A DNA stretch of 64,000 nt from Opitutia bacterium Tous-C8FEB (GCA_002304435.1 NEUZ01000002.1:1-64000); one strand, 5' to 3'. Shown: positions 1-64,000, numbered from the stretch's first letter. The notes: generated from the letters alone by a model not told the origin. Numbers and translations are program-made.

Positions 1-21
1 GAAGTTGGGCCGCGGCGGCGC

Positions 22-51
22 AAAAAAACCGTCGCCGAAGGGCGACGGTTT
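22..51 (-). terminator. Rho-independent terminator downstream of rplS
   Basis: Perfect 11-bp stem aaaccgtcgcc-gaag-ggcgacggttt; on the minus strand it ends in a run of T, just past the rplS stop. Confidence 0.9.
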
Positions 52-90
52 CACCAGCGGGCGGCACGAGCCGCCTCGAAAACGGAGAGT

Positions 91-522
91 TCAGGATCCC
101 ACCTTGGGCGCGGCGGCGGCGGCGGCGGCCTTGGCCGCCTTCTCCGCCTCGTGCTGGGCGTGGATTTCGGCGGCGCGGTCCTTCTCCTTGATCGCCACGG
201 CGGCCTTGCCGGTGCGGCCGCGCAGGTAGTACAGCCGCGCGCGCATCGCCTCGGACTCACGCTCCACCTCGATCTTCTCGATGTTCGGCGAATTCACCGG
301 AAACACCCGCTCGACGCCCTCGCCGTAACTGAGGCGGCGGACCGTGAAGGTCTCGTGGATGCCGTGACCCTTCCGCGCGATCACGATGCCGGCGTAGATC
401 TGCACCCGCTCCTTGTCGCCCTCACGGACCTTGGTGTGGACGCGCACGCCGTCGCCGACTTTGAAGGGCGTGACGTCTTTCTTCACCTGATTGGCGGTGA
501 TTTCCTGGATGATCGGGTTCAT
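91..522 (-). CDS. rplS: 50S ribosomal protein L19
   Basis: Translation [52 protein letters not shown]...; Ala-rich C-terminal tail. Confidence 0.97.
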
Positions 523-531
523 AACGGTTGG

Positions 532-1206
532 TTATTTGAGCAAATCGGGACGGACTTGGCGGGTTTTTTCCACCTGACGCGCGTTCCGCCAGCGTTCGAT
601 CTCGGCATGATTTCCGGAGAGGAGGATCTCGGGAACGGACATGCCCCGGAACTCGGCGGGACGCGTGTATTGAGGAAAGTCGAGCAAGCTGCGGCTGAAG
701 GATTCGTGCGTCAATGACTTTTCCTGCCCGAGCACGCCCGGGATGAAGCGCGCGAGCGCATCGATGACGACCGCGGCGGCAAGCGTACCGTTGGTGAGCA
801 CGTAATCGCCGATGGAGATCTCCTGGTCGATGACCCGGTCGCGGATGCGCTGGTCGATCCCCTCGTAGTGGCCGCTCAGGAAAATCAGGTGGGACTCCCG
901 GGAGAGCTCCTGCGCGAGCCCCGCCGAGAAGGGCCGGCCGTCCGGGGTGAGGTAGATCCGGCGGCAGCCCGGGGTCTGCAGCTGCTCGATCGCGGCGAAG
1001 ACCGGCTCGGGCTTCAGCACCATCCCGGCGCCGCCCCCGAAGGGACGGTCGTCCGCCGTCCGGTGACGGTCCGTGGTCCAAGTCCGCAGGTCGTGGACCC
1101 GCACCGCGAGGCTGCCCGCCGCGATGCCCTTGCCGAGGATGCTCTCGGCGAAGAACCCATCCAGCATCCGGGGGAACAGGGTGATGACATCGACCAGGAG
1201 CGGCAT
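532..1206 (-). CDS. trmD: tRNA (guanine-N1)-methyltransferase TrmD
   Basis: MPLLVDVITLFPRMLDGF...GGGAGMVLKPEP...GHYEGIDQRI...SIGDYVLTNGTLAAAVVIDA. Confidence 0.96.
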   Translation of the reverse strand: MPLLVDVITLFPRMLDGFFAESILGKGIAAGSLAVRVHDLRTWTTDRHRTADDRPFGGGAGMVLKPEPVFAAIEQLQTPGCRRIYLTPDGRPFSAGLAQELSRESHLIFLSGHYEGIDQRIRDRVIDQEISIGDYVLTNGTLAAAVVIDALARFIPGVLGQEKSLTHESFSRSLLDFPQYTRPAEFRGMSVPEILLSGNHAEIERWRNARQVEKTRQVRPDLLK

Positions 1207-1276
1207 CAGCGGGGGCCGGAAACGAAACCGCCCGGGCGCGCGGCCCGGGCGGAGAATCCAGATTGGGGAGGCGGGA

Positions 1277-1537
1277 TCAGCTCGCGGCGGCAGCGGTGGC
1301 GCGGCGGACCTTCTTGATCATCGCGTGCATCGTGTCGGTCGGCGTGGCGCCCTTGCTCAGCCAGTAGTCGACGCGCTCGAGGTTAAGATTGACCGGGGAG
1401 CCCTTGGACTTGGGCGTGTAGGTGCCCAAGTTCTCGACCGCGGCGCCATCACGGCGGGAGCGGGCTTCGGCGACGACCACACGATACAGCGGCTGGTGGA
1501 CGGAGCCGACCTTGGTGAGACGGATTTTAAGGGCCAT
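1277..1537 (-). CDS. rpsP: 30S ribosomal protein S16
   Basis: MALKIRLTKVGSVHQPLYRVVVAEARSRRDGAAVENLGTYTPKSKG...; start ATG placed at 1535-1537 rather than the longer ORF start. Confidence 0.96.
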   Translation of the reverse strand: MALKIRLTKVGSVHQPLYRVVVAEARSRRDGAAVENLGTYTPKSKGSPVNLNLERVDYWLSKGATPTDTMHAMIKKVRRATAAAAS

Positions 1538-1640
1538 GTCTGGGAGATTGCGGAACGGTTCTGACTTGGAAAAGCCGGCCAGATCACCGGTCCACAATCG
1601 GCTTGTCAAGCCCCGCTTCCACGCCCTCCCTCGCCCCCCT

Positions 1641-2744
1641 ATGCTCAAAGCTGGCATCGTCGGCCTGCCCAACGTCGGCAAATCCACCCTGTTCAACGCG
1701 CTCACCCGCTCCCGGAAGGCCGAGGCCGCCAATTATCCATTCTGCACCATCAGCCCCAACGTAGGGGTCGTGGTGGTGCCCGACGAACGCGCCTACGCCC
1801 TGCAGAAGATCGCCCGCACCAACGTCGTCGTCCCCGCGGCGATCGAGTTCGTCGATATCGCCGGTTTGGTCGCCGGCGCCAGCAAAGGCGAGGGCCTTGG
1901 CAACCAGTTTCTCGCGAACATCCGCGAGGTCGACGCCATCGTGCAGGTCGTCCGCTGCTTCGAGGACCCGGACATCGTCCACACGATGGGCGGCATCCAG
2001 CCCGTACGGGACATCGAGGTCATCACCACCGAGTTGGTCCTCGCGGACCTCGACGCGGTCACCAAGCGGATCGAGAAGACGCAGAAGAAGGCCAAGTCCG
2101 GGGACAAGGAGGCGCAGGCCGAGCTGGCCCTGCTGCAGCGGCTCGAGCCGCACCTCAACGCTGGCCGGACCGCGAACTTGCTGCCGGCGACCGACGACGA
2201 GAAGGCGCAGCTGAAGCTGTTCCAGCTGCTGACGGCCAAACCCGTACTTTTCGCGTGCAATGTCGCGGAAGGCGACCTCGCGGACGCCGAGCGCAACCCG
2301 TTCGTCCAGCAGGTCGCCGAATTCGTGCGCACCCATCACGACGCCGCCTACGTGCCGATCAGCGCAAAGATCGAGTCGGAGCTGATCGACCTTGAGCCCG
2401 AGGAAGCCCGCGCCTTCCTGCGCGACCTAGGGGTGGCGGACTCGGGGGTCTCCGCGCTGATCCGCGCGAGCTACCAACTGCTCGGGCTGCAGACGTACTT
2501 CACCGCCGGCGAGAAGGAGGTGCGCGCGTGGACCATCAAGAAGGGGTGGAAGGCCCCGCAGGCCGCGGGCGTGATCCACACCGATTTTGAGCAGGGCTTC
2601 ATCAAGGCCGAGGTCGTCTCGTACCAAGACCTCGTAACCCTCGGCAGCGTCGCCGCCGCGCGCGAGGCCGGGAAGTATCGCCTCGAAGGCAAGGAATACG
2701 TGTTCCAGGACGGCGACGTCGCCCTGTTCCGCTTCAACAACTGA
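1641..2744 (+). CDS. ychF: Redox-regulated GTPase/ATPase YchF (Obg family)
   Basis: [44 protein letters not shown]...; start at 1641. Confidence 0.96.
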
Positions 2745-2831
2745 TCCCTCAGGCAACCCCGGGCCAAGCTTAGCCGGGGCCCGGGGCCGGGCGCAGCCGA
2801 AGTCCCCTTGGGCCGAGCGAAGCCGAGGCCC

Positions 2832-4238
2832 TTAGATGTGGATCGCCTCGCCGCTGGTCGCGGCGGCCGCCTCTGCCAACGCCTCGCTCAGCGTGGGATG
2901 GGCGTGGATCGAGTGGTGAATCTCCTCGACGGTGCCCTCGAGGTTCATCGCCAGCACGTACTCCGCGATGAGCTCCGGCGCCTCATTGCCGAGGATGTGC
3001 GCCCCGAGGATCTCGCCGGTGGCGGCATCGGTGATGACCTTCACGAAGCCCTCGGCGTCACCCGCCGCCACGGCCTTGCCGGAGGCGGCGAAGGGGAATT
3101 TGCCCACCTTGTAGGCAAGGCCTTTCTCCTTACACGCCTTCTCGGTGAGCCCGGTGCTCGCGATCTGCGGCTGGCAGTAGGTGCAGCCCGGGAAGACCTT
3201 CACCCGCCCCTGGTGGGCGTGTCCAAACATCGCGTTGACCGCCTGGATCGCCTCGAAGGTCGCGACGTGCGCGAGCCACGGCGGTCCGATAATGTCTCCG
3301 GCCGCATAGATGCCCTTCACGCTGGTCTCATAGCGGTCGTCGACCTTCACGTAGCCCCGGTCGAGCTCGATCCGCACTTTGGAGGAGATGGCTCCCTCTA
3401 GGTTGGGGACGACCCCCACGGCGACGAGGAGACTCTCCGCCGCGATTGTCGATGCCGCGCCGCCCGCGGCCGGGACCAGCTTCATCGTTACTTGGTCCTT
3501 CCCAACCGCGATGCCCTCGACCTTGGTGCCAACGTGCACCGTGATCCCTAACTTCTCGAAGGCCCGCTGCAGGCCGCGACCGACCTCCTCGTCCTCGACG
3601 GGCACGAGCTGCGGCAGCAGTTCGACCAACGTGACCTTGGTCCCGAAGGCGCTGTAAAAATACGCGAACTCAACCCCGATTGCCCCGGCTCCGATAATCA
3701 CGAGCGAGGCGGGCGGACGAGCGCGCGGCACGAGAGCTTCGCGGGAGGTCATCACGCGCTCGCCGTCGACCGGCACGTCGGACAGCCGGCGCGGCTTGCA
3801 GCCGGTGGCGATCAGGATCTGGCGGGCGCGCAGGAAGCGGCCCTTATGCTCGCCCTCGGTGACCTCAACCATCCCCGGTGCGGCGACCTGCGCGCGGCCA
3901 ACGAGATAATCGACCTTGTTCTTGCGGAAGAGGAACTCGATGCCCTTGGCCATCTGGCCGGCCACCCCGCGGGAGCGCTCCATCACCTTGGCGAAGTCGA
4001 ATCCGACCTCGCCCACGCTCAGCCCGAAGGCGTCCGCCTTCCGCAGCGTGCGGTAGAGCTCGGCGCTCTTCAGCAGTGCCTTGGTCGGGATGCAGCCCCA
4101 GTTGAGGCAGGTGCCGCCGGCCCGCTCCTGCTCGATGCAGGCGACTCTTTTGCCCAGCTGGCCGGCCCGGATCGCGCCGGCGTAGCCCGCCGGTCCGCCG
4201 CCGATGACGATAAGATCGTAGTCCACGGTTTCAGCCAT
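2832..4238 (-). CDS. lpdA: Dihydrolipoyl dehydrogenase
   Basis: DLIVIGGGPAGYAGAIRAGQLGKRVACIEQERAGGTCLNWGCIPTKALL; C-terminal HAHPTLSEALAEA. Confidence 0.96.
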   Translation of the reverse strand: MAETVDYDLIVIGGGPAGYAGAIRAGQLGKRVACIEQERAGGTCLNWGCIPTKALLKSAELYRTLRKADAFGLSVGEVGFDFAKVMERSRGVAGQMAKGIEFLFRKNKVDYLVGRAQVAAPGMVEVTEGEHKGRFLRARQILIATGCKPRRLSDVPVDGERVMTSREALVPRARPPASLVIIGAGAIGVEFAYFYSAFGTKVTLVELLPQLVPVEDEEVGRGLQRAFEKLGITVHVGTKVEGIAVGKDQVTMKLVPAAGGAASTIAAESLLVAVGVVPNLEGAISSKVRIELDRGYVKVDDRYETSVKGIYAAGDIIGPPWLAHVATFEAIQAVNAMFGHAHQGRVKVFPGCTYCQPQIASTGLTEKACKEKGLAYKVGKFPFAASGKAVAAGDAEGFVKVITDAATGEILGAHILGNEAPELIAEYVLAMNLEGTVEEIHHSIHAHPTLSEALAEAAAATSGEAIHI

Positions 4239-4368
4239 CCCGCACGGTCACGGTGGCCCCGGAAACCGTCAAACGCTTTCTCCGCGCCGAGCCAGCCCGC
4301 GGTTGCCTCACGCCCCGGCGCGGCCCAACCTGCGCCCGAATGTTCGCCCATCCCCATCCGCCCCGCTG

Positions 4369-5466
4369 ATGCGGCTGCTCATCCTCCAGGATCACCTGCG
4401 GAGCGGCGGTACGGAGCGCCAATCGATCCTCCTCGCCAACGCCTTCGCCGCGGCGGGTCACGCGACCACCCTGCTCACCTTCCGCCCCGGCGGCGCGCTG
4501 GCCGGAACGGTCTCGCCCGCGGTGGCGCGTTCGTCCCTTCAATCCCGGGATTTCGGCCTCGACTGGTTCGCCCCCGGTCTGCGGCGGCAGGTGCGTGCGC
4601 GGCAGCCGGATCTGATCCTGCTGATGGGGAGGATGGCGAATTGCCTCGGCTGGCGATTGACCCCGCTCGCGCCCGTGGTGGCGACGATGCGCACGGGCAA
4701 ACCGCTGCCCGCCTGGTTCCGCCGCACGCTGCGCGCCAGCCGGCACGTGGTCGCGAACAGCCGCGAGGCCGGCGAACACCTAGTCCGGACACACGGCCTC
4801 CCGCCGGAAAAGATCGCCGTGATCCCCAACTCCCTAGTTTTCCCGCCGGAAATGGGCACGGCGGCCGCGGCCTCGCTCCGCGCGGAATGGCGGGCACGCC
4901 TCGGGACACCGTCGGAGGCCCGGGTGCTCCTGTGCGTGGCGATGTTCCGGCCGGAGAAGAACCAGCGGGAACTGATCGACATCGTGCACGGGCTCCCCGA
5001 CGCGCCGGCGTGGGAACTCTGGCTCGCCGGCGACGGAACCGCCCTGTCCGCCTGCCGGCGCCGCGCGGCGGAGACGGGGCTCGCGCACCGGGTGCGTTTC
5101 CCCGGCTTCATCGCCGATCCCTCCGCCCTGTACGCGGCCGCCGACGTCGCGGTCCACGCTTCCCGGAGCGAGGCGCTGTCCAATTTCCTCATCGAGGCGC
5201 AGGCCCACGGCCTTCCCGTGGTCGCCGCCGCGGCCCAGGGGATCGAGGAATGTTTTCTCCCGGGTGAGACCGGCTGGATGATTCCCCGGGGCGATCACGC
5301 GGCGTTCCGGGAACGCCTCCGCGATTGCCTGGGCTCCGGCACGGAGGTCCGCGCCGGTCGCGCTCGGGCGGCGCGGGCGTTCGCGCGGGAAAACTTCGCC
5401 CCCGCCCGTCAGGTCGGGGCCTATCTTGAGTTGTTCGCCCGACTGCTCCCCTCCCCCGGCCGATGA
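4369..5466 (+). CDS. GT-B fold (GT4-like) glycosyltransferase
   Basis: MRLLILQDHLRSGGTERQSILLANAFAAAGH...; C-terminal RSEALSNFLIEAQAHGLPVVAAAAQGIEE. Confidence 0.88.
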   Translation: MRLLILQDHLRSGGTERQSILLANAFAAAGHATTLLTFRPGGALAGTVSPAVARSSLQSRDFGLDWFAPGLRRQVRARQPDLILLMGRMANCLGWRLTPLAPVVATMRTGKPLPAWFRRTLRASRHVVANSREAGEHLVRTHGLPPEKIAVIPNSLVFPPEMGTAAAASLRAEWRARLGTPSEARVLLCVAMFRPEKNQRELIDIVHGLPDAPAWELWLAGDGTALSACRRRAAETGLAHRVRFPGFIADPSALYAAADVAVHASRSEALSNFLIEAQAHGLPVVAAAAQGIEECFLPGETGWMIPRGDHAAFRERLRDCLGSGTEVRAGRARAARAFARENFAPARQVGAYLELFARLLPSPGR

Positions 5467-6230
5467 CCAACAAGCAGCGCACCGACCTGATCGAACGCCA
5501 CCTGCGCGAGCACAAGTACGCCGACCTGCACTCGCTCGCCCAGCGCTTCGGCGGCTCCCTCTCCACCGTGCGGCGGATCCTCGACGGCCTCGAGGAGCGC
5601 GGGGTGGTGCGTCGGCATCACGGGGGTGCCTCGCTCGTCGAGGGCGACGCGCTCGCGCGGGAGAATGACTTCCTCACCCGCATCCAGCGCCAGGCGGACC
5701 GCAAGTTCCGCATCGCCAGCGTCATCGCCGAACAGGTCGCCCCCGGCACCACTGTGATCCTCGACGGCGGTTCGACGACCTTCGCGGTGGCGCGCCTGCT
5801 GGTGGAGAAACAGGTGCAGGTGATCACCAACTCGCTGCCCGTGGCCGCCCTCTTCGGCGAGTTCGGCGCCGGCGAGACGATCGTCACGGGGGGCAGCATC
5901 CTCGCTCGGCAGGGGATGCTCGTCGGCCCGGCCTGCGAGGCGGCCTTGGAGCAGGTGCACGCCGACCTCGCGATCCTGGGCGGCACCGGTATCACCGAAC
6001 GCGGCGTCTGGAACCACAACGCCCTGCTCATCAGCACCCAGCGCCGGATGATCGCCGCGGCGGAACGCACCGTCTTCGCACTCGACGCCTCGAAGTTCGG
6101 CCGGAAGGCCCTGAGCCTGACCACGCCCTTCGGCCCGCGGATCAACATCGTGACCGACACGCCGCCCGCCCCCGAGGTTGCCGCAGCGATCACGGCCGCG
6201 GGGGCACGGCTCACGCTCGCCGGCGGCTGA
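5463..6230 (+). CDS. DeoR/GlpR family transcriptional regulator
   Basis: N-terminal HTH (RTDLIERHLREHKYADLHSLAQRFGGSLSTVRRILDGLEERGVVRRHHGGA) plus DeoR sensor domain (ILDGGSTTFAVARLL); ATGA overlap with upstream gene. Confidence 0.92.
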   Translation: MTNKQRTDLIERHLREHKYADLHSLAQRFGGSLSTVRRILDGLEERGVVRRHHGGASLVEGDALARENDFLTRIQRQADRKFRIASVIAEQVAPGTTVILDGGSTTFAVARLLVEKQVQVITNSLPVAALFGEFGAGETIVTGGSILARQGMLVGPACEAALEQVHADLAILGGTGITERGVWNHNALLISTQRRMIAAAERTVFALDASKFGRKALSLTTPFGPRINIVTDTPPAPEVAAAITAAGARLTLAGG

Positions 6231-6287
6231 GCTCGCCTTATTTTCCGCCGCGATTGCCTTTGGCGGCGCGGCCCGCTTGCTCCGCCC

Positions 6288-9200
6288 GTGCCCGCCTCCG
6301 CACCCAGCCTTCGACCCGCTCCGGAATGCATCCGTCTGCGCGGGGTCCGCCAGCACAACCTTCAGGGCTTCGACCTCGACCTGCCCCTCGGCCGCTTCGT
6401 GGTCGTCACTGGCCTCAGCGGCGCGGGCAAGTCCTCGCTCGTCTTCGACACCCTGCACGCGGAGGGCCAGCGCCGTTACGTCGAGACCTTCAGCGCGTAC
6501 ACCCGCCAGTTCCTCGAGCTGCTGCCCGCACCGCACGTGGACCGGGTGGAGAATATCCGCCCCTCAATCGCGATCGAGCAGACCAACACCGTGCGCACCT
6601 CCCGTTCCACGGTCGGAACGATGACCGAGCTGACCGACTACGCGAAGGTCTGGTTCAGCCAGGTTGCCGGCTGCCTCGATCCGGCGACCGGGGAACCGGT
6701 GCGGGACGACCATCCGCCCGCGGTCTGGGAGCAGGCCCGGCTCCGCCCGGGCCGCGGCATCCTCGTGATCGCGTTCCGGGTGAATCGTCCGGCCTCCCTC
6801 ACGTGGACCGAGATTCTCGCAGGCCTGCAGGCGCAGGGTTATGTGCGCGCCTTGCTACCGCAAGCCACGGGCGGCTGGGCCGCGCGCCGGCTGGCGGAGC
6901 TCGCGGCGGATCCCACCCCGCTCGGGGACGGCGACCAGTTGCTCGTGGCGCAGGATCGCGTGGCAATCGCCGACGACCAACGCGCCCGTTTCCTTGAGGC
7001 GGCGGAGAAGGCTTACCACTACGGACGTGGGGAGCTGGAACTTTTCGCCGAGGAGGAGGGAGGGCTGGTGTCCGCGGGACGTTTTTCCCGCGGGCTGCGT
7101 TCCCCGGCCACGGGCCGCGTCTTCCGCCCCGCCACCCCGTCGCTGTTCTCGTTCAACTCACCACTGGGCGCCTGCCCGCGGTGCAAAGGCTTCGGCCGCA
7201 TCCTCGAGTTGGATCCCGCCCTGGCGATCCCCGACCACTCAATCTCGCTCGCCCAAGGCGCGATCCGCTGCTGGGAGAGCGAGGTTTACGGCGGTTCGAA
7301 ACGGGACCTGCTCCGCTGCGCCCGCCGTCAGGGCATACCGACCGACGTGCCCTTCTCCCGGCTCACCGAGCCGCAGCGCCGCTGGGTGATTGAGGGCGAG
7401 CCCGGGGCCGACACCGAAGGCGGGGGCGGCCCGGACGCCTGGTACGGGCTGAACGGCTTCTTCCGCTGGCTGGAACGCAACACCTACAAGATGCACGTGC
7501 GGGTGTTCCTCTCCCGCTACCGCGCGGCGCTCCCCTGCCCGGACTGCGGCGGCGCCCGCCTCCAGCCCGAGGCCCTCTGCTGGCGCTGGCGCGGCCGCAC
7601 CCTGCCCGACCTCTACCGGATGTCGGTCTCGGAGTTGCGCGCCTTGCTGGCGGAGGAAATCCAGCCGGCGGAGAGCCCCGCGGAAGCAGCCGGGATCGCG
7701 CGCGCGGCGATGCTGACCCGCCTGCGGTACCTGGAGGAGGTGGGGCTCGGCCACCTCACGCTCGATCGTCCCTCGCGCACGCTCTCCGGGGGAGAAGTCG
7801 CCCGGGTCAACCTTACCGCCTGCCTCGGCACCTCGCTCGTCGACACCCTTTTTGTTCTCGATGAGCCCAGCGTCGGACTCCATCCGCGCGACGTGCACCG
7901 CCTGCTTGGCGTGATCCGCCGGCTGGTCGACGCGGGCAACACCGTCGTGGTCGTCGAGCACGACGAGGCGGTAATCCGCGCGGCGGACCACATCATCGAG
8001 GTGGGGCCCGAGCCGGGCCGCCGGGGCGGGCGGATCGTCTTCCAGGGTTCCGTACCGGAAATGCTCGCGCACCCGGAGTGCCTCACGGGGCGATACCTCT
8101 CCGGCCGCGCCGGAGATGCCAAGCTGCCGGTGCGCCGGCCCGTGCCCGACGGTCATCCTTGCCTGCGGCTGGAGGGCGTCACGCGGCATAACCTGCGGGA
8201 CCTCGAGGTGCGCGTGCCCCTAGGTCGCCTCGTGTGCCTCAGCGGCGTGTCCGGCTCCGGCAAGTCCACCCTCCTCGATGCGGCGCTCCACCAGGGTTTG
8301 CTCCGCCAGCGGGGACTCCCGGCCGAGGAACCCGCACTGATCCGTCGGCTGACCCTCGACCAGCCGGTCGGGGAGATCGTGCTGGTGGATCAGTCTCCAC
8401 TGAGCCGCACCCCGCGTTCCACGCCCGTGCTGTACGTCGAGGCGTGGGACCTGATCCGCGACCTCTACGCCGCGACACCCGACGCGCGCGCCGCCGGTCT
8501 CGCCGCCTCGGCGTTCTCGTTCAACGGCGGCGAGGGCCGCTGTGACCAGTGCCAGGGCTTGGGCCACGAGCGCGTGGAGATGCAGTTCCTCTCCGACGTG
8601 TTCGTGCCGTGCCCGGCTTGCGGGACCCGCCGCTTCAAGCCGGAGGTGCTCGCCGTGCGCTGGGAGAACCGCTCGATCGCGGATCTGCTCGAGCTCACCG
8701 TGACGGAGGCCCTCGCCGCGTTCGCGGCACAGCCCCCGATCCAACGCCGGCTCGCCGGGCTGGAGGCCGTGGGACTCGGCTACCTGCCCCTTGGCCAGCC
8801 CCTGAACACCCTCAGTGGAGGCGAGGCCCAGCGGCTCAAGCTCGTGCGCCACCTCGCGACCTTCCGCGACGGCGGGGGGGAAGCGCCCGCCCTGCTGCTC
8901 CTCGACGAGCCCACGACCGGGCTGCATCGCCACGATGTGGCCCGGCTGCTCGCGGTCCTGCAGACCCTGGTGGACCAGGGTAATTCCGTGGTGGTCGTTG
9001 AACACCACACGGACGTGCTCCGGGCCGCGGACTGGGTCATCGAGGTCGGCCCGGAGGCCGGAGCGGCCGGTGGGCGGATCGCGGCGGCCGGCACTCCCGA
9101 GGAGCTCGCGCGCACCGCCACCGTCACCGCCCCCTTCCTGCGCGCCGCCCTCGGACGCGAAAACTCGGCGGATCCGATCGAGGTCGCCGTGGCGGAGGAG

Positions 9201-11921
9201 CGCGGCGCCGAGCCTCCCCTGGCCCAGCTCACCGTCACGGGTGCGAGGGAGAACAACCTCAAGGATCTCACCCTTGGGCTCCTGCATCGCCAGCTGACCG
9301 TCGTCACGGGCGTCTCCGGCTCCGGCAAGTCCACCCTCGCGTTCGACATCATCTTCGCGGAGGGGCAGCGCCGTTTCATGGAGTCGATGTCGCCCTACGC
9401 GCGGCAATTCGTGGAGCAGCTGCCGCGGCCCGCCATCGGGAGCCTCACGGGTATTCCGCCCACGGTGGCGATCGAGCAGCGGATGACCCGCGGTTCGCGC
9501 AAATCGACCGTGGCGACGATCACCGAGGTCGCGCAGCACCTGCGCCTGCTCTACGCCCGCGCCGGCGTCCAGCATCACCCGGAGTCGGGCCGCCCCGTGC
9601 GCCCCCTGGCCCGGACGGCCCTGCAGGCGCTCCTGCGCAAGGTGATGGCCACGCACCCCGCCGCCCGCCGCGCCCGGCACCTCTATTTGTGCGCGCCGTT
9701 GATCCGCGGCCGCAAGGGTCACCACCAGCCGATCGCAGACTGGATCGCCGAGCAGGGTTACACGCTGATGCGCGCCGACGGGCAGTTGCTGCCAGTGGAG
9801 GCCTTCACGCGCCTGGACCGCTACCGCGAGCACGACATCGAGGTCGTGGTCGCGGATCTCCGCGCGGCCGGGGCCCCGAAGCCGGCGACCGCCCTCGACG
9901 TCGCGCTCCAGCTGGGACGCGGGGCGTGCTTCCTGCTGACGCCGCGGGACGGCGTGCTCTCCTGGTTCTCGACCACCCGCACCGATGCCGCCACCGGCGA
10001 GTCCTTCCCGGAGCTGGAGCCGAAGCATTTCTCGTTCAACTCGCCGCGCGGCTGGTGCCCGTTGTGCCGCGGGCACGGGCGCATTTTACCGTGGATGCTG
10101 GAGCCGGCCGAGGAAGGTGAGCAGGACCCGGCGCGCCTACTGCGGGAGCTGGGGCTCGAGGACGCTGGCGCCCTCGCGGCGGACGGCCAGGAATGCCCGG
10201 ATTGCGGGGGAGCGCGGCTAAACCGGATCAGCCGCGCCGTGCGCCTGCCCTTCCGCGGCGGCCAATCCGCGCTGTCGCTCCCCGAACTACTGCGGCGCAC
10301 GCCCGCGGAGCTCCTCCGCCTGCTGGGCGCCCTCGAGCTCGACGCCCGCGGCCGCGCCGTGCTCGCGGAGGTCCGCCCGGAAATCGCGGAACGCCTCCGC
10401 TTCCTCGAGCGCGTGGGCCTCGGCTACCTCACCCTCGACCGCCCGACCGCGACGCTCTCCGGCGGCGAGCAGCAACGCATCCGCCTCGCCGCGCAGCTCG
10501 GCTCCAACCTCACCGGCGTGCTCTATGTCCTCGACGAGCCCAGCATCGGCCTGCACGCCGGCGACAACCAGCGCCTGATCGCGACCCTCGAGGGCCTGCG
10601 GGACAAGGGCAACACGGTGCTCGTGGTCGAGCACGACGACGAGTTGATGCAACGGGCGGACCGGATCATCGACCTCGGGCCGGGGGCGGGCATCCACGGC
10701 GGGGAACTGCTCGCCTGCGGCACGCCCGCCGAGGTCCGCGCCAACCCGCGCTCCCTCACCGGGCGCTACCTCGCGTCGGGCATCGCGCACCCCCTGCGCG
10801 GCAGCCGGCGGGCCGTGCCGGCCGCGAACGCGCGGGGCGCGTGGCTGACCCTCGACGGGGTCCGCTTCCGCAACCTGCGGGACGCGCGCCTGCGGCTGCC
10901 GCTCGGCCGCCTGACCGTGGTCGCGGGACCGAGCGGGGCGGGCAAATCGAGCCTCGTCCGCGACCTGCTGCACCCGGCCGCATCCCGCGCCATCGCTGAC
11001 CGCCGGGAACGTCTCTCCGGCCGGGACTTCACGCGCGGCGGCGGCGCGCCCGGGGAAAAGGGCCGGCCGCCCTTCGCCTCGCTCACCGGCGCCGCCGGTT
11101 TCCGCCGGGTGGTGGAGGTTGATCAGGCGCCCATCGGCCAGACCCCGCGATCCACCCCCGCCACCTACCTGGGAATCCTGGACCTGATCCGCGCGTTCTT
11201 CGCCCAGTTGCCGGAGGCGCGGCTCCGCGGCTACACCGCCTCGCGCTTCTCGTTCAACACGACGGGCGGCCGCTGCCCGGCCTGCGAGGGCGCGGGCCGC
11301 ATCCGGCTGGAGATGGCCTTCCTGCCGGACGCCTTCCTGCCCTGCGACACCTGCCAGGGATCGCGCTACGGCCCGGAGCTCAAGGACGTCACCTGGCAGG
11401 GCCGCGACATCGGCGGGGTGCTCAACCTCACCTTCGAGGAGGCTGCCCGCGAGTTCGCCTTCCACGCCGAACTCGGCGAGGTCTGCCGGCTGATGGTCGA
11501 TTGCGGGCTCGGTTACCTCGCCCTTGGCCAAAGCTCCAACACCCTCTCGGGCGGCGAGGCGCAGCGCCTCAAGCTGGTGACCGAGCTGGCGCAGGGCAGT
11601 CCCGGCCGCCGGGAACGCGCCCGCGGGGTGGCCGCGCGGAACCTTTACCTGCTCGAGGAGCCCACGATCGGCCTGCACCTGAGCGACTGCGAAAAGCTCA
11701 TCCGCGTGCTGCACGCGCTGGTCGACCAAGGGCACACCGTGGTGGTCATCGAGCACCACCTCGACGTGATCCTCGAGGCGGACCACGTCGTTGAACTGGG
11801 CCCTGGGGGTGGCCCGGCGGGGGGGGAGATCGTCTACGCCGGCGACCCGGAGGGCCTGCTGCGCTGCAAAGGGAGCCCGACCGCGCCCCACCTGCGGCGC
11901 CTGCAACGGACGCGCGCCTGA
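6288..11921 (+). CDS. uvrA: Double-length UvrA excinuclease subunit (two UvrA units in one polypeptide)
   Basis: 1877 aa with four Walker A motifs (GLSGAGKSS, GVSGSGKST, GVSGSGKST, GPSGAGKSS), four TLSGGE signatures and four CxxC zinc-module pairs. Confidence 0.95.
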   Translation: MPASAPSLRPAPECIRLRGVRQHNLQGFDLDLPLGRFVVVTGLSGAGKSSLVFDTLHAEGQRRYVETFSAYTRQFLELLPAPHVDRVENIRPSIAIEQTNTVRTSRSTVGTMTELTDYAKVWFSQVAGCLDPATGEPVRDDHPPAVWEQARLRPGRGILVIAFRVNRPASLTWTEILAGLQAQGYVRALLPQATGGWAARRLAELAADPTPLGDGDQLLVAQDRVAIADDQRARFLEAAEKAYHYGRGELELFAEEEGGLVSAGRFSRGLRSPATGRVFRPATPSLFSFNSPLGACPRCKGFGRILELDPALAIPDHSISLAQGAIRCWESEVYGGSKRDLLRCARRQGIPTDVPFSRLTEPQRRWVIEGEPGADTEGGGGPDAWYGLNGFFRWLERNTYKMHVRVFLSRYRAALPCPDCGGARLQPEALCWRWRGRTLPDLYRMSVSELRALLAEEIQPAESPAEAAGIARAAMLTRLRYLEEVGLGHLTLDRPSRTLSGGEVARVNLTACLGTSLVDTLFVLDEPSVGLHPRDVHRLLGVIRRLVDAGNTVVVVEHDEAVIRAADHIIEVGPEPGRRGGRIVFQGSVPEMLAHPECLTGRYLSGRAGDAKLPVRRPVPDGHPCLRLEGVTRHNLRDLEVRVPLGRLVCLSGVSGSGKSTLLDAALHQGLLRQRGLPAEEPALIRRLTLDQPVGEIVLVDQSPLSRTPRSTPVLYVEAWDLIRDLYAATPDARAAGLAASAFSFNGGEGRCDQCQGLGHERVEMQFLSDVFVPCPACGTRRFKPEVLAVRWENRSIADLLELTVTEALAAFAAQPPIQRRLAGLEAVGLGYLPLGQPLNTLSGGEAQRLKLVRHLATFRDGGGEAPALLLLDEPTTGLHRHDVARLLAVLQTLVDQGNSVVVVEHHTDVLRAADWVIEVGPEAGAAGGRIAAAGTPEELARTATVTAPFLRAALGRENSADPIEVAVAEERGAEPPLAQLTVTGARENNLKDLTLGLLHRQLTVVTGVSGSGKSTLAFDIIFAEGQRRFMESMSPYARQFVEQLPRPAIGSLTGIPPTVAIEQRMTRGSRKSTVATITEVAQHLRLLYARAGVQHHPESGRPVRPLARTALQALLRKVMATHPAARRARHLYLCAPLIRGRKGHHQPIADWIAEQGYTLMRADGQLLPVEAFTRLDRYREHDIEVVVADLRAAGAPKPATALDVALQLGRGACFLLTPRDGVLSWFSTTRTDAATGESFPELEPKHFSFNSPRGWCPLCRGHGRILPWMLEPAEEGEQDPARLLRELGLEDAGALAADGQECPDCGGARLNRISRAVRLPFRGGQSALSLPELLRRTPAELLRLLGALELDARGRAVLAEVRPEIAERLRFLERVGLGYLTLDRPTATLSGGEQQRIRLAAQLGSNLTGVLYVLDEPSIGLHAGDNQRLIATLEGLRDKGNTVLVVEHDDELMQRADRIIDLGPGAGIHGGELLACGTPAEVRANPRSLTGRYLASGIAHPLRGSRRAVPAANARGAWLTLDGVRFRNLRDARLRLPLGRLTVVAGPSGAGKSSLVRDLLHPAASRAIADRRERLSGRDFTRGGGAPGEKGRPPFASLTGAAGFRRVVEVDQAPIGQTPRSTPATYLGILDLIRAFFAQLPEARLRGYTASRFSFNTTGGRCPACEGAGRIRLEMAFLPDAFLPCDTCQGSRYGPELKDVTWQGRDIGGVLNLTFEEAAREFAFHAELGEVCRLMVDCGLGYLALGQSSNTLSGGEAQRLKLVTELAQGSPGRRERARGVAARNLYLLEEPTIGLHLSDCEKLIRVLHALVDQGHTVVVIEHHLDVILEADHVVELGPGGGPAGGEIVYAGDPEGLLRCKGSPTAPHLRRLQRTRA

Positions 11922-11931
11922 GCCCCGGGGC

Positions 11932-12456
11932 TCAGGCGGACCGCAAACGCGCCGAGACCAGCGGCCAAATTAGACCGAAGGACGGGCAGAAGTCCCCGGG
12001 CGACCTCACCAGCCACGCGTCGACCTCCGCGGGGGGATGCCAAGCCGCCTCCTCGATCTCGCGCGGCTCGAGGCGGAGCGGGCCGTCGTGGCGCAACCGG
12101 TAGACCCAGACGAACTCCCAGCCGGTCGCCGCGCACGCCTCCACCCGGAACCAGCGGACCGGCGGCGCTTCCGCGGGCGGATACACCCCGATCTCCTCCC
12201 CCAGTTCACGGAGCGCGGCAGGGTCGTACTCCTCGCCGGAGTCCACGTGCCCGGAACAGGAAGAGGCCCAGAGCCGCGGCGCGACGTCCTTGAGGGCGGA
12301 ACGCCGCTGGAGGAGGACCCGCCCGGCCGCGTCGAAGATCATCACGTGCACGGCCCGGTGCCAGAGCCCGCGGGCGTGGACCTCCCGCCGGGACGCCCGG
12401 CCGATCACGGCGTCACGCGCATCGACCACGTCGAAATACTCCTCGGAAACGCTCAT
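11932..12456 (-). CDS. NUDIX hydrolase
   Basis: GHVDSGEEYDPAALRELGEEIGV Nudix box; DARDAVIGRASRREVHARGLWHRAVHV typical of the YfcD/IPP-isomerase-like subgroup. Confidence 0.9.
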   Translation of the reverse strand: MSVSEEYFDVVDARDAVIGRASRREVHARGLWHRAVHVMIFDAAGRVLLQRRSALKDVAPRLWASSCSGHVDSGEEYDPAALRELGEEIGVYPPAEAPPVRWFRVEACAATGWEFVWVYRLRHDGPLRLEPREIEEAAWHPPAEVDAWLVRSPGDFCPSFGLIWPLVSARLRSA

Positions 12457-12593
12457 CGCGCCACCAAGGCGCGGCGCGCCCGCGCTGTAAAGCCCGCGCC
12501 CGCCGCCCGGCCTCCGGGCCGGGCTTCCCGGGGCGGAGGCGAGATTTGGCTTGGTCGGGGGCCCGCCGCGGGTGTTTGCTAACCGTCACGCCC

Positions 12594-13037
12594 ATGCCGA
12601 AGATCGAAGTCAACAAGGTCGCCGAGATCCTGAAGAAGAACGAGATTTCCCCGGCGATCCTCCGCCGCATCGTCGAGGAGATGAACCTCGCCGTCCAACC
12701 CGACCCGGGCGAGGAGGAGAAGCCGCCCCCGCTGAAGAAGCAGTTCGTGATCCTGGTCAGCGATCCGGATGAGCATCTGCCGAAGCACGACTTCGTGGGC
12801 TGGGTGCTGCAGATCCCGGAAAACGAGAGCGTGGCGACGACCCAGGACCGCCTCTTCCGCGCGGCCTACGACTTCAATACGACCAAGAAGGGTCGCCTGC
12901 TGCCGGTGAAGACGGTCGGCGAGGCGATCGAGCACGTTCCGGCCAAATTCCTGAAGGAGACCGACGTCTGGGTGAAGACGAAGACGCCCGTGCTCGTGAT
13001 CCGCACGGATAACGAGATCCCGAAGGAGCAAGGTTAG
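12594..13037 (+). CDS. Conserved hypothetical protein
   Basis: 147-aa ORF from ATG 12594 (MPKIEVNKVAEILKKNEISPAILRRIVEEMN...), mixed acidic/basic composition; no family recognised. Confidence 0.75.
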   Translation: MPKIEVNKVAEILKKNEISPAILRRIVEEMNLAVQPDPGEEEKPPPLKKQFVILVSDPDEHLPKHDFVGWVLQIPENESVATTQDRLFRAAYDFNTTKKGRLLPVKTVGEAIEHVPAKFLKETDVWVKTKTPVLVIRTDNEIPKEQG

Positions 13038-13594
13038 AGGCCGTGGCGGCGGGGGTCGAACCCCCGCGCCCGCAACGCCGCCCGCAAGGCGTCAAGGTCG
13101 AGCCGGGCGCCGGGCCGCACCCCGTGCTCGCGGAACCAGCCCTGGTTCAACTCGACCGCGAACTGCAGCTCCTCCCCGCGGGAAGCCACCCGCGTCTCGT
13201 CGAAGGGATGCAGCGGATAGACCTCCGCGAGCGTTCCGTCTGGGCGGAAGAAGCCGATGTCTAGCGGGGTGGGCGTGTTGCGCATCCAGAAACCCAGGCG
13301 CTGGGGGCGCTCGTAGACGAAGATCATTCCATCGTCCGGTCCGAGGTCGCGACGCTCCATCAGGCCCCGCTGCATCTCCGGTAAACGCACCGCCAACTGG
13401 AGACGCACCGTGCGCCCGCCCACCGCGATGGGGAAAAACTCGGCGGCGCCTTTGGGGGGCGAGGGCGCGGCCTCCGCCGGGGTCCCCCGCCCGCAGCCCA
13501 CGAGCGCGGCCCACACCGCTAGGAGCGTCAGCGCCAAAACCGGATTTGCGTTTTTCACGCGCGAAGGGCTAATCCCCCCGCCACCGCAACTCAA
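13034..13594 (-). CDS. DUF192 family lipoprotein
   Basis: VRLQLAVRLPEMQRGLMERRDLGPDDGMIFVYERPQRLGFWMRNTPTPLDIGFF is the DUF192 core; lipobox-like ALVGC after hydrophobic N-terminus. Confidence 0.9.
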   Translation of the reverse strand: MSCGGGGISPSRVKNANPVLALTLLAVWAALVGCGRGTPAEAAPSPPKGAAEFFPIAVGGRTVRLQLAVRLPEMQRGLMERRDLGPDDGMIFVYERPQRLGFWMRNTPTPLDIGFFRPDGTLAEVYPLHPFDETRVASRGEELQFAVELNQGWFREHGVRPGARLDLDALRAALRARGFDPRRHGL

Positions 13595-13607
13595 TCCCCG
13601 CCTCGAC

Positions 13608-14750
13608 GTGCCCGGACCAACCGCCGAACTCCCGCCGCTGCTTTACGCGGACACCTACAGCTGCCCGGACGCCCTCTACTTCGGGGGGGTCGAGATGAGC
13701 GACCCGTTCATCTGCTTCGGCCACGGCGGCCGCCGCCACGCCATCGTGAGCGCCTTGGAGTTCGGCCGCGTCCGCCGCACGTCCCGCTTCGACGTCGTGC
13801 AGCCGCTCGACGCCTTCCTAGAGCGGGCGCGGCGGGAATGGCCCGAACGTCGCCCCGGCGCCGCCGAGGTGATCCGGCTCGCCGCGCGCGACTTGGGGCA
13901 GCGCCGTTTCCGGATTTCGGACACCTTCCCCGCGGGACTCTACACGCAGCTTTCGGCGCTCGGTCTTCCGCTTGAGCTCGCGCCGGGCGCGCTTTTCCCG
14001 GAACGCGAGATCAAGACCCCAGCCGAGATCGCGGCCCTCCGCGAGGGCAACCGCTGCAGCGCCATCGGCCTCGCGGCGGCGGAGGCCATTCTGCGCGCGA
14101 GCAAGGTCCGCGGCCGGCGCCTGTACCACCGGGGCCGCGTGGTCACCAGCGAGTCCGTCAAGCTGGCCATCGAGGTCGCCGTGCTGGAGGCCGGGGCCGT
14201 CTCCGCCCACACCATCGTCGCGGGCGGCGACCAGGCCTGCGATCCGCACGAGCGCGGGCACGGGCCCCTGCGCCCGGACGAGCTGATCATCGTGGACATC
14301 TTCCCAAGGGTGACCCGCCACGGCTACCACGGGGATATGACGCGGACCTTCCTGCGGGGCCGCGCCACCGAGCGTCAACAGGCACTGGTCCACGCCGTCC
14401 GGGAGGCGCAGCGGGCCGCCCTGCGCCGGCTCCACGCCGGGGTGAACGGACGGGACGTCCACCAGGAGTGCGTGAACGTGTTCGCCCGCGCGGGCTTCGC
14501 CACTCGCCACCTGAAGTCGGGTTCGGTGGGCTTCTTTCACGGCACCGGCCACGGTCTCGGCCTCGCGGTGCACGAGTTGCCCCGCCTGAGCGGCAGCGTA
14601 GATTACACGGTCCCCGAGGGCTCGGTCGTGACCGTCGAGCCGGGCCTCTATTACCCGGGGCTTGGCGCTTGCCGCATCGAGGACGTCGCGCTCGTCACCC
14701 GAGGGGCCTCGCGCCTGCTTTCCCGCTACTCCTACGACTGGCAATTCTGA
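13608..14750 (+). CDS. M24 family metallopeptidase (Xaa-Pro aminopeptidase-like)
   Basis: IIVDIFPRVTRHGYHGDMTRTFLRG, FFHGTGHGLGLAVHELPRLS, GSVVTVEPGLYYPGLGACRIEDVALVT; probable GTG start at 13608. Confidence 0.9.
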   Translation: MPGPTAELPPLLYADTYSCPDALYFGGVEMSDPFICFGHGGRRHAIVSALEFGRVRRTSRFDVVQPLDAFLERARREWPERRPGAAEVIRLAARDLGQRRFRISDTFPAGLYTQLSALGLPLELAPGALFPEREIKTPAEIAALREGNRCSAIGLAAAEAILRASKVRGRRLYHRGRVVTSESVKLAIEVAVLEAGAVSAHTIVAGGDQACDPHERGHGPLRPDELIIVDIFPRVTRHGYHGDMTRTFLRGRATERQQALVHAVREAQRAALRRLHAGVNGRDVHQECVNVFARAGFATRHLKSGSVGFFHGTGHGLGLAVHELPRLSGSVDYTVPEGSVVTVEPGLYYPGLGACRIEDVALVTRGASRLLSRYSYDWQF

Positions 14751-14754
14751 CCCG

Positions 14755-15729
14755 ATGCGCAACCTGCCCCAACTCCTACGGCGCCTACGGCGCCTGCGCA
14801 TCCTCGTCGTGGGCGACGTGATGCTCGACCACTACATCTGGGGTGACGCCACCCGGATCTCGCCGGAGGCGCCGGTGCCTGTGATCGACATCGCGCGCGA
14901 CACTTGGACCGCGGGCGGCGCCGCCAACGTCGCCCTGAACTTGGCTTCCCTCGGCGCGCGCTGCACGGTGGTGGGCCGCTTCGGGAAGGACGAGAGCGGC
15001 CGGCGCCTCGCGGAGCTCCTGCGGGAGCGGGGCATCGATTCGATTGCTACCCCAGGCGACGCCCCGACGATCGTGAAGACCCGCGTGCTGGTGCGGCAGC
15101 AGCAACTCTGCCGGCTCGACCGGGAGGCCCCCCCGGCCGACTACGAGGTCCCGCTCGGGCGGTTAACCACCCTGATCGGTCCGGCGCTCGCGGAATGCGA
15201 CGCGGTGATCCTCTCCGACTACGCCAAGGGAATCCTGAATAATACGGTGCTGCGCGAGCTCACGCGCCTCGCCCGGAGCGCGGGTAAACTGATTGCCCTC
15301 GACCCGAAGCCGCGGCGCGGCCTCGCGTTCGACGGACTGGACCTCATCACCCCGAACAAGCGGGAGGCGCTGCAGCTCGCGGGCCTCGAGCCTTCCCCAC
15401 ACACCCCGTTCCCTGCGGCTGAGGTCTGCGCCCGCCTGCACGAACGGTACGCCACGCGCCACCTCGTCGTGACGCTGGGAGAGGAGGGAATGCTGCTCAG
15501 CACCGGCGGCAAGGTTCGCAAGGTGATCCCGACCGCAGCCCGGGAGGTGTTCGACGTCTCCGGCGCGGGCGACACGGCGCTGGCCGGACTGGTACTCGCA
15601 CTGGCGGCCGGATCCTCCCTAGAGCAAGCGGCCCATTTCGCCAATGCCGCGGCCGGCGTGGTGGTGGGCAAGCTCGGCACGGCCACGGTCACCCCGGGTG
15701 AGCTCACGGCCTACGTGGGCCGGCGATGA
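14755..15729 (+). CDS. hldA: D-glycero-beta-D-manno-heptose-7-phosphate kinase (PfkB family, HldA/RfaE1)
   Basis: RLRILVVGDVMLDHYIWGDATRISPEAPVPVIDIARDTWTAGGAANVALNLASLGA; DVSGAGDTALAGLVLALAAG; no nucleotidyltransferase domain. Confidence 0.9.
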   Translation: MRNLPQLLRRLRRLRILVVGDVMLDHYIWGDATRISPEAPVPVIDIARDTWTAGGAANVALNLASLGARCTVVGRFGKDESGRRLAELLRERGIDSIATPGDAPTIVKTRVLVRQQQLCRLDREAPPADYEVPLGRLTTLIGPALAECDAVILSDYAKGILNNTVLRELTRLARSAGKLIALDPKPRRGLAFDGLDLITPNKREALQLAGLEPSPHTPFPAAEVCARLHERYATRHLVVTLGEEGMLLSTGGKVRKVIPTAAREVFDVSGAGDTALAGLVLALAAGSSLEQAAHFANAAAGVVVGKLGTATVTPGELTAYVGRR

Positions 15730-16322
15730 TCACCCTCTACGAACTGCCCCCGCCCACCGGCCCTCTGGCGGGCGGAGCCCTCTTCCTCGACCGCGACGGG
15801 ACGCTTAATTTCGATCGCCACTACGTCTTCGATCCAGCCGGTATCGAGCTGATCCCCGGCGTAGCCGACGCCCTGAGCACCGCCCGCGCGCTAGGCCTAC
15901 GGCTGTTCCTCCATACCAACCAGTCGGGCATCGCCCGCGGCCTGTTCCAGCTCGCGGACGTGGACCGCTGCAACGCGCGGTTGGAGGAACTGCTCGGGCT
16001 GCCCCGGCCAGTGTTCGACGCGGTCTGCGTCGCCCCGGAGGGCCCGGACGATCCCCAAGTCTACCGCAAACCCTCGCCGCGCTTTATCCAGGAATGCGTG
16101 ACGCGCCACCGGCTCGCGCCCCAGCGCTGCTGGATGGTGGGCGACCGGGAGAGCGACCTCGAGGCCGGCCGACTCGCCGGCATCGGCACCGCGGCGGTCT
16201 GCACCGGCAAACACGACGCCGCGGCGTGGCGCCAACTGCTCCCGGCCGGTACCCCGGTCTGGCCGAGCCTGACGGACCTGGTGGCCGCGCTGGCGGCCGG
16301 AGCGAGGCGCCACCATGCCTGA
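15726..16322 (+). CDS. gmhB: D-glycero-alpha/beta-manno-heptose-1,7-bisphosphate 7-phosphatase-like HAD-IIIA hydrolase
   Basis: ALFLDRDGTLNFDRHYVFDPAGIELIPGVADAL...HTNQSGIARGLF...MVGDRESDLEAGRLAGIGTAAV; coupled to the heptose kinase. Confidence 0.87.
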   Translation: MITLYELPPPTGPLAGGALFLDRDGTLNFDRHYVFDPAGIELIPGVADALSTARALGLRLFLHTNQSGIARGLFQLADVDRCNARLEELLGLPRPVFDAVCVAPEGPDDPQVYRKPSPRFIQECVTRHRLAPQRCWMVGDRESDLEAGRLAGIGTAAVCTGKHDAAAWRQLLPAGTPVWPSLTDLVAALAAGARRHHA

Positions 16323-17142
16323 ACTCGCCGAGGTTGAGTTTTACCGGAAACGCTGGGCGCTCGCCGGCACCGGGGACCTGATCCGCCGGGTCCACGTGCA
16401 CGCGGACCGCAAGGTGTTCCGCGGCACGGACGCGGCGGCGCTGCAGCGGGAACTTACCAGCCGGCCGCTCGGCGCCTCGCAGACGTCCGCCAAGCAGATG
16501 CTGTTCCGCGCCGGGGACTCCGGCTGGCTGGGCATCCACCTGGGGATGACTGGGGAGCTCTTCACCGCGCCCTCGACGCACTCCCCCGGCCGGCACGATC
16601 ACCTCGTGCTCTTCCAAGATGAGCGCGCCCTCGTCTTCCGGGACCCGCGGATGTTCGGCCGCATCCTGTTTCACGAGGGCCCCGCCGCCCCGGACTGGTG
16701 GAGCCGCATCGCCCCGCCGATCCTCTCCGCGGCGTTCACGGTCGACGCCGTCACCGCGTTCCTGCGGCGCCGGCGACGCTCCCCCTTGAAGGCCGTGCTG
16801 CTGCAACAGGAGCGATTCCCCGGGGTGGGCAACTGGATGGCGGACGAGATCCTTTGGCGGGCCGCGCTGCCCCCCGCCCGCCCCGCGGGCGCGCTCACCC
16901 CGGCCGAAGTGCGCCGACTCCGGCGCGAGTGCCGGCAAGTGTGCCGTCAGGCCCTCGCGGCGATTGCCGGGAAGGGCGACCACCTGCCCGCTGACCTCAA
17001 CGTCGGCATCCCCCTCACTTGGCTGTTCCTGCACCGCTGGCGCGACGGGGGCCGTTGCCCGCGCACCGGCAGACCGCTCGCGCGCGCCACCATCGGCGGC
17101 CGGACCACCTGCTGGAGCCCCGCCCGGCAGGGACGGAAATGA
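16315..17142 (+). CDS. mutM: Fpg/Nei family DNA glycosylase
   Basis: [37 protein letters not shown]...[10 protein letters not shown]...[20 protein letters not shown]. Confidence 0.9.
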
Positions 17143-17885
17143 AGCGCGTCCGTCTCGACGAACTGCTCCTGCAGCGGGGCCTCGCGGAGTCGCGCGCCCA
17201 GGCTCAGGCCCTGATCCTCGCCGGCCGGGTTAGCCACGGTACCGCGCGCCTTGAGAAGCCGGGCAAGGCCGTGCCGGAAAATCTCGAGGTGACCGTGGCC
17301 CAACCGCCGCGCTTCGTCAGCCGAGGCGGCGAGAAACTCGTGGCCGCCCTCGCCCACTTCGCCCTCAACCTGCAGGGAGCGCAGGTGCTCGACGTCGGGG
17401 CCTCCACCGGGGGCTTCACGGATTGCGTCCTGCAGGCCGGCGCCGCGGCCGTGACCTGCGTCGATGTCGGCCGGGCCCAGTTGCACGCGCGGCTCCGGGC
17501 GGACCCGCGGGTGACCAACCTCGAGCAGGTAAACGCTCGCCACCTGCGGCCCTCGGACCTGCCCCGGCCCGACTACGACGCGATCGTGATGGACCTCTCC
17601 TTCATCTCCCTCACCGCCGTGCTCCCCGCGGTCTGGCCCCTGCTGCGCCCGGGCGGATCCCTCGTTGCACTGGTCAAACCACAGTTCGAGGCCGGCAAGG
17701 CGGAAGTGGACCGGGGCCGAGGCGTCATCCGAGATCCCGCCGTGCAGGACGCGGCGCTGGCACGCGTGCGCACCGCCGCCGCCCAGTTGCCCTGGGTCGA
17801 GGACCGCGGGGCCATCGACTCCCCCCTGCGGGGAGCGGACGGCAACCGCGAGTTCTTGCTGTGTCTCTGCCGCCGGGCATCCTAA
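17139..17885 (+). CDS. tlyA: TlyA family rRNA (cytidine-2'-O)-methyltransferase
   Basis: S4 domain [31 protein letters not shown] followed by [29 protein letters not shown]. Confidence 0.93.
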
Positions 17886-17894
17886 CGGTGCCCG

Positions 17895-18734
17895 ATGAAA
17901 CCCATCCGCCATCTCGCGTTCGTGGTGAACCGCAACAAGGTCGGCGCGCCGGGCCTCGCCCGCGAGCTGGCGGCCGTCGCACGGGCCGCCAGCGTGCGGC
18001 TCAAGCAGACCAGCCGCTTCCCCCTGCCGTCCGGTTACCTCAAGGGGATGGACGCCTGCTGCGTGATCGGCGGCGACGGCACGCTCCTCGGCGCCGCCCG
18101 GGAGTCCGCGCGCCACCAGGTCCCGCTGATCGGCGTCAACCGCGGCAGCCTGGGATTCCTCACCACGCTCTCGGCCGAGGAGGCTCGCGGCCGCTTCCCC
18201 GACCTCCTTGCCGGCCGCTTCCAGGTCGACCACCGCACGATGCTCGACTGTGCGACCGGCCCCGGCAGCAGTGATCTCGCCCTCAACGACGTGCTCATCA
18301 AGGACGAGGTGAACTCGCGCCTGGTGCGCCTTGAGGTGTTCGCGGACGACGAGCTAGTCACCGACTACCTCTGCGATGGCCTGATTTTCTCCACCCCGAC
18401 CGGGTCGACGGCCTACAATCTTTCGGCCGGCGGACCGATCCTCCACCCCGGCTCGGGGGTCATCGTGATGACGCCGATTTGCCCGCACACGCTGAGTAAC
18501 CGCGCCATCATTTTCCGGGACGATGTCCGCATCCGGGTCCATAACCGTTCCCCGGGTTCCCGGCTGCTGGTGGCGATGGACGGCCAGCGGAACCTGCGGG
18601 TCAGCGGGCATTCCCCGGTCACCATCGCCCTCGCCAAGCGGCACCTGCCCCTGGCTCAAGTTTCTGATTACTCGCATTTTAACGTCGTCCGCCAGAAGCT
18701 GCAATGGAGCGGGGGCTTCTCCGCGAAGCGCTGA
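17895..18734 (+). CDS. nadK: NAD(+)/NADH kinase
   Basis: CCVIGGDGTLLGAARESARHQVPLIGVNRGSLGFLTTLSAEE; LIFSTPTGSTAYNLSAGGPILHPG. Confidence 0.95.
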   Translation: MKPIRHLAFVVNRNKVGAPGLARELAAVARAASVRLKQTSRFPLPSGYLKGMDACCVIGGDGTLLGAARESARHQVPLIGVNRGSLGFLTTLSAEEARGRFPDLLAGRFQVDHRTMLDCATGPGSSDLALNDVLIKDEVNSRLVRLEVFADDELVTDYLCDGLIFSTPTGSTAYNLSAGGPILHPGSGVIVMTPICPHTLSNRAIIFRDDVRIRVHNRSPGSRLLVAMDGQRNLRVSGHSPVTIALAKRHLPLAQVSDYSHFNVVRQKLQWSGGFSAKR

Positions 18735-18819
18735 AACGCGCCCGGCAAAATCGAGAGTAACCTTGACAAAACAAGTACGTCTTCCGCTGCTGAACTCGGA
18801 GTTACTCCACTAAAACACC

Positions 18820-19086
18820 ATGAACCATCGTAATCTCACCGTCGCGGTCCTCGCCGCCGTTCTCAGCCTCCCGGTCGCCCTCGTCGGCGCCGAAGAGAAG
18901 AAGAAGGGTGGCGGTTTCGCCGCTCTGGATACCGACAAGGACGGCAAGGTCTCCAAGAAGGAGTACGTCGCCTCTCAGAAGGACGCCACCAAGGCGGAGT
19001 CCCGCTTCGCCCAGCTGGACACCAACAAGGATGGCTTCCTGACCCAGGCCGAGATGGCCGCGGGCCAGAAGAAGAAGAGCAAGTAA
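18820..19086 (+). CDS. Small secreted EF-hand protein
   Basis: 88 aa; signal peptide and two EF-hand loops DTDKDGKVSKKE and DTNKDGFLTQAE. Confidence 0.9.
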   Translation: MNHRNLTVAVLAAVLSLPVALVGAEEKKKGGGFAALDTDKDGKVSKKEYVASQKDATKAESRFAQLDTNKDGFLTQAEMAAGQKKKSK

Positions 19087-19106
19087 TCCTTCATTTCGGA
19101 AAACTT

Positions 19107-19138
19107 GAGGCGACCCTCCGGGGTCGCCTCTTTTGTTT
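19107..19138 (+). terminator. Rho-independent terminator after the EF-hand gene
   Basis: gaggcgaccc-tccg-gggtcgcctc followed by ttttgtttt. Confidence 0.92.
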
Positions 19139-19181
19139 TGCCGGCAGGGAACCTGACCGGGGCGGCCGGGCCCCGGCCGTT

Positions 19182-21773
19182 TCAGACCGTCTCGGGCCGC
19201 ACCACCAATTGCAGGGCGAGTTCCGGCCGGAGCCGTTCCCGCGCGAAGGCCGCCAGCATCGCGGGGCTCACACTCTCGACCTTGGCGTCGTACTGGCGCC
19301 AGTGGTTGAGGTCGAAGCCCTGCAAGATATTGAGACCAGCCTGGAGGGCCCGGGCGGACGGCGTCTGCAGACTCTGTTGACGCGCGGCCTTGAGCCGCGC
19401 CTGGCAGCGGGCCAGCTCCGCGGGTTCGACCCCGCCAGCAGCGACCCGGGCGATCTCCGCATCAATCTCCGCCAGCACCTCCGCCTCCTTGCCCGGCTGG
19501 GTGCCCGCGAGGAAGGAGAACATCCCGGACCGCAGCCCGGTCACCCGGGCGGAACGCACGAAATAAGCGAGCCCCTTGTCCTCTCGAACGCGTTCGAACA
19601 GCCGTGAGGCCATCCCGCTGAGGCACTCGTCCAACACCTCGCCGGTGTAAAAATCCGCCGCCGGCAGCGCCGGACCGGGGTAGGCCCGCAGGACGACCGC
19701 CTGTTCGCGGGGCTGGAACTCCACAAAGGCCCCACGCTCCGCCGGCAGCGGCACCGGGGTCACCGCGGGGCCCGCCCCGCCGCCGGCCGGCAAACGGGCC
19801 AGCAAGCGCTCGAGGGGGCGCCGCAGGGCCGCGGGATCAAAGTCCCCGGCGACCGCCAGCACCGTGTTGCCCGCCACCGCCAACCGCCGGTGCAGCGCCG
19901 CCAAGTCCGCGGGCGTCAGCGCCTGGACTCCGGGAATATCCCCGGAAGCATCCAACCCAAGCGGGTCCGCTCCAAAAAAACGACGCCGCAGCCGCTTGCG
20001 GGCCCACGTCACCACGTCGTCGTCATCTTGGCGCAGGGCCGCCACCTGGGCGTCCCGTTCGAGCCGGAAGGTGCCCTCGCGGAACGCGGGCGCGAGGACC
20101 GCGTCGGCCAGTAGTTCGATCGCCAGCGCGGCTTCGTTGGGCAGCACCTCGACCGCGACCCCGAGGCTATTGTTACCGCAAAAGGGATAGAGGGCGCCCC
20201 CAACCGACTCGATCGCCTGCGCCACCTCAGCCGCTGTCCGGCGCCGAGTGTCCTTGGTGAGCAGGGTGGACAGCAGCGCCGTCGCCCCGCGCCGGTCCGG
20301 GGCCTCGGTGAGGGGCCCGCCGGGCAGCAGCAGGCGCAGGTGCAGGTTGGGCAGGCGCGCATCGGGCTGGAGCAGGAGACGGGCGCCGTTGGCGAGCCTG
20401 GTCTCGGTGAAATCCGGCGGCGCGGCCCGCCTCACGACCGCCGCGGAACCGGCCCCGGCCGCAGCCGGCCCGGTCGAAACCGCGATGAGGCTGGAGTCCG
20501 TCAGGTGGCGCGCCGCCACCGCCTGCAGCGTGCGGCCGGTCACCCGGGACAACTCGCCAAAATAGGTGCGACCGTGGTCGAGATCGCCCACCACGACCTC
20601 GGCGGCGCCCAACCGCGAGGCCTGTCCGCTCATCGTCTTGCGGGAGTTGATCTCCCCCACCACGAGCTGACGCCGCGCCTTGCGGAGATCGGCCGCCGGG
20701 ACCGGGCGGCCCAGATAACGACGGAGCGCCCGGTGGATCGCCGCCTCGGCTCCGGCCCGTTTGTCCGGATCGCAGGTATACGAGACACAGAAAAGTCCGC
20801 TCGAACCGGGGTTCCAGGCGCCCGCGTCGATCTGGTGGACCAAGCCGGCACGGTCCCGCACCTCCCGCCACAGCAGGGAGCTCTCGCCCTGACCGACGAC
20901 GGCGGCCAGCAGGTCCAGGGCCGGGGCGTCGGCGTGCGTGAGTCCGGGGATGGGCCACGCTAGGATCGAGCGGCAAACCTCAACCTCCTCGGCGCGATGC
21001 TCCCGGCGGGGGGCAAGTTGCCGCGGCTCGGCCGGAACCAGCACCGGGACCGACCGGCGCCGTGGCACCGCACCGAAATGCTGCCCGATCTCCCCGAGGA
21101 TCGCGGGCGCATCCACATCCCCGACCACGACCACCACCAGGTTCTCCGGGACGTAGCGCTCGCGGTAGTAGGCCAGCAGTTCCTCCCGCGAGACCGCGGC
21201 AAAGACATCCCGGTGCCCGATGATGGGATGCCGGTAAGGATGCTCGCGGAAGGCCGTCGCGAATAGCGCGTCCCACAAACGGTTGTCGGGATCGTCGCGC
21301 GTCATCGCGATCTCCCGCAGGATCACGTCCCGCTCCTTCGCCACCTCCTCCTCCGGGAGGGTGGAATGGAGCACGGCGTCGGCGAGGACGTCCACCGCCA
21401 CGGCCGCGTGCTCGCTGGGCAGATCGACGTAATACACGGTCCGGTCGTAGGTCGTGTAGGCGTTGAGGTACCCGCCGTGGGCCTGAATCGTGGCGCTGAT
21501 CTCGCGCCCGGCGCGCCGCGCCGTGCCCTTGAATAGCATATGTTCCAAGAAGTGGGACAGGCCCGCGCCCAGCTGGGTCCCCTCGTGGACGCTGCCGGAG
21601 CGGACCCAGACCTGCACGGAGGCCAGCGCCGCGGCGGCATCCGGCTTGAGGACGACGGTCACGCCGTTGGGCAGCACGACCCGCTGCACTGGCTCGCGCC
21701 AGAAGGCCTCCAGCAGGGCGGTGTCCGGGGTGGCGCGAGCCGACGGCCGCGCCGCGGATCGGCGGGGCTTCAC
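19182..21773 (-). CDS. M16 family (pitrilysin/insulinase-like) zinc peptidase, two-domain
   Basis: HFLEHMLFKGTARR inverted zinc motif in N-half; second M16-like half; 863 aa. Confidence 0.93.
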   Translation of the reverse strand: MKPRRSAARPSARATPDTALLEAFWREPVQRVVLPNGVTVVLKPDAAAALASVQVWVRSGSVHEGTQLGAGLSHFLEHMLFKGTARRAGREISATIQAHGGYLNAYTTYDRTVYYVDLPSEHAAVAVDVLADAVLHSTLPEEEVAKERDVILREIAMTRDDPDNRLWDALFATAFREHPYRHPIIGHRDVFAAVSREELLAYYRERYVPENLVVVVVGDVDAPAILGEIGQHFGAVPRRRSVPVLVPAEPRQLAPRREHRAEEVEVCRSILAWPIPGLTHADAPALDLLAAVVGQGESSLLWREVRDRAGLVHQIDAGAWNPGSSGLFCVSYTCDPDKRAGAEAAIHRALRRYLGRPVPAADLRKARRQLVVGEINSRKTMSGQASRLGAAEVVVGDLDHGRTYFGELSRVTGRTLQAVAARHLTDSSLIAVSTGPAAAGAGSAAVVRRAAPPDFTETRLANGARLLLQPDARLPNLHLRLLLPGGPLTEAPDRRGATALLSTLLTKDTRRRTAAEVAQAIESVGGALYPFCGNNSLGVAVEVLPNEAALAIELLADAVLAPAFREGTFRLERDAQVAALRQDDDDVVTWARKRLRRRFFGADPLGLDASGDIPGVQALTPADLAALHRRLAVAGNTVLAVAGDFDPAALRRPLERLLARLPAGGGAGPAVTPVPLPAERGAFVEFQPREQAVVLRAYPGPALPAADFYTGEVLDECLSGMASRLFERVREDKGLAYFVRSARVTGLRSGMFSFLAGTQPGKEAEVLAEIDAEIARVAAGGVEPAELARCQARLKAARQQSLQTPSARALQAGLNILQGFDLNHWRQYDAKVESVSPAMLAAFARERLRPELALQLVVRPETV

Positions 21774-22207
21774 GTTGCTCCCCGGGCCCGGGGACCGGAG
21801 GCCCCGCGGGGGCGGCGGGAGGGCAGGAACGGTTTCACGAAGGCTTCCTCGAACTCAAAGACCTCCTCGAAGTCCTCGCGGCGGTCCTGATCGGTCTTTG
21901 AGAACATATTGTATTCGATGAGGTTGAAGACGATCTCCCCGAAGTCGGCACAGCGGTGGATGCCCCAGGAGTTGAGGACCGTCTTCGTCAGGGGCCCGAA
22001 CTGGTCGAGAGCGTAGACGCGGAGTCCGTGGAGCAATTCCGGACCGGAAACGTGCCGGGAACGTCCCACGCGCGTGGCGTCCCGCTTCTGGAGCTCCTTC
22101 ACGGTGTGATCCAGGCCGAGCCGCACGAATTCGTAAGCCTTTCGGTCGAAGCGCGCGTCCTCCTTGCAGATGAGCGCGACCACCTCGCTGAAATCCGGAG
22201 TTTCCAT
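21770..22207 (-). CDS. Minf_1886 family conserved hypothetical protein
   Basis: METPDFSEVVALICKEDARFDRKAYEFVRLGLDHTVKEL...HVSGPELLHGLRVYALDQFGPLTKTVLNSWGI; start moved to 22207. Confidence 0.83.
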   Translation of the reverse strand: METPDFSEVVALICKEDARFDRKAYEFVRLGLDHTVKELQKRDATRVGRSRHVSGPELLHGLRVYALDQFGPLTKTVLNSWGIHRCADFGEIVFNLIEYNMFSKTDQDRREDFEEVFEFEEAFVKPFLPSRRPRGASGPRARGAT

Positions 22208-22317
22208 GCTTCCCGCCCGAATTGGCACACGGGACGGTGGGGTGCAATCCCGCACCGCGCGAATTTCGGGCGTGAAACCCCGGTCGTTTTGAATCGTCTG
22301 GCCCTACGCGATCGCCA

Positions 22318-22824
22318 ATGACCCCTTCCCTGCCCTCCGCCGAGAACCCGAGGCCTGATAACGTTCCGTCCGCCCCGGAAACCGCCCCGCGTCTCATCCT
22401 CGCCACGGCGCGCCTGAAGTCGGCTGGGTTGCGGGTCACCCAGCCGCGGATGACGATCCTTGAGGCGCTCTGCCGGCAGACCAGCCCGGTCTCAATCGAG
22501 CAGCTCCACGCCGGCCTGCCGCCGGGGGCCTGCGATCTCGTGACCGTTTACCGGTGTATGGCGGCCTTCGAGCGCGGCGGCCTGGTGCGTCGGGCGGTGA
22601 TTCATCAGGGCACGTCGCTCTACCAGGTCGCCTTCGGCCAGCCGGAGACCTACCACATCGTTTGCCGCGCCTCCGGCCAACTCGCGCCGCTTTCACCGGA
22701 AGTTTCCCGGGAACTCCAGCAAGCGGTCGCCAAGGCGCGAGAGGAATTGCGCGAAAAGGGCTACCGGGAGGTCGCCCATATGCTGGAATTTTCCGGGGTG
22801 GCGCCCCCGGCGAGCCCGCCGTGA
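22318..22824 (+). CDS. Fur family transcriptional regulator (atypical, Zn-cysteine-poor)
   Basis: LKSAGLRVTQPRMTILEALCRQTSPVSIEQLHAGLPPGACDLVTVYRCMAAFERGGLVRR is a Fur winged helix. Confidence 0.87.
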   Translation: MTPSLPSAENPRPDNVPSAPETAPRLILATARLKSAGLRVTQPRMTILEALCRQTSPVSIEQLHAGLPPGACDLVTVYRCMAAFERGGLVRRAVIHQGTSLYQVAFGQPETYHIVCRASGQLAPLSPEVSRELQQAVAKAREELREKGYREVAHMLEFSGVAPPASPP

Positions 22825-22849
22825 CCGCCAAGCGCGCCCCCTTCCGCCC

Positions 22850-23572
22850 TCAGCGGGCTGCGGCGTAGCGGGCGGCGACGCGGTCCCAGGCCACCACGTT
22901 CCAGAAGGCGGCGACGAAATCCGCCCGGCGGTTCTGGTACTGGAGGTAGTAGGCGTGCTCCCAAATATCCAGCCCGAGCAACGGAATCGCACCCTCCATC
23001 AGCGGCGAATCCTGGTTGGCGGTGGAAGAGACCTCGAGCCGCCCGCCCTTGATCGTCAACCACGCCCAACCGCTGCCGAACCGCTTCATCGCCGCATCCG
23101 TGAACTGGGCGCGGAACGTATCTAGGGAGCCGAAACGCTCCTGCAGCGCCGCCGCCAAGGGGCCTGACGGGGCTCCGCCAGCCCGCGGGGCGATCACGTC
23201 CCAGAACAGCGCGTGGTTGAGGTGCCCACCCACGTGGTTGCGAACCGCCGTGCGGATGGCCTCTGGCACCGCCGCCAGATCCTTCACCAGTTCCTCGGCG
23301 CTCCGGTTCCGCAGCGCCGGATGGGACGCCAGCGCCGTGTTGGCGCTCGTGATGTAGGCTTGGTGATGCTTGGAGTGGTGGATTTCCATCGTCCGGGCGT
23401 CGAAGTGGGGCTCCAGCGCGGCGTAGGCGTAAGGCAGGGGCGGCAGCGTAAAGGGTTGGGGCGTGCCGGCAGCAGACGCGGCGGCGAGCCGGGAAGCGCC
23501 CGGCAGGACGGCGAGGCCGGCCCCAAGCGTCTTGACCAAAGTGCGGCGGGAGAGGGTAACGGGGGAATCCAT
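22850..23572 (-). CDS. Fe/Mn superoxide dismutase with Tat-like signal peptide
   Basis: [27 protein letters not shown]...[12 protein letters not shown]...[21 protein letters not shown]-terminal [18 protein letters not shown]. Confidence 0.93.
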
Positions 23573-23675
23573 CGCGCGACCGTAACATCGGCGCGGCGCG
23601 GCGCAAGTGGCGGCCGCAACCCCGGCTCCACCCTTGCCAAAGCCACGCCCGCCGCCGCAGCGTCACCCGCAACCG

Positions 23676-24566
23676 ATGAAACCCCGTCTCTCCCGCCGCG
23701 ACGCCCTCCGCTCCCTCGCCGGCGCTGCCGGCCTCTCCGCGCTCCGCACCCGTGCCGCCACGCCCGCCCCCGCCCCGGGCCGCATCCGCCATTCCGCCTG
23801 CAAATGGTGTTACAAGGACATCTCCCTCGACGCCTTCTGCACGGCCGCCCGCGAGATCGGCCTCGAGTCGGTGGAACTCCTCAATCCGGCGGACTTCCCC
23901 ACCCTCGCCCGCCACGGGCTCCATTGCGCGATGGTGAGCAATCCGACCGGCAAGACGGCCGCGGGCGTCACCGTTGGTGGCATCACCAAAGCTTTCAACC
24001 GCCCCGAACACCACGAGACCCTCGTCGCGCTCTACGAACGCCGGATCCCCGAGGTCGCGGCGGCCGGTTTCGAGAACCTAATCTGCTTCTCTGGTAACCG
24101 CGAGGGCCTCGACGACCAACAGGGGCTGGAGCACTGCGCAGCCGGCCTGCGCCGCCTCGTGGCCACCGCCGAGAAACATCGTGTGACCCTCGTGATGGAG
24201 TTGCTGAACTCGCGCGTGAACCACCCCGATTATATGTGCGACCGCACCGCCTGGGGCGTCGAACTGTGCCGCCGCGTCGGCTCGGAGCGCTTCAAGCTGC
24301 TCTACGACATTTACCATATGCAGATTATGGAGGGGGACGTCATCCGCACGATTCAGGCGAACGCTGCTTGGATCGCCCATTACCACACGGCGGGCAACCC
24401 CGGGCGCCACGAGTTCGAGCCGCAAGACGCGCAGGAGCTGAACTATCCGGCGATTATGCGCGCCATTCAGGCGACGGGCTACCGGGGCTTCGTCGGCCAG
24501 GAATTCCTGCCCACGCGGGACCCGCTGGCCTCGCTCCGCGCGGCGGTGCGTCTCTGCACCGTCTGA
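23676..24566 (+). CDS. Sugar phosphate isomerase/epimerase, hydroxypyruvate isomerase-like TIM barrel with Tat-type signal
   Basis: MKPRLSRRDALRSLAGAAGLSA signal; LVMELLNSRVNHPDYMCD...KLLYDIYHMQIMEGDVIRTI; GYRGFVGQEFLPTRDP. Confidence 0.87.
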   Translation: MKPRLSRRDALRSLAGAAGLSALRTRAATPAPAPGRIRHSACKWCYKDISLDAFCTAAREIGLESVELLNPADFPTLARHGLHCAMVSNPTGKTAAGVTVGGITKAFNRPEHHETLVALYERRIPEVAAAGFENLICFSGNREGLDDQQGLEHCAAGLRRLVATAEKHRVTLVMELLNSRVNHPDYMCDRTAWGVELCRRVGSERFKLLYDIYHMQIMEGDVIRTIQANAAWIAHYHTAGNPGRHEFEPQDAQELNYPAIMRAIQATGYRGFVGQEFLPTRDPLASLRAAVRLCTV

Positions 24567-24575
24567 GCCCGCGGC

Positions 24576-26138
24576 CTACCCCTCGCGTCCGAGGGCGCGC
24601 GCCAGCAGATTCCGCGTCATCCGCTGCACCCGCTCGTCTGGGCCGTGTGGCCGGCTCCAATGGGACCACGGCAGGACGTGTCCGGGCGGGGACGACAGGG
24701 CCTGCGCCCACCAGATGGTGGAGGCGTTAAACACGAAGTTCCCCTTCGGTCCGGGATAGAGGGTGGCCGCCCACTGTTGGGGACGCACCCCACTGACCCA
24801 CGCGGTACCGGCCGCCACCACCTCGAGCCCGGGGATCTCGGTCGCTGGCTGGCCGTGGTACTCCCAGCCGATGAGGCCGGGAATGCTCTCGCCCGCCTGC
24901 ATCCCGGTGCCAGCGAACAGCCAGTGTCCCGGCAGGCGGCAGGTCCAATCCCCTCCCCCATTAATCGGCTCCACGTTGCGCGCCCCCATCAGCAGGCCCT
25001 CGTCGGGACCGCGGTGGGGAAAGGGTCCGTGGCGTTCGTGCCGCTCTCGGGCGTAGGGCTGTTCCCCGCCGAAGGGGCCGCCGCGGAAAATGATCCGGTT
25101 CGGTCGGCCGTCGTGCGCGGGGCGGAAGGGCGTGACCCAGCACACCGAGTTACCGCAGAGGAACAGCAAGCTCACGCCGGAGTCGCGCAGCCGCTCCACG
25201 CTGCGGTACTGCCGGATGTCCCAATACTCATCGTGCCCCACGCTGAGGAAGGCGCGGCAGCGGAGCGCCCGGTCGGGGGTCAGCAGGTCGCTGTTGGAGC
25301 AATAGGTGACGTCGTAACCGTGCTGTTCCAACCAGTAGGCCAGCGGGAACTCGAAGCAGAGCCACTCGCCGGAGCCGACGGTGCGCGGGTCGTTGACGAC
25401 GCCGCTCCACTGGGCCTCGCGGCCGTAGGGGCGGTCGAAGCTCACATCGGCCCACGGGCCCTGATTGCCCTTGGGGTGCGTGTAAACGGAGAACCGGTTC
25501 GGCCAACGGTTGTAGGCCTGCCAGGTATTGTCGGAGCACTGGAAGAGGATGTCCGCCGGCCGGTCATCCCGCACGATAAACACGATATGACTCTGCCAGT
25601 ACGGCTCGTCCTCCGCCACCGGGATGGTGGTGAGCCGGCCGAGGTAGACCCCGCTGACCCAGTCCGCGGGGATGGTGAGGGAGGTGGAGGGTTCCCAGCG
25701 GCACTCGTGCAGGTTCTTCTCCCCGGGCGCCGGGGTCGGCTGAGTGCGGGTTTCCAGCGGTCCCAATTCGGCCACCTTGCGCGCCCCGCGGCCGGCGTAG
25801 TACCCGGTCCGGAACAGCTCCAGCCGCACCGGCCGCGGCGGATTGGTCGAGATCATCACCTCGATCCGATCCCCCGCCTGCACGCTCTGGCGTGAGCAGT
25901 AGCCCTCGACCGCGGGGGAGCGGAAACCGTCCTGGTCGACCCGGACCCGCGTCAACTGCCAGTCGCGGGACCCCTCGCGCGCGTTCTCGGCCGCGATGAT
26001 CCCGGCGCGGCGGGAGGTCGAGGCGGCCGCCGCGGCGGCGGCGGGGGCCCCAGCGAGCAGGGCGGCGGCCCCGGTTTGGAGGAATTCGAGGCGGGAAAGC
26101 GGGGTCCGATCGGGGCGGGGCATCCCCCAGCGAGGCAC
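24576..26138 (-). CDS. N,N-dimethylformamidase beta-subunit-like domain protein (exported)
   Basis: GYCSRQSVQAGDRIEVMISTNPPRPVRLELFRTGYYAGRGARKV...NTWQAYNRWPNRFSVY...FLSVGHDEYWDIRQYRSVERLRDSGVSLLFLCGNS. Confidence 0.8.
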   Translation of the reverse strand: MPRWGMPRPDRTPLSRLEFLQTGAAALLAGAPAAAAAAASTSRRAGIIAAENAREGSRDWQLTRVRVDQDGFRSPAVEGYCSRQSVQAGDRIEVMISTNPPRPVRLELFRTGYYAGRGARKVAELGPLETRTQPTPAPGEKNLHECRWEPSTSLTIPADWVSGVYLGRLTTIPVAEDEPYWQSHIVFIVRDDRPADILFQCSDNTWQAYNRWPNRFSVYTHPKGNQGPWADVSFDRPYGREAQWSGVVNDPRTVGSGEWLCFEFPLAYWLEQHGYDVTYCSNSDLLTPDRALRCRAFLSVGHDEYWDIRQYRSVERLRDSGVSLLFLCGNSVCWVTPFRPAHDGRPNRIIFRGGPFGGEQPYARERHERHGPFPHRGPDEGLLMGARNVEPINGGGDWTCRLPGHWLFAGTGMQAGESIPGLIGWEYHGQPATEIPGLEVVAAGTAWVSGVRPQQWAATLYPGPKGNFVFNASTIWWAQALSSPPGHVLPWSHWSRPHGPDERVQRMTRNLLARALGREG

Positions 26139-26322
26139 GTTTCCGCGGCGGGCGTAAAGCGGTTTCCCGCCGCGCCTGGCGCGCGGGGGGAATCGCCCAG
26201 CTGGCCGGGCAAGGCGCTTTCGCCCTTGCCGGACGGGGACTTCGGGGCTTTCTGTCGGCCCTTAACACCCCGCGATCGCCGGCGAAACTCCGTGCCGGAC
26301 CGGCCGCGACCCTGATCCAACT

Positions 26323-28272
26323 ATGAACCTGCCCCCGTCCCGCCGGATTCTTTCCGGCCTCGTCCTCGGCCTTGCCGCCGCGCTGCCGTCCGCCTCCGCC
26401 CTCCAGCTCTCGGAGGGCGAGCTCAAGGTAAGTTTCGACTCCACGCTCTCCTTCGGCGGCCTCTACCGACTACAGAATCCGGACCGCGGCTTGGTGGGTC
26501 CCGCAAGCAACACCCCCGGCGCCTCCGGCGCACAGAACTCGGTCAACTCCGACGACGGCAACCTCAACTACGGCAAGGGGTGGGTCTCCCAGCTGCTCAA
26601 AGGCAACCACGACCTCGAAGTTCGTTACGGCAACTTCGGGGCGCTGGCCCGCGGGTACTGGTACAACGACTTCAAGGCGGACCAGACGCTGCGCACGCCG
26701 CTGTCGGATCAGGCCCTCGACCGCACGGTCAAGGGCGCGCAATTGCTAGACCTTTACGGGCGGGTGAAGACGAATGTGGCCGGTGACCTGCCCTTCGACC
26801 TGCGGATCGGGCGGCAGGTGCTGAGCCTCGGCGAAAGCACCTTCATCCCCAACGGCATCAACGTCATCAACGCGGCCGACCTCTCGAAGCTGCGGGTGCC
26901 CGGCTCCGAGCTGAAGGAGGCCCTGTTGCCAGTGAATATGGTGAAAGCCTCCATCGGCCTCACCCCCGAGATCACCGTAGAGCCCTTCTGGCTGCTGGAA
27001 TTCCGCCGGAACGAGCTCGAGCCCGCCGGCACCTACTTCTCGACCAACGACTTCGCGACCCGCGGCGGCCGCACGGTCTGGCTCGGCTTCGGCAGCATCG
27101 CCGACCAGGGCAGCAGCATCGGCGGTATCTCCCGGGCTGAGGATCGTGACGCCGGCAACTTCAACCAGTTCGGCGTCTCCACCCGCATCCTCGCCAAGGG
27201 CCTCAACAACACCGAGTTCGGCCTGTATTACGCGCGCTACAACAGCCGCTCCCCGATCATCAGCGCCCGGACCCCGACTACCCCAATCGACACCAACCTG
27301 ACCGGCCCGCTGACCGCCGCCTTCCTGCGCGGTGGTTTGCCGGCCGCCCAGGCCTCCGCCCAGGCAGCCGCGATCTTCCAGATGATCGTGAAGTCCTCCC
27401 TCGCGCCGACCACCCTGACGCCCGTCGAGATCGCCACCCTGCAGAGCCCACAGGTGCAGGCCGCCATCGCCGGCGCCCGCCAGATCGCGCTGCTCACCGC
27501 GGCTGCCTCCGGGCGCTACTTTACCGAGTACGCCGAGGACCTCAGCGTGTTCGGCCTCAGCTTCAACACCGCCCTCGGAGGTTCCGGCATCTCCTGGCAA
27601 GGCGAGGTTTCGCTCAAGAATGACGTCCCGCTGCAGATCGACGACGTCGAGCTGCTCTTCGCGACGCTCTCCTCCCTCGCGCCCCAGTTCGCGTCCGCCA
27701 ACCAGCTGGGCAACTATCTGGGCCAGTACGGCCGCGAGATCAGCGGCTACCGCCGCCACCGCGTCTGGACCGCCCAGTCGACGCTGACCAAGGTCTTCGG
27801 ACCGACGCTCGGCTCGCAGCAACTGACCGTCCTGGGCGAGGTCGGCGGCGTGTGGGCGAACCTGCCGTCGAAGGACGTCCTGCGTTACGACGGCCCCGGC
27901 ACCTTCAGCGGCGGCTCGCAGACGGCAATGAACACGGCCGGCTTCCCGCAGGTGGCCGCAACCGCGACCTCCGCCTTCGCGGACCGGTTCTCGTGGGGGT
28001 ACCAAGTCTTGGCGCGCCTCGATTACAACAACGTGCTGCCCAACGTGAACCTCCAGCCCACGATCGCCTTCACCCACGACGTCAAGGGCGTCACCCCGCT
28101 CCCGCTCGGCAACTTCATCGCCGGCCGGAAGAGCGTGAACGTCGCCGTCGAATTCACCTACCGCAACGCTTGGTCCCTCGAGCTGCGCTACGTGAACTTC
28201 ACCGGCGGCGGCAGATTCAACCTATTGTCGGACCGCGACTACGTCGCGACCACGCTCAAGTACTCCTTCTGA
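26323..28272 (+). CDS. DUF1302 family outer-membrane beta-barrel protein
   Basis: Signal peptide; FDSTLSFGGLYRLQNPDRGLVG...LDLYGRVKTNVAGDLPFDLRIGRQVLSLGESTFIPNGINVINAADLSKLRVPG; C-terminal YSF beta-signal. Confidence 0.85.
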   Translation: MNLPPSRRILSGLVLGLAAALPSASALQLSEGELKVSFDSTLSFGGLYRLQNPDRGLVGPASNTPGASGAQNSVNSDDGNLNYGKGWVSQLLKGNHDLEVRYGNFGALARGYWYNDFKADQTLRTPLSDQALDRTVKGAQLLDLYGRVKTNVAGDLPFDLRIGRQVLSLGESTFIPNGINVINAADLSKLRVPGSELKEALLPVNMVKASIGLTPEITVEPFWLLEFRRNELEPAGTYFSTNDFATRGGRTVWLGFGSIADQGSSIGGISRAEDRDAGNFNQFGVSTRILAKGLNNTEFGLYYARYNSRSPIISARTPTTPIDTNLTGPLTAAFLRGGLPAAQASAQAAAIFQMIVKSSLAPTTLTPVEIATLQSPQVQAAIAGARQIALLTAAASGRYFTEYAEDLSVFGLSFNTALGGSGISWQGEVSLKNDVPLQIDDVELLFATLSSLAPQFASANQLGNYLGQYGREISGYRRHRVWTAQSTLTKVFGPTLGSQQLTVLGEVGGVWANLPSKDVLRYDGPGTFSGGSQTAMNTAGFPQVAATATSAFADRFSWGYQVLARLDYNNVLPNVNLQPTIAFTHDVKGVTPLPLGNFIAGRKSVNVAVEFTYRNAWSLELRYVNFTGGGRFNLLSDRDYVATTLKYSF

Positions 28273-28292
28273 ACCCCACCGGACCCCGTCCC

Positions 28293-29645
28293 ATGAACCT
28301 TCTCTCCTCCGCCCTCCTCCTGGCCGCCACGGCCAGCGCCGCCTGCGCGGCCGTCTCCGCCGCCGATGCCGCGCGCCTCGGCCAGGACCTCACGCCCCTC
28401 GGCGCCGAAGCCAAGGGCAACGCCGACGGCACCATCCCGGCTTGGACCGGCGGCATCACCACCCCGCCCTCGGGCTACCAGCCTGGGATGCACCATCCCG
28501 ACCCGTTCGCGGCTGACCAGCCCCGCTTCACCGTGACCGCGGCTAACGCGGCCCAGTACCAGGCCCAGCTGACTGCCGGGCAACTGGCGCTGCTCCAAGC
28601 CCATCCGACCTACAAGCTGACCGTCTACCCCACCCGCCGCAGCGCGTCCAACCCGCAGCGGGTCTATGACGCCACGCGGCAGAACGCGACCAGCGCCAAC
28701 CTCGTCTCGGGCGGCAACGGCATCGCCGGGGCCACGGTCGGCATTCCCTTCCCCATCCCGCAGAACGGGCTCGAGGTACTTTGGAACTCGCTCACCCGCT
28801 TTCGCGGCGTCGCCGCGACCCGCTACATCGACCAGGCAGCGGTCGAGCGCGGCGGCGGTTTCCAGTTAGTGAAGTTCGAGGACGAGTTCCTCTTCAATTA
28901 CACCCGCCCCGACATCACCGCCAAGGAGCTCGAGTCCTCCAACACCCTAATTTACTTTAAGCAAGCGGTCACGGCCCCGGCCCGCCTCGCCGGGACCATC
29001 CTGCTCGCCCAGGAGACGATGGATCAGGTCAAGGAGCCCCGCCGCGCTTGGGTCTACAACGCCGGCCGCCGCCGCGTGACCCGCGCCCCCAACGTCGCCT
29101 ATGACAATCCCGGCACCGCCGCGGACGGCCAGCGCACCAGCGACCAGTTCGATATGTTCAACGGCGCGCCCGACCGCTACGAGTGGACCCTCGTGGGCAA
29201 GAAGGAGATGCTCGTCCCCTACAACTCCTATAAGCTCCACGCCAAAGGCGTGAAGGTCGGCGAGATCCTCAAGCCGAACCACATCAACCCTGACCTGACC
29301 CGCCACGAACTGCACCGCGTCTGGGTGGTCGACGCCAAGCTCAAGCCCGGCACCTCTCACCTCTACAGTCGCCGCACCTTCTACATCGACGAGGATTCTT
29401 GGCAGATCCTCGCGGCGGACCAGTACGACGGCCGTGGCCAGCTCTGGCGCGTGTCCGAGGCTCACTGCATCAATTATTATGACGTGCAGGCCTTCTGGAG
29501 CACCCTTGAAGTCCACCACGACCTGCAGAACGGGCGCTACCTCGCCGTGGGCCTCGACAACGAGAACCGGATGTACGACTTCGGCATCAAGCGCACCCCG
29601 GCCGACTTCAACCCCGAGGCCCTGCGGCGCGACGGCGTCCGCTGA
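28293..29645 (+). CDS. DUF1329 family exported protein
   Basis: LGQDLTPLGAEAKGNADGTIPAWTGGITTPPSGYQPG...HPDPFAADQPRFTVTAANAAQYQ; RTFYIDEDSWQILAADQYDGRGQLWRV; start at 28293. Confidence 0.9.
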   Translation: MNLLSSALLLAATASAACAAVSAADAARLGQDLTPLGAEAKGNADGTIPAWTGGITTPPSGYQPGMHHPDPFAADQPRFTVTAANAAQYQAQLTAGQLALLQAHPTYKLTVYPTRRSASNPQRVYDATRQNATSANLVSGGNGIAGATVGIPFPIPQNGLEVLWNSLTRFRGVAATRYIDQAAVERGGGFQLVKFEDEFLFNYTRPDITAKELESSNTLIYFKQAVTAPARLAGTILLAQETMDQVKEPRRAWVYNAGRRRVTRAPNVAYDNPGTAADGQRTSDQFDMFNGAPDRYEWTLVGKKEMLVPYNSYKLHAKGVKVGEILKPNHINPDLTRHELHRVWVVDAKLKPGTSHLYSRRTFYIDEDSWQILAADQYDGRGQLWRVSEAHCINYYDVQAFWSTLEVHHDLQNGRYLAVGLDNENRMYDFGIKRTPADFNPEALRRDGVR

Positions 29646-29652
29646 CGCCGGG

Positions 29653-30588
29653 ATGCGTTCGCGCGCTCCCCTTGCGGCCAGCCTCGCCGCCTGCCTCCTC
29701 CCCGCGTTGCTGGCCGCCGGGGAGTCCCCCTTGCCCCGAGGCCTCCTGCTCGACGGCGCCGTGAGCGGTTCCGTCGCCATCGTCGTCGGGGAAAGAGGGA
29801 GCATCTGGGTCTCTCGAGCCCCCACCTCCGGCTGGCGCCGCGCGGACTCCCCCACCCGGGCCACCCTTACCGGAGTGGCCCTTGCTCCGCCCTCCGCCGA
29901 CGGCGGGCCGGAGGTCGGCTGGGCGGTCGGACACGATGCGCTCGTGCTCGGCACCCGCGACGGCGGCGCCACCTGGACCCGCCAGTTCCAAGGTGAAAAC
30001 CTGCAGGACTCCTTCCTCGACGTGCTCGCGCTGAACGCCCGACACGCCATCGCGGTCGGGGCTTACGGACTTTACCTCTCCACGCGGGACGGGGGCGCCA
30101 CGTGGGAGCGCCGCCAAGTGCGCGAGGGGGACGCCCACCTGAACCGGATTAGCCGCAGCGCGGCGGGCACGCTGTTCCTCGCCGGCGAATCGGGCACCCT
30201 GCTCCGCTCCCGGGATGAGGGGTTGAACTGGACTCCGCTCCGGGCTCCCTACGAGGGCTCCTTCCACGGGGTCCTGCCGCTTGACCGCCGGACCCTGATT
30301 GCCCACGGCCTGCGCGGACACCTGTACCGGTCCGCCGACGAAGGGGATACCTGGCAGGAGATCCCTCCCCCCGTCGTCGGGTTGCTCGCGACGGGCCTCC
30401 GGCTGCGTTCCAACCTCATTCTGATCGGCGGGCCGCCCCGGGCCCTAGCCCTCAGCCGCGACTACGGGCGCACCTTCAGCCTCGTGCCGGGGGCGCCAGC
30501 GACCGCGGTGGCCGAGCTCATTGAGCTCCCCGATGGCAGCGTGCTCGCCCTCGGCGAGGCGGGCGCCACCCCGGTCATCCTCCCATGA
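29653..30588 (+). CDS. YCF48/BNR-repeat photosystem II stability-factor-like exported protein
   Basis: Repeated motifs GTRDGGATWTRQ, STRDGGATWERR, RSRDEGLNWTPL, RSADEGDTWQEI; start at 29653. Confidence 0.88.
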   Translation: MRSRAPLAASLAACLLPALLAAGESPLPRGLLLDGAVSGSVAIVVGERGSIWVSRAPTSGWRRADSPTRATLTGVALAPPSADGGPEVGWAVGHDALVLGTRDGGATWTRQFQGENLQDSFLDVLALNARHAIAVGAYGLYLSTRDGGATWERRQVREGDAHLNRISRSAAGTLFLAGESGTLLRSRDEGLNWTPLRAPYEGSFHGVLPLDRRTLIAHGLRGHLYRSADEGDTWQEIPPPVVGLLATGLRLRSNLILIGGPPRALALSRDYGRTFSLVPGAPATAVAELIELPDGSVLALGEAGATPVILP

Positions 30589-32939
30589 ACCCAGGCCCCT
30601 CGCGCCTCGATCGCTTCACGGGGTGGATGTTCCGGCACCGCAACGTGCTGGTCGCGCTCTTCACGGCGCTCACCGCCGGGATGCTCTGGCTGGCGCTCGG
30701 CGTTCGCGTCGACGCAAGTTTCGACAAGTCCCTGCCCCGCGGCCATCCGTACATCCAGACCTTCGTGAAGCACCAGGCGGCGTTCGGGGGCGCCAACCGG
30801 ATCCTCGTCGCCCTCGTCGCCCGGGAAGGGGACATCTTCAATCCGGAGTTCTTCGCCCAGCTGCGGAAGGTCACGGACGAGGTCACCTTCCTGCCGGCGG
30901 TCGACCGGCCGCAGGTGCAGTCCCTCTTCACGCCGAACGTCCGCTTCATCGAGGTCATCGAGGACGGCTTCGCGGGCGGGAACGTGATCCCGGCGGATTT
31001 CCAGCCGACGCCGGCCGCGTTTGCCCGGGTACGCGAGAACATCCTCAAGTCGGGCCGGCTCGGGCAGCTGGTGGCCCACGACTTCACCGCGGCGGTCGTC
31101 AGCGCCCAGTTGCTCGAGACCAATCCAGCGACCGGGCAGCGCGTGGATTACGCCACCGTGGCCGCCGGGCTAGAGCGCATCCGGGAGGGCGTGGCCACCG
31201 CGACGGGCGGGCGGGTGACCGTGCACATCATCGGTTTCGCGCAGATCGTCGGGGACGTGACTGCCGCGGCGGACAACATCCGCCTGATGTTTGTGGCCGC
31301 GTTGGTGGTGACCACCCTGCTGGTCTGGAACTACGCCGGCCGCTGGAAACTGGCCGCCGCCCCCATCGTGTGCTCGCTGGTGGCGGTCATCTGGCAACTG
31401 GGGATCGTGTCCGCCCTCGGGCTGGGGGTGGACCTATTCTCGATTCTGGTGCCGTTTCTGGTGTTCGCCATCGGGGTCAGCCACGGGGTACAAAAGATCT
31501 GCACCTTCCGGAACGAGGTCTTCAAGGGCCAGGACGGCCCCGCTGCGGCGCGCGCGGCCTTCAGCCAACTGATCGCTCCGGGCATCATCGCCCTGCTCAC
31601 GGACACGATCGGCTTCTTCACCATTATGGTGATCCCGATCCCGACCATCCAAGAGCTTGCTCTGATCGCCAGCCTTGGGGTGAGCGTGATCACGCTGACC
31701 AACTTCTTCCTGCTGCCGCTGCTGCTCTCCTACCTGCGTCTTCCCCCTGCCTACGCCGACTGGGTCGCCGCCCGGCGCCAGCGCGGCGAGGCCACCTGGG
31801 GGCGGCTCGCGCGCACACTCACCCCCGGCCCAGCGGCCGCCGTGGCACTGGTCAGCCTCGGCATCGGCGCGTGGGCCGTGCACTTCTCCAAGGAGGTGCG
31901 CATCGGGGACACCCAGGCCGGCGTACCCGAGCTAAGGCCGGATTCACGCTACAACCGGGACAGCCAGCTGATCGCGGGGAAGTTTTCCATCGGGGTGGAT
32001 TTGCTCAGCGTGATCGTCGAGACCGTGCCCGACGCGGGTGTCGACCACGGAGTGATGACGCTCGTCGACGAGTTCGAGGGGCGGATGCGGGAACTGCCGG
32101 GCGTGCAGTCCGTGGTCTCCTTAGCCGGGGTGGCCAAGGGGGTGAACGCCGGGTTCTGCGAGGGATCGCTCAAATGGCGGATCTTGCCCCGCAACCGCGA
32201 CGCGCTCGCGCAGGCCGTCGCGCCAGTCGAGACCGCGACCGGGCTGCTCAATGCGAATTCCTCCGTTTTGCCCGTCCTGATCTTCCTGCGCGACCACCGC
32301 GCGGAGACGCTGACCGAGGTTACGGCGGCGGTACAGGAGTTCGCCGCCCGGCACGACTCGCCGCAGACCCGGTTCCGACTGGCCAGCGGCAATGCCGGGG
32401 TGATGGCCGCGACCAACGAGGTGGTGGCCGCCGCGGAGAAACCTATCCTGTACTGGGTCTTCGGCTCCGTCATCGCGCTCTGCCTGATCGCCTTCCGCTC
32501 CGTCCGCGCCGCGCTCTGCATCGTGACCCCGCTCGCGATCGTCAGCTACCTCGGCTACGGGGTGATGGTCGCCCTCAATATCGGCCTCAAGCCGTCGACG
32601 CTCCCCGTCGTGGCCCTCGGGGCGGGGATCGGCGTGGACTACGGGATCTACATCTTCGCCCGCCTCCACGCCGAGCTGAAGGCGGGGGCACCGTTCGAGG
32701 ATGCCCTCTTCTGTGGCTTGAAGGACGCGGGCGCCGCCGTGGTTTTTACCGGGCTGACGCTCGCGATCGGGGTCAGCACCTGGGTGTTCTCGGACCTCAA
32801 GTTCCAGGCGGATATGGGCCTCCTGCTGACCTTTATGTTCACCGTGAATATGGTCGGCGCTATCTTCGTGATGCCCGCCTTGGCGCGGTGGCTCTGGCGG
32901 GGACACCGGGGCTCGGCCCACCTCTCCATCCCGCGCTGA
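30585..32939 (+). CDS. RND/MMPL family transporter
   Basis: 784 aa, repeated TM blocks (VALGAGIGVDYGIYIFARLHAELKAG; FLVFAIGVSHGVQKICTFRNE), ATGA overlap with upstream gene. Confidence 0.92.
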   Translation: MNPGPSRLDRFTGWMFRHRNVLVALFTALTAGMLWLALGVRVDASFDKSLPRGHPYIQTFVKHQAAFGGANRILVALVAREGDIFNPEFFAQLRKVTDEVTFLPAVDRPQVQSLFTPNVRFIEVIEDGFAGGNVIPADFQPTPAAFARVRENILKSGRLGQLVAHDFTAAVVSAQLLETNPATGQRVDYATVAAGLERIREGVATATGGRVTVHIIGFAQIVGDVTAAADNIRLMFVAALVVTTLLVWNYAGRWKLAAAPIVCSLVAVIWQLGIVSALGLGVDLFSILVPFLVFAIGVSHGVQKICTFRNEVFKGQDGPAAARAAFSQLIAPGIIALLTDTIGFFTIMVIPIPTIQELALIASLGVSVITLTNFFLLPLLLSYLRLPPAYADWVAARRQRGEATWGRLARTLTPGPAAAVALVSLGIGAWAVHFSKEVRIGDTQAGVPELRPDSRYNRDSQLIAGKFSIGVDLLSVIVETVPDAGVDHGVMTLVDEFEGRMRELPGVQSVVSLAGVAKGVNAGFCEGSLKWRILPRNRDALAQAVAPVETATGLLNANSSVLPVLIFLRDHRAETLTEVTAAVQEFAARHDSPQTRFRLASGNAGVMAATNEVVAAAEKPILYWVFGSVIALCLIAFRSVRAALCIVTPLAIVSYLGYGVMVALNIGLKPSTLPVVALGAGIGVDYGIYIFARLHAELKAGAPFEDALFCGLKDAGAAVVFTGLTLAIGVSTWVFSDLKFQADMGLLLTFMFTVNMVGAIFVMPALARWLWRGHRGSAHLSIPR

Positions 32940-32969
32940 AGGCGGGCGGGAACACCGGGAACGGCGCGC

Positions 32970-34631
32970 TCAGGAGCCGAGCAACTCCTCGGCGTGGCGC
33001 TGGGCGCTCCGGGCCTGGCGATCCCCGAGCATTCGCGCCAGCTCGGTGACGCGCGCCTTCCGACTCCCGTGGATGGGCTCGATCCGGACCACCGCGCGCT
33101 CCCCGCTCTGGTCCTTGGTGACCACCAGATGGGCCGCGGCCTGCGCCGCCACTTGGGGCAGATGGGTCACGCACAACACCTGGTGCCCGCGGGCGATGCC
33201 CGCCATATTCTCGCCCACTACCTTGCCGATCTCGCCCCCGACGTTGGCGTCCACCTCGTCGAAAACCAGCAGCGGCACGCCGTCCAGATCCGCCAGCACG
33301 GTCTTCAGGGCGAGCATCACGCGGGCCAGTTCGCCGCTGGAAGCGATGCGGCTCAGGGGCAGCGGTGCCTCGCCGACGTTCGGGGAGAAGAGGAACTCAG
33401 CGCCCGAGTCGCCCGCCGGGCCCAGTTCCGGCAGCGAGGTCACCCGCACCTGGAAATCCGCCTTGGCGAAACCCAGCCGCGAGATCGCGCGGCCCGCCGT
33501 CCGCGCCAGCTCCCGGGCCGCTTTCTCCCGCCGGACCCGCAACGCCTGGGCCAGCCGCCGGGCCTCCCGCAAGGCCTCCGCCGCCTCCCGCTCCAACCGA
33601 GCCAGCACGCCCTCGACATCCCCCTGCACCTCCAGGCGACGCCGCATCTCCTCGCGGGCCGCCAGCACCGCCGCCAGGTCACCGCCGTGACGACGCCGCA
33701 CCTCCAGCCAGGTCGCCATCCGCTGCTCGATCTCCTGCGCCTGCTCGGGATCTAGGTTCAGGGCCTGACCCAGGGCCGCGAACTCCTCGGCCAGATCCGC
33801 CAGCTCCACGGCCGCGGAAGCCAACCGGCCGGCGAGCGGCGCGCTCGCCGGATCGAGCTCCTCCAGTTGCCGCGCCAGCCGCAACAGGGGCGCCAGCCGG
33901 GGCTGGATTCCGTCCTCACCGGCCAATCCCTGCCCCAGCCCCTCCGTCAAACCCGTCAACTCCTGCGCCCGGCTGAGCCGCTGGTGGTCGCGTTCCAACT
34001 GCTCGACGGCCTCGGCCGTCAGTTCCAGTTGATCCAGGCGCGCGAGCTGGGCCCGCAGGAAGTCGATCTGGTCGGGCGCGAGCCGCGCCTCGGACGCCAC
34101 CCGCCGCTGCTCGGCCGCCCGCTCGCGCCAGCGCGCGAAGGCCTGGCCATACGTCGTCAGGTCCTGTCCGTGGCGGCCGAACAGGTCCAGCAGCTCGCGC
34201 TGGCAGTCGTCCCGCAGGAGGCGCCGGGGCTCGCTGGGACCGTGGAAGTCGATCCACACCTCGCCCAAACGCTGCAGCGCCGCGAGGGTGGCCAGGCTGC
34301 CGTTGACGGTGATCCGGGGCGCCTTGTCGCGCGGGAGCGTGCGTCGCAGGAGCAGCGTGCCCTCCTCGCACGGCGGCAGCTGGAGTTCCTCGAGCACCGC
34401 ATTGAGACGCTCCGGGGCGGCAAAGTGCAGGACTGCCTCCACCTCTGCCGCGGGCGCGCCCTGCCGGATCACGGTCTTGTCCGCCCGTTCCCCTGCCAGC
34501 AGGCTCAGCGCGCCCAGCAGGATGCTTTTGCCGGCGCCGGTCTCCCCGGTGACGGCGGTGAAACCCGGGGTGAACTCCAGTTCCACCGCCTCAAGCAGGG
34601 CCAGATTCCGGATGCGAAGCGACTGCAGCAT
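32970..34631 (-). CDS. recN: DNA repair protein RecN
   Basis: MLQSLRIRNLALLEAVELEFTPGFTAVTGETGAGKSILLGALSLLAGERADKTVIR; LLVFDEVDANVGGEIGKVVG; start at 34631. Confidence 0.95.
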   Translation of the reverse strand: MLQSLRIRNLALLEAVELEFTPGFTAVTGETGAGKSILLGALSLLAGERADKTVIRQGAPAAEVEAVLHFAAPERLNAVLEELQLPPCEEGTLLLRRTLPRDKAPRITVNGSLATLAALQRLGEVWIDFHGPSEPRRLLRDDCQRELLDLFGRHGQDLTTYGQAFARWRERAAEQRRVASEARLAPDQIDFLRAQLARLDQLELTAEAVEQLERDHQRLSRAQELTGLTEGLGQGLAGEDGIQPRLAPLLRLARQLEELDPASAPLAGRLASAAVELADLAEEFAALGQALNLDPEQAQEIEQRMATWLEVRRRHGGDLAAVLAAREEMRRRLEVQGDVEGVLARLEREAAEALREARRLAQALRVRREKAARELARTAGRAISRLGFAKADFQVRVTSLPELGPAGDSGAEFLFSPNVGEAPLPLSRIASSGELARVMLALKTVLADLDGVPLLVFDEVDANVGGEIGKVVGENMAGIARGHQVLCVTHLPQVAAQAAAHLVVTKDQSGERAVVRIEPIHGSRKARVTELARMLGDRQARSAQRHAEELLGS

Positions 34632-34666
34632 AGTGGCGGGAACGGATGAGGCCGGGGCCGCGGGTG

Positions 34667-35983
34667 TCAAAGCCGCTTCTCGCCCGCCGCTTCGGCGAGG
34701 GCCCGCTCGAGCCGTTCCGCGACCGCACCCGAGGCCACCAAGGGTTCCAGCCAAGCGTCCACGGCCCCGCGCCATTCCGCGTCCCGCGGCAACAGCACCG
34801 CCTTGCCCGCCCGCGTCAAAGGCTCGGCGAGGGAACCCCCGAGGCGGGGATCACGCCGCGACTGCAACCGGACCTCGATCCCGTCGGTGAACATCACGTC
34901 CGCCGCGCCCTCAGCCAAAGCGGCGAAGATGGTCCGGTTGTCCGGGTGGAGCAGGATCTCCGCACGACGCAGATGCTCCCGCACGAAGCGCTCGTTGGTC
35001 CCACCCGGGTTGACGATCACGCGCACCCCCGTTTGGTCGATCGCGGCTAGGGAACCGAACCGCGGCGCGTCCGCCCGGCGGGCGATGGCCGTCTTGCCGT
35101 CCTGCAGGTAGGCGATGGAGAAGGCCGCCTCCCGGGCGCGTTCCGCCGTTACAGTGATGCCGGAGAGCGCGAGGTCGAACCGGTGCGCGCGCAGGTCGGC
35201 CATTAAGCCCGGCCACGACGTGGGCACAAAAACGGGTTGCAGGCCGAGCGCGCCCGCGAGTTCCCGCGCCAGTTCGATGTCGAGCCCCCGCAGCACGCCA
35301 CCGGCATCCGAGCTGAAGGGCGCGTAATCGCCCGTGGTGCCGACGCGGAGGACCCCGACGCGGCGTAACCCCGCCAGGGTCGCGGTCCCGGTCCGGCGCA
35401 AGGCGCCCCGCGCGGCCTTCAGTGCGCGGAGTTCCGCCGGCGCGAGACCGGCGATGCCCGCCAGCCGGGCCCAGGGGTCGGACAAAGCAGGCGGTTCCTC
35501 CCCGGCCGTCAGGAAAGCCGCCGCCAGCAGTTCACGACCCACTTCGTCCAACCGCGGCCGTAGCACGGTGTTCAGGTCCGGCGGCTCTGCCGGGAGCACG
35601 CCGGTCGCCCGCCATTCCGCGACGAGCGCTTCCTGACGCCGCCGTGCCCACGCGATCTGAAGCCGGAGAAACTCCTCCATCGGGTCCGGGGCCAGTCCCA
35701 GCGCCTCGGCCTCGGCCCGCCAGACGCGCAACACTGCCGCCTCACGGACCGGGTCCAGCACGGGCTGTCCCCGGCGCTGTTTCCAGGCCGCCACCTGCGG
35801 CATCAGCTCGCTGCGCGCCACCATCGCCGCGACCAAGTTGGCCTCCCGGTCCGCCGCGGTTTGGAAGACAGGGGCGGCCGCCCGCGAGTCCGCCGCGACC
35901 GGGACGGCTGCCGGCGATGGGAGGGCCAACCCAGCCCAGATCAGCAGCCCGCAAAGGAGGCCCGCAATACGGTTCATCCCCAC
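34667..35983 (-). CDS. Exported AroQ-gamma chorismate mutase / cyclohexadienyl dehydratase (PheC-type) fusion
   Basis: Signal peptide; AroQ-like helices (LVAAMVARSELMPQVAAWKQRRGQPVLDPVREAAVL...FLRLQIAWARRRQ) then VLRVGTTGDYAPFSSD...VPTSWPGLMADLRAHRFDLALSGITVTAERAREAAFS..YLQDGKTAIAR...VIVNPGGTNERFVREHLRRAEILLHPDNRTIFAALAEGAADVMFTDGIEVRLQSRRDPRL. Confidence 0.85.
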   Translation of the reverse strand: MGMNRIAGLLCGLLIWAGLALPSPAAVPVAADSRAAAPVFQTAADREANLVAAMVARSELMPQVAAWKQRRGQPVLDPVREAAVLRVWRAEAEALGLAPDPMEEFLRLQIAWARRRQEALVAEWRATGVLPAEPPDLNTVLRPRLDEVGRELLAAAFLTAGEEPPALSDPWARLAGIAGLAPAELRALKAARGALRRTGTATLAGLRRVGVLRVGTTGDYAPFSSDAGGVLRGLDIELARELAGALGLQPVFVPTSWPGLMADLRAHRFDLALSGITVTAERAREAAFSIAYLQDGKTAIARRADAPRFGSLAAIDQTGVRVIVNPGGTNERFVREHLRRAEILLHPDNRTIFAALAEGAADVMFTDGIEVRLQSRRDPRLGGSLAEPLTRAGKAVLLPRDAEWRGAVDAWLEPLVASGAVAERLERALAEAAGEKRL

Positions 35984-36025
35984 ACCCTCACCCTTGGGCG
36001 GCCCGGGCGCATCCGTCGCTTGGCC

Positions 36026-37231
36026 TCAGATTCCGGGGGTCCAGACGCACGCCTGCAGCGCCGCGGAGTCCGGCGTGCCGAGGCGCGTGCTGTTACCCGT
36101 TTCGGTGTCGAGCACGCAGAGGACGCTCGAGGTGCGGTCGCGCGCGGTGTAGACAAGGTGGCGGCCGTCGGCGAGCCAAGTGGGCTCCACCCCGTCGAAG
36201 CTGGCCTTCGAGGCAACCTTGCCCGCGCCCTTCGCCAGATCGAAGACGCCGATCTGGTACTGGCGTCCAACGCGGACGGTGCAGGCGATCTTGTTGCGGT
36301 CCGTGCGGCTCCAATCCGGTTCGGCCGCGTAGGTGCCGAGGTTGAGCGCGAGGCGTCGGGGCGACCCGCCGGCAGCCGGCATCTGGTAAAGCTGGGGGCC
36401 CGGCTCCATCGCGAAAACCAACTGGCTCCCGTCCGGAGACCAGCAGGGAGAGGATTTCACGGCATCCGAGCGCGTCTTCCGCGAGGGTTGGCGGCCCTGG
36501 GCGTTGGTCACGTAGATCTCCGAGGAGCCCTCGCCCGTCATCACCACGGCGATCTGTTGCCCGCTGGGGCTGAACCGCGCGCCGCTGTTGGTGCCGCGGA
36601 AGCTGATCAGGGTCTCGCGCGCCCCACTGGAGACATTGGAGACGAAGACGTCGGGCGCATTGGAGCGGAAGTAGCTGGTGTAGATGACGCGCGAGCCGTC
36701 CGGCGACCAGCGGGGGCTGAGCACGTGGGCGTTGTCCCGGGTGATCTGGCGGGCCTCGCCGAGGAACAGGTCGGAGGTGTAAATCTCCCCGCGTCCCGCG
36801 CGCCGCGACACGAAGGCCAAGCGCGCGGTAAAGAAACCGCGCAGGCCGAGACCGTTGGTCTTCACCACCGCGACATCCGCGGCCTTGAGCAGGGCCTGCC
36901 GGGGCGTGGAGCCGGCCACGGTTTCCGCGTGCACCAGCGTACCCGCGGAGCCGCGGGTGATCTCCACCCGCACTTGGTTGGCGCCCGCGGCGGAGAACTT
37001 CAGGTCGAAGGCCTGTCCACTCGAGACGAGGCGGTAGCGGCCGTGGGCCCGGAAGGCCGTCAGGGCCAGCGCTTGAAGGTCCGGGGTGGCACCGGAAACC
37101 CGCACCGGCACCGTCGCCGTGTCGACGTCAATCCGGACCTCACCGATGTTACGAGAGGGCTGCGCCCCAAAGGCGGGCGCGGCAGCGGCGGCGAGTCCGG
37201 AGGCGAGGAAGTGGCGGCGGGAAAGGGCCAT
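36026..37231 (-). CDS. TolB-like beta-propeller protein with Tat-type signal
   Basis: MALSRRHFLASGLAAAAAPAFG signal; PRWSPDGSRVIYTSYF, ARFSPSGQQIAVVM, PCWSPDGSQLVFAME repeats. Confidence 0.87.
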   Translation of the reverse strand: MALSRRHFLASGLAAAAAPAFGAQPSRNIGEVRIDVDTATVPVRVSGATPDLQALALTAFRAHGRYRLVSSGQAFDLKFSAAGANQVRVEITRGSAGTLVHAETVAGSTPRQALLKAADVAVVKTNGLGLRGFFTARLAFVSRRAGRGEIYTSDLFLGEARQITRDNAHVLSPRWSPDGSRVIYTSYFRSNAPDVFVSNVSSGARETLISFRGTNSGARFSPSGQQIAVVMTGEGSSEIYVTNAQGRQPSRKTRSDAVKSSPCWSPDGSQLVFAMEPGPQLYQMPAAGGSPRRLALNLGTYAAEPDWSRTDRNKIACTVRVGRQYQIGVFDLAKGAGKVASKASFDGVEPTWLADGRHLVYTARDRTSSVLCVLDTETGNSTRLGTPDSAALQACVWTPGI

Positions 37232-37300
37232 AGCGGGATGGCATTTCTATTTGCGCCCCCCTCCCCGATAACAACCCTTAACTGCTCCTCCCTTTCCTCC

Positions 37301-38404
37301 GTGACTCCCGACGCCATCCAGGACCGCCTCAAGCTCGTTAAATACCCCGGTTTCAGCCGGGACATCGTCTCCTTCGGGCTGGTGCGCTCCGCAGGCTTTT
37401 TGGACGGCACGGTCAAAGTGTCCCTCGCGCTTTCGACCACGGACCCGCAGATTCCGTTGCAATTGAAAGCGGGGGTGGAACAGGCGCTGCGGGGCCAACC
37501 CGGCGTAAAGGATATTTTGGTCGAGATCGCCGTGTCCGCCGCGGCCAAGGCCACCGCCCCCGCCACCCCCGCCGCGGCCGGCAACCTGCCCGGCAACGCG
37601 CCGGCAGCCCGCGGCATCCGCCACGCCGTCGCCATCGCCTCGGGTAAGGGCGGGGTCGGCAAGAGCACCTTTGCGGTCAACCTCGCCTGCGCTATCGCGC
37701 GCACGCTCGCCGCGGAGGGCCGGCCCGGCCGCGTGGGCCTGATGGATTGCGACATCTACGGGCCCAGCGTGCCCCTAATGATGGGCCTGAGCGGCCGCCC
37801 CGAGGTCGAGGGCGACGGCGCCGACGCTCAGCTCCTCCCGATGGAGGCCCACGGGGTTAAGGTGATGAGCATGGGGTTTCTGGTCGACGACAACACGCCC
37901 GTCATCTGGCGCGGCCCGATGATTATGAAGACCATCCAGCAGTTCGTGCAGAACGTGCGGTGGGGGGAACTGGACCTGCTGCTGATCGACCTGCCGCCCG
38001 GTACGGGCGACGCCCAACTCTCGCTCGTCCAGACTTTGCCCCTGGACGGTGCCGTGCTCGTCACCACGCCTCAGGCTGCGGCCACCAATGTCGCGCGCAA
38101 GGGCGGCCTGATGTTCCGCAAGGTCAACGTACCGCTGCTGGGCGTAGCGGAGAATATGAGTTACTTCACTGATCCCTCCGGCCAGCGCCACGCGCTCTTC
38201 GGCACGGGGGGCGGTATCGCGACGGCGGAACGCCTCGACACCACCCTCCTCGGCCAGGTCCCACTCTTCCCGGAAATCCGCGCCGGCGGCGACGCCGGGG
38301 CACCCGTAGTGGTCGCCAACCCGGACGGTGAGGCGGCACAGATCTTCGCGGGGATCGGGCGCGAACTCCTTCAACGGTTGCCGCCCAAGCCGGCCGTCAG
38401 CTAG
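37301..38404 (+). CDS. mrp: Mrp/NBP35-family P-loop ATPase (Fe-S carrier)
   Basis: RHAVAIASGKGGVGKSTFAVNLACAIA; GLMDCDIYGPSVPLMMGL; DLLLIDLPPGTGDAQLSL; likely GTG start at 37301 (ATG 37237 is an alternative). Confidence 0.93.
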   Translation: MTPDAIQDRLKLVKYPGFSRDIVSFGLVRSAGFLDGTVKVSLALSTTDPQIPLQLKAGVEQALRGQPGVKDILVEIAVSAAAKATAPATPAAAGNLPGNAPAARGIRHAVAIASGKGGVGKSTFAVNLACAIARTLAAEGRPGRVGLMDCDIYGPSVPLMMGLSGRPEVEGDGADAQLLPMEAHGVKVMSMGFLVDDNTPVIWRGPMIMKTIQQFVQNVRWGELDLLLIDLPPGTGDAQLSLVQTLPLDGAVLVTTPQAAATNVARKGGLMFRKVNVPLLGVAENMSYFTDPSGQRHALFGTGGGIATAERLDTTLLGQVPLFPEIRAGGDAGAPVVVANPDGEAAQIFAGIGRELLQRLPPKPAVS

Positions 38405-38472
38405 GTGGTTCGCCCCAGTTACCCCGCGGGAATTGACAGCCTTGTAACCCTCGGCCTCAATCGCCCTCGTCC

Positions 38473-38754
38473 ATGTCGCAGCGACCTCCCGAGTCCCAGA
38501 CTTCCCGCGAGTTCGTGAAGCAATCGAGCCTTTATCAGGAATTTCTGGCCGAGCGGGAGGAGATCCTAAAGCACAAGTGGATCGAGTCGGAGCGTCTCGG
38601 TTATGACATTGGGTTTGAGCGCGCGTTGCTCGATTGGATCCGCAAGCACCGGGAGGGTTGGCGGGCGGCCCGACGGCAACAGCACGGCGTCCTCGGAGGC
38701 TCCGCCAGCCCCTTCGCGCCCCCGTCAATCGAGAAGCCCGGCGCGCAGGCCTAA
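38473..38754 (+). CDS. Small conserved hypothetical protein
   Basis: 93 aa, MSQRPPESQTSREFVKQSSLYQEFLAEREEILKHKWIESERLGYDIGFERALLDWIRKHREGW; followed by a terminator. Confidence 0.8.
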   Translation: MSQRPPESQTSREFVKQSSLYQEFLAEREEILKHKWIESERLGYDIGFERALLDWIRKHREGWRAARRQQHGVLGGSASPFAPPSIEKPGAQA

Positions 38755-38764
38755 GGGCAAAAGC

Positions 38765-38792
38765 AAAAAGCCGGGCCTCAGCCCGGCTTTTT
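38765..38792. terminator. Bidirectional Rho-independent terminator between convergent genes
   Basis: aaaaagccgggc-ctca-gcccggcttttt, perfect stem with A-run and T-run on either side. Confidence 0.93.
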
Positions 38793-38829
38793 CGTAAGCG
38801 GATTCCGCGATGGCGGGACCGCGGTAGGC

Positions 38830-38994
38830 TTACTTGATCTCCTTGTGGAGGGTGTGCCGCTTGAGGTGCGGGTTGTACTTCTTCTTCTCGATGCGCTCGG
38901 TGACGGTCTTCTTGTTCCGGAAGGTCAGGTAGCGGGAGGCCGGCTTGCCCTCTTTCTTCGCCTCAGTGCATTCCAACGTGACTTGTTCTTGCAT
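38830..38994 (-). CDS. rpmG: 50S ribosomal protein L33 (missed by the ORF track, 54 aa)
   Basis: Manual translation [54 protein letters not shown]. Confidence 0.95.
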
Positions 38995-39060
38995 GGTTAA
39001 AAGGTTTGAGGGGTGAGCGAAGCCCCCGACGACGGGCGGCGCAATCCCAAACTTCCCCGG

Positions 39061-39795
39061 TCAACGCGCCTCGGCGGGCGGGCGCGGCCGGGTGAACAGC
39101 CCGGACTCCAGCCCCGGATTCGCCTCCATCCGCGCGATGACCGTGGTCTGCCGGACCACCCCGTCGACCACCTGAACCACCCGGTGTGGCAACAGTACCC
39201 CGGCCACCGAGCGGGGATCCTCATAACGGGTCAAGATGCGCACCTTCCGGCCACCCGGCCCCGCCTTCTCTTCGAGGCGAAGCGCCAGCCAGGCCGTTTC
39301 CGGGTCGAGGAAGAGGAACACGGTCTCAACGAGGTGGCGGGTCGCGAGAATCCGCCGCCAGCGACGGCCCTCAAGCTGCACCTCTCCGCCGTCCTCGAGG
39401 ATATACCCGCGGTCCGGGCCCGCCACGAGCGGGTTATCAAATTCCGCGTCCGCCGCAAACACGCGCGCCGCCGCCGGGACCATCGCCCGGTAGGTCGGAG
39501 GCCACTGGCCGGTGTCGAACTCCCACGGCGGCTCGATTCCGTCCGTGGCTTGGACCAGCGTCCGACCGCCCCGCTCGGTCTCCACCCGCACCGCCGCCGG
39601 GCGCGCCGCAAGCAAATGGAACCGCACCGCCGCCCCCCCCGCCTGCACGGTGCCCTCCGCCCGCAAGGATCGCAGCGCCGCAAGGTTTGCGGCTCCCCCC
39701 ATCGTCTCCCGGTGGCGAGCGATCCAGTCGGCCACCTCCCCAGCCTCAACCGAGGCCAGCAGCAGCAACGGAAACAGCAGCGCGCGAAGTGCCAT
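39061..39795 (-). CDS. Exported protein, outer-membrane lipoprotein-sorting (LolA-like fold) type
   Basis: Signal peptide; HRETMGGAANLAALRSLRAEGTVQ... and YEDPRSVAGVLLPHRVVQVVDG resemble LolA/LppX-like hypotheticals. Confidence 0.65.
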   Translation of the reverse strand: MALRALLFPLLLLASVEAGEVADWIARHRETMGGAANLAALRSLRAEGTVQAGGAAVRFHLLAARPAAVRVETERGGRTLVQATDGIEPPWEFDTGQWPPTYRAMVPAAARVFAADAEFDNPLVAGPDRGYILEDGGEVQLEGRRWRRILATRHLVETVFLFLDPETAWLALRLEEKAGPGGRKVRILTRYEDPRSVAGVLLPHRVVQVVDGVVRQTTVIARMEANPGLESGLFTRPRPPAEAR

Positions 39796-39890
39796 CGCCC
39801 GAACAGATCCTCCCGCCGCCCAGCCCGCAAGCCCCCGCCGCCGCGGGCCTTTCGCATTGAGGCTAACCGCTCGCCCACCAAATTCAGCGT

Positions 39891-40736
39891 ATGGCCCCGG
39901 AGCTGACCCGCATCCTCTCCGACGTTCACTACGGCGACCACGCCGGCCGCCTGCGCCGACTAGAGGAACTCGATCCCCTACTGGACGGAGTGGACCATCT
40001 GGTCCTCAACGGTGACTCCGTCGACACCCGCCCTTCCGCGCAACCGGCGCACTCCACCCGCTGCCGCACCGAACTCCTCGCCTTCTGCGCAGATCGGGTT
40101 CCCCGCCTTACCCTGGTGACCGGTAACCACGACCCCGATCTCTCCACCTGCCATCACCTCGACCTCGCCGGCGGTGAGGTCTTCGTGGTGCACGGAGACA
40201 TTCTCTACCCAAGCCTTGTGCCTTGGAGCCGCGATGCCCCGGTGGTGCGCCAGCGCCTGAAGCAGGAATTCAGGTGCACTGCTCCCGAGACCCGGGGTAG
40301 CCTCGAGGGGCGATCGAGCGCGTTTCGCCGCGTGTCTGCCTCGCTTCCGCAGCGCCATCCCCCCGGTATTCCCGCCTGGCGGGCGCTGCTCAGCTTTTTC
40401 GCCGACACCGTGTGGCCGCCGCACCGGGCCGCGCTCATCCTCCATTCGTGGTTTGTCTTACCCGGCCGGGCGGCTCGCCTCGGGCGCCGGCACCGGCCCG
40501 CAGCCCGCTTCGTCCTGACCGGCCACACGCATTACCCGGGCTGCTGGCGACCCCGGATTGGGCCCGTGATCATCAATACCGGTTCCTTCACTCGTCCTCT
40601 CGGCGCGCTCGCGGTCGATTTGCGGGACGGAGCACTGCGGGTGCGGCCCGTCGAACGGCGAAGCTCGCACTACCACTTGGGCCAGCCGCGGGCGGAGTTT
40701 GCGCTCGCCGGATCGGCCCGTTTGCCGGAGAGGTGA
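39891..40736 (+). CDS. Metallophosphoesterase family protein
   Basis: ILSDVHYGDHAG...HLVLNGDSVDT...LTLVTGNHDPDLS...FVVHGD...FVLTGHTHYPGCW. Confidence 0.88.
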   Translation: MAPELTRILSDVHYGDHAGRLRRLEELDPLLDGVDHLVLNGDSVDTRPSAQPAHSTRCRTELLAFCADRVPRLTLVTGNHDPDLSTCHHLDLAGGEVFVVHGDILYPSLVPWSRDAPVVRQRLKQEFRCTAPETRGSLEGRSSAFRRVSASLPQRHPPGIPAWRALLSFFADTVWPPHRAALILHSWFVLPGRAARLGRRHRPAARFVLTGHTHYPGCWRPRIGPVIINTGSFTRPLGALAVDLRDGALRVRPVERRSSHYHLGQPRAEFALAGSARLPER

Positions 40737-40739
40737 GGG

Positions 40740-41033
40740 ATGGGTATGGAGTTCGGCTGGTGGAACCGGGATCCCGCAACCGGCAAGTACGAGGTCAAGG
40801 CCCTCGTGCACGGGGGCAACATCGAGTGGCGCCGCCACCAAGGGCACCACTCGTCCTGGGAGCCCCACGAACCCAGCGACGACGATCGCGCGCGCCTCGT
40901 GGCGGAAGCCGAAAGGCGGCTGCCGCGGCGCCTGCTCACTCAGCGCCAATTCGAGGAGATCCGTCAGCTCAGTAGCCAATCTGGCCCCGGCCGGATCTCC
41001 GGCCGCCGCCACCGGCCCTCGCCCGACCTCTAA
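40740..41033 (+). CDS. Small hypothetical protein
   Basis: 97 aa MGMEFGWWNRDPATGKYEVKALVHGGNIEWRRHQGHHSSWEPHEPSDDDRARLVAEAERRLPRR; 3 nt after upstream stop. Confidence 0.7.
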   Translation: MGMEFGWWNRDPATGKYEVKALVHGGNIEWRRHQGHHSSWEPHEPSDDDRARLVAEAERRLPRRLLTQRQFEEIRQLSSQSGPGRISGRRHRPSPDL

Positions 41034-41101
41034 GTTGCCCCGCAAACCGGGGCTAAGCGGCCGTTGGCGCCCGCGCCTAATCGGCGCGGACTGGCGGCGC
41101 A

Positions 41102-42637
41102 ATGCTTGCCACCCTGCTTTCCGCCGCCCTCCAGGGCATCTCCGCCGAGACCGTAACGGTCGAGGTCAACAGCAACGAAGTCGGCGATCCCAAATTAATT
41201 TTGGTGGGCTTGCCCGACGCCGCCGTGAAGGAATCCGACGACCGGGTGCTCTCCGCCCTTAGCAACAGCGGATTCCGCATCCCCCGGACGCGCACCACGA
41301 TCAACCTCGCCCCCGGCACCCTGCGCAAGGAGGGCCCGTGTTACGACCTGCCCATCGCGCTCGGTATTTTGCTCGCGACGCAGCAGTTGCACGCCGCGGA
41401 GATCGATCCTTGGCTGATCGCCGGTGAGCTGAGCCTCTCCGGCGCCACGCGCCCGGTGCGGGGCGCGCTCGCGATGGCGCGGCTGGCCCGGCGGCTGGGC
41501 AAACGAGGACTCCTGCTGCCCGGCACCTCCGCGGAAGAGGCCGCCTTGGTGGAGGGACTCGAAGTCTATCGGCTGGATTCGCTCGATGCCGCCGCCCGAT
41601 TCCTTGCGGGTAGCTTGCACCTCGATCCGCTACCGCGGCGGACGACCCCCGACCCGCCGGCGACCAACGTCGGCCCTGACTTCTCCGAGGTGAAGGGGCA
41701 GCCCGCCCTCCGACGCGCCGTGGAGGTCGCGGTCGCGGGCGGACATAACCTGCTGATTATGGGCCCCCCGGGCTCCGGCAAATCGATGGTGGCGAAGAGA
41801 ATCCCTTCGCTGATGCCCGCGACGACGACCGAGGAGGCACTGGAGATCCTGAGCATTCACTCCGCCGCCGGCCGCACCCTGCAGGGTGAAGCCGCGGGCC
41901 CGGCCCGGCCATTCCGCTCGCCGCACCACACGGTGTCCGACGTCGCCCTGCTGGGCGGGGGAACCATCCCGGGCCCAGGCGAGATCTCCCTCGCACATCT
42001 AGGCGTGCTGTTCCTGGACGAACTGCCCGAGTTCAAGCGCTCCGCCCTCGAGGTGTTGCGACAGCCCCTCGAGGACGGCGAGGTCACCATCTCCCGCAGC
42101 GCGGGCAAGGTCACCCTGCCCTGCTCCTTTATGCTCGTGGCAGCAATGAACCCGTGCCCCTGCGGACATCTCGGCGACCGGCAGCGGGAGTGCCGCTGCT
42201 CCCCCACTCAGATCCAACGCTACCGCGCCCGGATCTCCGGGCCACTCCTCGACCGGATCGACCTGCACGTGGAGGCGCCCGCCCTGAGCGTCGCCGAGTT
42301 GCGCGCGGACCGGCCGGCCGAGGCTTCCGCGAGCATCCGCAGCCGGATCCACGCCGCGCGGGCCCGCCAGCGCGCCCGGCTAACCGGCCCGGCCACCGCG
42401 GCCGTCAACGCCCGGATGACCCACGCCCAGATCCGCCGCGACTGCGCCCTGCCCGCCACCCTCGGGGACCTGCTCCAGCAGGCGATGGAACGCCTCGCCC
42501 TCTCCGCCCGCGCCTACGACCGGATTCTGAAAGTCGCCCGGACCATCGCCGACCTCGACGCAAGCGCGGTCATCGGGGAACGCCACCTGCTGGAGGCGAT
42601 CCACTACCGCAACCTTGACCGCCGGCAGGCCCTCTAA
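41102..42637 (+). CDS. comM: YifB/ComM family Mg-chelatase-like AAA+ ATPase
   Basis: [90 protein letters not shown]. Confidence 0.95.
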
Positions 42638-42696
42638 AGGGGTGCGCCGCTGCGCGCACTTGCGGCGGGGGCGCGGCCGCGCCAGGGTGCGACCCG

Positions 42697-44430
42697 ATGC
42701 CGCCGCCCGCCAGTCCGCCGGTCCTGTTCGCGATCCTTGCCTTCAACCCAAGCAACCAGTTGGCCGTGCGCCACCTCGGTTCCAAGCAGGGCCTCGCCTT
42801 CACCGGCAGCGACCTCGCGATGGCCATCCAACGGCTGGAGTCCTCATTTCCGGAACACACGCCGCCCGCGGAATTCCTGTCCGTGACCGCCGGGGGCCGC
42901 ACGCACCGCGTCCTTTTCACGCAGGTGGCCGCGCCCGCCCGGGACTCGGAGGTCGTCTTCCGGCCGATCGCAGCCTTGGAAGCCGCCCCGGCAGACCTCG
43001 CGCCCTCCCTTGCCGCCGTCGTGGCGGCCCTTGAGCCACACCTAGCCGAAATCCCTTACCTCCACCTCGGCGAGAACGACTTCATCTATAAATTCCGCCC
43101 CGCCGCCGAGCGCAACCCGGGGATCTACGCGCAGGATGCCGCCGCCGTCGCCCTCTACCAATCGCGGTTGTGCACCGCCATCAAGGAACTGGCTCGCCGC
43201 CACGAGCGCAGCGCGGCTGACCCGGTGCCACTCGACTTCGGCCGCGTCTCCTACGTCATCCCCAGCCACTTCGGTTTCTGCCTCGGCGTACGCAACGCCA
43301 TCGAGCGCGCCTACGAGACCCTCGCCGCCAATCCCGGGCGGCGGGTCTTTATGCTCTCGGAACTCATCCACAACCCTTTCGTCAACGAGGACCTCCTGCG
43401 CCGCGGCTTGCGCTACCTCCAGTCGGAACGCGGCGTCCCCTACCGCACGGAAGACCGGCCCGACGCGCCCCTGCTCTGGGATACGCTGACTCCCGAGGAC
43501 ATCGTGATCATCCCGGCGTTTGGGGCCACCGATGAAGACAAGCGCCGCCTCGTCCGCAAAGGCCTCGCCGTCTGCGCCTACGACGCCACCTGTATGCTGG
43601 TGGAGAAGGTTTGGAAGGCCGCCCGCGCCTACGGTCGGGAAGGCTACACCGTCCTCATCCACGGCAAGCACGAGCACGAGGAGACTAAGGCGACCTTCTC
43701 CTACACTCGGCGCCACGCTCCGGCGGTCATCGTCCGCGACCTGGCCGAGGCCCGGGATCTCGCCGCCCTCATTGCTTCGGACGATCCGGCGTTCCGCGCG
43801 ACGTTCCACGAGCGCTTCGCCGGCCGTTATACCCCGGGCTTCGACGTCCAACGCCACCTCGAACGCGTTGCCGTGGTGAACCAGACGACGCTCCTGATGA
43901 ACGAGACCCTCGCCATCATCGAACTGCTTCGGGACACCTTCCGCCAGCTCCACGGGGACGACTCGCGGGTAGGTGGCGGCGGCCGACGGGACACGCTTTG
44001 CTACGCCACGCAGGTCAATCAGGACGCCCTCGCGCGGGCGCTCGCCGGACCGCTGGACGCAGCATTTGTGATCGGTGGGCGCAACTCCTCGAACACCTAC
44101 CAACTCTACCGCCTCTGCGCGGAGAAGCTCGGCGAGCGGGCCTTCTTCATCCAATCCGAGGACAACCTCCCGTCCCTAGCCACGATCGAGCACTACATCT
44201 ACGATCGCGGCGGCCGGGGCCGTCTCGAGGGTCGCCCGCTTTGGCCGGAGGGTCCGCCCCCCAAGCCGCGGATCCTAATTACGGGCGGCGCCAGCTGCCC
44301 GGATGGCATCATCCAGCAGGTGATCCACCGATTGAACGGATTCTTTCCCGTCGGAACGCTGCGGGACGTCGAGGCGGTGCTCGCTGACCTGCAACTGCCC
44401 CCCGCGGCGGCCTTCCCTCGCGTGGGCTGA
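42697..44430 (+). CDS. ispH: 4-hydroxy-3-methylbut-2-enyl diphosphate reductase with N-terminal extension
   Basis: SHFGFCLGVRNAIERAYE, ELIHNPFVNEDLLRRG, CAYDATCMLVEKVWKAA, GGRNSSNTYQLYRLC, GGASCPDGIIQQVI; 577 aa. Confidence 0.9.
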   Translation: MPPPASPPVLFAILAFNPSNQLAVRHLGSKQGLAFTGSDLAMAIQRLESSFPEHTPPAEFLSVTAGGRTHRVLFTQVAAPARDSEVVFRPIAALEAAPADLAPSLAAVVAALEPHLAEIPYLHLGENDFIYKFRPAAERNPGIYAQDAAAVALYQSRLCTAIKELARRHERSAADPVPLDFGRVSYVIPSHFGFCLGVRNAIERAYETLAANPGRRVFMLSELIHNPFVNEDLLRRGLRYLQSERGVPYRTEDRPDAPLLWDTLTPEDIVIIPAFGATDEDKRRLVRKGLAVCAYDATCMLVEKVWKAARAYGREGYTVLIHGKHEHEETKATFSYTRRHAPAVIVRDLAEARDLAALIASDDPAFRATFHERFAGRYTPGFDVQRHLERVAVVNQTTLLMNETLAIIELLRDTFRQLHGDDSRVGGGGRRDTLCYATQVNQDALARALAGPLDAAFVIGGRNSSNTYQLYRLCAEKLGERAFFIQSEDNLPSLATIEHYIYDRGGRGRLEGRPLWPEGPPPKPRILITGGASCPDGIIQQVIHRLNGFFPVGTLRDVEAVLADLQLPPAAAFPRVG

Positions 44431-44447
44431 GCGCGCGCGGCGCGGCT

Positions 44448-45698
44448 TCAGAAACGGATCGAGAGACCCGCGCGCAAACCGCTCTGGTTGCTCAGGTCCA
44501 CCTTGCTGGCGTAATTCGCGGTCTCCGACTCCAAGCGGTGGCTATAATTGCCCGCCGACTGGAACACCGCCCCCGCGTAGAAGCCTGCCCGTTCAGTCAG
44601 GTCGAGATGCAGGGAGGCATCGGCAAAATACCCGGGGAGCAACTTGTAGGCCTCACTGGAGCTGCTGTTGCTGATCTCGGCGCCAATCTCCGGCTGAAGG
44701 GTCTGCGTGACCGAATAGCTCGTGCCCGCGAACACCATCGCGGCGCCGGCGCTGACACTCGCGCGCAACCGCGGCGTGAAGGAGAAGGAGAACGAAGGAC
44801 CGGCGCGAAACGTGTAATAAGCTCCCTTGAGCTTCCAGCGATTCTGCACGCTCGTCTCATCCTCCGACTCTGCGGTGACGCGGCCCGCGGGCTCATTCGC
44901 GAGCAAGACGGAGGTATCGACGCTGAGGGTCTGCGCGAGGCCGTCGGCGCCGAGGACGGTGTTGCCGACCGCGTCCACCACGTTCTCGGTCGAGGTGCTG
45001 GGGGAGGAGTACGGAGCGTCCGGGGGAACCGCTCCGAACAGCGAGAAATAGTCGCTCAGGGTGCTCAGCCGCGCGCGGACCAAATCATCGCGCGACGAGT
45101 TCAAATCGTTGATCGAAACCCCGGCGGTCAAATTCCAAGCCACCCGCGAACCGAGCAACTTGCCCATATCCCGGGAGACCGCGAGATCCATCCCGGCGGT
45201 GGTGCCCCCCTTGGTCTCCCGGACGCGCGGGTCGACGATCTCTGCCGAATAGGTGCTGAAGCGGACAAACCCGGGCAGCGAAAGCTGGCTCGCGTCGGTG
45301 TAATTCCAGGCGTTCGTCCGGCCATCGGGCGCAATCGGATCGAAGGCTGCCGTGTTCGTCTGCGGATCAATCAGCGGATTTCCGCTGGAGTCGAGACGCG
45401 CGACCGTCCGGGCATCCGGCTGGACGGCGCCATCGTGGTAAACTCGAGAGAGGTTGGCGCCGGTGACCGCCCCGGGATCGTTCGGCCGCGGGATACTGCC
45501 CTTGCCCGAGAAGAGGGTCTTGGCGCCGCTGATGTAACGGAACCCCATCGTAACCACGCTCTTGGGTTCGTAGATGTACTCGTCGAGGTTGCTAAAATCC
45601 GGGATCTCGACCGGCGGGGCGCGCCGCTCCTCGTCCTGAGCGAAGGCCACCCCAAGGGTGGACGCGAGGGCGAGGACGAGGGGACGGAGGCGTTTCAT
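44448..45698 (-). CDS. Putative outer-membrane beta-barrel protein, function unknown
   Basis: Signal peptide MKRLRPLVLALASTLGVAFA; alternating aromatic strands; C-terminal GLSIRF beta-signal; start at 45698. Confidence 0.75.
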   Translation of the reverse strand: MKRLRPLVLALASTLGVAFAQDEERRAPPVEIPDFSNLDEYIYEPKSVVTMGFRYISGAKTLFSGKGSIPRPNDPGAVTGANLSRVYHDGAVQPDARTVARLDSSGNPLIDPQTNTAAFDPIAPDGRTNAWNYTDASQLSLPGFVRFSTYSAEIVDPRVRETKGGTTAGMDLAVSRDMGKLLGSRVAWNLTAGVSINDLNSSRDDLVRARLSTLSDYFSLFGAVPPDAPYSSPSTSTENVVDAVGNTVLGADGLAQTLSVDTSVLLANEPAGRVTAESEDETSVQNRWKLKGAYYTFRAGPSFSFSFTPRLRASVSAGAAMVFAGTSYSVTQTLQPEIGAEISNSSSSEAYKLLPGYFADASLHLDLTERAGFYAGAVFQSAGNYSHRLESETANYASKVDLSNQSGLRAGLSIRF

Positions 45699-45832
45699 GC
45701 GGGAGGGAAGCCGGCGTGGACCGCGGAAGCCGGCCGGAGTGCCGAGAAACTTCACGGGGCCGCCCGGGCGCGTCAACGCGAGATTTGCCTCCCCGCGCCG
45801 GAACTGCTCACTCTTCCACCTCAGCCCGCCGC

Positions 45833-46978
45833 GTGAACCCTTCCCCCTTGCTCTCCCCCGTCCAGCGCCGGATCGCGGGCGCCGCCCTCACCCTACTCGC
45901 CGTACTGGGCATCGCGGCCCTGCTCGGACTCGGGGTGGTCGCGCTAGGCCGCCTTCTCGCCCATTTCGGCTCCGTCCTCTGGCCCCTAGCCACCGCGGGG
46001 GTGCTCGCGCTGATGCTGCGCCCGTGGGTGGGCTGGTTGGGGGCGCGGCTGCGGGTTAGCCGACTCGGCGCCGTCATCATCCTCTATGCGCTCTTCACCG
46101 GGGTCGTGGCCGGCGCCCTGCTCCTGGCCGCGCCGGCGGTTCTTGGGCAGATCGTGGATCTGGTGGCCTACCTCCCCAAGTTGGCGGAGAAGCTGAGCGG
46201 GTATGTCCAGACCAGCTACCCGGAGTGGAAGGCGCTGGCGGACCGCGAGGTCGGCCTGCCGCTCTGGACCCAGCTTGTGGAGAAGGCGGTCGAGGAGGCG
46301 AAAGGCCTGCTCGCCCACACTTGGCCCTCGCTCCGCACCGCGTTTGGCGGGGTCTCCGCCGCCGCGACCTTCCTGACCGGCGCCGCCGTAGTGCCAGTCT
46401 ACCTCTTCTTTTTCCTCCTCGCCGCCGGATTCTCCACCCGCGGGCTCAGCGAACACCTTCCGTTCCTCTCCCCGACGACGCGCGAGGACGTGGTCTTCCT
46501 CGTCGGTGAGTTCGTCTCCATCGTCGAGGCCTTCTTCCGCGGACAACTGCTGATCGCGCTGGCGATGGGCGTGCTACTCGCGCTCGGCTTCAGCCTGATC
46601 GGCCTGAAGTTCGGCCTCGCGCTCGGGCTCGTGCTCGGGGCCCTCAACGTCATCCCCTACCTAGGCTCCATTCTGGGGTTGGCCGTCGCCCTCCCCCTGG
46701 CCTTCTTCCAAGCCCCGGACGGGGGCTGGCTGATGGTCGGGCTGGTGCTGCTGGTCAAGGTGGCCGTCCAGACCATCGAGGGCTGGGTGCTCACGCCGCG
46801 CATTATGGGCCGCCAGACCGGGCTGCACCCGGTCGCGATTATCTTCGCCGTCTTCTTCTGGGGCACGGCCCTGGGCGGGCTGCTCGGGATGCTCCTCGCG
46901 ATCCCGTTGACCGCCTTCGTGGTCACCGCCTGGCGTCTGGTGCGGCGGAAGTATTTTGCCTCCCTCCATGCCGCCTGA
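45833..46978 (+). CDS. AI-2E family (PerM-like) membrane protein
   Basis: GLKFGLALGLVLGALNVIPYLGSILGLAVALPLAFF...QTIEGWVLTPRIMGRQTGLHPVAIIFAVFFWGTALGGLLGMLLAIPLTA; GTG start at 45833. Confidence 0.9.
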   Translation: MNPSPLLSPVQRRIAGAALTLLAVLGIAALLGLGVVALGRLLAHFGSVLWPLATAGVLALMLRPWVGWLGARLRVSRLGAVIILYALFTGVVAGALLLAAPAVLGQIVDLVAYLPKLAEKLSGYVQTSYPEWKALADREVGLPLWTQLVEKAVEEAKGLLAHTWPSLRTAFGGVSAAATFLTGAAVVPVYLFFFLLAAGFSTRGLSEHLPFLSPTTREDVVFLVGEFVSIVEAFFRGQLLIALAMGVLLALGFSLIGLKFGLALGLVLGALNVIPYLGSILGLAVALPLAFFQAPDGGWLMVGLVLLVKVAVQTIEGWVLTPRIMGRQTGLHPVAIIFAVFFWGTALGGLLGMLLAIPLTAFVVTAWRLVRRKYFASLHAA

Positions 46979-47249
46979 GCCGCGCGCACCTGCGTCCTGC
47001 GCCCAGTGCGGCACGGACCTCGCCCCCGCCGCACGCGCCTGCCCAGAATGCGGCGCCGACGAGCGCACCGGCTGGCGGGAGACCTCCGTCCACGACGGCC
47101 TCGATCTGCCCGACCACGCCTGGGAGGACGATCGCTCGGATCCGCCGCAGCCCACCCCGCGGGTCAACGGGCTCGCTTGGTATTGGTGGGTCTGCGGCGT
47201 CGCGCTGCTGGCGCTACTGCTGCTCGGCCTGCTGGGCGGGCGCCTTTGA
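46968..47249 (+). CDS. Zinc-ribbon membrane protein
   Basis: CAQCGTDLAPAARACPECGAD zinc ribbon, single C-terminal TM helix; overlaps upstream stop. Confidence 0.78.
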   Translation: MPPEPRAPASCAQCGTDLAPAARACPECGADERTGWRETSVHDGLDLPDHAWEDDRSDPPQPTPRVNGLAWYWWVCGVALLALLLLGLLGGRL

Positions 47250-47304
47250 AGCGGGAGTCGAGCGCGCCGCTTGTGCTTCACGCGCCAAGGCGCAGGCTCA
47301 GCTG

Positions 47305-50112
47305 ATGTCCTGGCAGGTGGAATACGCGGAAGGGGTCTGGTTACCCCAAGTGGGCTGGTGGCTGGACGCCCGCCACGCCCGCGAGCGCTCGTTCGTCTCC
47401 CACGCCCATTTCGACCATCTCGCCCTGCACCGAGAGATCCTGTGTTCGCCCGGCACCGCCCGGCTGATGCGCGCCCGGTTGCCCGGGGACCGCCGCGAGC
47501 ACGTGCTGCCCTTCGGTCAGACCGAGCCGCTGACGCCCGAGGTGGCCATCAGCCTCCATCCTGCCGGGCATATCCACGGCTCCGCCCAATGCCTGCTTGA
47601 ACACCCGGAATGGGGCCGGCTGCTCTATACGGGCGACTTCAAGCTCCGCCCCGGCCGCGCCGCCGAGCCCTGCGCCACGCCGCGCGCGGACGTGCTCGTG
47701 ATGGAGACGACCTTCGGGCGGCCGCAGTACCGGTTCCCGCCGACCAGCGAGGTGATCGCGGCGCTCACGGGCTTCTGCCTCGCCGCCCTAGACGACGGAG
47801 AGACGCCGGTGCTGTACGCGTACAGCCTAGGCAAAAGCCAAGAGCTCCTCTGGGTTCTGGCCGAACACGGGTTGCCGGTGATGCTGCACCCACAGACGCG
47901 GCGGATGACTCAGGTCTACGCCGACCTCGGGCTCGCGGTGCCGCCCCATCGGGAATACACCGCCGGGGAGGTCCGCGGCCACGTCGTCCTCTGCCCACCC
48001 CAGTCCCGGACCTCGCCGTTCCTCCGCCGCCTCGGTCCCTGCCGCACGGCCGTCGTGACTGGTTGGGCACTGGATCCGGGTGCGATCCACCGCCACCAAT
48101 GCGACGCCGCCTTTCCGCTTTCCGACCACGCAGACTTCGACGATCTGCTGCGCTTCGTCGAACAGGTGAACCCGCGGCGCGTGTACACGCTGCACGGGTT
48201 CGCCCGCGACTTCGCGTCAACCCTCCGGGAACGCGGGATCGAGGCGTGGGCGCTAAGCGAGGAGAACCAACTCGACCTTAGCCTCGGCCCCGCCGCTTCC
48301 GCCGCCAGCGCAGCAATCGCCTCCGCCGCTAAGCCCGCGGTGGAACCGGCGGCACCTAGCGAGCCGACCGACCCACTGGCCTTCGCCCACCTCGCCGCGG
48401 TGGCGGACAAAATCGCTGCCCAACCGCGGCGCCACGCCAAAGTTGCGCTGCTGGCGGACTACCTCGCCACGCTGCCGCAATCCGCGGCCGCGATCGCCAC
48501 GCGTTGCGCCTGCGCCCGGACCGGACCGGCCGGGAGCGAAGTTCGGAGCGGGGTCGGCTGGGCGCTCCTGCGCCGGGGCCTGCTGGAGCGAACGGGGCTG
48601 ACCGAGGCCCAATACCGCGCCGACTTCCAACGCTTTCCGGACGCCGGCGATGCGGCGGAGGCGGCGCTACGCACCCGCGATCCGAGCGGGATCGACCGGG
48701 GATTAACCCTGCCGGCGCTGGAGGCGGGAAGCCGCGCACTCGCCGCCGCGCGGGGGCCGGCGGCCAAGCTGGAGCAGGTGCACGCGCTGCTCATCCAACT
48801 CGGCCCCACGGAGGCCAAGTACCTGATCAAGCTGCTGCTGGGCGACCTGCGGATCGGCCTGAAGGAGGGACTGGTCGAGGACGCCATCGCCCAGGCGTGG
48901 GCGCAACCCGCGGCGGCGGTGCGCGAGGCCCACTTGCTCGCGGGCGATCTGGGCGAGGTCGCGGCCCACGCGGCGGCCGGGACCCTCGCGGCCATCGGCC
49001 TGCGCCCGTTCCAACCGCTGCGCTTTATGCTGGCGACACCCGCCGCCGATCCAGCCGAAATCCTCGCTCGCCTCGGACCTCCGGTCTGGCTCGAGGAAAA
49101 GTACGACGGCATCCGCTGCCAAGTGCACCGCCGCGGCGGTCGCGTAGAGCTATACTCGCGCGACCTGAAGCCCCTGACGGCCCAGTTTCCCGAGCTCGCC
49201 CGGGCCGCGGCGACCCTGCCCGAGGATTTCATCGGCGACGCGGAACTGCTGGCCTGGCGGGACGGCCGCGCGCTGCCCTTCGCCGAACTGCAACGGCGCC
49301 TCGGCCGCCGCGGCGATGACCTTTTCCTCGGAGCCGAGATTCCCGTCTCGCTCTCTTTCTACGACCTGCTCTGGCACGCCGGACAGCCGCTCATCGCGGA
49401 ACCGCTGCGGGAGCGCCGCCGGCGCCTCGAGGGACTTCTGGCCGGAGCCTGCGCCCCTGCCCTGCGGCTGGCCCCGGTACGCCCAGCCGCCACCGCCGCC
49501 GAGATCGAGGCCGCGTTCCTCGCCGCGCGCCGCCGGGGCAATGAAGGCCTGATGGCCAAAGACCCAGCTAGCCCCTACTCTCCCGGCCGCCGCGGCCTAG
49601 CGTGGCTAAAGCTCAAGCGCGCCGGTGCCACCCTCGACGTGGTGGTCGTCGCCGTGGAGCAGGGCCACGGCAAGCGGCGCGACGTACTCAGCGACTACAC
49701 CTTCGCCATCCGGGAGGAGACGACGGGCCGCCTACTGGTCCTCGGCAAGGCCTACACCGGCTTGACCGATGCCGAGATCGCCCGCCTGACAGATCATTTT
49801 CTCGCAACCACCACCGCGCTGCGGGGCCGCCGCCGCGAAGTCCTGCCGCAGGTGGTGCTCGAGATCGCCTTCGACGCGATCCAAGCCAGCCCGCGCCACG
49901 ACTCGGGACTCGCGTTGCGTTTCCCCCGGATCGTCCGGCTGCGGCCCGACAAGACCCCCGCCGAGATCGACACCCTCGCCCACTGCCGCCGCCTCGCAGA
50001 GGTCCGCTTCGACCCGGAGGAGACAAACGCGATTGAACCCGCCGGGACGCCCCCGCAACCTCCGGCGATGAACGCCGCGCCCGCCGCGTCTTCCGGAGTA
50101 TGCGAGGCCTGA
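47305..50112 (+). CDS. Fusion: ligase-associated MBL-fold DNA exonuclease + ATP-dependent DNA ligase
   Basis: N-half: SHAHFDHLALHREILCSPGTARLM, GHIHGSAQCLLEHPEWGRLLYTGDFKLRPG; C-half: EEKYDGIRCQVHRRGGRVELYSRDLKPLT (KxDG ligase motif), GLMAKDPASPYSPGRRGLAWLKLK; Ala/Pro linker about 48280-48380. Confidence 0.92.
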   Translation: MSWQVEYAEGVWLPQVGWWLDARHARERSFVSHAHFDHLALHREILCSPGTARLMRARLPGDRREHVLPFGQTEPLTPEVAISLHPAGHIHGSAQCLLEHPEWGRLLYTGDFKLRPGRAAEPCATPRADVLVMETTFGRPQYRFPPTSEVIAALTGFCLAALDDGETPVLYAYSLGKSQELLWVLAEHGLPVMLHPQTRRMTQVYADLGLAVPPHREYTAGEVRGHVVLCPPQSRTSPFLRRLGPCRTAVVTGWALDPGAIHRHQCDAAFPLSDHADFDDLLRFVEQVNPRRVYTLHGFARDFASTLRERGIEAWALSEENQLDLSLGPAASAASAAIASAAKPAVEPAAPSEPTDPLAFAHLAAVADKIAAQPRRHAKVALLADYLATLPQSAAAIATRCACARTGPAGSEVRSGVGWALLRRGLLERTGLTEAQYRADFQRFPDAGDAAEAALRTRDPSGIDRGLTLPALEAGSRALAAARGPAAKLEQVHALLIQLGPTEAKYLIKLLLGDLRIGLKEGLVEDAIAQAWAQPAAAVREAHLLAGDLGEVAAHAAAGTLAAIGLRPFQPLRFMLATPAADPAEILARLGPPVWLEEKYDGIRCQVHRRGGRVELYSRDLKPLTAQFPELARAAATLPEDFIGDAELLAWRDGRALPFAELQRRLGRRGDDLFLGAEIPVSLSFYDLLWHAGQPLIAEPLRERRRRLEGLLAGACAPALRLAPVRPAATAAEIEAAFLAARRRGNEGLMAKDPASPYSPGRRGLAWLKLKRAGATLDVVVVAVEQGHGKRRDVLSDYTFAIREETTGRLLVLGKAYTGLTDAEIARLTDHFLATTTALRGRRREVLPQVVLEIAFDAIQASPRHDSGLALRFPRIVRLRPDKTPAEIDTLAHCRRLAEVRFDPEETNAIEPAGTPPQPPAMNAAPAASSGVCEA

Positions 50113-50876
50113 TCGCCGCCGTCCTCCTCTCGGCCACCCCCTGCACTGAAGCGTCCCCCCTGCCCGTGCTGCCCGGAGAAGAGCTCCATTACCGCGTCGC
50201 CTGGGCCCTGTTGCCCGGCGCCGGGGAAATCCGCCTCAGCGCCGAACGGCAGGAAGATCCGGCGGGGACGCGCCTGCGCGTGGTCACCCAGACCAGGACG
50301 CTCGGCCTCGCCCGGATGCTGCTGCCCTTCGAAGCCCGCGCGACCGCGGACTTCACGCTCGCAGACGGCCGACTGCGGTGGCTGCGGGAGGAAACCCGCC
50401 AGCGGGGCGAGCAACGCGCCCATCAGGTCGCCTTCGACTACACGGCCGGACACGCCCTGTGGACCGCCGACGACGCGCCCTCCGCCAGCCGCGCGCTGCC
50501 GCTCCCGCCGGGCGAACCCACCGATATGATCCTCGGGTTGCTTCGGACGCGCGACTGGAACCTCGAGCCCGGCAGTCAGCGAGATGCCCTCGTGCTTTTT
50601 AACGACGAGTTCTACGAGCTAACCATCCACTGCACCGGACGCGAAACAGTCGAGACCCCACTCGGCACCTTCCGGACCCGCGTGCTGGAGCCGCGGATGG
50701 AACGAACCGCCCCCAAGGGAATGTTCCGCCGCGGCGGCACCGTCCGCGTCTGGATCGCGGAGGATCGCTGGCGCCTGCCGGTCCGCTTCACCGTTGAGTT
50801 CAAGGTCGGCCGCGGCGTCGCCACGCTGACCGGACACCGCCCGCCCCCCAGCAATGCGCCGCCTGCTCATCCTTAG
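50100..50876 (+). CDS. DUF3108 family exported protein
   Basis: PGEELHYRVAWALLPGAGEIRLSAER...RTRVLEPRMERTAPKGMFRRGGTVRVWIAEDRWRLPVRFTVEFKVGRGVATL. Confidence 0.85.
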   Translation: MRGLIAAVLLSATPCTEASPLPVLPGEELHYRVAWALLPGAGEIRLSAERQEDPAGTRLRVVTQTRTLGLARMLLPFEARATADFTLADGRLRWLREETRQRGEQRAHQVAFDYTAGHALWTADDAPSASRALPLPPGEPTDMILGLLRTRDWNLEPGSQRDALVLFNDEFYELTIHCTGRETVETPLGTFRTRVLEPRMERTAPKGMFRRGGTVRVWIAEDRWRLPVRFTVEFKVGRGVATLTGHRPPPSNAPPAHP

Positions 50877-51780
50877 AGGCGGAGCCCTCGGCGATTTCCT
50901 CGTCACCCTGCCCGCGGTCGCGCTGCTGCGGCAGCGCTGGCCCAACGCGGAGATCGAGCTGATCGGCAATCCCGTCGCAGCCGCGCTCGCCCAGAACCGC
51001 GGCCTGCTGGACCGCGTGCACCCCCAGTCCTCCGCTCGCTGGCTCCCTTTGCACGGACCTGCGCCCCTGCCGCCGGATCTCCACGCCTGGTTCAGCGGCT
51101 TCGACTTGATCCTCAGTTTTCAACCGGACCCGACCGGCGACCTCGCCGCCCGTTTCCCGCTGCGGCCCGGTCAACGGTTTCTCGCGGGCGCGCCCCACCC
51201 AACGGCCGGCCCCGCCGCCGCCCACTATTGTGCCCCCCTGCAGCAGCTCGGACTCCGGCCGGAGGCACTCGTCTACCGACTGGCGCCCCTCGGCCCCGTA
51301 GACCCGGCCCCGCGCCCGGTGCTGATCCATCCCGGCAGCGGCTCGCCGCGGAAGAATTGGCCCTTCGCCGAGTGGCTCGCCTTGGCCACGCTGCTGCCCG
51401 GCCCGGCGACCCTGATTCTCGGCGAAGCCGAACTCGCCCGGCCGCTACCGGCACCACTGGCCGCGGCCCGCGCCGCCGGGGCCGACTGCTTGCCCCTCGG
51501 CGGCCGGGAACTGGGTCTGCTCTGGGAGCCCCCCTTAGAGGAACTGCTCCGGCGCTTGGCCGGCGCCCGCGCCTTCCTCGGTCACGACTCCGGCGTGAGC
51601 CACCTAGCCGCCTGCGCAGGGACCCCGGGCCTCCTCCTTTTCGGACCGACGGATCCGGCAATCTGGAAGCCCCCGGCCGCGAACGTGCGCGCGCTGCAAG
51701 CGGCCGGCGGCCTCGACTCGCTGAGCGTGCCGGAGGTACTCGCGGCCTGCCGCTCGCTGCTCGCGGGCGCGTCCGCCTGA
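50854..51780 (+). CDS. Glycosyltransferase family 9 (heptosyltransferase-like)
   Basis: [97 protein letters not shown]. Confidence 0.9.
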
Positions 51781-51832
51781 AATAAGCCTTGCCTTAACTT
51801 TTACCGAACCGCTTAACTCCACGTTTCCTTCC

Positions 51833-52147
51833 ATGAAAGCGACGATCAAGACCCAAGGCCAGCAGTTCACTGTTTCCGAGGGCGACATCCTCACCGTCAA
51901 CCGCTATCCCGGCACCGAGAAGGGCGCCACTGTGGAGATTAAGGATGTGCTCGCGGCCGGTGAAGGCGAGGCCTTCAAGGTCGGCACCCCCACCCTGCCC
52001 GGCGCCGTCGTCTCGGCGACGATCCTCGAGAACAAGCGCGGCACGAAGGTGATCGTCTTCAAGAAGAAGAAGCGCAAGGGTATGGAGCGCAAGCGGGGAC
52101 ACCGCCAGGAACTTTCCGTCATCAAGATCAACTCGATCAAAGCCTAA
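51833..52147 (+). CDS. rplU: 50S ribosomal protein L21
   Basis: [40 protein letters not shown]...[31 protein letters not shown]. Confidence 0.97.
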
Positions 52148-52161
52148 GGAGAAACGACGTC

Positions 52162-52407
52162 ATGGCGCATAAGAAAGGTCAGGGAACATCCACCAACGGC
52201 CGCGAGAGCCACTCGAAGCGTCTGGGCGTGAAGCGGTTCGGCGGCCAGTCCGTCCTCGCCGGTAACATTCTCGTCCGCCAGCGCGGCACGAAACTCCATC
52301 CGGGCAAGAACGTCGGCCTCGGCCGCGACTTCACCCTCTTCGCCTTGGCCGCCGGCACCGTGCAGTACGACAAGGCCCACCGCTCGGTTTCGGTCGTGAC
52401 CGCCTGA
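52162..52407 (+). CDS. rpmA: 50S ribosomal protein L27
   Basis: [62 protein letters not shown]. Confidence 0.97.
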
Positions 52408-52429
52408 GCGATTCCCGCTCCCCCTCTCC

Positions 52430-52463
52430 GGCCGGTTCCGCCTCGCGGAACCGGCCTTTTTCT
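52430..52463 (+). terminator. Rho-independent terminator downstream of rpmA
   Basis: ggccggttccgc-ctc-gcggaaccggcc followed by tttttctt. Confidence 0.94.
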
Positions 52464-52493
52464 TGCCCGCCACCCCATCGGGCGCACGCTCCC

Positions 52494-54092
52494 TTGGCCC
52501 CACCCCCGATGCGCGCGCTCCTCCGCTGGTTCCCGCTCTGGTTAGCGCTTCTCGCCCCTGCCTTGGCCGGAAGCCCGTCACCGAAGGTGCTCCACGTCGG
52601 CGTGGGCGTGGACCCGCAGGACCTCGACCCGCAGATCATCACGGGAATCCCCGAGGCCCGCATTCTCCGCGCCCTGTGCGAGGGCCTCGTCATCATCGGC
52701 CCCGACGGGAACCTCGCGCCCGGCGTAGCCCAGTCCTGGGAAACTTCGGCCGACGGCCTGCAACTAACTTTCCGCCTCCGCCCGGAGGCCCGCTGGTCCG
52801 ACGGCCAGCCACTCACCGCCCGGGATTTTGTCGCCTCCTACCAACGGATCCTGACCGCGGGGCTGGGCGCCCGGAACGCGGAGCGCCTCTATCCGGTCGT
52901 CGGAGCCGAGGACTACCACCGGGGACGGTTAACGGACTTTAGCCGCACGGGCTTCGCCGCCCCGGAAGCCCATCTCCTACGCCTCACCCTGCGCCAACCC
53001 GCCACCTTTCTCCTGCAGTTGCTCACAATGCCCGAATGGCTGCCGGTGCCGCTGCACGTCATCAACCGGGTCGGCCGGCCGGACCAGCCGGGTAACCGCT
53101 GGACGCGCGCGGAACACTTCGTGGGCAATGGCGCCTTCACCCTCCGCGCCTGGCGCCCGGGCCAGCCCCTCATCGTGGCCCGCTCCCCAACCTACTGGGG
53201 CCGCGCGACGGTCCGACTCGACGAAATTCACTTTCATCCGATCGAGGACGCGGGCGTCGAGGAACGCTTGTTCCGCCAAGGCAGACTCCACCTGACGCAA
53301 ACCGTCCCCGCGGCGAAAATCGCCCCTTACCGACGGGAGCAGCCCGACAGCCTGCGCATCGATCCGTTCGGAGGTTTGTACTATTACGTGTTCAACACCC
53401 GCCGTCCGCCGTTCGACGACTCCCGGGTGCGGCGCGCGCTGGCCCTCGCACTCGATCGCGAGGCACTCACCCGCTACGTCAGCCAAGGTGGCGAGGAACC
53501 CGCCTACAGCGCGGTGCGGCCCGGCCTGGCCGGCTACCCCGGCGCCCCCACCTTCCGCGCCGATCCGGCGGAGGCCAGACGTTTGCTCGCTGCGGCCGGC
53601 TTTCCCGGTGGACGCGGCTTCCCGCGGATGGAGCTACTGTACAACACCGCGGAGCAACACCGGGCCTTGGCGGAGGCGGTGCAGCAGCGCTGGCGCCGCG
53701 AGCTGGGCATCGAGGTCACGTTGCTGAATCAGGAATGGACGGTCTACCTGGACACGATCAACCGCTCCCACGCCTTCCAGTTGGCCCGGGGCGGCTGGGT
53801 CACGGCCGAACCTCACATCCATCTGGAACGCTGGCAGACCGGCCACGCCACGAATCAGGCGGGCTGGAGCCACGCAGGCTATGATCGCCTGCTGGCCGCG
53901 GCCCTCGCGGCGCCGACCACCGCGGAACGTTATACCCGCTACCGCGAAATGGAGACGATCTTGGCTGAGGAAATGCCGTTCATCCCGGTCTACTTCCACA
54001 CCTTGCCGCGGCTCGTCAGTCCCAAGGTCCTCGGCTACCGTACCACCCTCGAGGACGCCTTCCCCTGGGCCGCCGTCGATCTGCGGCCCTGA
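52494..54092 (+). CDS. Peptide ABC transporter substrate-binding protein (OppA-like, SBP family 5)
   Basis: [82 protein letters not shown]; start may be 52509. Confidence 0.93.
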
Positions 54093-54122
54093 AAGCAAGC
54101 TTAACTCCAGCCGGACACTCCC

Positions 54123-55286
54123 TCAAAGCCCGAGGATCGCCCGCAAGACTGCGGCCAACATATCGATCGGACTCCCGGAGGACGGCTGGCTCGGCTGACC
54201 GGGCTGGCCCGGTTGGCCCGGTTGCCCCGGCTGGCCCGGCTGGCCACCCTGACTGGAACTGGAGGCAGACGAACTCGACTGGCTGGCCGAGCTAGGGCTG
54301 CCCGGCTGGCCCGGACGCCCCGGCTGACCCGATGGCGGCCGTCCTGATTGGCCCGGTTGCCCTGGCTGCTCCAAGCCCGCCAGCGCCGCCGGCGTGCCCA
54401 AATCCCGGCCCTGCCCCTCCTGCCCGCCGCGGTTGGGCGTGCCCTGCTGGTCCGCGCCACTCGCGGAACCGGCGGGCCGTCCACTGCCCGAATTCCCATC
54501 CGGACCATCGTCCCGGCCATAAGGGTACTTGTCCTGGGCGTTGGGGATCCCATCTCCGTCGATGTCTGCATCTTGGGCGTTGGGTATGCCGTCCCCGTCC
54601 ATATCGCCGTCGGCCGCGTTCGCGGCGCCGTCTCCATCCAAATCACCGCCCGGACCGTCGCGGCCATTACCCGCTCCGCCAGGCCCGGAAGGATCGGGAT
54701 TGGTCCCATAACGGTACTCGTCTTGGACATCCGACACCCCGTCCCCGTCACTGTCCTCGTCCCGATCGTTCGGGATGCCGTCGCCGTCCATATCGGGATC
54801 CTCCCGATTGGGAATGCCGTCCCCATCCAGATCACCGTCGGGACCGCTGCGGCCATCCGCGGAGATTCGGGCAAGCGCCCCCGTTCCCCGGTCGCCTCCC
54901 GGCCCGTCCCCTGCTCGCCCGAACACCCCGGAGAAGGTGAAGCGCACGTGGTCGACCTGACTGGAGCCAAGCGAGGAGCGGTTTTTGATCGCGGCGTCGC
55001 GAACCGCCTCCAGCTCACGGCGGCGCCGCAGGGCCTCCTCCGCGTCCGCGAGCGGGCCAAACAAGCAGGTCAGGTTCTCGTGCCGGTAACGGACGTACCA
55101 ACCCTCGTCGCTCGGACCAAGGCCGGTGATATTGATGCCGCCGTGGCGCTGGCGGAATTCATCCGCGGGCAAATTCCAGAGGTCCTCGATGGCGGAGACC
55201 GGGTAGATCAGCGTCGTCGCCCGCCCGGCGCCAGGAAGCACGGCGAAGGCCAGCAAACCGAGCAGGAAGCGTAAGGAGGGCATCAC
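54123..55286 (-). CDS. Secreted protein with TSP3-like calcium-binding repeats and collagen-like Gly-X-Y tail
   Basis: Signal peptide; six DxDGDG-type repeats; GQPGQPGQPGQPGQPGQP tail; C-terminal IDMLAAVLRAILGL. Confidence 0.85.
   Translation of the reverse strand: MMPSLRFLLGLLAFAVLPGAGRATTLIYPVSAIEDLWNLPADEFRQRHGGINITGLGPSDEGWYVRYRHENLTCLFGPLADAEEALRRRRELEAVRDAAIKNRSSLGSSQVDHVRFTFSGVFGRAGDGPGGDRGTGALARISADGRSGPDGDLDGDGIPNREDPDMDGDGIPNDRDEDSDGDGVSDVQDEYRYGTNPDPSGPGGAGNGRDGPGGDLDGDGAANAADGDMDGDGIPNAQDADIDGDGIPNAQDKYPYGRDDGPDGNSGSGRPAGSASGADQQGTPNRGGQEGQGRDLGTPAALAGLEQPGQPGQSGRPPSGQPGRPGQPGSPSSASQSSSSASSSSQGGQPGQPGQPGQPGQPGQPSQPSSGSPIDMLAAVLRAILGL
54184..54246 (-). repeat. Collagen-like (Gly-Gln-Pro)n coding repeat
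   Basis: Near-tandem 9-nt units gg(c/t)tggccc; translates to (GQP)6 plus SQP on the minus strand. Confidence 0.85.
54520..54845 (-). repeat. TSP3-like DxDGDG repeat-coding region
   Basis: DLDGDGIPNREDPDMDGDGIPNDRDEDSDGDGVSD...DLDGDGAANAADGDMDGDGIPNAQDADIDGDGIPNAQDKYPYG. Confidence 0.88.
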
Positions 55287-55293
55287 TGGAAGG

Positions 55294-55986
55294 TCACAGC
55301 CCTGAGGGGATGACCCGGCCCTTCTCCGTGCGATTAGGGCCGCCCTTATTCACCGGACCCTTGCCGCCCGTGCCGGTACCCTTCTCGTAATCCTGCGTGT
55401 TGACGTTCGCGACCTGCTGGGCGCCAACGACGGCGGGGCTGCGCGGCTGCTGGGGAATGCGCATCGCCTGATCTCCAATGGCCATCGCAGTGGGTCGGGA
55501 GGGCCCCTTGCCGTCCGGGGCCGGCGCGGCGGCTTCGCCCTTCAGCTCCGCGACTTGGATGCCATGTGCTTGCTCACTGGAGCCGGCCGCGGGGACTTCG
55601 GCCTCCTTGCCGCCCCCGCCTCCTGCCTTGGTCGGATCCGGCCGTCCCGAACCGCCGGGCTTACCCGGGAGCCCAGCGGTGCCCTGATCCGCGGCCTGAC
55701 CTCCGGCTTGGTCCGGCGGGACCGCCGCGCCGCCGACTTTGTCCGCCTTGGCCTGTTCGTCTCCGGGCAATTCAAAGTCCCCGATCATTCCGATCGCGGA
55801 ACGCTTCTCTGGCGCGTGGGCCGAACCATCGAGGAGGGCGGGATCGGGCAGGACTGCCCGGCTCCCGGAAGTCGACCGCACCGGCCCCGGGCGGGCGCCT
55901 CCCGCAGACTCGGCCGCCGACAAAGGGGCCCAACCGGCACCCCAAAGGCCAATCCCACAGCACAGCAGAGAGCGGGCGAAACTCAT
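55294..55986 (-). CDS. Secreted Gly/Pro-rich low-complexity protein, function unknown
   Basis: Signal peptide MSFARSLLCCGIGLWGAGWAPLSAAES; ATGA overlap with 55983-57689 gene; C-terminal Gly/Lys/Asn-rich tail. Confidence 0.7.
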   Translation of the reverse strand: MSFARSLLCCGIGLWGAGWAPLSAAESAGGARPGPVRSTSGSRAVLPDPALLDGSAHAPEKRSAIGMIGDFELPGDEQAKADKVGGAAVPPDQAGGQAADQGTAGLPGKPGGSGRPDPTKAGGGGGKEAEVPAAGSSEQAHGIQVAELKGEAAAPAPDGKGPSRPTAMAIGDQAMRIPQQPRSPAVVGAQQVANVNTQDYEKGTGTGGKGPVNKGGPNRTEKGRVIPSGL

Positions 55987-57689
55987 TTCTGATCAGAAGG
56001 AACGTTGCAGATGACGGTCACCAGCGGCGGCGGCGTGCCCGCCCTCACTTGGAGGAGCAGATTGATGTCGCGGTACCCTTTTCGGCGGCCGATCACCTCG
56101 TAGTCCCCGGGCAGGATCCGCATCACCTCGGAGTCAAACTTCTGGGGCGCCTTGAAATTGGTGATCTGAACCCACGTGCTGCCATCAGATTTGAAGGTCA
56201 CCTCTACCGGCTTGTTCTGCTCCATTAGCTGCGCATGGAGCTGCTGCACTCGGTCGCTGTTTACGAGATAGGAAGGCTTTACGGCCATCGCCTCGTTGAA
56301 TCGACGAATGGCGCCCTGAAAATCCGACCGGTTGGCCAACTGCTCGGCGGCCTCGATGTACTTCTGGTACTGCAGCAGCGCACGGATGACCGTACCGACC
56401 CGCGTGTAGCCCTCCTTCGCCTCCGCGTGGTCCGCGTCCAGCTTCAGCGTCTCGCTGTAAGCCTCGCGGGCCTCCGACCACTGGTACGCCTTCTCATAAT
56501 CGAACGCCTTCGCAAGGGCCTTCTGCACGGCCTCCTGGTGCGCGTTGGCGCGGGCCGTCTTCAACTGCGCCTGCACCTCGGTATTCTGAGGGGTTACCTT
56601 AAGGGCGTTCTGCAACTCCGCGATCGCCCGGTTCCAGTCGCGGGCTTGGATTGCCTCGTCCGCAGCGGCCTTGGCGGAAGCGAACCGGGTCTCCTTCTCC
56701 AAGCGAGCCGACCGCGACTGTCCCTCCTGCGCCGCCGCCGAGAACCCATCGAGCGCGAAGGCCTGCTTGTAGGCCTCGGCCGCTTCCTTGAACTGCTTCT
56801 GTAGCTCCAGCTTGGCCCCCTGCTGGAGCAGCGCGTGCACGCGATCGCTCGTCTCTGCCCGCTTCAGGCCCTGTAAGGCCGCTTCCAATCCCGGAGACTT
56901 TGCGAGGGCCTGCTCGAACGCTTGGCGGGCCGCAGCCTTCTCGCCCGCCGCGAGGGCACGCTGCCCATCGAACATCCGGGCTTTGACGAAAGCGGTCAGG
57001 GCTTCCTCGGCGCGCTTAAGCTGCGCAAAGCCCGCGTCGAATTGCTTCTTCGCCCCCGCAAAATTTCCGTCGGCTAGGAGTTTGCTGCCCGCGCCGGCCG
57101 CTTCGAAGGCCGCCTCTAGGGCGCCCGGCGCAAGGCTGCGCGCCAGTTCCAATTCCTTAATGCGCAGAAGAATCGAATCGTACCCCTGGCGGGCCTCCCC
57201 CTTGGCCTTCACGTTGCGGGTAAAGGATTCGATCTCGGGGTTCAGCGCCTCGAACACGGCAAACGCGCGCCCAAAGTCCCGGCTCCGCAGCAGCGTCTCC
57301 CCCTGCGTGAACAGGCGCTCCATCGTGATCAACTGCTCGAGCTGCGAGGGATGGTCGGCCGGCACCCGCCGGAGTTCCTTCAGCGCTTTGGATACCAGCT
57401 CGAACGCCTGCTCCGCCTTGGCCTGACTGATAAAGGCGGAACTGGCCTCAGCGATGGACGGGGAACCGACTGCCGCGACGGGCGCCGGGGCGAAGACCTC
57501 CGGCCCCAAAAACAGCTTAAGCCCGCGGATGACCAGCCCCGCCGCCAACAGCAGCGCGAACGCGCCGCCCAAGGTCCACGCGATCACGCGCGGCCAAGCC
57601 GGGCCCCGCCGGGCCTGTTCCTTGCCCGCTTCCGGGTTCCAGTGGATGATGCGGCGCCGCTTCGGACCGCCGGGAGATTCCTCGGCCAT
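55983..57689 (-). CDS. TPR-repeat membrane protein with C-terminal PEGA-like domain
   Basis: Start at 57689 (MAEESPGGPKRRRIIHW...), one N-terminal TM helix, repeated helices (AYKQAFALDGFSAAAQEGQSR, AYSETLKLDADHAEAKEGYTR), C-terminal VEVTFKSDGSTWVQITNFKAPQKFDSEVMRILPGDYEVIGRRKGYRDI. Confidence 0.8.
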   Translation of the reverse strand: MAEESPGGPKRRRIIHWNPEAGKEQARRGPAWPRVIAWTLGGAFALLLAAGLVIRGLKLFLGPEVFAPAPVAAVGSPSIAEASSAFISQAKAEQAFELVSKALKELRRVPADHPSQLEQLITMERLFTQGETLLRSRDFGRAFAVFEALNPEIESFTRNVKAKGEARQGYDSILLRIKELELARSLAPGALEAAFEAAGAGSKLLADGNFAGAKKQFDAGFAQLKRAEEALTAFVKARMFDGQRALAAGEKAAARQAFEQALAKSPGLEAALQGLKRAETSDRVHALLQQGAKLELQKQFKEAAEAYKQAFALDGFSAAAQEGQSRSARLEKETRFASAKAAADEAIQARDWNRAIAELQNALKVTPQNTEVQAQLKTARANAHQEAVQKALAKAFDYEKAYQWSEAREAYSETLKLDADHAEAKEGYTRVGTVIRALLQYQKYIEAAEQLANRSDFQGAIRRFNEAMAVKPSYLVNSDRVQQLHAQLMEQNKPVEVTFKSDGSTWVQITNFKAPQKFDSEVMRILPGDYEVIGRRKGYRDINLLLQVRAGTPPPLVTVICNVPSDQK

Positions 57690-57878
57690 AGGTGACGGTG
57701 GGTTCAGACGTGGGGGACGCGTGAAGGTTAGCGCTGGCGGAACAAGTTCCTGCGGGGCTCCAGGAACAAGCGGACTGTGGAAGGAAACCTCCAAAATGCA
57801 AAGGGCTTCGCGGCCCCCTCCCCTTCGCCGGAAACTTGCGTCTGCCGCACCCGTCCCTTCCGTAACCCCATTCCCGCT

Positions 57879-58691
57879 ATGAACACCCGGCTCGCCCTCG
57901 CCCTGCTTGCCCCCGTCCTCCTCCTCGCCGGTTGCTACGAGGTGCCCGTGACCGGCCGGCGCGCGATGAACCTGGTCGACGACAAAGAGGTCACCAAAAT
58001 GAGCGTGGGCATGTTCGAGGACCTGAAGAAGCGCTACCGCCCTTCCCGCAACCAGGCGCACCAAGCGCAGCTCCAACGCGTGGGCTCCCGGCTGGCGAAG
58101 GTAGTCTTCTGGGATATGCCCGACGCCGACTGGGAATTCGTCGTTTTTGATAATCCGCAGATCAACGCCTTCGCGATGGCGGGCGGTAAGGTAGGCGTGT
58201 TCACCGGGATCTTCCGCATTGCGAAGACCGATGACCAGCTGGCCGCGGTGCTCGCCCACGAGATCGCCCACGTCACGGCCAAGCACGTCCACGAGAAGCT
58301 TTCCCGCGAACTGGCGGTCTCCACCGTGGGGACAGTGGGGGTGATCGGGGGCCTCGCCGGCGGCGCCTCCGGTCTGGCGGTCGACGCGCTCGCCCAAGTC
58401 TACGGCCTCACGACCGGCATCGGGGGCTTCGCCTTCGACCGGGAAAAGGAACGTGAGGCGGACTACGTCGGCCTGATGTATATGGCCCGCGCCGGCTACG
58501 ACCCGCAAGCGGCAGTACAGGTGATGGAGGCACTCGAGGCCGAGACCGGCAAGGACCCGATGCCCCCCGCGCTCCTTTCGACCCATCCGTCCCACCCCGA
58601 GCGGATCCTCAAGCTGATGGACGCGATGCCCAAGGCCCTCGAAGAACGCTCCCGGAGTGGCCAGCTGGCCAATCCGATCATCGTCCGCTGA
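57879..58691 (+). CDS. M48 family metalloprotease lipoprotein
   Basis: Lipobox LLLAGC; VLAHEIAHVTAKHVHEKLSRE (HExxH); FDREKEREADYVGLMYMARAGYDPQAAVQVMEAL. Confidence 0.94.
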   Translation: MNTRLALALLAPVLLLAGCYEVPVTGRRAMNLVDDKEVTKMSVGMFEDLKKRYRPSRNQAHQAQLQRVGSRLAKVVFWDMPDADWEFVVFDNPQINAFAMAGGKVGVFTGIFRIAKTDDQLAAVLAHEIAHVTAKHVHEKLSRELAVSTVGTVGVIGGLAGGASGLAVDALAQVYGLTTGIGGFAFDREKEREADYVGLMYMARAGYDPQAAVQVMEALEAETGKDPMPPALLSTHPSHPERILKLMDAMPKALEERSRSGQLANPIIVR

Positions 58692-58733
58692 CCCGGCGCG
58701 GTCACGCGCCCCGCCGGGTCCCGCGGTTCCCGG

Positions 58734-60296
58734 CTACTGGCCCTGCTTCTTCTTGCCGCCCTTGTTCGGCCCGCCGCCCGAACGGCCCAGCCATTCCGGC
58801 GGGATCTGGGCCGGGACCTTCAGTTCCGTGCGCAACTGTGCCAACTGGCCCTCCAGTTGCTTCCGCGCCGCCGCGTAGGCCGGGTCCGCTAGGACGTTGC
58901 GCAGTTCCCGTGGATCCTTCTCGATGTCGTAAAGCTCCCAATAGTCGTCCGCGGTCCCAAAGAAGTGCACGAGCTTGTAGCGGTCGGTGACGACCCCGTA
59001 GTGCGGCCGCACCCGATGCGGGGCCGGCCATTCGAAATACTGGTAATAGAACGCCGTGCGCCAGTCCGCGGGTCGATTCCCCGCTAGGATCGGCCGCAGG
59101 CTCCGGCCCTGCATCTCCGCCGGCGCCGGCAAGCCGGCCGCATCCAAGAAGGTCTGCGCGAAGTCCAGGGTCGAGACCAAGTCCTTGCTCACCCCACCCG
59201 GACGGCTCACCCCGGGCCAGCGCACCAGCAGTGGCGTGCGCAGCGACTCCTCAAAGATCCAGCGTTTGTCGAACCAACCGTGCTCGCCGAGGAAGAACCC
59301 TTGGTCGCTCGAGTAGACCACAATCGTATTCTCGGCTAGGCCCTCCTTTTCCAGATAATCGAGCAACCGTCCGACGCTCTCATCCACCGCGCGCACCGTC
59401 CCGGTATAGTCGTGCATATAGCGCTGGTAGCGCCAGCGGACCAGATCCTTGCCCTGCAGGTTGGCGGCCCGGAAGCGAGCATTGCGGGGCTCGTAATAGG
59501 CATCCCAGACCTTCCGCTGCTCGGGCGTCATATTCGGCGGCGGATCAAGCTTGGCGTCCCGTTCGGTGAAGGTCTTCTCCAAAGACATATCCTGGTCCCG
59601 CACGGCGATGCCGCGATTGGCATAATCGTCGAAGAGCGTGTCCGGCTCGGGGTAGACGCGATCCCCATCGGCGCCCAGATGCCGCAGGGCGGGGGCCCAC
59701 TCCCGGTGGGGGGCCTTGTGCTGGGACATCAGCAGGAACGGCCGGCTCTTGTCCCGCTGGCGCAGCCAGTCCAGGGAGAGGTCCGTGATGATGTCCGTGG
59801 TGTAGCCTTCCATCTTCACCTGCTCGCCCATCCGGATCATCGGTGGGTTATAGTAGAGGCCCTGCCCCGGGAGGATGTGCCAGAAATCGAACCCCGTGGG
59901 ATCAGACACGAGGTGCCACTTGCCGATCACCGCGGTCTGGTAGCCCGCTTGGCGCAGGATCTTCGGGAAGGTCACCTGTGAGCCATCGAACCGGGAGTTC
60001 GAGTTGTTCACGAACCCGTTCAGGTGGTTGTACTTTCCCGTAAGCACCACGGCGCGCGACGGGCCGCAGATCGAGTTCGGGACGAGGGCGCGGTCGAAAC
60101 GCATCCCGGACTTGGCCAGCCGGTCAAGGTGCGGGGTCTCGAGGAGGCGCCGCCCCTCGCCATAGGCGCTGATGGCCTGGTAGGCGTGGTCGTCGGAGAA
60201 GATGAACACGATGTTCGGCGCGCGCGGGGCGGCGGCCGAGGCGGCCGTGGCGGCCGCAAGAGCGAGGGTCAGGAGACCGAGGGGGGAACGGGGCAT
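58734..60296 (-). CDS. Type I (Cys) sulfatase
   Basis: NIVFIFSDDHAYQAISAYGEGRRLLETPHLDRLAKSGMRFDRALVPNSICGPSRAVVLTGKY; CxPxR formylglycine motif. Confidence 0.95.
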   Translation of the reverse strand: MPRSPLGLLTLALAAATAASAAAPRAPNIVFIFSDDHAYQAISAYGEGRRLLETPHLDRLAKSGMRFDRALVPNSICGPSRAVVLTGKYNHLNGFVNNSNSRFDGSQVTFPKILRQAGYQTAVIGKWHLVSDPTGFDFWHILPGQGLYYNPPMIRMGEQVKMEGYTTDIITDLSLDWLRQRDKSRPFLLMSQHKAPHREWAPALRHLGADGDRVYPEPDTLFDDYANRGIAVRDQDMSLEKTFTERDAKLDPPPNMTPEQRKVWDAYYEPRNARFRAANLQGKDLVRWRYQRYMHDYTGTVRAVDESVGRLLDYLEKEGLAENTIVVYSSDQGFFLGEHGWFDKRWIFEESLRTPLLVRWPGVSRPGGVSKDLVSTLDFAQTFLDAAGLPAPAEMQGRSLRPILAGNRPADWRTAFYYQYFEWPAPHRVRPHYGVVTDRYKLVHFFGTADDYWELYDIEKDPRELRNVLADPAYAAARKQLEGQLAQLRTELKVPAQIPPEWLGRSGGGPNKGGKKKQGQ

Positions 60297-60309
60297 AGGG
60301 GCTGGGCGT

Positions 60310-61137
60310 TCAGGGCTTGGCCGAGTGGGTGGCGAAGAAGGCCTTGGCTTCGGCTACCAGCCGGTTCGGATCCTCGGCGAAGGCCTTGCTGTCCGTCTCG
60401 ATCGCCATCACGCCCGACCAGCCGGAACGGCGGATCTCGGCAAACAGCCCGGCGTAGTTCGACTGTCCCCGCCCGATCTCGGTGTCGACGGGCGTCTTCT
60501 TCCCGTCCGCCGCCGTCTGCACGACCTTGTCCTTGAAGTGGATGTCGTAGACCCGGTCCCCGTAGCTGCGGAACACCTCCGCCGCATCGAAGCCGGCAGC
60601 CGTGACCCAGCCCACATCGAGGCACACCCCGATGCGGCGGTCCCGCTTGGCGAGGATCGCGCGAACCGTCGCCGGATCACCGTAGACGGAACCCGTGCCG
60701 TGATTGTGGATCGCCAGCCGGATATCATATTCCTTCACGAGCTCCTCGAGGTTGTCCCATTCCGCCTGGTTGCGCGGCTCGACGATGATGACCTTGACCC
60801 CCATCAGCTTCGCGAACTCGAAGAGCTTGCGGTTCTCCTCCTTGTTCATCGAGGTGCCGTTCACCCCGAACGTGTAAAGCTGCAGGCCCTTGGCCTCGAG
60901 GATCGCCTTCTTGCGCAGCGACTCGGCGGCCGGCCCCTTCGGGTCGATATGCTTGCCGATCATCTGGAGCTGGGTGATGCCGTGCTTGGTCGCGAAGGCC
61001 ACGACCTGATCGAAATCCATATTCCGGCACGTCCAGCTCTGCAGGCCGAGACTCGGGGCGGCGCGCAGACCGATGGCGGAGAGGAGCAAGGCTGCGGCCA
61101 GAGCGGCCCGCCGCAGGAGGGGGGAAGCAGTAATCAT
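60310..61137 (-). CDS. Exported sugar phosphate isomerase/epimerase
   Basis: Signal peptide; APSLGLQSWTCRNMDFDQVVAFATKHGITQLQMIGKHI...IGVCLDVGWVTAAGFDAAEVFRSYGDRVYDIHFKD; start at 61137. Confidence 0.9.
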   Translation of the reverse strand: MITASPLLRRAALAAALLLSAIGLRAAPSLGLQSWTCRNMDFDQVVAFATKHGITQLQMIGKHIDPKGPAAESLRKKAILEAKGLQLYTFGVNGTSMNKEENRKLFEFAKLMGVKVIIVEPRNQAEWDNLEELVKEYDIRLAIHNHGTGSVYGDPATVRAILAKRDRRIGVCLDVGWVTAAGFDAAEVFRSYGDRVYDIHFKDKVVQTAADGKKTPVDTEIGRGQSNYAGLFAEIRRSGWSGVMAIETDSKAFAEDPNRLVAEAKAFFATHSAKP

Positions 61138-61249
61138 GGGGAGACCGCGACCGTAGGATCGCGTCGCCCGGAGGCAAGCCCCGGCGCCTGCGGAGAGCGG
61201 CCTTGCCTCATCCGGCCCGCCCCGGTCTCCTCCCATTCGCCCCCACCCA

Positions 61250-62620
61250 ATGTCCACCCGCTCCCCTGCCCTGCCCCGCCGCTCCTTCCTGCGTTCAGTC
61301 GGCGCCGCCTCCCTCGCCGCGCCCTTTTTCGCCCGGAACGCCCACGCCGCCGCGCCCAGCCGCGTCCTGCGCCACGCCAGCTTCGGCGCCGCCGGGATGG
61401 CCTGGGCCGACATCCAGGCCATCACCAGCAATCCCTTCGTGAAGCTGGTGGCGGTCGCCGACGTCGACCTCGCGAGGGTGAAGCAGGTTAAGGAGACGTT
61501 CCCCGAGGTCCGGGTCTACCAGGACTGGCGGCAGCTGCTCGAGAAGGAGCAGGGCAACCTCGACTCGGTCAACGTCTCCACCCCGGACCATATGCACGCG
61601 CCCATCGCCCACGCGGCGATGCAGCTCGGCAAACACTGCTACTGTCAGAAGCCCCTCGCTCACGGGATTCACGAGACGCGCGTCCTCACCCGCCTCGCCC
61701 GGGAGAAGAACCTGGTCACCCAGATGGGCATCCAGATTCATTCCTACAAGGTGTACCGGCAGGCCGTCGCGGTCGTGCAGTCGGGCGTGATCGGCAAGGT
61801 GCGGGAGGTCCACACCTGGAGCAGTAAGAAGTGGGGCGACACCGGGCGGCCGCCCGAACGCCGCGATCCCGTGCCTGCCTCACTCGACTGGAACCTTTGG
61901 CAGGGCGTGGCGGCCGAGCGGCCCTTCGTCGCGGGGCACTATCACCCCGGCCAATGGCGCAAACGGCTCGATTTCGGCACGGGCACCTTCGGGGATATGG
62001 GCTGCCACATCTTCGATCCGGTCTTTGAGGCCCTCGCCCTGACCTCGCCGCTCTCGCTCCGCTCGGAAGGCCCCGCGCCGGACGCTTGGAACTGGTCCGT
62101 TAACGCCCGCATCCGCTACGTTTTCCCGGGGACGGCCTACACCGAGGGTAAAACCGTACCGGTGACCTGGTACGACGGCGACGAGCGGCCGCCCGCGGAG
62201 ATCCGCGCGCTGGTCGCCGACCCCCGCGACGCCGCCAAGGCCAAGGGTGGCCGGAAGGCGGATCCGGACAGCCAAGGCTCGATCATCATCGGGACCAAGG
62301 GAGTCCTGCACGTCCCACACATCGCCGCGCCACGCCTGTTCCCGCTGGCCGATTTCCGCGACTATGTCCTGCCCGAACGTACGCAGGGGCACCATTGGAC
62401 CGAATGGGCGGAGGCCTGCATCAACGGCGGCCGCCCGGGGGCGAACTTCGACTATTCCGGACCGCTCACGGAGGCCGTCCTGCTCGGCAGCGTGGCGGTA
62501 CGGTTCCCGGGGCAGGATCTGGCCTGGGACGGGCCCAAGCTCGCCTTCAGCAACGTCCCCGCCGCCAACGCCCACCTGCGCCGCACCTACCGGCGTGGCT
62601 GGGAGGTGGCCGGCCTCTGA
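61250..62620 (+). CDS. Gfo/Idh/MocA family oxidoreductase with Tat-type signal
   Basis: LPRRSFLRSVGAASLAAPFFARNAHA; NPFVKLVAVADVDLARVKQVKETFPEVRVYQDWRQLLEKEQGNLDSVNVSTPDHMHAPIAHAAMQLGKHCYCQKPLAH. Confidence 0.94.
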   Translation: MSTRSPALPRRSFLRSVGAASLAAPFFARNAHAAAPSRVLRHASFGAAGMAWADIQAITSNPFVKLVAVADVDLARVKQVKETFPEVRVYQDWRQLLEKEQGNLDSVNVSTPDHMHAPIAHAAMQLGKHCYCQKPLAHGIHETRVLTRLAREKNLVTQMGIQIHSYKVYRQAVAVVQSGVIGKVREVHTWSSKKWGDTGRPPERRDPVPASLDWNLWQGVAAERPFVAGHYHPGQWRKRLDFGTGTFGDMGCHIFDPVFEALALTSPLSLRSEGPAPDAWNWSVNARIRYVFPGTAYTEGKTVPVTWYDGDERPPAEIRALVADPRDAAKAKGGRKADPDSQGSIIIGTKGVLHVPHIAAPRLFPLADFRDYVLPERTQGHHWTEWAEACINGGRPGANFDYSGPLTEAVLLGSVAVRFPGQDLAWDGPKLAFSNVPAANAHLRRTYRRGWEVAGL

Positions 62621-62645
62621 CGCCAGGGATGGCGCCTGCCGCTGG

Positions 62646-63020
62646 CTAATCCGGCAGGGCGGCGAGGGCCGTCAGATGGGCGTCGCCGTGCTCCAGTTCC
62701 ACCCCGTGCTCCCACGCACAGGCGGCGATCACGAGATCCGACGCCGGTGCGGTCAGGCCTTTCGCCCGAGCGCGTTGGGCAAGGGCCCGGGCCCGCGCCC
62801 AAACCGCATCCGTGGTCGGGAGAAGGATCACGTCCGCCTCTAACGCCTGCATCAACTTCCGTTCCGCAGGCCCGCGCAGGCCGTTCCACAGTTCCAATCG
62901 AACCATATCGCACCACGCCGCCTCCCCCTCTCGCAGCAAAGCCGCCACCCGCGCCCGGACCGCGGGATCTCCGTCGATCCGGAGGGCATCGATCCAGCTC
63001 GAGGAATCGATCAGCTTCAT
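62646..63020 (-). CDS. vapC: PIN-domain ribonuclease toxin, VapC-like
   Basis: MKLIDSSSWIDALR...VRLELWNGL...APASDLVIAACAWEHGVELEHGDAHLTAL; acidic PIN residues; directly downstream of vapB. Confidence 0.92.
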   Translation of the reverse strand: MKLIDSSSWIDALRIDGDPAVRARVAALLREGEAAWCDMVRLELWNGLRGPAERKLMQALEADVILLPTTDAVWARARALAQRARAKGLTAPASDLVIAACAWEHGVELEHGDAHLTALAALPD

Positions 63021-63021
63021 C

Positions 63022-63225
63022 TCAGCCGTCCGCGCGCAGCCGAGCGAGTTCGTCCTTGGTCATCACGTCGCTGCAGGTGCCAAGCCGATCCGCCAGCCGG
63101 CCCAGTCGTTGGCGCCGGTTAAAGTCCGCCACCGCCCGGCTGACCGCCTCGGTCTTAGTCTTGGCGCCGGTGTGACGTATGGCTTCCGCGAGCTCTTTTT
63201 CCGGAAGATCTACGGTCGTTTTCAT
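63022..63225 (-). CDS. vapB: VapB-type antitoxin
   Basis: MKTTVDLPEKELAEAIRHTGAKTKTEAVSRAVADFNRRQRLGRLADRLGTCSDVMTKDELARLRADG; true start at 63225, inside the longer 63663 ORF. Confidence 0.9.
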   Translation of the reverse strand: MKTTVDLPEKELAEAIRHTGAKTKTEAVSRAVADFNRRQRLGRLADRLGTCSDVMTKDELARLRADG

Positions 63226-63249
63226 GCTTCTATCTTTCGAATAGGAAGC
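63226..63249. promoter_or_regulatory. Imperfect palindrome immediately upstream of vapB (candidate autoregulatory operator)
   Basis: gcttctat-ctttcga-ataggaagc, arms complementary with one extra base. Confidence 0.45.
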
Positions 63250-63422
63250 TTCCACGGCAACTCCTTCCCGCTTCTTTCTGACCCGCCGTCCGCGTCGCCG
63301 GACCCAGAACGGCCTTGGCTTCACCTCGGGAGGGATCCAGCGTCCGCGGACCTCGAACACCGTGCGGACTTTCCCTCCAACCCCATCCGCCTGCAGCCTG
63401 CTGGTCGGGCTCTGACCTTGGG

Positions 63423-64000
63423 ATGGCGACGTTCCGGGAAGTCTGCCAAGCGGGGCCGGTCGTGCTGCTCGACGCGGCGGCCGCGCAGGTGCAGGTGGGC
63501 CTGATCGAGCCTTCCGGCGAAGCCCGCTGGTCCGCGCCGCCGGGTGAGTCCGGGGTCGCGGTCTTCCAAGCCCTAGAGGAACTGGGCGTGAAGCCCTCGA
63601 AGGTCCTCGGCTGGATCTATTGCGAGGGTCCGGGATCGATCCTCGGCATCCGGACGGTAGCAATGGCCCTCCGCAGTTGGACCCTTCTCCACCCCGCGCC
63701 CGTTCATCGCTACCTCAGCCTTGCGGTGTTGGCGCACGCACTGGGCCAGTCCGCCGCCGGAATCATCGCGGATGCCCGCCGGGAGACCTGGCACCACCTG
63801 CGCGCGGGAGAACCCCTCCGCCGGCTGCCCACCCGGGATCTACAGCCTCCGCTGTACCTCCCTGCGACCTTCCGCACCTGGTCCGCCTTGCCCGCGGGCG
63901 TGCAGAGCACTCCTTACGAATGGCCCCGTCTGCTGCCCAAAGTCTGGGACGCCGACCTGCTGCGCCCGGCACCGGAGCCGGACGCTTTCCTGCACGAGGA
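63423..64000 (+). CDS. tsaB: TsaB-like tRNA threonylcarbamoyladenosine biosynthesis protein (truncated by window end)
   Basis: Manual translation MATFREVCQAGPVVLLDAAAAQVQVGLIE...IYCEGPGSILGIRTVAMALRSW..., open to the end of the window. Confidence 0.75.
   Translation, partial: MATFREVCQAGPVVLLDAAAAQVQVGLIEPSGEARWSAPPGESGVAVFQALEELGVKPSKVLGWIYCEGPGSILGIRTVAMALRSWTLLHPAPVHRYLSLAVLAHALGQSAAGIIADARRETWHHLRAGEPLRRLPTRDLQPPLYLPATFRTWSALPAGVQSTPYEWPRLLPKVWDADLLRPAPEPDAFLHE

Follow-up and report, generated by a model that had tools for sequence, protein, structure and literature searches.

Three adjacent genes in a 64,000-nucleotide stretch of the metagenome-assembled genome (MAG) of Opitutia bacterium Tous-C8FEB (NEUZ01000002.1:1-64000, hereafter the window) probably encode the periplasmic, or envelope, module of an ion-driven (proton-driven) trans-envelope machine. 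Few kinds of motor use the proton gradient of the inner membrane to do work elsewhere in the envelope, and they are important; Tol-Pal, Ton, flagella and gliding machines are among them. We show by genomics that the trio is associated with a vWA-headed motor encoded in related genomes, as seen in conservation, motif architecture, co-inheritance and the intact proton-site residues of the relatives' motor. The motor class itself was predicted in 2025 (PMC12204202); what we propose as new is the trio as its partner module.

All three genes and their features lie on the minus strand. Gene 1 (55983..57689, 568 aa) overlaps gene 2 (55294..55986, 230 aa) in an ATGA, and gene 3 (54123..55283, 386 aa) follows after a gap of 7-10 bp, depending on whether its ATG at 55283, used here, or an in-frame GTG at 55286 is taken as the start. 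The place and arrangement of the trio in the initial annotation were thus confirmed from the sequence, as was the reality of a divergent M48 metallopeptidase lipoprotein on the plus strand (57879..58691; PF01435, 1.7e-40), which carries the HExxH motif as HEIAH. The other neighbours are ordinary by profile, namely a family 5 solute-binding protein (52494-54092), a sulfatase (58734-60296) and a xylose-isomerase-like barrel protein. The three genes are not chance open reading frames, since 25 of the genus's other 26 genomes have an orthologue of gene 1 at 61-98% identity, and in nearly all of these gene 3 is adjacent to it.

Gene 1, by its Pfam matches, orthologues and predicted membrane helix, is an inner-membrane TPR scaffold. 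Its basic cytoplasmic N-terminus holds a stretch conserved among orthologues as 'KRRxIHWNP' (KRRRIIHWNP here), after which come one hydrophobic predicted transmembrane (TM) helix (residues 33-61, 57507..57593), TPR helices for which Pfam TPR_2 and TPR_14 exceed the cut-off, and a C-terminal beta domain (residues 494-568, 55986..56210) that contains 7 of the 17 invariant residues and tracks the motor across the phylum. The TM helix and the TPR repeats had been correctly read in the initial annotation; its PEGA-like C-terminus amounts to a weak resemblance. Pfam PEGA (PF08308) was absent among the gene 1 matches at E 1 and among the 25 commonest families of 18 orthologues, and hhalign against bona fide PEGA domains returned a probability of 24%, so that we rejected a PEGA identity. 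The likeness is found in the second half of the domain (LPxGxYxVxxxxxGY), whereas the first half is unlike PEGA. The predicted structures of gene 1 and gene 3 contribute little. The gene 1 model (pLDDT 70) is confident for the helical repeats and of low confidence for the C-terminal domain, and a fold search with it led to the TPR proteins P58(IPK) and OGT with low TM-scores; the gene 3 model (pLDDT 38) was too poor for a fold search.

The products of genes 2 and 3 bear signal peptides, as read from the sequence, and have the strongly biased composition previously ascribed to them. Composition and motif pattern indicate that gene 2 encodes an exported disordered linker. It is conserved at both ends only, in PDPxx[FL][DE] towards the N-terminus (PDPALLDGS in the window, 55822..55848) and [IVMLF][PS]xx[LIF] at the very C-terminus (GRVIPSGL, 55297..55320), and Gly, Ser, Pro, Gln, Asn, Ala, Glu, Asp, Lys and Thr make up 71-91% of the linker between the motifs. 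A pattern search recovered gene 2 in 25 of 30 loci; it was traced at loci by this motif pattern, and the phylum-wide co-occurrence counts given below cover gene 1 and gene 3.

Gene 3 appears to encode an exported protein in which a small domain is carried on a long leash. Comparison of orthologues delimits a conserved N-terminal domain of about 100 residues (N-domain; residues 24-120, 54924..55214), in which G, Y, H, L and FGP are invariant and the conserved residues include the motif YxHxxLxxxFGP, and in most loci a C-terminal amphipathic helix closes the protein (here residues 372-385, 54129..54170, ending in LRAILGL). In the distant family f41 a full TM segment replaces this helix, which fits a membrane-anchoring role for it. 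The linker between the two may have almost any composition: it is TSP3-type and collagen-like in the genus of the window, and elsewhere Gln-, Ser- or Glu-rich or nearly absent. The TSP3 repeats are real (PF02412, 28.0 bits against a cut-off of 25), with the Asp-rich stretch at 54489..54851, and TSP_3 was matched in 10 of 16 gene 3 orthologues and in none from other families. We accordingly rejected the view of gene 3 as a TSP3/collagen surface protein, the repeats not being family-defining; this composition is a lineage-specific filling of the leash. The N-domain had no Pfam match in any of the 16 orthologues and none in the PDB (best E 0.97, to an unrelated protein). By eye it looks SPOR-like, a resemblance that finds no support in Pfam or the PDB; a SPOR protein was sought in the window's own genome for comparison and none was found.

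Orthologues of gene 1 extend to seven further genera, and the distribution of gene 3, normally adjacent, is nearly equal. Joint conservation of the trio, the lack of which had been set beforehand as grounds for giving up the grouping, was found over several families of the order, and the trio appears to be conserved across much of Verrucomicrobiota. The claim of a conserved unit composed of a membrane-anchored scaffold and two exported partners therefore stands, but that of a TSP3/collagen surface or matrix assembly is not supported, the repeats being unconserved. Within Opitutaceae, the M48 gene lies next to gene 1 at each of the 22 loci of the main orthologue; outside the family the two are not neighbours, and in relatives without the motor M48 paralogues of about 40% identity are located elsewhere. 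We rejected M48 as a system-wide component because its linkage is family-wide only and paralogues occur in motor-less genomes.

In relatives, an operon with the order ExbB-FHA-vWA1-vWA2 is convergent to the trio. Its channel gene, found wherever the operon is complete, belongs to the MotA/TolQ/ExbB family (PF01618, 2.3e-17), and the GF[ILV]GT motif was found in 33 of 33 channels. vWA1 and vWA2 are distinct proteins, paired in most loci, each having one N-terminal helix of the type FSLSFLDCICCGFGAVILLFV. The proton-site Asp of TolR/ExbD/MotB type is retained in this transpore helix in all of the vWA proteins (73/73), and the operon holds no further ORF that would be a separate tolR/exbD gene. 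The DxSGSM metal-site motif is present in 37 of 37 vWA2 proteins; in vWA1 the first Asp of the site is mostly gone, being kept in 7 of 36. The reading of the FHA protein, by eye, as Hsp70/actin-like was rejected, since HscA was matched very weakly (0.041) and the PDB offered nothing useful. Divergent from the motor operon are genes for a glycine-zipper lipoprotein and a DUF4136-like lipoprotein, the latter below the Pfam cut-off. The trio adjoins the motor convergently in eleven loci, six of which also hold the lipoprotein pair and M48.

The trio and the motor are inherited together. Among 57 relatives, vWA2 was found in 32 and gene 1 in 33, these being the same genomes except for the MAG of the window. 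The sole genus member without gene 1 (G022, 100% complete) lacks vWA2 as well. Across 390 Verrucomicrobiota genomes vWA2 was present in 22, all of which (22/22) have gene 1; because TPRs match generically, gene 1 was scored as present only where the match reached the C-terminal domain, and 20 other profile hits were TPR-only. Fisher's exact test of gene 1 against vWA2 in the 390 genomes gave p = 5e-33, a value that ignores phylogeny, and p = 1.3e-7 with the 31 genera of the first sample counted once each, in which phylogeny is still not fully modelled. Within genera g1 and g35, presence varies and the parts vary together. Moreover, the co-occurrence persists where the parts lie far from one another or on separate contigs, and with many genomes having unlinked parts, synteny alone does not make the association. 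No vWA2 match was found in plasmid records.

Gene 1 without vWA2 occurred in three genomes of the phylum: the window's MAG (G000), G159 and G350. A stop codon interrupts gene 1 in G159, a genome of 1.7 Mb, as would be expected had the gene decayed once the motor was lost. In G350 the contig stops just beyond a TolQ/ExbB-like gene, the point at which the vWA genes should come next. As for the MAG of the window, which is 70% complete, neither vWA2 nor the other motor genes were found in it. In its close relative G009 the motor lies in a block of prfC, secG, motor and plsX (gene names read from sequence) that has no high-identity counterpart in G000, and a plsX profile had no match in G000 and matched in 8 of 14 control genomes. 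Since plsX, beside the motor in the close relative, is missing too, and given the completeness of 70%, a gap in assembly or binning is the likeliest cause of the absence of the motor. Its absence from this incomplete MAG is also why the link to the motor was not visible to the initial annotation.

The N-domain of gene 3 (E 0.001, unfiltered) was detected in 20 of the 22 motor genomes, plus G000 and G159, and in 0 of 368 others, marking the system almost perfectly. It was not detected in the motor genomes G176 and G345. In the distant families f41 and f46, gene 1 is accompanied by an exported protein with a conserved helix at its end, a lipoprotein of about 400 residues and a PEGA-SUMF1 protein; this alternative accessory set runs straight into the motor genes in G176, and G043 holds both sets. 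True PEGA-SUMF1 proteins thus adjoin gene 1 in G043 and in both distant families. With gene 3 undetected in G176 and G345 and the other set present in distant families, gene 1 is left as the sole universal partner of the motor, and genes 2 and 3 are the version used in the order of the window, gene 3 also being present in f41.

We infer that the parts contact one another and carry work across the periplasm, starting from the vWA heads. In this scheme the vWA pair would be turned or flexed by protons flowing through the channel; beside this motor, gene 1 would sit in the inner membrane and hold a periplasmic TPR scaffold. Gene 2 would serve as a flexible tether that docks on two partners, one at each conserved end. 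Gene 3 would consist of a small domain in the periplasm and the long, flexible leash that carries it, with the C-terminal helix holding the protein at a membrane. Together, the trio would pass the work of the motor to the outer membrane or the cell wall. Judging from domain type, we guess that the FHA protein could permit phosphorylation-dependent control and that the motor-side lipoproteins could be the outer-membrane ends. More tentatively, we consider it possible that this is a distinct class of machine spread over several Verrucomicrobiota families, in which the vWA heterodimer would be the moving head and the TPR scaffold and two largely disordered tethers would pass on its work, in a layout unlike that of TolA/TonB.

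What such a machine might move can be approached by analogy. If trio and motor served to drive gliding or to move surface polymers, along the lines of Agl-Glt in Myxococcus, this would be a functional specialisation of the proton-driven machine rather than its opposite; it is our best guess for function. The two share a layout of a TolQR-type motor with TPR, FHA-domain and exported partners (PMC3169522), and gliding is also suggested for vWA transducers by the authors of PMC12204202. However, the likeness is one of layout, drawn from the description in the paper, and by profile there is just a weak match to TraC (0.0035, against a cut-off of 500 bits). We hold this specialisation to be rather unlikely. 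A system replacing or backing up Tol-Pal in outer-membrane constriction could be envisaged from the common motor superfamily, the envelope-spanning layout, and the presence, next to the motor, of genes for glycine-zipper and DUF4136-like lipoproteins. Nevertheless, TolB-like propellers occurred in 30 of 30 genomes tested, both among those that have the motor and among those that lack it, which argues against a simple replacement; the distribution is patchy and the system dispensable. We find this explanation improbable.

The trio could also be taken as a surface or extracellular-matrix assembly, with gene 1 as an export scaffold, genes 2 and 3 as repeat-rich surface proteins and M48 as their processing enzyme. 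The signal peptides, the TSP3 repeats and collagen-like composition of gene 3, and the conservation of M48 beside gene 1 in the family are in line with this. Yet the repeats are unconserved, conservation in these proteins being confined to small domains and end motifs, the M48 linkage is confined to one family, and co-inheritance with an inner-membrane proton motor would not be expected, making such an assembly very improbable. Because the conserved parts are these small domains and motifs, the features that had caught the eye in the initial annotation prove to be unconserved filling, an example of how conspicuous low-complexity repeats can divert from the informative parts of a protein. Finally, Zorya-type anti-phage defence, suggested by a patchy distribution and by a weak match of the channel to ZorA profiles over the common MotA/ExbB core (5.5e-05, 20 bits), is hardly credible and was rejected, as PADLOC gave no ZorB or other convincing defence-protein match among the trio or motor proteins and no nuclease or helicase effector was noticed at the loci read.

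Considering the trio as the partner module of a proton-driven motor, a vWA-headed motor now has a concrete, co-inherited set of proposed partners with conserved candidate docking motifs, which opens its function, contacts and cargo to deletion and pull-down experiments in cultured Verrucomicrobiota. Among known systems, the motor fits the TPH-vWA/TolQ class, the second vWA family in 'Origin and Evolution of Bacterial Periplasmic Force Transducers', whose function is unknown (PMC12204202, section 8); it is likened to this class by description, the proteins of the paper being from Idiomarina. The TPH-vWA section of that paper names no TPR scaffold, exported linker, leash protein, FHA gene, lipoproteins or M48, and the TPR gene that it does mention belongs to the other, SHLS-type vWA family. 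With Tol-Pal and Ton, the motor shares a TolQ/ExbB-family channel (PF01618) and a TolR/ExbD-like proton-site helix; it differs in its vWA heads and in the extra scaffold and tethers, with no TolA/TonB transducer detected by Pfam in the proteins scanned. TolB-like proteins exist alongside the trio-linked motor. Agl-Glt of Myxococcus is alike in the outline of its working, as compared from the layout in the paper (PMC3169522): a TolQR-type motor driven by the PMF is inherited together with an envelope complex of many proteins, an FHA-domain protein and exported proteins among them. The trio-linked motor differs in having vWA heads on its transpore subunits and in its partners.

The two vWA proteins of the predicted proton-driven motor differ at their metal site. 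Only 7 of 36 vWA1 sequences (an example of vWA1 lies at 5583-6644 of locus L074) still have the Asp that opens the metal-site motif, whereas all 37 vWA2 sequences carry it. Because this residue is mostly gone from vWA1 and always kept in vWA2, comparison of the sequences suggests that the members of the pair play unequal roles. Genome G033 carries, separately from its main motor copy (L073), a divergent second copy comprising ExbB, vWA1 and vWA2 (L131, contig C300, 2079-14036) with its own TPR gene close by; one cell may hold paralogous machines side by side.

In distant Verrucomicrobiota families, a different accessory set adjoins gene 1, the inner-membrane TPR scaffold (L223:2750-13986, L224, L225-L227, L207 and L075). 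Its members there include a lipoprotein of ~400 residues, a PEGA-SUMF1 (FGE-like) protein and an exported protein with the C-terminal end EDIVARQLREAAEKETDPxLxxKLWxEYxAY; in genome G176, the motor genes directly continue from this set. Homologues of gene 3, the exported leash protein, in family f41 (L247-L251) end in a true C-terminal TM segment and lie distant from both gene 1 and the motor. Their neighbours are coiled-coil proteins, conserved and about 300 residues long, and an uncharacterised protein of ~250 residues.

The system appears in decay in the 1.7 Mb genome G159 (L228, contig C6, 5294-8198), where a stop codon interrupts gene 1, a search for vWA2 returned no match, and gene 3 is retained.

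Within the window, the flanking genes gave ordinary profile matches: an OppA-like family 5 solute-binding protein (52494-54092, plus strand) is convergent to gene 3, and a sulfatase with an SGSH-type C-terminal domain (58734-60296, minus strand) adjoins the M48 metallopeptidase gene.
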